From the IMG/VR virus record IMGVR_UViG_3300018476_000038, positions 1 through 25,513 of that record: a DNA stretch of 25,513 nucleotides; one strand, given 5' to 3'. A program made the translations under genes and the position numbers. Source of the DNA: a virus. This document shows, in pieces, positions 1 through 25,513 of the stretch (the stretch's first letter is position 1; each line of letters starts with the position of its first letter). The notes beneath the pieces are model-generated. The model saw only the letters and a program-made list of their open reading frames with translations, did not search any database and was not told where the DNA came from.

Positions 1-1
1 C

Positions 2-331
2 AAGGCGTACATCCTCTGCAACGACACCTTCTACTGGGCCTCGGCAGACGCCGAGGAGATCGAGATGAAGGACTTCAACCGGCTCGAGGAGTTGCTCAAG
101 CGGGGCGACAAGGAGCTGGAAGAGGACGGCAAGTGTGCCTACCGGGGCCGGCTGGTCTGGCTCTGTGAGAAGCGCCAGATGAGACCCATCAAGCCGATCT
201 TCGACTCGCTCACTGGCTGGGCCAGGGAGGAGATCCAACAGTGGCCGGAGCGCCAGCACCACATGGACGAGTGCTGGGTTCCCGGCTGCGGCCTCAAGCA
301 CGAGCCGCCTACCGACCACGAGGAGCTGTAA
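2..331 (+). CDS. hypothetical protein, 5' end outside window
   Basis: The reading frame is open to the left edge of the window, so the true start is not seen; the first visible in-frame ATG is at 65. The part upstream of that ATG (starting KAYILCNDTFYWASADAEEI) reads like protein, so the gene probably begins before the window. The visible product is about 109 residues, charged, with a C-terminal CWVPGCGLKH stretch that could hold a metal together with nearby histidines. I recognise no family. It is followed after 6 nt by the next gene, whose SD overlaps this stop codon, so the two are probably co-transcribed. Confidence 0.6.
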   Translation, partial: KAYILCNDTFYWASADAEEIEMKDFNRLEELLKRGDKELEEDGKCAYRGRLVWLCEKRQMRPIKPIFDSLTGWAREEIQQWPERQHHMDECWVPGCGLKHEPPTDHEEL

Positions 332-337
332 GGAGAA

Positions 338-664
338 ATGACTGACAAGCCAAAGCCGACCATGAACGAAGAGGTTCACGGGATGCTCCACCTGAGCCAT
401 CTCATGAACGAGCTCCGGAACAGTCTCGGGAGTCAGTTCAGCTCGGCACAGAAGGCCATCATCCGGGACAAGGTCGACAGCGTGATCGAGGCGGGGATGA
501 CGCCCGATACCATCCAGGGCCAGCTGGAGCACTGGCAGTTCATTAACTCGGTCACCACTGAGTCGGTTACCTTCCGGCTCAACCAAGAGCACGCGCTCGA
601 GTACCTCAAGACGAAGGAGGGTCTTCGACTTGGCGAAGCCGAAAGCACCACCCAACCCACCTGA
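338..664 (+). CDS. hypothetical protein (108 aa)
   Basis: ATG start with a strong SD (AAGGAG at 330-335) that overlaps the upstream stop codon. The product is soluble, mostly helical and charged, with no signal peptide, membrane segment or recognisable motif. Its 3' end overlaps the next gene by 35 nt, typical of a packed early-type phage operon. Function unknown. Confidence 0.7.
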   Translation: MTDKPKPTMNEEVHGMLHLSHLMNELRNSLGSQFSSAQKAIIRDKVDSVIEAGMTPDTIQGQLEHWQFINSVTTESVTFRLNQEHALEYLKTKEGLRLGEAESTTQPT

Positions 665-830
665 AGCCACCAACCTGAAGGAGGCCAACGAGCTGATCAG
701 AGAACTCCGAGCAGCGCTCGAGGGCATCAGCCGCCGGTCCAAGACCGACAAGCTCTGTACTGCCTGGGAACTCGGCCACATGGCCAAGAGAGCTGCCCAG
801 CTCCAACCGAAACCGAAGGAGAGTAAGTGA
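630..830 (+). CDS. hypothetical protein (66 aa), TTG start
   Basis: A TTG at 630 is chosen as start because a good SD (GAAGGAGG, 613-620) sits 9 nt before it; there is no in-frame ATG near the beginning. The product has a proline-rich N-terminus followed by a helical segment (ELIRELRAALEGISRRSK) and a basic C-terminus. It overlaps the upstream gene by 35 nt and the downstream gene by a GTGA junction, so translation is probably coupled. Function unknown. Confidence 0.65.
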   Translation: MAKPKAPPNPPEATNLKEANELIRELRAALEGISRRSKTDKLCTAWELGHMAKRAAQLQPKPKESK

Positions 831-1306
831 CCACCAGCAAGACCAGCAAGACCACCCCGCAGGCCCAGGACGCGCCCCAGGACGCTCCTCCTCCCTCTAC
901 CCCTCTGAAGACGAGGAGGGCAGACGAGCCCCTCGTTCCCAGCGAGGAGTACCTGGAGCAGCTGGCGCTCAAGCTGACCCAGTGGCAGCACTTCGTCTTC
1001 CAGACCGCCCACCTGACCGAGAAGAACCGGGTGGGCATCGCGGAGGTGGCCCACGAGATCCAGGTGGCCGCCTACGAGATCCGGGTGCTCATGGGCTACG
1101 AGCTGCTCGAGGCCAAGCTCGGGGCGGGGATGATGCTCACGCCCGAGGAGCAGCAGGTCGTTCACAACCGCCAGGCTGAGGCTGACCGGCAGGCAGAGGA
1201 GGAGCGCCGCAAGGAGAGCATTGCCCGCTCCACCCGGGGGCTTCACGAGCAGCCGGTCAAGATTGGGGACCTCCCGCAGGGCCGGCGGGCTGACCGGAAG
1301 GGATGA
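827..1306 (+). CDS. hypothetical coiled-coil protein (159 aa)
   Basis: GTG start inside a GTGA overlap with the preceding stop; SD GAAGGAGAG lies just upstream. The first about 45 residues are Thr/Pro/Ala-rich and look disordered. Residues 50-110 are helical, and 110-135 form a Glu/Gln/Arg-rich helix (EEQQVVHNRQAEADRQAEEE). No enzyme motif is visible. The stop overlaps the start of the next gene (ATGA), so both belong to one operon. Confidence 0.7.
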   Translation: MTTSKTSKTTPQAQDAPQDAPPPSTPLKTRRADEPLVPSEEYLEQLALKLTQWQHFVFQTAHLTEKNRVGIAEVAHEIQVAAYEIRVLMGYELLEAKLGAGMMLTPEEQQVVHNRQAEADRQAEEERRKESIARSTRGLHEQPVKIGDLPQGRRADRKG

Positions 1307-1539
1307 TCGGCCCCGTCTTCATCCTGATCGTGGCGGTGGGGGTCTTGATCTTGGCCACGGCAGCCGTCTTCTACTACGTCCACGAGCGACTGGACGAGAT
1401 TCAGACCTACTTGGAGAAGCGGCAGCAGGTGTTCGAGCAAAGATGGTTCGAACTGGCCACCAGAGAGCGGTTTGAGCGCCGCGAGCTCGAGAAGCGAGTC
1501 AAGGTCATCGAGGAGGACATTCCCGGCTATATCAAGTGA
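1303..1539 (+). CDS. single-pass membrane protein with coiled coil (78 aa)
   Basis: Starts in an ATGA overlap with a GGAAGGG SD directly before it. Residues 3-25 form one hydrophobic helix (IGPVFILIVAVGVLILATAA), followed by a long, charged, heptad-like helix (residues 30-72). This topology, N-terminal membrane anchor plus extracytoplasmic or cytoplasmic coiled coil, is shared by inner-membrane spanins, small holin-associated proteins and many unrelated phage proteins. A small lipoprotein (2814) and an endolysin (3558) lie within 2.3 kb, so a lysis role is possible but unproven. Confidence 0.7.
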   Translation: MIGPVFILIVAVGVLILATAAVFYYVHERLDEIQTYLEKRQQVFEQRWFELATRERFERRELEKRVKVIEEDIPGYIK

Positions 1540-1560
1540 AAACAGCCCCATTTCTGCCCT

Positions 1561-1630
1561 TTTGAGCGACTCACAGCGACTCGGGGCCGCGTAGAGCGGC
1601 CAGTAGCGATGAGCAGCGAAGGACAGCGAT
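1561..1630 (+). repeat. 10-bp phased AGCGA direct-repeat array
   Basis: Seven consecutive 10-bp blocks starting at 1561, 1571, 1581, 1591, 1601, 1611 and 1621 carry AGCGR at the same offset (1565, 1575, 1595, 1605, 1615, 1625); only the block at 1581 departs (GGCCG). The array fills the 89-nt gap after the membrane-protein gene and runs into the start of the next gene. A 10-bp step places each copy on the same DNA face, as in iterons, operators or centromere-type sites. Inside it lies a 6-bp inverted repeat, GGCCGC (1585-1590) / GCGGCC (1596-1601). The ParB-like gene begins 280 bp downstream. Confidence 0.55.
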
Positions 1631-1913
1631 GCACGACAGCGAATTGCCCCTTCCGGACGACGTAGAGCTGGAAGGAGCGATCGATAGCGAGGCAGAACCC
1701 CACTGGGATGCCCTCCCGGACCCTGACGACACTGGTCGGGACCACGAGGGCATCCCCTGGGTCTGCTACTTCTGTCAAAGTGATGGACCGCTCTGGGTCT
1801 TTGAGGTTACGGACCCGGACGGCAAGGGCACGGGCATTCACCTCTGTGAGGAGCATGCCCTGCATGTGATTCTCACTCTGGGACTGCCCACCGCCGAGGA
1901 GGAGGGTACATGA
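1629..1913 (+). CDS. small putative Zn-binding protein (94 aa)
   Basis: ATG at 1629 lies at the last AGCGA repeat; a GAAGGA (1618-1623) can serve as SD. The N-terminal 40 residues are strongly acidic. Residues 45-78 contain CYFC and, about 24 residues on, HLCEEH, i.e. a CxxC ... CxxH set able to bind one zinc, as in small treble-clef or zinc-ribbon proteins. It ends in an ATGA overlap with the ParB-like gene, so the two are translationally coupled. A DNA- or protein-binding helper to that protein is possible; function unknown. Confidence 0.7.
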   Translation: MHDSELPLPDDVELEGAIDSEAEPHWDALPDPDDTGRDHEGIPWVCYFCQSDGPLWVFEVTDPDGKGTGIHLCEEHALHVILTLGLPTAEEEGT

Positions 1914-2824
1914 GTACGATTGACTCGATCAACGTCAAGGTCAGCGAGCCGATGATGGCTCCTGACGGGCAGCCGATCGCGGTACTGCCAAACCAGCTGA
2001 ACCTGGTCAGCCCACTCAGGGAGCCCGAGAAGATCGCGCTCCAGGAGTCGATCCAGGTCCACGGGGTCAAGATCCCGATCATGATCAGCCTTGGCCCCAC
2101 GAGGGGCCGGATCATTGACGGGTTCAACCGGTGGGAGATCTGCCAGCAGCTCGGGATGAGTTGCCCCGTCTCCTTCGAGCTGTTTCAGTCGGTGGACGAG
2201 GAGGAGACCATGGCACTGGGTCTCAACGTCCAGAGGAGGCAGCTGGACGAGCTCTCGGCCGGTCTGATCAACATGAGGCTGCTGGAGCTGAGGGGCATCA
2301 CCCGGGGCCGGAAGGGTCTCAACGGGGTGACGGTAAGTGACGTTGCCCGGGAGGCCGGCCAGACGGAGCGGACCTTCTACCGGCGGATCGAGTTCGCCAA
2401 GCTGGTCACTCGGCCCGACTGCTCCGACATCCTCCAGGCGTACCAGGCGGAGGAGGTCACGGTCACCGAGGCGCTGACCCTCAGCCGGGCGAGGAAGAAG
2501 GCCGCGGACGCAGGGATGCCCCACACCCCGGACCCCAACAAGAGCCTCAAGGACATGGTGGCCCAGCTCAAGACGAGGAAGCAGATCACCCCCATCGAGC
2601 AGGCCCGGATGGAGGCGTTCACCGAGGGGGTCAGGTGGGGCTTCGAGGCCGGTGCCGGCAACAAGGCAGAGCCCGACTGGATCCTGGAGCAGCTGGACTC
2701 CTGGCGCCGGTCGAGCTCGCTCAGGGATCAGGCCGAGGCCAAGCAGCCCGAGACAGAAACCCCCAACGTATCGGAGATGGACAACCCTCCGGTCCAACCT
2801 ACGCTTGAGGTGAATGAGGACTAG
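1910..2824 (+). CDS. ParB/KorB-like DNA-binding protein
   Basis: This 304-residue protein begins with a ParB/sulfiredoxin-type N-terminal domain. Residues 35-85 run from the LREPEKIALQESIQVHG helix to a box II-like motif, IIDGFNRWEICQQLG (residues 68-82), matching the classical I-D-G-x-x-R pattern. Then comes a ParB-like LNVQRRQLDELSAGL segment (about 104-118) and a helix-turn-helix, VSDVAREAGQTERTFYRRI (about 141-159). The C-terminal 60 residues are acidic and disordered. Known ParB-like phage proteins act in plasmid-prophage partition, transcription control or as nucleases; which applies here is not visible. No ParA ATPase is in the window. The phased AGCGA array just upstream is a candidate binding site (inference). 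Confidence 0.8.
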   Translation: MSTIDSINVKVSEPMMAPDGQPIAVLPNQLNLVSPLREPEKIALQESIQVHGVKIPIMISLGPTRGRIIDGFNRWEICQQLGMSCPVSFELFQSVDEEETMALGLNVQRRQLDELSAGLINMRLLELRGITRGRKGLNGVTVSDVAREAGQTERTFYRRIEFAKLVTRPDCSDILQAYQAEEVTVTEALTLSRARKKAADAGMPHTPDPNKSLKDMVAQLKTRKQITPIEQARMEAFTEGVRWGFEAGAGNKAEPDWILEQLDSWRRSSSLRDQAEAKQPETETPNVSEMDNPPVQPTLEVNED

Positions 2825-2978
2825 ATGGTTGCTTCTCCCCTTGGTCTTGGCCGGTTGTGGTGTTCCTCATCGGGAAATGCCGCCGGCCTCAACCACGACA
2901 GAGCAACCCGTCACCATTACCCGAACTGACTTTCCCAACACGAACCCCGAGGTGGTTACTACCGCCCCTCCGGGGTAG
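2814..2978 (+). CDS. small proline-rich lipoprotein (54 aa)
   Basis: A short frame overlapping the end of the ParB-like gene by 11 nt. The product starts MRTRWLLLPLVLAGC: two arginines, a hydrophobic core and a textbook lipobox (LAGC, Cys15) for signal peptidase II. The mature part is about 40 residues, rich in Pro and Thr, with no further hydrophobic stretch. A GAGG lies 3 nt before the ATG, and translation may be coupled to the upstream gene. Outer-membrane spanins (Rz1 type) and superinfection-exclusion lipoproteins are both small lipoproteins like this; the sequence cannot separate them. The stop codon overlaps the -10-like box of the next gene. Confidence 0.7.
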   Translation: MRTRWLLLPLVLAGCGVPHREMPPASTTTEQPVTITRTDFPNTNPEVVTTAPPG

Positions 2979-2981
2979 ACT
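2976..2981 (+). promoter_or_regulatory. candidate -10 box (TAGACT), leaderless start
   Basis: TAGACT lies 9 nt before the ATG at 2991, and no SD is visible there, so transcription would start at or next to the start codon. The box overlaps the TAG stop of the lipoprotein gene. No -35 is recognisable. The call rests on the same arrangement recurring at other junctions (4411, 5276, 5292, 7921, 24110). Confidence 0.4.
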
Positions 2982-2990
2982 CCCAACGAC

Positions 2991-3482
2991 ATGGGACACC
3001 ACGAGTACCGCCGGACCGAAGAGCACGACGATCTTCACCGAAACCTGGGCCGAGAGCAGCAGGCAAGGCTCCGAGGTCAAGAGCTCATCGCGATGGGGCT
3101 CTTTCACATCGGGAACTCACTGCTGGCAGTCGCGGCGGCACTCGAGGGGTCCACAGCACAGCCCGACTGGGCCATACGAATGGAGCAAGTGATGACCGAT
3201 GCTTCCGAGGCGCTCGCGCGACTCTCGCAGAACGTCGACAACCTGACGAGCGAGGTCGGGGAGATCTCGAACGTGCTGGCCAACCTGCCCACTTCCGAGG
3301 ACCCGGCCATCGCGGCGGGCATCAACGAGGCCGCGGACCGGCTGAGCGCGCTGCGGGAGTCGCTCGAGTCCGCCACGCAGCTGGACGACCCGGCCGAGCA
3401 GCCGCCCGCCGAGGGCGAGACGGGCGATCAGCCGCCGGCCAGCGCTCCTCCCGAGGGCGAGGCGGGGAACACGGTCGCCTGA
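2991..3482 (+). CDS. hypothetical coiled-coil protein with acidic Pro-rich tail (163 aa)
   Basis: ATG at 2991, no SD, probably leaderless. Residues 1-30 are His/Arg/Glu-rich. Residues 33-53 (IAMGLFHIGNSLLAVAAALEG) are moderately hydrophobic but broken by charged neighbours, so membrane insertion is uncertain. Residues 60-130 form heptad-like helices (MTDASEALARLSQNVDNL), and the last 35 residues are Pro/Glu/Gly-rich and likely disordered. The pattern resembles small phage structural or scaffold-like proteins, but no family is recognised. A strong terminator follows after 24 nt, so this is probably the last gene of the leftmost transcription unit. Confidence 0.7.
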   Translation: MGHHEYRRTEEHDDLHRNLGREQQARLRGQELIAMGLFHIGNSLLAVAAALEGSTAQPDWAIRMEQVMTDASEALARLSQNVDNLTSEVGEISNVLANLPTSEDPAIAAGINEAADRLSALRESLESATQLDDPAEQPPAEGETGDQPPASAPPEGEAGNTVA

Positions 3483-3499
3483 CCCTTCACCCCTTGCGC

Positions 3500-3505
3500 T
3501 ACACT
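3500..3505 (+). promoter_or_regulatory. candidate -10 box (TACACT) overlapping a terminator
   Basis: TACACT ends 2 nt before the left arm of the hairpin at 3507-3530. A start site 6-8 nt downstream would lie inside that arm, so a transcript from here could not form the full terminator stem and could read into the endolysin gene. No good -35 is seen; the call is tentative. Confidence 0.3.
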
Positions 3506-3506
3506 G

Positions 3507-3534
3507 ATGGGGCCGCGACAGCGGCCCCATTTTT
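3507..3534 (+). terminator. intrinsic terminator
   Basis: A perfect 10-bp stem, ATGGGGCCGC (3507-3516) and GCGGCCCCAT (3521-3530), with a GACA loop, followed by five T (3530-3534). This is a textbook Rho-independent terminator ending the leftmost operon. It lies only 24 nt upstream of the endolysin start. Confidence 0.85.
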
Positions 3535-3557
3535 GTACCTCGAAGGAGGACCCGCTC

Positions 3558-4187
3558 GTGGCTGTCTGGAAGACGTACTACCAGCTAGGGTTTGACCCGC
3601 CCGAGAAGACCCCCGAGGCATGGGCGATGCTGGCGATCAAGACCGAGATCGTCTACAACGGCATCCCCCAGGGCGGGATGGACACCACTGACCCGACCTT
3701 CGGTAAGGGGACCGACGAGAAGGTCCGGGAGTTCCAGGCCAGCCAGGCGGGTCTGGACGTCGACGGGATCATCGGCCCCTGGACGGCCCACCGGCTGTTC
3801 CGGAAGCGGGTCCTTGAGGTCGAGAAGAAGCTGGCCCTCCCTCAGGGGATGCTCTGCAAGCTCAAGAGCCTCGAGTCCTCGGACGACCCGGCAGCGCTCT
3901 CGGACGACAAGCATGATCGCGGGCCGGTACAGATCAACGACCTCTCCCACCCCCAGGTGAGCGACAAGGACTGCTACAACCCGTCCTTCTGCTTCCTCTG
4001 GGCGGGCCAGTACCTCCGGAGTGCCTACGACGGCATCCGGACGGTCGACGGACAGAAGGACTGGGACCTGGCGCTGGCCTCCTACAACGTCGGTTGGGGT
4101 GGCGCCCGCCGCTGGGACCGGGCTGGTCGGCCCCGGACTGCAACCGCCTACAACTACGTGAAGGTGGTTAAGAACCGCGTCTGCTAG
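3558..4187 (+). CDS. endolysin: peptidoglycan-binding domain plus lytic transglycosylase
   Basis: The GTG at 3558 is chosen because the SD AAGGAGGA (3543-3550) sits 7 nt upstream; the in-frame ATG at 3507 lies in the terminator stem and is not credible. The protein has 209 residues. Residues 45-81 look like a peptidoglycan-binding type 1 domain (VREFQASQAGLDVDGIIGP). Residues 94-205 resemble an SLT/goose-lysozyme fold: candidate catalytic Glu106 in LKSLESS, GPVQIN (122-127), and an ALASYNVGWGGARRW motif typical of these enzymes. It would cut the glycan strands of the cell wall at lysis, or at entry if virion-borne. No signal peptide is seen, so export needs a holin or similar. Confidence 0.85.
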   Translation: MAVWKTYYQLGFDPPEKTPEAWAMLAIKTEIVYNGIPQGGMDTTDPTFGKGTDEKVREFQASQAGLDVDGIIGPWTAHRLFRKRVLEVEKKLALPQGMLCKLKSLESSDDPAALSDDKHDRGPVQINDLSHPQVSDKDCYNPSFCFLWAGQYLRSAYDGIRTVDGQKDWDLALASYNVGWGGARRWDRAGRPRTATAYNYVKVVKNRVC

Positions 4188-4251
4188 CCTTCGAGGCAGA
4201 GCGGCCCACGCCACTCAGAGCTCGGATCCTGGATGATGGATGTTGCGGCTC

Positions 4252-4289
4252 CCGGGACCGACCTTCCCTTCCTCCTGGGTCGGTCCCGG
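4252..4289. terminator. hairpin terminator between convergent genes
   Basis: A perfect 12-bp stem, CCGGGACCGACC (4252-4263) and GGTCGGTCCCGG (4278-4289), with a 14-nt loop. It lies between the endolysin gene (plus) and the minus-strand membrane-protein gene, whose stop is at 4294. The T-rich tail (TCTATT) is weak on the plus side and absent on the minus side, so efficiency is uncertain, but the position suits a bidirectional terminator. Confidence 0.65.
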
Positions 4290-4293
4290 TCTA

Positions 4294-4404
4294 TTACCGG
4301 CGGCGGTTGTTGTTGAGCCAGACCAGTCCCACGAGGATGGCGATGGCCAGGGCACCGATGATCAACCAGGTGGTCAGTTGGGATGAGGTGACGAGGAGAG
4401 GCAT
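4294..4404 (-). CDS. 36-residue single-pass membrane protein
   Basis: The ATG at 4404 is preferred over longer in-frame starts because a perfect TATAAT box lies 6 nt upstream, giving a leaderless mRNA. The product has a short polar N-terminus, one hydrophobic helix (residues 10-30, TTWLIIGALAIAILVGLVWL) and a basic tail (NNNRRR), implying N-out/C-in topology by the positive-inside rule. It could be a small holin, an antiholin or an exclusion peptide: the endolysin gene lies just beyond the shared terminator, but on the other strand. Function unknown. Confidence 0.6.
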   Translation of the reverse strand: MPLLVTSSQLTTWLIIGALAIAILVGLVWLNNNRRR

Positions 4405-4410
4405 GGGTGG

Positions 4411-4416
4411 ATTATA
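4411..4416 (-). promoter_or_regulatory. -10 box TATAAT for the 36-residue membrane protein
   Basis: On the minus strand TATAAT is followed by six bases and then the ATG at 4404. It overlaps the TAA stop of the upstream minus-strand gene (4412-4414). No clear -35 is seen 16-18 nt upstream. A consensus hexamer at this spacing supports a separate leaderless transcript. Confidence 0.5.
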
Positions 4417-5266
4417 TCCTGATCTCGGCCTGGGGATAGTAGCGGCGACCAGACGATGAGCCACCCTTGATGGCCCGGTAGCGGTGGAGCTCGCAGAGCC
4501 CGTCCTCAATTCCCCTCAAGGAGAGTGGCCGGCCCTCCAGGAAGTGGAAGTCCCTCGCCTCCAGGGCCTCGACGCTTTTCTCCTGGAGTCCCCGGATGAG
4601 CATTCGGGCCACTCCCCGCTGAACGGGATGGCCGAGCATCCAACTGAGGCACTCCAGCGAGCCGGTGTGGGGAAAGACGTCCGAGTCCTCGGTGAAGCTC
4701 ACTAGGTCGGTGTAGGTGAGGTCACAGCAGATCACGTAGGCCACGAACGGCCCGACTCCCTGAATCTCGGCGAGCATCTGGTAGGTGGCCCCCATCGTCT
4801 CCCCGTACAGGCATTGCTCCACCTCGGGGAGCCACCTGGCCCACTGCTGGGAGGCTAGCAAGCTGTTCTCGATCGGGTTCATCCCACCGAGATGCATGAA
4901 GGGGCTCGTGCGGTACGCCCGGGTGTAGGGGTTCACCCCGGCCACCCGGAGCTTCAGGTCGTTGGGGAGTGGCCCCGTGAGGGGCATCAACCGCTCGGCA
5001 GCCGAGATGGTGTTGAAGTGCCGGTAGGCTACCAGGTTGAGCAGGATGTTCCCCGGCTCCAGCTGCGGGAGCAGCTCCTCCCTCAGGTACTTGGTCCCAG
5101 TATCAAGTTCTCGGTAGACGTTTGGGAACTGCCACTGCTGGAGAACCCTATCCAGGGTCCACGGCCAGTTCATTCCCTTTTCCCGCCTGACCCAGATCCG
5201 CTGGCGCTCTGCCAGGTACTCCCACAGTTCTTCTGATCGGCCGCGGTAAAGTTGGAGGATAGACAC
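4412..5266 (-). CDS. HMUDK_hel / aGPT-PPlase-like protein, predicted thymine hypermodification
   Basis: The GTG at 5266 is preferred because a TATAGT box lies 9 nt upstream with no SD; an in-frame TTG at 5287 would add 7 residues. The 284-residue product matches, from memory, the pattern of the all-helical family first named alpha-glutamyl/putrescinyl-thymine pyrophosphorylase and later 5-hmdU DNA kinase helical domain. It has RQRIWVRREKG (21-31), PWTLDRVLQQWQFPNVYRELD (35-55) and a helix-hairpin-helix-like GVGPFVAYVICCDLTYTD (170-187). In phages that replace thymine with 5-hydroxymethyluracil, relatives act on the hydroxymethyl base in DNA, activating it for further decoration that blocks host restriction. 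No P-loop kinase partner is visible here. It is one of only two genes on the minus strand. Confidence 0.7.
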   Translation of the reverse strand: MSILQLYRGRSEELWEYLAERQRIWVRREKGMNWPWTLDRVLQQWQFPNVYRELDTGTKYLREELLPQLEPGNILLNLVAYRHFNTISAAERLMPLTGPLPNDLKLRVAGVNPYTRAYRTSPFMHLGGMNPIENSLLASQQWARWLPEVEQCLYGETMGATYQMLAEIQGVGPFVAYVICCDLTYTDLVSFTEDSDVFPHTGSLECLSWMLGHPVQRGVARMLIRGLQEKSVEALEARDFHFLEGRPLSLRGIEDGLCELHRYRAIKGGSSSGRRYYPQAEIRI

Positions 5267-5268
5267 GC

Positions 5269-5297
5269 TGGACACACTATAGCCCAACCTCTATACT
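5269..5297 (+). promoter_or_regulatory. sigma70-like promoter TGGACA-N17-TATACT
   Basis: TGGACA (5269-5274, five of six bases of TTGACA) and TATACT (5292-5297) are separated by exactly 17 nt, and the ATG of the ribbon-helix-helix gene follows 7 nt later, so the mRNA is probably leaderless. This is the best complete promoter in the window. Its -35 overlaps the start region of the divergent minus-strand gene, so binding by the encoded RHH protein could control both directions (inference). Confidence 0.6.
5276..5281 (-). promoter_or_regulatory. candidate -10 box (TATAGT), minus strand
   Basis: TATAGT on the minus strand lies 9 nt before the GTG at 5266, giving a leaderless start for the hypermodification gene. 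It lies back to back with the plus-strand TATACT box at 5292, 10 bp apart, forming a compact divergent promoter. No -35 is recognised for this direction. Confidence 0.45.
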
Positions 5298-5304
5298 CGA
5301 TCCT

Positions 5305-5481
5305 ATGGCATCCCAACCCATCATCTCGTCCTCGGTCCCGGACGAAGTGGTCCTCCAGCTCGACGAGATCGCTAAGGACCGGGACACTACCCGCTCAGTC
5401 GTGGTTTGCCAGCTACTCCAGTACGCCCTCAACGAGTACAACAAGGTCCACAACCGGTTCAGGGAGGTGAGTCAGGTATGA
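5305..5481 (+). CDS. ribbon-helix-helix (CopG/Arc-like) regulator (58 aa)
   Basis: A short gene beginning at an ATG 7 nt after TATACT, without SD. The product shows the RHH plan: a beta-strand IISSSVP (6-12), helix 1 DEVVLQLDEIAKDRD (13-27), the typical turn TTRS, and helix 2 VVVCQLLQYALNEYNK (32-47). RHH dimers bind short operators and often repress their own promoter. The position directly downstream of a divergent promoter suggests it controls itself and the hypermodification gene on the other strand. It could also be an antitoxin, but the neighbour does not look like a toxin. The stop overlaps the next start (ATGA). Confidence 0.75.
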   Translation: MASQPIISSSVPDEVVLQLDEIAKDRDTTRSVVVCQLLQYALNEYNKVHNRFREVSQV

Positions 5482-5747
5482 AGAACGCGGTTCTCAAGCG
5501 ACCCCTCAAGCGGATGAATGGCCTCACCGACACCACGCTGCACACTCGGGCTCGACTCTGCTCTACCTGCCGGCGCTACCTCAAGGCCGGGACCCCGGTG
5601 GTCGTCTTCACCGCTCCCGCCTCGCCCCACCTCTTCAGAAACGAGCCGGCTCCGGTCCGGCTGACGGAGCAGGGCGAGAAGGTGGCCAAGACCACGATCT
5701 TCTGCTCTGACGAGTGCGGCGAGATCTACCTCGGCCTGGACCAATAG
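5478..5747 (+). CDS. small putative zinc-finger protein (89 aa)
   Basis: The ATG at 5478 is chosen because it overlaps the RHH stop (ATGA) and follows AGGGAGG (5461-5467); an upstream in-frame ATG at 5406 would lie inside the RHH gene without an SD. The product has LCSTCRRYLKAG (residues about 31-42) and, near the end, FCSDECGEIYL, i.e. CxxC and CxxxC pairs about 40 residues apart, able to form a treble-clef or zinc-ribbon site. Such mini-proteins often bind nucleic acids. The N-terminus is basic. Function unknown; co-transcribed with the RHH gene. Confidence 0.7.
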   Translation: MKNAVLKRPLKRMNGLTDTTLHTRARLCSTCRRYLKAGTPVVVFTAPASPHLFRNEPAPVRLTEQGEKVAKTTIFCSDECGEIYLGLDQ

Positions 5748-5823
5748 GTTGATAGATCGAGTATTGTGGCGCGGGGCACCTCAGGGCGTAGGATGGGTAC
5801 GTCATCTCTCGGCTCGGGGCACT

Positions 5824-5848
5824 GGGCGACCTTTTCTGGTCGCCCTTT
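5824..5848 (+). terminator. intrinsic terminator before the packaging operon
   Basis: GGGCGACC (5824-5831) and GGTCGCCC (5838-5845) pair perfectly (8 bp) around a TTTTCT loop, followed by TTT. It lies 77 nt after the zinc-finger gene and just before the -10-like box of the terminase operon, so it separates the two units. The rest of the 141-nt gap holds only a possible TAGGAT box (5789-5794) and no ORF. Confidence 0.7.
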
Positions 5849-5860
5849 GCCGTTCTAGGG

Positions 5861-5866
5861 TACGCT
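5861..5866 (+). promoter_or_regulatory. candidate -10 box (TACGCT) for the packaging operon
   Basis: TACGCT follows the terminator by 12 nt; a start near 5873 would give a leader of about 16 nt containing the SD AGGAGG (5874-5879) of the gene at 5889. No -35 is recognised. Placement directly after a terminator makes a promoter plausible. Confidence 0.4.
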
Positions 5867-5888
5867 TCGAGCTAGGAGGCCAACCGAG

Positions 5889-6356
5889 ATGATGCAACTT
5901 TGTGGCGCAGCGAACCGATCGGGCAACCCTTGTGGCATGCCCGCCCTGGACAACGGAAGGTGCCGAATCCACGGTGGCCTCTCCACGGGGCCAGTCAATC
6001 CCGCCGTGAAGCAGGGCTTGTACCGCAAGCACCTCACCGGCGAGGAGCAGGAACTCTTCGACGCCCTCAAGTCGGACACCAAGTACGAGGACCTCACGAC
6101 TGAGGTCGCGATGATTCGGGTGATGATTCATCGCTGCTTCGGCCACGTGATGGCAGACGACTCTCAGAACTGGCGCGTTCCCATGCAGGTGATGCCCCAG
6201 TACATCGAGAAGCTGCTCAAGGCCCTCGACAAGGTCCAGCCGCACAAGAACAAGACCGCTCTCGAGGACTCGCTGGACGACGCGATCGCCCAGATGCTCT
6301 CCGAGGAGAAGGACGTTCAGCAGCTCGAGACAGATCGCGCTCGCGAAGAGCTGTGA
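5889..6356 (+). CDS. HGG-motif protein, candidate terminase small subunit
   Basis: ATG at 5889 with SD AGGAGG (5874-5879) 9 nt upstream. The 155-residue product begins with a cysteine/histidine module, LCGAANRSGNPCGMPALDNG followed by RCRIHGG and STGP. This pattern is widespread in small phage proteins encoded directly before the large terminase, and its CxnCxnCxxH set probably binds zinc. The remainder is helical. The position (GTGA overlap with the large terminase) suggests the DNA-recognition subunit of the packaging motor, though the motif alone does not prove it. Confidence 0.65.
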   Translation: MMQLCGAANRSGNPCGMPALDNGRCRIHGGLSTGPVNPAVKQGLYRKHLTGEEQELFDALKSDTKYEDLTTEVAMIRVMIHRCFGHVMADDSQNWRVPMQVMPQYIEKLLKALDKVQPHKNKTALEDSLDDAIAQMLSEEKDVQQLETDRAREEL

Positions 6357-7915
6357 TCACCTCCAGGCTGGTCAACACCCGGGACAAGAAGCTCCACGAC
6401 TGGTTCCGGCAACGTCTCCGTCTCGTCATACCGACCCACGCGGTGTGTGAGCACCACCACGCCCCGTGGGAGTTCTTTGCCGACGTCTTCTACGAGCGCT
6501 ACCCCCAGATCATCGGGATGGCTTGCCGGACCGGTGGGAAGTCGCTGGGGGTGGCCGGCCTCAACGTCGCGGAGATGGCCCTGAAGCCCCGGTGCGGGAT
6601 CGTCTCCCTGGCGGGGAACTTCGAGCAGGCCAAGAGGGGTTACGGCTACGTGGTGGAGATGTTCCGGGAGGACCCAGGGCTGCAGTCGAAGCTGTCCGGG
6701 CCGCCCTTGATCCGCCGTACCGACCTGAAGAACGGCTCCCACCTCGAGATCTTGACCGCCTCAGAGCGCTCGGTCCACTCCCCTCATGTGCCCAAGCTGA
6801 GGATCGACGAGGTGGACCTGGTTCAATCCGAGATCTACCAGGGCGCCCTCTCCATCCCCATCTCCCAGCATGGAGTGAAGTCGGGGATCGCGATGACCTC
6901 GACCCGGTTCAAGGCGTACGGGATGATGTTCACCCTGGTGGAGGAAGCCCCAGATCGGGGGATCGCGGTCCGCGCCTGGTGCATCCGGGAGATCCTCAAG
7001 CGGTGCCCCTACCGCTACGAGGTTTGCCCGATGAAGAAGTGCGAGGGCTTCTGCGACGGGAAGTGGTGCAAGAAGGCCCAGGGTTACTACGAGATCGATG
7101 ACGTCTACGCCAAGTTTTTGAGCATGGACGTCGAGACCTGGCAGACCCAGTGGATGGTCCAGAAGCCCTCCCGCTACGGCCTGGTCTACGACATGCTCGG
7201 CGAGCACCACATCGTGGATGACGACATGCTCCCGCCCCACCTCCGGCTAGATGACTTGAAGCTGCCAGGAGGGGACATCCGGTCAGATCCCCGGATCAGG
7301 CCAGCTTGGAACAACGACTTCGACTGGTACGGGGCGATCGACTGGGGCTACGAGGATCCGGCAGTGGCACTGCTGGTAGCCAAGACCAGGAACGACGACG
7401 TCTTCGTCTTGGATGAGCTCTACATGAAGCACCTCAGCCCGTCCGAGTGGGCAGACCGGGTAGCAAGGCGCTATCCCATGCTGGTGGCTCGACTCCATGA
7501 CGATGACTGGACCGAGCACGAGGTTGCCCCGGTCTACGCGGACCCCTCTGACCCGGCGCAGTCCAGGGAGTTCGGCTTCCGGAACATGCTCATGGTCTCG
7601 AGGCCCTACCAGATCCAAGAGGGCATCAGCATCGTTCGCCGCTTCTTGAAGCCCCCAGGAGACCAGAACCCCAAGCTGTTCATCCACCAGCGGTGCAAGG
7701 AACTGAGGCGGGAGATGAACCAGTATCATCTCAAGGAGGGGACTGACATTCCCGCGCCCGGGGATGACCACGGCCCGGACGCCCTGCGCTACCTCATGAA
7801 CGGGATCTTCATGCCGATCCCGACCAAGATCGAGACGATGATGACCTGGACGCCCGAGAAGTCCCACATCCAGCCAGATCTCGATTTCGACTTCCCTGGC
7901 TCATTCGACATCTAG
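6353..7915 (+). CDS. terL: terminase large subunit
   Basis: GTG start in a GTGA overlap with the upstream gene; 520 residues, normal for the family. The N-terminal ATPase has a Walker A-like CRTGGKS (58-64), a Walker B RIDEVD (150-155, Asp152/Glu153) and a coupling motif TSTR (182-185). A cysteine cluster (Cys218, 225, 230, 234, 239) sits between the ATPase and nuclease domains and may bind zinc. The RNase H-like nuclease shows GAIDWGYEDPAVALLVAK (Asp330), VYADPSDP and a C-terminal DDHGPDALRYL, the three acidic positions of the active site. The protein pumps DNA into the prohead and cuts the concatemer. Confidence 0.95.
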   Translation: MITSRLVNTRDKKLHDWFRQRLRLVIPTHAVCEHHHAPWEFFADVFYERYPQIIGMACRTGGKSLGVAGLNVAEMALKPRCGIVSLAGNFEQAKRGYGYVVEMFREDPGLQSKLSGPPLIRRTDLKNGSHLEILTASERSVHSPHVPKLRIDEVDLVQSEIYQGALSIPISQHGVKSGIAMTSTRFKAYGMMFTLVEEAPDRGIAVRAWCIREILKRCPYRYEVCPMKKCEGFCDGKWCKKAQGYYEIDDVYAKFLSMDVETWQTQWMVQKPSRYGLVYDMLGEHHIVDDDMLPPHLRLDDLKLPGGDIRSDPRIRPAWNNDFDWYGAIDWGYEDPAVALLVAKTRNDDVFVLDELYMKHLSPSEWADRVARRYPMLVARLHDDDWTEHEVAPVYADPSDPAQSREFGFRNMLMVSRPYQIQEGISIVRRFLKPPGDQNPKLFIHQRCKELRREMNQYHLKEGTDIPAPGDDHGPDALRYLMNGIFMPIPTKIETMMTWTPEKSHIQPDLDFDFPGSFDI

Positions 7916-7920
7916 CACTG

Positions 7921-7926
7921 TATGCT
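7921..7926 (+). promoter_or_regulatory. candidate -10 box (TATGCT), leaderless portal start
   Basis: TATGCT lies 6 nt before the GTG at 7933, between the terL stop and the portal start, and no SD is present. The expected start site coincides with the GTG. No -35 is recognised. Confidence 0.4.
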
Positions 7927-7932
7927 ACGGGG

Positions 7933-9621
7933 GTGGAGAGTCGAGACCTCGCCGTTCTCGAGCACGCTGCCGATGAGATGTTGGAGTCGGTGGACAGCGC
8001 TCTGGATAAGGCCAAGACTTGGGAAGAGTTTCAGCGGCTCGTGGAGTCGTCTTTGGGGACGATTGAGTCAACTTTGGAGCAATCCAGGTGGGTGAGCCTC
8101 ACTGATGACCCGGTAAGTAGCACTTCACCCGAGCTAGACTGGGCGGAGCGCTGCAAGCTCCTTCGGGCCGCTCGCCTGTACTACCTCAAGGATCCGCTCA
8201 TCCACCAGGCCGCGAGCCTGATCACGAACTACACGTTCGGGGATGGGCTCCGCTACTCCTGCAACAACGAGGAGTGGAAGCAAGAGCTGGATGACTGGTG
8301 GGGCGACGAGGACAACCTCATCGAGCTCACGAGCCAGCAGGCTCAGGAGTCTAAGAGCGTCGAGCTGATCATCGACGGCGAGATCTTCTTCATTCTGTTC
8401 AACGAGCCGGATGGCCGGGTGAAGGTGAGAACCCTTCCGCCCGAGGAGATCACCCAGATCATCTCCCACCCGGATGACTACCGAAGGCAGCTGTACTACG
8501 AGCGCAAGTACCGAGCTCAGCAGTACAACTTCGTCGAGGGCACCTTCATCACCGCCTCCGAGATGTCTCGGGTCTACTACGCGGACTGGCACAACTACTC
8601 GCCCGGGGAGTACGGGTTCGAGCAGAAGATGCCGGCCGTCCGGGACGGGGTCATCTACCACGTTGCCGTGAACCGGTTGGCCCGCCAGAAGCGGGGCAAC
8701 ACCGAGACCTACCCGGCGCTGGACTGGGCCAAGGCCCACCGGCAGATGCTCCAGGACTGGGTGACGATCGTCAAGGCGTACTCGACCCTGGCTTGGAAGG
8801 CGAAGATCAAGGGTGAGGATCAGCGGGACATTCAGCGGGTTAGAGACAAGCTGATGACCGTCCTCCCCGCCTTCGATCCCCAGTCTGGCCAGCTGAGGCA
8901 GCCGGCGGGCACCGCTGGCATCGCGTTTGACAACGACGCGGTCTCCCTCACCCCCATGAAGACGGCCGGCATGGCTACTGATCCCAGTGACTCCCGGCAG
9001 ATCCGGCTGATGGCCGGCGCGGGACTCGGGATCATGGAGCACTACTTCGGGGATGCGGGGAACGCCAACCTCGCCACCGCCCAGGCCATGGAACTGCCGA
9101 TGCTGAAGAAGTTCGCGGCCCGCCAGCGGTTCTGGGAGGACATCTACAAGAACATCATGCAGTACGTCATCATCTCTGGCATGGAAGCCGGGAGACTTCA
9201 GGGAACCATTGACCTCGGGCACAACGCCCGGGGTCTCGTCGTTTCCAAGCGGATCGTCAAGAAGAATGAGGACGACCAGGTAATCGTCCAGGCCCCGCCC
9301 ATCCTCACCCGGAACATGGCGGAGGTGGCCCAGGCCATGGTGCCGCTGGTGGAGAACAGCCTGCTCCTCCGGGAGGACGCGGCCCGGTACACCATGAAGG
9401 CCATGGACCTCGAGAACATCGAGGAGGAGCTGGTCAAGCTGGAGGCGCAGTGGGCCAAGGAGGACGCTGCTGCCGAGGAGATGGCCAAGCTGGCTCTCAC
9501 GGCGAACCAGCACCCGGACGGACCAGGGAACGTGAACAATCCCAGCGGCGAGAAGAAGCCTGCCGGGACCCCAACTTCAGGGGACGCACCATCTGCGGCT
9601 GGTAGCGGGGGCTCGAACTAG
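7933..9621 (+). CDS. portal protein
   Basis: GTG at 7933, no SD, probably leaderless. The 562-residue product directly follows terL and has portal features. A segment around residues 77-105 (RAARLYYLKDPLIHQAASLI, then the TFGDGLRY strand) is the typical wing start ("Y..npl...ai.....fv.G"). LPPEEITQI follows, then NRLARQKRGN, a long stem helix region, and a GIMEHYFGDAGNANLATAQAMELP segment of the kind seen in SPP1/Mu-type portals. The C-terminal 60 residues are Gly/Pro/Ser-rich and disordered. Twelve copies form the DNA entry ring at one capsid vertex. Confidence 0.88.
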   Translation: MESRDLAVLEHAADEMLESVDSALDKAKTWEEFQRLVESSLGTIESTLEQSRWVSLTDDPVSSTSPELDWAERCKLLRAARLYYLKDPLIHQAASLITNYTFGDGLRYSCNNEEWKQELDDWWGDEDNLIELTSQQAQESKSVELIIDGEIFFILFNEPDGRVKVRTLPPEEITQIISHPDDYRRQLYYERKYRAQQYNFVEGTFITASEMSRVYYADWHNYSPGEYGFEQKMPAVRDGVIYHVAVNRLARQKRGNTETYPALDWAKAHRQMLQDWVTIVKAYSTLAWKAKIKGEDQRDIQRVRDKLMTVLPAFDPQSGQLRQPAGTAGIAFDNDAVSLTPMKTAGMATDPSDSRQIRLMAGAGLGIMEHYFGDAGNANLATAQAMELPMLKKFAARQRFWEDIYKNIMQYVIISGMEAGRLQGTIDLGHNARGLVVSKRIVKKNEDDQVIVQAPPILTRNMAEVAQAMVPLVENSLLLREDAARYTMKAMDLENIEEELVKLEAQWAKEDAAAEEMAKLALTANQHPDGPGNVNNPSGEKKPAGTPTSGDAPSAAGSGGSN

Positions 9622-9622
9622 G

Positions 9623-9628
9623 TAGGAT
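9623..9628 (+). promoter_or_regulatory. candidate -10 box (TAGGAT) before the protease gene
   Basis: TAGGAT follows the portal stop by 1 nt and precedes the SD GGAGGG (9630-9635) of the gene at 9640. It resembles the other junction boxes but, unlike the leaderless ones, is combined with an SD, so it may be fortuitous. Confidence 0.25.
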
Positions 9629-9639
9629 CGGAGGGACGG

Positions 9640-11454
9640 ATGCCTCCTGTACTGGACATCGACCCGATGAAGCTGTTGGTTTCCCTGGCGGAAACCAAGG
9701 ACTGGCCCACCTTGGTGGGCGCCTTTCAACGTCTTCACGAGGTCAGCGAGCAGTATTTGAAGCAGCTCGAGGAGCAGGACCTCGCCGAGGACTGCATGAT
9801 GAACACGATGTGGGCGAGCAAGGAAGCCCGCAACGCAGTTCTCACGGTCATCGACAACGAGGTCGCCATGGGCGACCAGTCTGACCGGGTGGGCGAGCTC
9901 CAGTCGATCCTGGACGGGCTCAACAGCTACGTCCGGGACCAGCTCAAGATGGAGTACGAGGACGAGCAGGCCCACCAGTCGGCGATGCAGACCTACCAGG
10001 ACGAGGGCATGGCGACGGCTGACGAGGCCGGAGCGCTTCAGGAACTCCCCGAGGCAGCTCCGCTGAACGCGGCCATGAGGCGCCGGCACGCGACGGTGGT
10101 ACGCTCCAAGAAGGACGGGGGCAAGGAGTACAAGTTCCCGATCCCCGACAAGGCTCACGCCCGGGCAGCCCTCGCTCGGCTCGATCAATCCGATCTTACG
10201 CCGGCAGAGAAGGCAAAGGTCAAGGCAAGGGCCTACCGAGTCCTCGGCACGAGCCCCTCGAAGAAGGTTAAGGAGGCGGACCACGTGGAAGATCCCATTT
10301 CGGAGGCCGTTGATGCTACGATTGGTGGCATGGACGAACTCGAGCTCCTGACGCTGACCGAGGCCAAGCTGGATCTGGCCTCTGGTGAGCTGGTCGCCAC
10401 CTTCATCAAGCCTGGGCTGAACCGCTCGGGCGCTCGGTTCTACCCGAAGGAGACCATCAAGGAGGCCGTCGATCAGGGCATGTTCAATGGCCTGAAGATG
10501 TACCTCAACCACGCCTCTCCCCAGGAGCTCGCCCAGCGGCCCGAGCGGTCGCTCGTGGACTGGGTGTCTACCATCAAGGAGACGTGGGTCGATTCCGAGA
10601 CCGGCGCCGGCAAGGCCAAGATCAAGGTCGTGCAGGGCTGGTTCAAGAGCTTCCTCAAGGACCTCCAGGAGTCCGGGGCGCTCGAGGAGATCGGTCTTTC
10701 TATCTTCGCGCAGGGCAAGGTCAAGGCCGAGCGGCGCGAGGGGAAGATGACCAACGTGGTCGAGCAGTTCCGGCGCGCGATGAGCGTCGACTGGGTGACC
10801 GAGCCCGGTGCTGGCGGGCGGGTCGACGCCATCTGGGAGTCCTACCAGCCGCAGATGCAGAAGGAGCAGGAGCTGAACATGCTCAACTCGATGAAGGTCG
10901 ACGAGGCGCTGAAGGAGCTGCGCGAGTCTCGGCCCGACGTTCTCAAGGCGCTCGTGGACGAGATCCAGGAGAACCAGCAGACGGAGGAGCAGATCCGCGA
11001 GGCGCAGGCGCACACCAAGAGCCTCGAGGACAAGGTCCTCGAGCTCACCAGCAAGCTGGAGGAGAAGGACAAGGAGTCGGAGGCAGAGGTCGCCGCCCGG
11101 CTCAAGGCTGAGCAGACCGCGCTCGTCGCCGAGTCGCTGGCCAGCGCCCAGCTCCCCCAGCTCGCGAAGGATCGGATCCTTCGCAACCTGAGCGAGGTTG
11201 TCGTCAAGGAGGACGGCAAGACGCTCGACGACGCCAAGATCAAGGAGTCCATCGTCTCGGCCGTCAAGGCCGAGGAGGACTACATGGCCGAGATCCTCAA
11301 GGCGGCCAAGACTGGCGGCAAGGGCATCACCGGCCTCGGCGAGTCGGCCGGCGGTGACGAGGCCCTCCAGGAGAGCGGGCCGAAGTCGGTCCACGACAAG
11401 GTCAACGCCGACATCGCCAAGCGGTTCGGCCACGTCGAGACCCCCGCCTCCTAG
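9640..11454 (+). CDS. capsid maturation protease-scaffold fusion with DUF6582-like domain
   Basis: ATG at 9640 after SD GGAGGG; 604 residues. Residues 1-145 are helical and acidic. Residues about 145-207 contain a KFPIPDKAHARAALARL stretch and SDLTPAEKAKVKARA, typical of the small DUF6582-type domain found in several phage and bacterial proteins. Residues about 230-405 resemble a prohead protease of the herpesvirus-assemblin type, with candidate His291 (YLNHAS) and Ser354 (EEIGLSIFA). The C-terminal 200 residues are long coiled coils, as in a scaffold that directs capsid assembly and is then cleaved. The order portal-protease-capsid supports this. Confidence 0.8.
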   Translation: MPPVLDIDPMKLLVSLAETKDWPTLVGAFQRLHEVSEQYLKQLEEQDLAEDCMMNTMWASKEARNAVLTVIDNEVAMGDQSDRVGELQSILDGLNSYVRDQLKMEYEDEQAHQSAMQTYQDEGMATADEAGALQELPEAAPLNAAMRRRHATVVRSKKDGGKEYKFPIPDKAHARAALARLDQSDLTPAEKAKVKARAYRVLGTSPSKKVKEADHVEDPISEAVDATIGGMDELELLTLTEAKLDLASGELVATFIKPGLNRSGARFYPKETIKEAVDQGMFNGLKMYLNHASPQELAQRPERSLVDWVSTIKETWVDSETGAGKAKIKVVQGWFKSFLKDLQESGALEEIGLSIFAQGKVKAERREGKMTNVVEQFRRAMSVDWVTEPGAGGRVDAIWESYQPQMQKEQELNMLNSMKVDEALKELRESRPDVLKALVDEIQENQQTEEQIREAQAHTKSLEDKVLELTSKLEEKDKESEAEVAARLKAEQTALVAESLASAQLPQLAKDRILRNLSEVVVKEDGKTLDDAKIKESIVSAVKAEEDYMAEILKAAKTGGKGITGLGESAGGDEALQESGPKSVHDKVNADIAKRFGHVETPAS

Positions 11455-11494
11455 CCACTTCCCTACCCGACAGAGCTGACAGGAGAATCACACA

Positions 11495-11878
11495 ATGTCC
11501 GATGAGACCCAGCCGAGCTCGGCGGAGGAGGCTGCCGCTGAGGCACTCGCCAAGGCTGAGCAGCAGCAGCAGGAGGCCGCGACGGCCGCCGCTGAGAAGC
11601 AGGCGAAGGAGATCGCCAAGTCGGCAAAGGAGAACACCCCTGAGCCGGAGGCAGAGCCCGAGCCCGAGGAGGAGCCCGATCCCAAGGACACCTTCGTCGT
11701 CTACAAGCCGATCCGGAACCAGCCCTACCCGGGGCAGTACCTCACCGTCACCATCGTGGTCGACGACGTCGAGGACTCGCTCGTGCTCGAGGACGGCATC
11801 CCCACCCCCGTGACGAAGAAGGAGGCCAAGGCGGCCACCTCTCTCGTCAGCCCGAACTACACCATCCAGTCGGCCTAG
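11495..11878 (+). CDS. hypothetical structural-type protein (127 aa)
   Basis: ATG with SD AGGAGA (11481-11486). Residues 1-50 are an Ala/Gln/Glu/Lys-rich helix (LAKAEQQQQEAATAAAEKQA) and 50-65 an acidic Pro-Glu linker. Residues 65-127 look like a small beta domain (TFVVYKPIRNQPYPGQYLTV). Lying between the protease and the decoration protein, it may be a virion or assembly factor, but I recognise no family. Confidence 0.7.
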   Translation: MSDETQPSSAEEAAAEALAKAEQQQQEAATAAAEKQAKEIAKSAKENTPEPEAEPEPEEEPDPKDTFVVYKPIRNQPYPGQYLTVTIVVDDVEDSLVLEDGIPTPVTKKEAKAATSLVSPNYTIQSA

Positions 11879-11940
11879 TCACCACCATCCCGTAACTCCC
11901 GCCGGTCCTAGTTGCCGGCCAGGCAGTCAAGGAGCACTCC

Positions 11941-12303
11941 ATGCCCGTCAACTACAAGCACTACGGCGACCGTCTTCAGGTGACTGCAGCTGGTGCCCGC
12001 ACCTCCGGGAACATCACGGCCGACATTCTCGATGCCGGCGGTACTTGCGCGGCGGGTGTCTGTCAGGCATCCGCGGTCACCGGCGAGAAGTATTGGGTCG
12101 CCGTTCGCGGCGTCTTCAACCTCCCGGTCCCGGCTGCTACGGCTGCCGGTATCAAGCTGTACGTCCCGGGCGTCACGCCCACCGCGGGCAACGGGCTCGT
12201 CCTCACGGCCACCTCGACGTCGAACAGCCTGTTCTGCAAGACGCTGAAGGTCGCGGACGCGAGCAACAAGGCCGACTGCCTCCTGCTCGACATCACCTAC
12301 TAG
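11941..12303 (+). CDS. DUF2190-like capsid decoration/stabilisation protein
   Basis: ATG with SD AAGGAG (11929-11934). The 120-residue product is beta-rich and shows the DUF2190 plan: RLQVTAAGARTSGNITADIL at the N-terminus, then TGEKYWVAVRGVFNLPVPA and GIKLYVPGVTPTAGNG. Members encoded directly before the major capsid protein act as head decoration or stabilising proteins; older labels such as RecA-like are misleading. The single-copy context here, immediately upstream of the capsid gene, fits that role. Confidence 0.75.
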   Translation: MPVNYKHYGDRLQVTAAGARTSGNITADILDAGGTCAAGVCQASAVTGEKYWVAVRGVFNLPVPAATAAGIKLYVPGVTPTAGNGLVLTATSTSNSLFCKTLKVADASNKADCLLLDITY

Positions 12304-12304
12304 C

Positions 12305-12320
12305 CCTCGACGGAGGTCGA
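12305..12320 (+). promoter_or_regulatory. short hairpin upstream of the capsid SD
   Basis: CTCGAC (12306-12311) pairs with GTCGAG (12316-12321) around GGAG, ending where the strong SD GAGGAGGAG (12321-12329) of the capsid gene begins. Small hairpins at this position can stabilise mRNA or set translation level; no promoter or T tract is seen. Confidence 0.35.
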
Positions 12321-12337
12321 GAGGAGGAGTACAGCAC

Positions 12338-13348
12338 ATGCGTTTGATGGAGAGCCTCTACGAGATCGTCGAGGCCAAGAAGCAGGACATCGACAACGCG
12401 TTCCTGGCTGAGTCGGCCGGAGTCGATGACTTTGCAAACATCCTCGGCTCCCAGATGAACCGGACGCTGCTCAACGCGTACCGGGGCGTCAACCAGCCCT
12501 GGCGTCAGTACACCAAGCAGTCCGAGGTGAACGACTTCAGGACCAACGATCGCATCATGGGTTCCGAGGCCGAGGATCTGCTTCCTCTCGGTCCCGGCGG
12601 CGCGGGTCCGTACCAGGACTCCCGCCTGACCGAGCAGAAGTACAGCATCCGGGCCAGCACCAAGGGCCGGGCGTTCAGCATCACTCGGCACGCCCTCATC
12701 AACGACGACCTGAACTACCTCCGGGACCAGCCGGCTCGGTTCGGTCGTGCCGCTGCCAGGACCCTCACCAAGGAGGTCGTGAACACGGTCCTCGAGGGCA
12801 ACCTGCCGGCCTACGACGGCCAGGCCCTCTTCCACGTCAACCACGGCAACCTGCTCACCGGCGCGGCGCCGGCCTCGTCCCTCACGGCGGCGAACCTGAA
12901 CACCGCCCGGATCGCGATCCAGAAGTCGCGGTTCGAGGGCGAGTTCACGGGACTTCAGCCGAAGTACCTGATCGTTCCGCCCGAGCTCGAGGTCACGGCA
13001 CGAACGCTGTTGAACTCCGACTGGATCCCGGCTCCGGGTACCGGCATCGGTAACATCAACCCGTTCCAGAACAGCCTCGAGCTGATCGTGGACCAGTGGC
13101 TCACCTCGGCTACCGCCTGGTACGTCGCGGCCGACCCGGCCGAGGCGCCGGCGATCGACGTCGCGTTCCTGCCCGGCCGGCAGCAGCCCGACCTGCTGGT
13201 GCAGAAGCCCGAGTACCGCTTCGTCGTCGGCGGTGGCGAGGACGAGTACATGCACGGCGAGTTCGACGAGCTGCGCTACGCCGTCCGCTACGACTGGGGC
13301 ATCGCGGTCGCGATGTGGCAGGGCATCTTCAAGGGTGCGGGCGTCTAG
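12338..13348 (+). CDS. major capsid protein, Mu gpT-like
   Basis: ATG at 12338 with a strong SD (GAGGAGGAG, 12321-12329, 8 nt spacing), as expected for the most abundant virion protein. The 336 residues match the gpT-type HK97-fold capsid family. An N-terminal helical arm is followed by KYSIRASTKGRAFSITRHAL (the E-loop/P-domain region), RFGRAAARTLTKEVVNTVL (spine helix) and the hallmark YDGQALFHVNHGNL. Then come PPELEVTAR and a C-terminal DELRYAVRYDWGIAVAMWQG. No cleavable N-terminal delta domain is obvious, in line with a separate scaffold/protease. A terminator follows. Confidence 0.9.
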   Translation: MRLMESLYEIVEAKKQDIDNAFLAESAGVDDFANILGSQMNRTLLNAYRGVNQPWRQYTKQSEVNDFRTNDRIMGSEAEDLLPLGPGGAGPYQDSRLTEQKYSIRASTKGRAFSITRHALINDDLNYLRDQPARFGRAAARTLTKEVVNTVLEGNLPAYDGQALFHVNHGNLLTGAAPASSLTAANLNTARIAIQKSRFEGEFTGLQPKYLIVPPELEVTARTLLNSDWIPAPGTGIGNINPFQNSLELIVDQWLTSATAWYVAADPAEAPAIDVAFLPGRQQPDLLVQKPEYRFVVGGGEDEYMHGEFDELRYAVRYDWGIAVAMWQGIFKGAGV

Positions 13349-13371
13349 CTCAACTCCCATCGACGGATCAT

Positions 13372-13405
13372 GGGCCGCTCTGCCCCCGAGGCGGGGCGGC
13401 CCTTT
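13372..13405 (+). terminator. terminator after the capsid gene
   Basis: GGGCCGC (13372-13378) pairs with GCGGCCC (13396-13402), followed by TTT; the 17-nt loop can pair further, with GCCCC (13382-13386) and GGGGC (13393-13397) as a competing inner stem. It lies 24 nt after the capsid stop and separates high-level capsid expression from the fibre genes. Confidence 0.65.
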
Positions 13406-13423
13406 CCGTAGGAATGAGGAACT

Positions 13424-15055
13424 GTGACGACCTTCCCCACAGGCGTTGCGACCAAGCCGAGCAACATTACCGATGGGCTCCAGATCTTGGCAGCCCACGT
13501 CTCGTCGTTGTGGGACGAGACCATCTCCATGCAGTCGGAGTTGATGGGGGCGGGCGCCGGTAGCTTCTTCATGGACCTCCGGCCCACCACGGCCGGTTCA
13601 GTTGTCTTCCAGTCGAGGCAGTTGACGGGTGACACCCAGCCCAGGTTCCAGATCACCGGCTCGGGTGATCACCGGTGGGGCTCGGGTACGGCAGCTACGG
13701 ACGTCACGTTGGTACGGTCTGGCACCCGTACGCTGACCCTGAGTGGCTCTCAGATCATCAACGTCGCCAACGCGGCGGACACGGGGCTCGCCATCAACGC
13801 GAACGCCTCCCAGTCTGGCCCCATCCTGGACATCAAGGACGGCTCCGCGAGCATCAAGTTCCGGGTGAGCTCGGCAGGTCTGCTGCAGTTCCCCACCAGC
13901 AACTCGCTGTCCTTCTTGGCCCAGACCCTCGGGACGACCATCCTCCTGAACAGCACCATCAACGGGGAGCCTAACGCCCGGTACATCATGGACTCCTCGG
14001 GCAAGATGACCTGGGGATCTGGCTCGGCAACCCAGGACACCAATCTCTACCGGGGCGGCACGGACGAGCTCAGGACGGATGACTCCATCTCCGTCCGGGG
14101 AGATACCGCGGCGGCAGCCAGGAACATCGACCTGTACGGGCCAGCTGCCACGGCAGTGGCAGAGCGGGTCTTTGTGGCAGGTGATACCCAGTCCCGAGTC
14201 TCGATGGGAGTGGACGCCTCTGGCCGAGCGGTGATCGGGATGGGTCCGGGTGGCGCGAGTGCCCAGGATACGGGCTTTACTCGGACCTCGGCCGGCACCA
14301 TGACGGTGACCGGTACCTTGAGCATCCCCACCCTGGTGGTTGGCTCCTCGGCTTCCATTCCCACCCTGGCAGTCTCGTCTGCACTCACGGCTCCTACGGC
14401 GGGAGTGGACACCAACACCACCACCGTGGCCACGACCGCCTTCGTCCTGGGTCAGGCCGGAGCAGCGACCGTCCCGGTCGGTTCGCCGGCAGCGACGGGT
14501 GGCAGCTCGGCAAGATATGCCCGGGCCGACCACCGCCACGCCCTCGAGTACGGGATCTGGAACCCTAGTGGTACTCCTTCCCGGCTCAACACGGTATCCA
14601 TCTTTGCCTTTGGTGAGGGTTGGGGTGGCATTCTCGGGGACGGCCTCCATTATCGGGCTGCCACGGACTTTGGTTGGATCGAGGACACGAGTCAAGCAGT
14701 TTGGCAGAGCATTAACTATGACTTTGCTTCCTGGGCAGCCGTGGGCGGCACGGTGCAGTGGCGCTGGCTCGGCTATCTGCTGTGTACCGTCGCGGTGGCG
14801 GGCTCCTCGAGCCGGAACTTGGTCTTGAAGTACCTGAACATTAACGAGGGCGGGGCGGCAGGTTCCCTGACGATCATGCCGGGCGGTACTTCTTCCTTCG
14901 GAGCTAGCACCGGGCTGATTGGATTTGACACGGGGTGGCAGAATGCGCCGGGTGCCAGTGGGCTCATGCTTCCCCATATCAACTCTAACCGAGTCGGTGG
15001 GTCGGCAGGTGCCTTCTCTCGGTCTGGCCTCCACGTTCAGATGCGGGTCATCTAG
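13424..15055 (+). CDS. fibre-like protein (543 aa)
   Basis: GTG at 13424 with SD GAGGAA. Residues 1-60 (FPTGVATKPSNITDGLQILA) look like an attachment domain. Residues 60-300 contain three diverged modules of the kind R-x-x-I-x-x-S-G-x-x-x-W-G-S-G-x-A-x-x-D-x-x-L-x-R (e.g. ITGSGDHRWGSGTAATDVTL and SSGKMTWGSGSATQDTNLYR), common in trimeric phage fibre shafts. Residues about 325-345 carry DTNTTTVATTAFVLGQ, a motif seen near fibre tips. The C-terminal 170 residues form an unknown Trp/Gly-rich domain, possibly receptor binding. It is the first gene of the adhesin-like block. Confidence 0.75.
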   Translation: MTTFPTGVATKPSNITDGLQILAAHVSSLWDETISMQSELMGAGAGSFFMDLRPTTAGSVVFQSRQLTGDTQPRFQITGSGDHRWGSGTAATDVTLVRSGTRTLTLSGSQIINVANAADTGLAINANASQSGPILDIKDGSASIKFRVSSAGLLQFPTSNSLSFLAQTLGTTILLNSTINGEPNARYIMDSSGKMTWGSGSATQDTNLYRGGTDELRTDDSISVRGDTAAAARNIDLYGPAATAVAERVFVAGDTQSRVSMGVDASGRAVIGMGPGGASAQDTGFTRTSAGTMTVTGTLSIPTLVVGSSASIPTLAVSSALTAPTAGVDTNTTTVATTAFVLGQAGAATVPVGSPAATGGSSARYARADHRHALEYGIWNPSGTPSRLNTVSIFAFGEGWGGILGDGLHYRAATDFGWIEDTSQAVWQSINYDFASWAAVGGTVQWRWLGYLLCTVAVAGSSSRNLVLKYLNINEGGAAGSLTIMPGGTSSFGASTGLIGFDTGWQNAPGASGLMLPHINSNRVGGSAGAFSRSGLHVQMRVI

Positions 15056-15741
15056 TGAGCCAGCTCGAGACCTTCATCTGGTGGGAGCTCGAGAAGCGGG
15101 AACATGCGCTGGCTGAGCCGGAGTACGTTCTGCTCGGCCGTAACGAGATGACCACCGTGGGAGTCCAGTACCTCCTGGATGTCATTCGGGGATCGACCTT
15201 GACCCCGCTCAACGCGGCGCTGTGTCAGGTCGCGGTTGGAAGCTCGTCCACTGCCTTCTCCGCGGCTCACACGGACCTCCAGGCCGCGGTGGCTGGCTCT
15301 ACCGCGATCACGGCCGCTACCAACGCCTCCCCCATCCAGCTCACCGCGGCCGCGCACGGCCTAGCTACGGGGGCCTCGGTGACCATCTCTGGGGTGGGAG
15401 GGAACACGGCTGCCAACGGGAGCTGGTCGGTGACGGTCCTGGACGCCAACACCTTGACCCTAAACGGGTCGACCGGGAACGGAGCGTACACCTCGGGTGG
15501 GACGATAGCTACCGGAAACCGGGTAAGACGACCCATGGTAGGAGGCTTTCCCAGCCGTACCACCTTCACCCTCAACTTCCAAGGTTCCTTTGGCGCTACG
15601 GAAGCCAATTTTGCTTGGGCCGAGTGGGCGCTGTTCTGCGCCGCGCCGACCAACCTCATGGTCTCGCGCCGGGTACAAGCCCTCGGTACCAAGGTCAACC
15701 CAAATGTTTGGTCCCTTACCGCCCATCTCCAGCTGGCGTAG
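15055..15741 (+). CDS. fibre-like structural protein with inserted FCCH-like beta domain (228 aa)
   Basis: GTG in a TAGTG overlap with the preceding stop; no strong SD, so translation is probably coupled. Residues 1-80 and 155-228 form one beta-rich structural domain. Between them (about 83-152) lies an inserted module with LTAAAHGLATGASVTISGV, NGSWSV and TLTLNGSTGNGAYTSGG, a beta-sandwich resembling the E1-type FCCH-like domain often found in phage fibre and structural proteins. The next gene has a related module. Function: virion surface or fibre component (inference). Confidence 0.7.
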   Translation: MSQLETFIWWELEKREHALAEPEYVLLGRNEMTTVGVQYLLDVIRGSTLTPLNAALCQVAVGSSSTAFSAAHTDLQAAVAGSTAITAATNASPIQLTAAAHGLATGASVTISGVGGNTAANGSWSVTVLDANTLTLNGSTGNGAYTSGGTIATGNRVRRPMVGGFPSRTTFTLNFQGSFGATEANFAWAEWALFCAAPTNLMVSRRVQALGTKVNPNVWSLTAHLQLA

Positions 15742-15743
15742 GG

Positions 15744-15749
15744 TAGACT
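15744..15749 (+). promoter_or_regulatory. candidate -10 box (TAGACT) with leader
   Basis: TAGACT lies 2 nt after the upstream stop. A start near 15756 would give a leader of about 19 nt containing GAAGGAG (15764-15770) for the gene at 15775. The leader shares CTCGAAGGAG with the endolysin leader (3540-3549). No -35 is seen. Confidence 0.35.
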
Positions 15750-15774
15750 CGAGCAGTAGCCTCGAAGGAGCATC

Positions 15775-16404
15775 ATGCCCGGTAAGTCTGATTATCTGGA
15801 GCTCAAGGTCCTGGATGTGATCTTCGGCTACCAGCACGCGATCCTCTCGTCCACCGCCGCCACCCCGGTGGTCATCACCACGACTGTTCCCCACTCGGTA
15901 CAGGTGGGAGACCGGGTGAGTGTCTTTGGTCACCTGGTCCAGCTGGGCGCGAACGGGGAGTGGCTGCCCGGCTCGGTGGGGGCCTCGACCATCACGCTGA
16001 CCGGCTCGACGCTGAACGGCGGCGCCGGGGGCAACACCGGCACGGTCAAGAAGATGCTCGACGCGGGCATCACCAACTACTTCGGCCTCTGGACGACGAC
16101 TCTCACGGACGCCTCCACCGGCTCGACCGGCACCGAGATGACCGGCGGCTCCTACGCCCGGGCCTCGGTGACCAATAACTTCGCCACCTGGGCGAACGCG
16201 GCTGCCGGTTCCAAGACCAACACCGGCACCATCACGTTCCCGACCGCGACCGCGAACTGGAACTCCATCACGGACTGGGCTGTCCTGGACGCCTCGTCCG
16301 GAGGTAACATCCTGTACTACGGCGCCTTCGCGGCGACGCAGACCGTTTCCAACGGCCAGACCGCCTCGTGGTCGGCTGCCGGCATCACCGTTACGGAGGA
16401 CTAG
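15775..16404 (+). CDS. fibre-like structural protein (209 aa)
   Basis: ATG with SD GAAGGAG (15764-15770). Residues 25-92 contain an FCCH-like beta module (VPHSVQVGDRVSVFGHLVQ, NGEW, STITLTGSTLNGG) related to that of the preceding gene. Residues 95-209 match the common phage fibre domain with NYFGLWTTTLTDAS, GTEMTGGSYARASV and ITDWAVLDASSGG; in other phages this domain occurs in tail or head fibre proteins. No enzyme motif. Likely a virion surface protein. Confidence 0.75.
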   Translation: MPGKSDYLELKVLDVIFGYQHAILSSTAATPVVITTTVPHSVQVGDRVSVFGHLVQLGANGEWLPGSVGASTITLTGSTLNGGAGGNTGTVKKMLDAGITNYFGLWTTTLTDASTGSTGTEMTGGSYARASVTNNFATWANAAAGSKTNTGTITFPTATANWNSITDWAVLDASSGGNILYYGAFAATQTVSNGQTASWSAAGITVTED

Positions 16405-16407
16405 ATC

Positions 16408-16674
16408 ATGGCTGAGGAGTACACCGGCAAGATCTGCTGGTCGTCCGAGGATCTGTGCTACTACGCCATCCCGGAGGACGTTCGCGACAAGGAGTTCGAT
16501 CCCCGGGAGGGCGGCCAGAAGGCCAGGTGGATCGCGGACAACGACGATCCCGAGGATCCGGGTGGGCACTTTGAGCTCATCGACCCGGATGATGAGCCGG
16601 AGGAGATCACCGACCTCGAGATCATGGAGCTCGAGGCGGGCACCTCCGAGGGTGGCTCGGACGCGGGGCTGTAA
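16408..16674 (+). CDS. small acidic protein (88 aa)
   Basis: ATG with SD GGAGGA (16395-16400), 3 nt after the previous stop. The product is very acidic, with a Trp/Cys/Tyr-containing start (ICWSSEDLCYYAIPEDVRD) and an Asp/Glu-rich second half. The size and charge resemble assembly chaperones or small head proteins, but no family is recognised. The next gene starts directly after its TAA. Confidence 0.65.
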   Translation: MAEEYTGKICWSSEDLCYYAIPEDVRDKEFDPREGGQKARWIADNDDPEDPGGHFELIDPDDEPEEITDLEIMELEAGTSEGGSDAGL

Positions 16675-17127
16675 ATGCCCCAGATCTATAGTGGGGTCAC
16701 GCCAGCTGTCGCGCTCAGCGCGGGAGTAGCGAAGACCTGCGCGGCGATGGTGTCCGCGGCGGGAGATCAGATCTTTCTGGTCGAGCTGGTGGTCTCCTTC
16801 GACGGGGTGACCGCCTCGGCCGTTCCGGTGACGGTGGACCTCTGTGACTACGACGTAGCGGCTCCGGGAACCCGTACCACGGGCACGCCCGTCCAGATGC
16901 ATGGCCAGCGGTCAGCCGTCGCGAGTGCCTTCTATCACACCTACACGGTGGAGCCGACGGTACTCCTGGCGAGCTACCGCTGGTACGTCACCCCCAACGG
17001 GGGCCTGCTTCACCTGCAGTTCCCGCTGGGGAGGGAGCCGGAAACGGTGATCGCGAAGGGCATGGCCGTCCGGTGTAACGCCCCGGCCGCGGTAAATGCC
17101 ACGGTCACCATGGTCTGGGAGGAGTAG
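16675..17127 (+). CDS. beta-rich virion-type protein (150 aa)
   Basis: ATG immediately after the TAA of the upstream gene, with no clear SD, so probably coupled. The protein has the pattern AGVAKTCAAMVSAAGDQIFL, VELVVSFDGVTASAVPVTVD and a C-terminal GMAVRCNAPAAVNATVTMVW, a beta-sandwich plan that I have seen in hypothetical structural proteins of actinobacterial and other phages. It is likely a small capsid-surface or fibre-associated protein; the exact role is unknown. Confidence 0.65.
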   Translation: MPQIYSGVTPAVALSAGVAKTCAAMVSAAGDQIFLVELVVSFDGVTASAVPVTVDLCDYDVAAPGTRTTGTPVQMHGQRSAVASAFYHTYTVEPTVLLASYRWYVTPNGGLLHLQFPLGREPETVIAKGMAVRCNAPAAVNATVTMVWEE

Positions 17128-17133
17128 CCCCTA

Positions 17134-17403
17134 ATGTCGGGATGGCATTCCCGGCACGGCTCGTGGTGGGCGGTGCACTGGTGTCTCTCCCAGGGCTTCA
17201 CGATCCTGCCGGGACTGCACCTGGACTGGCATCGGCGGCAGACGGCCCGGGAGGGGATCAAGTTTGGCCCCTACCTGGACCTCCACTGGGCCTTTGGGAT
17301 CGTCAGCGTGGGAGTGAACCCGATCTGGAGTACCGAGTTGGCGATCAACTACCGGCCGGGGAAGCGCGCTGACGGGCTAGGCGCTGGGCTCGAGGCCGAC
17401 TGA
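17134..17403 (+). CDS. Trp/His-rich hypothetical protein (89 aa)
   Basis: ATG at 17134 with SD GGGAGGAG (17117-17124, 9 nt spacing). The stop overlaps the start of the giant glycine-rich gene (TGATG), which decides this frame over an alternative one starting at 17142. The product is unusually rich in Trp and His (SGWHSRHGSWWAVHWCLSQG, HLDWHRRQ, LDLHWAFGIVSVGVNP). There is no clear membrane helix. No known family; it may be a small structural or chaperone protein for the fibre encoded next. Confidence 0.6.
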   Translation: MSGWHSRHGSWWAVHWCLSQGFTILPGLHLDWHRRQTAREGIKFGPYLDLHWAFGIVSVGVNPIWSTELAINYRPGKRADGLGAGLEAD

Positions 17404-20400
17404 TGGCTACCGCTGGCTACAAGATCCTGTGTCTGGCGCCAGGAGGTGGCGGCGGTGCCTCGCTGACCGGGGGTAGTGGCGGCGCGTTCGCGATCGGCTT
17501 CGGCGACTCGGGATTCAACGGGGCAGCGGGCGGAGCGGGCCGGGCCGCGACCGGTACGACCACGGGCGCGGGCGGCGGGTCGAGCGGCGGTACGGCCGCG
17601 AACGGCAACGTGGGGGCGACCTCGTTGGCCGGCGGCGCGGGAGGCGCGGCTCCGACTGGTGGCTCGGCGGGTGGCAGTGGCGCTAGCGGCGCGGCGGGTG
17701 GTGCTGGCTTCAACGGCGGCGGCGGTGCCGGTGGTGGCTCTACCTCCGGCGCGGGTGCGGCGGGCGGCAGTGCGCTGGGCGGCAGGGCGCTGGTGGACGG
17801 CGTCAACTACACCGCGAGCGGCACGCACGTGGTCGCGGCTGGCAAGACGTCGATCGTGATTGAGTGCTGGGGCGGGGGCGGCGGTGGTCAGGCCGGGTCC
17901 ACGAACGTGAGTGCCGGGGCGGGTGGCGGCGGCGGAGCCTACCTGAAGTCCACCGTCGCGGTCACGCCCGGAGACGTGCTGACCATCAACATCGGGGCTG
18001 CCGCGGCGGGCGGTGGCGCTAGTGCTGCCGCGGGCTCCGCCGGTGCTCCGGTGAGCGTCACGACCGGCGGGGTCCTGTGTCTCGCGGCGGGTGGCGGCTC
18101 GGTGGGTGCGGGTGGCCCGACCGGATCGGTAGGCGGCACGGCGGCGAACAGCGTCGGCACGACGAAGTTCTCGGGCGGAGCGGGCGGCACGACGACCGGC
18201 TCATCGCCTGCTTCCGGTGGTGGGTCGAGCGCGGGCACGGCCACGAACGGCAACACGGGCGGGGCGAGTGGGGTCGGTACGGGCGGTGCGGCTCCGACTG
18301 GTGGTGGCGCGGGCGGGGCGGGTGTCTCCACGGGCAACGGGAACCCGGGTAGTGCTCCTGGCGGTGGTGGTGGTGGTCCGGGTTCTGGCGGCTCGGTGCT
18401 CGGCGGTGCTGGTGGTGCTGGAAAGGTGATCGTAGACGGTACGACGTACTCGACTCCCGGGACCTTCGTCCATACCGTCGCGGCAGGCAAGACGAGCATT
18501 GATATTGAGTGCTGGGGCGGCGGCGGCACAGGCAGCATGAGCGCGATTCAGACTGGTCATGCGGGCGGCGGCGGGGCGTACTCGAAAGCGACTGCCGTCG
18601 CCGTCGTGCCGGGGGAAAAGCTGGCGGTCATCGTTGCCCCGGCCGTCCTGAATGTCACCGTACTGCAACTCGGGGTTCCGTCGATCGCCAACGCCTCGGG
18701 ATTCTCGTCGTCCGTTCAGGCGCTCGGGTCACCGTTTACCTTCTCCAACGGCACGGAGGGGTGGGTGTTCAACGCGGCTGGTGGTACGGGTCTAACTGGG
18801 CTTGCCTCCACCAACTTCGCGGACAGCACGAACGACTCATCGCTCCAGGCGGGGGTGTTGTACGCGCGGCGGGACGGTAAGAGCCTGACTGGTGCGGCGT
18901 CGTACTGGGAGTGGACGGGCACGTGGGAGGACCTGGGCGTCCCGGTAGGGGCGATCGTGTCGGCCGTTAACCTTGACTACGACTGGCAGTGTGTGCTCTA
19001 CTCGACGGGAGCTAGCTCGTCGGTTGGTCCAGCCGAGCTTCGCGACAACGCGGGGACGCTACGGAACACGATCAGTACCGCGCCGACGGCGGTTACGGCC
19101 ACGTCAGCCTGGGCGGCCCGGACGGGTACGAACCAGACGGGCCTGTCGGACGACTCCAATACGCCGATCAAGCTGCGGATCGGTGTGAAGCCGAACACCG
19201 GTTCCTCCACGTCGGCGCAGGTCGCGATGCTGCTCGACTACGTGCGGGTGGCGGTCACGTACGCCATGCCGGTGGCACCGGTAGGTCCATCGCACTCGTG
19301 GACGCACGAGAACCAGCTGATCAGCGAGTACGGTACCATCAACACGACCGGTGGCACGGTCGCCCTTACCTCGGCCCAGGCCCACAGCGGTACCCAGAGC
19401 CTACGCATCAACCGGACCTCGAACGCGGACGTCCGGGCGCAGTGGGACTACAACTGGGACGGCAACCGGCGGACCTGTGGCTCGGCCTGGATTCGGGTGG
19501 CTTCCTACCCGACCGCGACCTGCCCGATCATCATCCAGTTCTTCGGGACGGCCGACAACTTTGAGGTGCGGCTGTCACCCACCGGGCAAGTGTTCGCCGG
19601 TCGCCAGAACAGCGGCCAGTCCGCGGCGGCCTCGGCGACGTTGGTGCCGCTCAACACCTGGACTCAGATCTCGTGGTGGGGCAATAGCTCCACCAGCACC
19701 TTCGAGATCAAGGCAGCGGTAGGAGCCGACACGCCGGTGAGCTATACCTGGGCGACGACAGCCGAGACACCAGCCGGCCTTTGTTTCGGGTCACGGTCGT
19801 TCGCCACCGCCTCGCTGTACGACATCTACTTCGACGATGCTTACACCTACATCGGGTCAATTCTGCCGGCAGATCCCGCTCCTGACCCGACGGCGTTCCC
19901 GTCGGTAGGAGTGATCGACACCTTCAACCGCGCCGACGTGGGGCCGCCCCCGAGCGCGAGCTGGTCGACTGACATCCGCGGGCAAGCGAAGCCGGGTATG
20001 AGGGTAGTGAGTAACCAGCTGGCTGCCAGCGCGGGTGGCCCGGCTGAGTGCAGCACCTGGTGGAACGCCACCTCGTTCGGCGCCGATGAGGACGTCTTCA
20101 TCACCCAGAAGGTGGGCGGTGACTTCACCAACTTCCAGCTGTGGGGCAGGGCGACGAACGCGGGCGCGAGCGGCGTTACGGCCTACGTGCTGAACCTGTT
20201 CCACGGCGGGTTTAACTTCCAGCGATACGAGAGCAGTGCCTACACCGCTCTTACTGGCACCATCACTCACGTCCTCGACGTTGACTGGGGAGTTGGCTTC
20301 CGGATCCGGGGGACGGAGCTGACGTGCTGGGTGAAGCCGCCCGCTGGCTCCTGGACGGTGCTGGCTCGACAGCACGACGCCAAGCTGGCTACTGGTACCC

Positions 20401-20543
20401 GCACGGGGATCGCCTTGTATGACTCGAACCTGACGTACGACGACTATGGCGCGGGCACCCTGGTTCCCGCCGTTGCCTCCACGTACGTGCGTAACCGCCC
20501 GGCAGTGGCACGCCAGGCGGTCATGAGAGCGACGGTTCGGTAA
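17403..20543 (+). CDS. giant glycine-rich adhesin/fibre protein with ConA-like domains (1046 aa)
   Basis: ATG in a TGATG overlap. Residues 1-430 are Gly/Ala/Ser/Thr-rich and contain two diverged copies of a module: VDGVNYTASGTHVVAAGKTS with IECWGGGG (about 130-165) and VDGTTYSTPGTFVHTVAAGK with IECWGGGG (about 341-375). Each opens a GGGGAY-rich sheet of polyglycine type II character, as seen in some phage adhesin tips. Residues 440-625 are a beta-sandwich. About 630-830 and 838-1025 are two ConA/LamG-like domains (HSGTQSLRINR; DTFNRADVGPPPSASW), folds that bind sugars. No hydrolase motif is seen. Likely a receptor- or glycan-binding virion fibre. Confidence 0.8.
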   Translation: MATAGYKILCLAPGGGGGASLTGGSGGAFAIGFGDSGFNGAAGGAGRAATGTTTGAGGGSSGGTAANGNVGATSLAGGAGGAAPTGGSAGGSGASGAAGGAGFNGGGGAGGGSTSGAGAAGGSALGGRALVDGVNYTASGTHVVAAGKTSIVIECWGGGGGGQAGSTNVSAGAGGGGGAYLKSTVAVTPGDVLTINIGAAAAGGGASAAAGSAGAPVSVTTGGVLCLAAGGGSVGAGGPTGSVGGTAANSVGTTKFSGGAGGTTTGSSPASGGGSSAGTATNGNTGGASGVGTGGAAPTGGGAGGAGVSTGNGNPGSAPGGGGGGPGSGGSVLGGAGGAGKVIVDGTTYSTPGTFVHTVAAGKTSIDIECWGGGGTGSMSAIQTGHAGGGGAYSKATAVAVVPGEKLAVIVAPAVLNVTVLQLGVPSIANASGFSSSVQALGSPFTFSNGTEGWVFNAAGGTGLTGLASTNFADSTNDSSLQAGVLYARRDGKSLTGAASYWEWTGTWEDLGVPVGAIVSAVNLDYDWQCVLYSTGASSSVGPAELRDNAGTLRNTISTAPTAVTATSAWAARTGTNQTGLSDDSNTPIKLRIGVKPNTGSSTSAQVAMLLDYVRVAVTYAMPVAPVGPSHSWTHENQLISEYGTINTTGGTVALTSAQAHSGTQSLRINRTSNADVRAQWDYNWDGNRRTCGSAWIRVASYPTATCPIIIQFFGTADNFEVRLSPTGQVFAGRQNSGQSAAASATLVPLNTWTQISWWGNSSTSTFEIKAAVGADTPVSYTWATTAETPAGLCFGSRSFATASLYDIYFDDAYTYIGSILPADPAPDPTAFPSVGVIDTFNRADVGPPPSASWSTDIRGQAKPGMRVVSNQLAASAGGPAECSTWWNATSFGADEDVFITQKVGGDFTNFQLWGRATNAGASGVTAYVLNLFHGGFNFQRYESSAYTALTGTITHVLDVDWGVGFRIRGTELTCWVKPPAGSWTVLARQHDAKLATGTRTGIALYDSNLTYDDYGAGTLVPAVASTYVRNRPAVARQAVMRATVR

Positions 20544-23500
20544 TGGCCCGTACCGGTCGCAGCTTTCCCATCCACAACCAGCTCCGGCGGAACCCCTCGT
20601 TCAAGGCACCCGCTGGTCCTGGACCGTTTGCCCTGCCAGCCGTTACTAGCCGGGGAACCTCGGCGGTTAACGCGGTCAAGAACTATCCGTTTGAGGGCGC
20701 CTCGGCGGTAGCAGATTTTGGTAGCGTGGTAACGACGGGTGGCACGGTCGCCTACAGCACCAACCACGCTCGCAGCGGCACGAAGTCCCTGAGGCTGAAC
20801 CGCACCTCAGCGGCACAGCTGAACGCCAGTGACGTCGCCCCCTGGGGTTCGGGGAAGCGCGTTAACAGTGGTCGGTTCTGGCTGTGGGTCGACTCGATGC
20901 CGACCGGCGACGTGCCGATCGCCCAGATCCTCTGTAATGTCGGGAGCAACTTCGAGATCTACCTGACCACGACCGGTCAGGTGAAGGCGGCCAAGCAGGG
21001 TGGCGCGGCGTTCTCGTCGGCAAGCGCGACGAGCATTACCACGGGTTCCTGGCAGCGGGTGACGTGGTGGTTTGACACCTCGACCGGCACGGCTCGGGGG
21101 CGAGTGGCGGTCGGCACAGACACGCCCGTTGAAGTGTCCTGGGCCATGGCGGCTGAGGACCAGGCAGAGTGGGTGTTTGGCCCGCGGCTGACCGGTGGCT
21201 CGGGGCTGTTTGACCTCTATTTCGACGATGCCGAGATCTTTGCGGGCACCGCTCTTCAGATCAAGCTTCCTAATCGAACGAGTGCGGGAGCCGCTACCGC
21301 TACTGCCACGGCCCTCAAGAGCCGCCTCCCTGCCCGAACGAGTGCCGGGACGAGCACGGCCACTGCCTCGGCGCTGAGGATCAGACTCCCTAGCCGAAGC
21401 TCAGCCGGTAGTGGTACGGCCCTAGCGGCCGCGCCGAGGATCAAGCTCCCCAGTCGAACCAGTGCGGGTACTTCCACGGCCACCGCCCTGGTGTTCGCGG
21501 TCCCGTTCCCCTCTACGCCGGTACTGGATACCTTCAACCGGGCCGACGTGGGACCACCCCCGTCGGCGAACTGGCACTCCTTCATGCGGTCGAGTACCAC
21601 GACCCAGATGAAGGTCGTGAGCAACCAGCTCACCCACTCGGCCAACAACGCGGACGCCTATTGGATCGGCTCCGCGGTAGGAAATGATCAAGAGGCATAC
21701 GTCACGGTAGGTGCCCTGCTTACTACCGCTAGTTTCCAGCTTCACGTTCGGGGCAACAACCCAGGTGGCTCGACCTTTACGAGCTACATGGTGAACTACG
21801 ACGCGGACACTGGGCCGGTCGCAAATGCTGATCTTTATATCTTCCGGACAAACTCGGGAGGCGGTGTTACCACCCTAGCGTCTATGACGGTAGGAACCGA
21901 TCTGAACACGGGCGATAAGCTGGGGATCCGGGTCCGGGGTACCACCATCGAGGCGTGGGTCAAGTACGGGGCGGGAGCTTGGACCAGGCTCCTGGTGGCA
22001 ACTGACGCGACGTACTCGTCCGGCAGTGTCATTGGCATCTGGTCGAATGAGTTCGGGAGTACATACGACGACTTTGGTGGCGGCACCTTCAACGCCATCT
22101 CGCTGCCGGTGGAGACCAGTGACGGCTCGTCGGTAGCGACCGCCACGGGACTGAGGATCAAGCTACCGAGCTGCTCCAGCGCCGGCTCCTCCACTGCCAC
22201 CGCGACGGCTCTCAAGATCCGGCTCCCCAGTCGAACCACCGCTGGTACCTCTACTGCCACGGCTCAATCTCTGCGGACCAAGCTCGGCAACCTGACGAGT
22301 GGCGGTACCTCTACTGCTACCGCAGCGGCACTTAAGATCCGACTTCCCAATCGGACCAGTGTGGGCGCTGCTACCGCGGTAGCTAACAACGTCAAGATCC
22401 GGCTCCCCAACCGCTCCACCGCGGGGCAGGCTACTGCCTCCGGGAACAACGTTAAGATCCGGCTTCCGAGTAGGACCAGCGCGGGTGTAGGAGCAGCCAC
22501 CACCAACGTTAGGGTGACCCTCCCTGCTAGGACCTCGGCAGGTAGCGCGACGGGCACAGTAGCCACTGCGTTTAAGATTCGGCTTCCAGCGAGGAGCTCG
22601 GCGGGTACGTCCACCGCGGTGGCCCAGGGCGGGTTGAAGGATCGGCTCCCGGCGCTCACCAGTGCCGGCTCATCCACCGCGGTCGCCACGGCGCTGAGGA
22701 TCAGGTTGCCTGCCGTAGCTAGCTCGGGTAGCTCTAACACCTCGGCCGTCAACCTGGTGGCGACGGGTGGCCCTGTCACGCTACCCACCGAGACCTCTAG
22801 TGGCTCCTCTAGCGCGTCCGCGGTAGCTCTAAGGATTTCCCTTCCCTCTAGGTCTAGCGCTGGTACGGGGGCAGCGGGGGCCTCCGCTCTTAGGATTAGG
22901 CTTCCTGGCAGGACCAGTGCTGGGTCGAGCACTGCCGTCGCCTCTGCACTGAAGATCAAGCTCCCAAGCCGGACCAGTGCCGGTAGCAGTACCGCGATCG
23001 CTGGCACGCTGAGGGATCGACTTCCAAACCGGACGAGTGCCGGTAGCTCGACGGCCACTGCCACCGCCCTCAAGATCCGGCTCCCCAACCGGACCTCTGC
23101 CGGTGTCGCGACTACGACGGTCACCAACCTCGCTGGCGCGATCAGTAACCTCCAGTCGGTCACCAGTGCCGGCTCGTCGACCGCTACCGCGAACAACCTC
23201 AAGATTCGGCTTCCCAGCCGCTCCTCGGCAGGCTCGTCGGCTACCACGGCAGCACTAAGGATCAAGCTTCCCAACCGGAGCTCGGCGGGCGCGAGTACCG
23301 TTACCCAGGCGGGGCTCAAGATCAGGCTCCCTACCCGAAGCTCAGCGGGAGCTTCCACTGCTACTGCCACGACCCTCAAGCAGCGGCTTCCTAGCCAGAT
23401 CTGCGCGGGCACCTCTACCGCTACTGCTCAAGCACTGAGGATCCGACTGCCGGCCAGGACGGTTGCCGGTACCTCCTCGACCACTGTTCAGAGCTTGGTG

Positions 23501-24109
23501 GGCGGCTTCCCCCTCAGCAAGAGCCAGGGCACCTCTACCGCCACCGCCAGCGCCTTCAAGATCAAGCTTCCTAGCCGCACCTCGGCCGGTACCTCCACCT
23601 CCACCGCTCAGGGTGGGCTGAGAGATCGCCTCCCAGGGCTGGTGAGCAGTGGCTCATCCACCGCCACGGCGAGAGGGCTCACGGTTCGCCTTCCCTCAGT
23701 GGGCTCTCACTCCCTTAGCACTGCGACGGCTCAGCAGTTCCAGATCAGACTTCCAAGCAGGACCTCGGGCGGCATCTCCACCGCCACCGCGGTGCAGCTC
23801 AGGCTCGGGTACATCGTCACGAGTAGCGGTAGCTCGACCGCGACGGCCCAGCCCTTCCAGATCCGGCTGCCGAGTGTCAGCTCCTCGGGCACCAGTGACA
23901 CCTTTGCTTACTCCTTCCTGTACATCCCGCCACCCCCGAAGGAAGTGGTCGTCTCGAGCTCGGGCCACACGCTGGTGGTCTCGGGCAGTCCTAGCCTAGT
24001 CGTGATGAGTAGCTCCACGCACTTAGTAACCGCCTCCACGAGCAATGCGGTTACATCGGAAGATACCACTGTTGGAGATTTGACTAAGATCGTTACCGCC
24101 TCCCCGTGA
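20543..24109 (+). CDS. giant ConA-like/20-residue-repeat fibre protein (1188 aa)
   Basis: ATG in a TAATG overlap with the previous gene. Residues about 45-235 form a ConA/LamG-like domain (ARSGTKSLRLNR), 237-325 four 20-residue repeats, and 329-517 a second ConA-like domain (DTFNRADVGPPPSANW). Residues 518-1129 hold about 30 more repeats of consensus LPSRTSAGTSTATATALKIR. The tail (1130-1188) is PPPPKEVVVSSSG plus Ser/Thr/Val-rich sequence. The ConA pair is paralogous to that of the upstream gene. Each repeat alternates a Ser/Gly turn with a short beta-strand, so a fibrous beta-solenoid or hairpin stack is likely. It probably forms a long surface fibre that carries sugar-binding heads. Confidence 0.8.
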   Translation: MARTGRSFPIHNQLRRNPSFKAPAGPGPFALPAVTSRGTSAVNAVKNYPFEGASAVADFGSVVTTGGTVAYSTNHARSGTKSLRLNRTSAAQLNASDVAPWGSGKRVNSGRFWLWVDSMPTGDVPIAQILCNVGSNFEIYLTTTGQVKAAKQGGAAFSSASATSITTGSWQRVTWWFDTSTGTARGRVAVGTDTPVEVSWAMAAEDQAEWVFGPRLTGGSGLFDLYFDDAEIFAGTALQIKLPNRTSAGAATATATALKSRLPARTSAGTSTATASALRIRLPSRSSAGSGTALAAAPRIKLPSRTSAGTSTATALVFAVPFPSTPVLDTFNRADVGPPPSANWHSFMRSSTTTQMKVVSNQLTHSANNADAYWIGSAVGNDQEAYVTVGALLTTASFQLHVRGNNPGGSTFTSYMVNYDADTGPVANADLYIFRTNSGGGVTTLASMTVGTDLNTGDKLGIRVRGTTIEAWVKYGAGAWTRLLVATDATYSSGSVIGIWSNEFGSTYDDFGGGTFNAISLPVETSDGSSVATATGLRIKLPSCSSAGSSTATATALKIRLPSRTTAGTSTATAQSLRTKLGNLTSGGTSTATAAALKIRLPNRTSVGAATAVANNVKIRLPNRSTAGQATASGNNVKIRLPSRTSAGVGAATTNVRVTLPARTSAGSATGTVATAFKIRLPARSSAGTSTAVAQGGLKDRLPALTSAGSSTAVATALRIRLPAVASSGSSNTSAVNLVATGGPVTLPTETSSGSSSASAVALRISLPSRSSAGTGAAGASALRIRLPGRTSAGSSTAVASALKIKLPSRTSAGSSTAIAGTLRDRLPNRTSAGSSTATATALKIRLPNRTSAGVATTTVTNLAGAISNLQSVTSAGSSTATANNLKIRLPSRSSAGSSATTAALRIKLPNRSSAGASTVTQAGLKIRLPTRSSAGASTATATTLKQRLPSQICAGTSTATAQALRIRLPARTVAGTSSTTVQSLVGGFPLSKSQGTSTATASAFKIKLPSRTSAGTSTSTAQGGLRDRLPGLVSSGSSTATARGLTVRLPSVGSHSLSTATAQQFQIRLPSRTSGGISTATAVQLRLGYIVTSSGSSTATAQPFQIRLPSVSSSGTSDTFAYSFLYIPPPPKEVVVSSSGHTLVVSGSPSLVVMSSSTHLVTASTSNAVTSEDTTVGDLTKIVTASP
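21255..21500 (+). repeat. coding repeat block 1 (about 4 x 60 bp)
   Basis: Four units encoding the 20-residue LPxRxSAGxSTATAxALxIx repeat, lying between the two ConA-like domains of the 1188-residue protein. Similarity is clear in protein but loose in DNA because synonymous codons differ between copies. Confidence 0.8.
22098..23925 (+). repeat. coding repeat block 2 (about 30 x 60 bp)
   Basis: About 30 tandem units, mostly 60 bp, encoding the same repeat as block 1. A few units are longer (about 22732-22787, 23122-23160, 23497-23520) or shorter. The Leu-Pro pair alone is encoded as CTTCCT, CTCCCC, CTTCCC, CTGCCG, CTACCG, TTGCCT and others, so nucleotide identity between copies is kept low. 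It is a protein repeat, not a CRISPR or minisatellite. Confidence 0.85.
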
Positions 24110-24115
24110 TAGGAT
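24110..24115 (+). promoter_or_regulatory. candidate -10 box (TAGGAT), leaderless start
   Basis: TAGGAT begins directly after the fibre-gene stop and lies 9 nt before the ATG at 24125; no SD is present. A TTGACT at 24080-24085 is too far (24-nt spacer) to be a normal -35. Confidence 0.4.
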
Positions 24116-24124
24116 GCTACTCCG

Positions 24125-24946
24125 ATGATCACTTACCGAGTCGACGACATTCTTCCCCAGCTGGGCATCCAGGTCGTGGACGGTGGCCAGGTCCAGAACC
24201 TCGAGACCCTAGACGTCTTTGTCCGGTGGCAGAAGCCGGACGGGACTGAGATTCCCGAGCGCCAGGCAGTGGTTGGACCCGATCCTTCCCAGGGGATTGC
24301 CAACTACGTTTGGGTGGACGGTGACCTGAACCTTCAGGGGTTCTACCGGGCAATCATCCAGCTCTCGCCTGAGGGAAACCCGGACGCCAGGTACTCGCTG
24401 ACCAACCCACCCCTGGTCGAGATCGAGGTGCTGAGCAACGACTTTGCCGGCATCGACCAGTCCTACCCGATGCTGCCCATGATCTCGGGTGAGGATGTCG
24501 CGGTGATCATGGGCGTTCCCGTCAGCTCCCTGGACTCGGCCCGGCTGATCGCCTCGATCGACCGGGGCCGGATGCTGACCTACACCTACGGGGAGATGTG
24601 GAAGTGCCCGGGGCTGGTCTTGGACCCGCAGGGCATCCAGATCGCCAAGATGCTTGAGGCTTCCCTGGCAGCCCGGGAGTACACGACCAACCCGCTGGTG
24701 GTCTTCGGTCCGTACAAGAAGGAGACGTTCGGTTCCTATTCGTACGAGATGAAGGAGACCAACGTGATGAGCACTCGCCAGCAGACCGGCGGGGCCACGG
24801 GCATCCCGAACATCGACGCGATGATCGGCTACCTCCAGTGGCTCGTCCACGGTTGCGGGATGTCCTCCGACATCGACATCGTCTTCCCCGACTGGCGTCA
24901 GCCGCTCACCGAACCCATCTTCGATCCGAGCGTTCCCGTCCAGTAG
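24125..24946 (+). CDS. BppU-like N-domain fused to head-tail connector-like domain (273 aa)
   Basis: ATG at 24125, probably leaderless. Residues 1-105 (RVDDILPQLGIQVVDGG, LDVFVRWQKPDGT, GFYRAIIQLS) look like the Ig-like N-terminal domain of baseplate upper protein BppU, also found in other virion proteins. Residues 115-273 (ISGEDVAVIMGVPVSSLDSA, RGRMLTYTYGEMW) resemble a gp6/SPP1 gp15-type head-tail adaptor, a helical bundle docking under the portal, followed by an acidic C-terminus ending at the SDIDIVFPDWRQP stretch. Position before a head-closure-like gene supports a connector role. The fusion is unusual; assignment of the second half rests mainly on pattern and order. Confidence 0.6.
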   Translation: MITYRVDDILPQLGIQVVDGGQVQNLETLDVFVRWQKPDGTEIPERQAVVGPDPSQGIANYVWVDGDLNLQGFYRAIIQLSPEGNPDARYSLTNPPLVEIEVLSNDFAGIDQSYPMLPMISGEDVAVIMGVPVSSLDSARLIASIDRGRMLTYTYGEMWKCPGLVLDPQGIQIAKMLEASLAAREYTTNPLVVFGPYKKETFGSYSYEMKETNVMSTRQQTGGATGIPNIDAMIGYLQWLVHGCGMSSDIDIVFPDWRQPLTEPIFDPSVPVQ

Positions 24947-24955
24947 CCAACGGTG

Positions 24956-24961
24956 TACACT
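24956..24961 (+). promoter_or_regulatory. candidate -10 box (TACACT) with structured leader
   Basis: TACACT lies 9 nt after the connector stop; a start near 24968 would give a leader of about 72 nt holding the structured element at 24971-25007. No convincing -35 is seen. Confidence 0.3.
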
Positions 24962-24970
24962 CGCAGAGGT

Positions 24971-25007
24971 GCTACTCCCCTCGAAGGGGCGAGTCCCCGG
25001 GAGTGGC
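24971..25007 (+). promoter_or_regulatory. structured 5' leader, possible pseudoknot
   Basis: By eye, GCTACTCCC (24971-24979) pairs with GGGAGTGGC (24999-25007) over 9 bp with one G-T wobble. Inside, CTCG (24980-24983) pairs with CGAG (24990-24993), and the loop GGGG (24986-24989) can pair with CCCC (24995-24998) as a pseudoknot. An alternative hairpin, ACTCCCCT-CGA-AGGGGCGAGT (24974-24994), competes. It lies in the 93-nt gap before the gene at 25040, suggesting translational or transcriptional control (inference). Confidence 0.4.
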
Positions 25008-25039
25008 AAGTCAGCTAAGGTCGAGTACCGAGGCGGTTT

Positions 25040-25435
25040 ATGAGTACCATCCCAGCCTGGAGTGGGGGCCAGCGGTTCGTACCTGGTGACCCGTTCAGCA
25101 TGGACCGTGTGGAGGTCTGGCGCTTCCAGGACATCGGGAGGGATGAGGGCACCCCCGTTCGTGAGCGGGTGAAGGTGAACGAGATCGACTGCCGGATCGA
25201 CTCCATCCGGTCCAGGCGGTCTGACTTGGCCTTCCGGGGCGCGATGACCGCGACCCACCAGAACTTTGCCATCATCTTTGCCCCGACCAACGCGGACATC
25301 GTCCTGGACGACGAGATCCGACCCCTGACGTACCCCACCGAGCGGTGGCTGGTGATCGAGATCAGCCGAGCCCAGGGGCCGAACTACGTCCACCACCTCG
25401 AGATCATGGCTGACCGGATCGCGGGGGAGGTCTAG
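25040..25435 (+). CDS. head-closure/head-tail connector-like protein (131 aa)
   Basis: ATG at 25040 with a modest SD (GAGGCGG, 25030-25036). The beta-rich product has DRVEVWRFQDIGRDEG, VKVNEIDCRIDSIRSRR, NFAIIFAPTNADIVLDDEIR and WLVIEISRAQGPNYVHHLEI. This is the usual plan of small head-closure proteins (SPP1 gp16 / HK97 stopper type): a beta-barrel with a D-x-I-x-x-D/E segment near the end. These close the portal channel and receive the tail. Gene order (connector before, another morphogenesis gene after) agrees. The stop overlaps the next start (TAGTG). Confidence 0.7.
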   Translation: MSTIPAWSGGQRFVPGDPFSMDRVEVWRFQDIGRDEGTPVRERVKVNEIDCRIDSIRSRRSDLAFRGAMTATHQNFAIIFAPTNADIVLDDEIRPLTYPTERWLVIEISRAQGPNYVHHLEIMADRIAGEV

Positions 25436-25513
25436 TGCCCGCGGGCGAGGCGGCCATCGTCAGTGCCGCCCATGCGATCGGGCGGGCCTCTCGACCACGC
25501 ACGATTCTTGGAG
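25435..25513 (+). CDS. hypothetical protein, 3' end outside window
   Basis: A GTG at 25435 in a TAGTG overlap with the previous stop opens a frame that runs to the window edge (26 residues, beginning MPAGEAAIVSAAHAI). In gene order a tail-completion or HK97 gp10-like protein would be expected here, but too little is visible to assign it. Confidence 0.45.
   Translation, partial: MPAGEAAIVSAAHAIGRASRPRTILG

Follow-up and report, generated by a model that had tools for sequence, protein, structure and literature searches.

Proteins of the PF18723 family are used by phages to decorate thymine in their own DNA, which resists bacterial restriction enzymes. Among its carriers are phages from groups whose thymine is known to be hypermodified (YuA/M6-like, Kuttervirus). 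In M6-like phages, thymidylate synthase (TS) is always accompanied by aG/PT-PPlase1, and 30–40% of the thymidines are replaced in M6 and ViI (PMC9599517). The T-G/T-C preference of the modification was suggested to be set by the kinase step (PMC6449724), and the modification cassette of SN1 has been published (PMC9476957). Within the literature surveyed, which did not extend to the pathway's original biochemical papers, no exact biochemical step of PF18723 is established.

We compared with these systems a PF18723 gene carried by a virus contig of 25,513 bases (the window), apparently a fragment of an incomplete phage genome. The YuA/M6-like and Abidjanvirus proteins (YuA gp14, Ab18 ORF13, Sonora gp42) are likewise stand-alone, with about 295–330 aa. 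They have 12 constant residues in common with the window protein and belong to the clade nearest to it, with moderate support (80/78) in a tree with long branches. However, they are only 23–26% identical to it, they carry GPGxxxG where it has HTGxxxC, and their genes adjoin a P-loop kinase and TS near the DNA polymerase, unlike the window gene. The 5-hmdU DNA kinase proteins of Bacillus phages (SP10 F8WQ30, Goe26_01450) also have the PF18723 helical domain in common with the window protein. Goe26_01450 (636 aa) carries a fused PF18748 P-loop kinase domain that is missing from the window protein; SP10 F8WQ30 is of the same length and is named a kinase. The closest solved fold, that of PUGT (gp46 of Pseudomonas phage PaMx11), belongs by its title to the same pathway, but gives no significant sequence match to the window protein and 13–15% identity in the fold alignment. 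Like the window protein, those of the actinobacteriophages (Microbacterium Carostasia and Neferthena, Brevibacterium LuckyBarnes, Glutamicibacter Montesquieu) stand alone without PF18748, and the portal proteins of Montesquieu and LuckyBarnes are distantly related to the window's. Here identity is 20–24%, and the genes lie in early/replication operons near TS, TET-associated-type glycosyltransferases or P-loop kinase 3.

The minus-strand ORF of the window is intact from the GTG at 5266 to the stop at 4412, and a TTG at 5287 is a possible longer start (291-aa reading). An earlier note, made from the letters of this DNA, had attributed it to the 5-hmdU DNA kinase helical domain / aGPT-PPlase-like family. 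Profile search bore this out: PF18723 (HMUDK_hel, alias aGPT-PPlase1) matched with 125.8 bits, well above the curated cut-off of 25 bits, over residues 19–271 of the 291-aa reading and profile positions 5–272 of 281, and all the motifs quoted in that note were found in the product. A six-frame search gave E 8.2e-38 for this locus and no second PF18723 match in the 25,513-base record. PHROG 2396, of unknown function, also matched the protein (E 4.6e-31). Third-position GC (83.5%) resembles that of the neighbouring genes and speaks for coding. Comparison with the orthologue on L002, a related viral contig of 11 kb, gave dN 0.37 and dS 1.27 (dN/dS about 0.29; Nei-Gojobori with Jukes-Cantor correction), and the gene is thus held by purifying selection. 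This is a real gene of PF18723, under selection, and its family membership is firmly supported by the agreement of HMM, conserved residues and fold.

We then aligned 15 PF18723 members: the window protein, its L002 orthologue and 13 others. Twelve positions were identical in all 15 (R21, F47, N49, R52, D55, G172, F174, D182, G202, C258, E259 and Y263). The window protein keeps 12 of the 16 positions constant in the 13 other members; together with L002 it departs at the remaining four (G to H200, P to T201, G to C206 and K to R262), the GPGxxxG of the others reading HTGxxxC in both. The pair forms its own deep branch in the PF18723 tree. An eight-member alignment was too diverse to seed a scan of the collection.

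Structure prediction, which had been proposed as a check of the family, gave an all-helical AlphaFold model (pLDDT 78.8, pTM 0.77), built on a shallow alignment of five sequences. Among viral models, Foldseek matched it best to the PF18723 proteins of phiRSL1 (E 3e-9) and SP10 (7e-9), and that of PhiW-14 was also significant. Against the PDB, where E-values were 0.02 and above, the top match was PUGT, a phage 5-PmdU glycinyltransferase (8z2n, 8z2m; probability 1.00, TM 0.45, E 0.02), followed with weaker scores by the HhH DNA glycosylases OGG1, AlkA and EndoIII. These matches place the modelled fold in the glycosylase-like group, of which the amino acid:DNA transferases are also members. A sequence-profile search of the PDB returned nothing up to E 1, the link to PUGT coming from the fold search only. 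Profile-profile comparison of PF18723 with ADDT proteins gave a weak similarity (7.5% probability, P 0.0047) located on the HhH motif and a C-terminal LCE/LCK motif. A role as DNA glycosylase was set aside, the HhH-GPD catalytic Asp apparently having no counterpart at the VFPHTG stretch (judged by eye).

The earlier note had also proposed a search for partner enzymes. In the 25.5-kb fragment, TS (PF00303), the PF18748 P-loop kinase and ADDT (PF18724) gave no profile match. A hidden kinase was likewise rejected, the PF18748 search and a scan of the window ORFs of 60 aa or more for Walker A (GxxxxGK[ST]) both being empty. Since the record is a fragment of a genome, the window says little on the absence of partners. 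Queries with the PF18723 protein, capsid, portal and terminase found no longer relative of this phage in the viral contigs, the only close relatives there being L002 and the 6–7 kb contigs L011 and L026. Genome contigs gave none, so that neither a host nor partner genes were identified. A ParB-like gene is listed in a thymidine hypermodification cluster proposed for Rhodococcus phage Tonitrus (PMC11955845); the ParB-like protein of the window (1910–2824, plus strand), which carries an HTH, gave only weak matches to ParB PHROGs and was not retained as a modification partner.

The family at large showed a regular association. A TS homologue was found by profile in nine of the nine longer PF18723 phage records tested (Carostasia, Neferthena, Sonora, Ab18, Goe26, LysYB1 and the IMG/VR contigs behind L009, L010 and L028) and by annotation in three more, Montesquieu (TS/pyrimidine hydroxymethylase), LuckyBarnes and YuA. 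The base rate is 1,343 of 50,697 phage records (2.6%) by tblastn, a rough figure from a search less sensitive than the profile search. In L028 the operon reads ADDT, FAD-dependent enzyme, P-loop protein, acetyltransferase, PF18723, TS and HD (the names were read from the gene sequences, and profile matches confirmed PF18724 and PF00303). PF18724 was above its cut-off in 4 of 11 related records, namely Sonora, Ab18 and those behind L009 and L028. PF18748 was found in Sonora, Ab18 (below curated cut-off), Goe26, LysYB1, YuA and Det7, and was absent from six of 12 longer records: the complete genomes of Carostasia, Neferthena, Montesquieu and LuckyBarnes and the records behind L009 and L010. Other P-loop kinases (PF18751) occur in Montesquieu, and TET-associated-type glycosyltransferases (PF20691) in LuckyBarnes and Carostasia.

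That the gene stands alone without a fused kinase, as the earlier note pointed out, is correct for the window, but this is not a peculiarity: with fusion to PF18748 in one of the 15 aligned members (Goe26) and PF18748 missing from half of the longer records, the unfused state is ordinary. The helical domain thus commonly occurs without the P-loop kinase that gave it its Pfam name, which makes its own biochemical step a testable question; the label 'helical domain of the kinase' may hide a step that PF18723 carries out independently. As a separate observation, LuckyBarnes (L037, 31993–36008) and Microbacterium phage Carostasia (L003, 2387–7519) combine PF18723, TS and PF20691 without PF18748, gene sets that hint at glycosylation of 5-hmdU in actinobacteriophages and at a role of PF18723 that does not depend on the kinase.

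The window is part of a phage. Its ParB-like gene and the genes for endolysin, TerS, TerL, portal, protease, capsid and tail all lie on the plus strand, and the PF18723 gene is reversed relative to these structural genes, as had been noted before, between endolysin and TerS (Table 1).

Table 1. Features at and around the PF18723 gene of the window.
Feature	Position	Strand	Evidence and remarks
HMUDK_hel (aGPT-PPlase1-type) protein gene	4412..5266	-	284 aa, GTG start; PF18723 E 2.7e-36; fold match to PUGT and HhH glycosylases; purifying selection
Endolysin (PG_binding_1 + SLT)	3507..4187	+	Profile matches; convergent neighbour, conserved in L002
Terminase small subunit	5889..6356	+	PHROG 1889 E 4.4e-05; next conserved gene on the other side; L002 orthologue
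Small ribbon-helix-helix (RHH, CopG-like) protein, 58 aa	5305..5481	+	RHH_1 E 0.004, under curated cut-off; divergent from PF18723 gene; absent from L002
Putative -10 TATAGT	5276..5281	-	By eye; 9 nt before GTG start of PF18723 gene; leaderless-type promoter
Divergent promoter-like site TGGACA-17-TATACT	5269..5297	+	10 of 12 consensus positions matched; shuffled sequence would give 0.3 sites
Perfect 12-nt inverted repeat CCGGGACCGACC/GGTCGGTCCCGG	4252..4289		In the gap where endolysin and minus-strand genes converge; possibly a terminator for both directions; no T run

L002 is collinear with the window, with about 72–83% nucleotide identity in aligned blocks, and its PF18723 orthologue (61% identity) occupies the same place in the same orientation. 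The divergent small gene differs, the RHH protein of the window being replaced by an unrelated 102-aa protein. In both phages the spacer holds overlapping divergent promoter-like sites. The rightward one, found by the promoter scan in both (TGGACT-16-TATACT in L002), faces in the window an operon of the RHH gene, a zinc-ribbon-like gene, TerS and further genes. Towards the PF18723 gene the scan found a site only in L002 (-10 TAGAAT, 7 nt before the ATG); in the window the -10 in this direction has no good -35. Where measured, -10 elements lie 7–9 nt before start codons, as for leaderless transcripts. The locus is mildly new in its own deep branch, its four departures, its reversed site between endolysin and terminase and its conserved divergent promoter region. 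With it the thymine-hypermodification family gains a deeply diverged branch that belongs to an uncultivated phage group; in other respects it is a predictable addition to known phage counter-restriction systems.

From what was observed directly (family membership, class of fold, residue conservation, purifying selection, synteny and PF18723/TS co-occurrence), we consider that the window protein probably serves post-replicative thymine hypermodification of the phage's own DNA, as an HhH-like DNA binder; its place in the pathway is drawn from family association. In such a scheme, a TS homologue of the phage, the presumed source, would make 5-hydroxymethyl-dUMP and the polymerase would place 5-hmdU into phage DNA. 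The window protein, with an HhH-glycosylase-like fold apparently devoid of the catalytic Asp, would then grip DNA containing 5-hmdU or 5-phosphomethyl-dU and present the bound base in trans to a partner enzyme (P-loop kinase, amino-acid transferase or glycosyltransferase) for phosphorylation or replacement, and the modified thymine would shield the phage genome from host restriction. The partners would be encoded in the unsequenced part of the genome, and the protein's own step would be recognition or flipping of the base, presentation rather than catalysis, as we infer. The earlier note went as far as hypermodified DNA in this phage: by the family's association with TS and its occurrence in groups with hypermodified thymine this is the likeliest state, and the virion thymine is likely to be modified, but the fragment contributes no partner enzyme to the claim. 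Counting against the pathway are the lack of TS, PF18748, ADDT or any other modification gene in these 25.5 kb, the reversed position in a late region as opposed to the replication/modification operons of other phages, and the change of four family-constant positions in the window and L002.

A serious rival, to the mechanism only and not to the pathway, is that the PF18723 protein is itself a catalytic transferase/pyrophosphorylase (aGPT-PPlase), which would replace the activated 5-hydroxymethyl group with an amino acid or amine. PUGT as the closest solved structure argues for this, as does PF18723 in the four complete genomes that lack PF18748. However, ADDT forms a family of its own, found alongside PF18723 in the Sonora, Ab18 and L009/L028 records, so the two are not simply redundant; the similarity between their profiles is weak, and PF18723 is fused to a kinase in Goe26. 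Catalysis by the protein is accordingly a possibility that we regard as rather doubtful, base presentation within the pathway remaining our preferred reading.

Minus-strand orientation, an own promoter-like site, an adjacent small RHH gene and a window free of partner genes would also suit a moron-like stand-alone gene that would act, for example, on the host's DNA or on 5-hmdU-containing DNA of competing phages, in defence or superinfection exclusion. We keep this rival because an anti-phage role has been validated for a bacterial defence system that includes a 5-hydroxymethyluracil kinase; an aGPT-PPlase domain was also predicted to be defensive (PMC13092281). It is nonetheless a lesser rival than the transferase role and an unlikely one: PADLOC models gave no match up to E 0.1, every longer PF18723 record tested has a TS homologue, and the gene is kept in L002 while its divergent neighbour changes, which fits a phage-tied function better than a cassette, though compatible with both. 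Somewhat more speculative again is that the HTGxxxC branch, alone by the lysis and packaging genes and behind a leaderless-type promoter of its own, no longer belongs to the kinase/TS pathway and is a solo late actor; if improbably so, it could target the DNA being packaged, or DNA of the host or of rival phages. A relic or laterally acquired gene without present function, to which the isolated, reversed position and the four departures at otherwise constant positions could point, is hardly credible given the full-length ORF, the 12 constant residues kept, the low dN/dS and a location and promoter arrangement that two diverged phages have in common.

Several other features of the window were recorded. 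The zinc-ribbon-like protein (CxxC...CxxxC; 5478–5747, plus strand) overlaps the RHH gene by an ATGA; the two genes head the rightward packaging operon and are replaced in L002 by another small gene. A 36-aa ORF (4294–4404, minus strand) with one likely membrane span follows the PF18723 gene directly, converges with the endolysin and possibly encodes a small lysis protein; L002 has no room for it, as the PF18723 gene and endolysin overlap there by 4 bases. Neither Rfam families nor tRNAs were found in the window. In the tail region, a 1188-aa protein (20543–24109, plus strand) consists of many diverged repeats of the LP.RTSAG.STATA..LKIR type, and the glycine-rich 1046-aa protein preceding it (17403–20543) is likewise repetitive.
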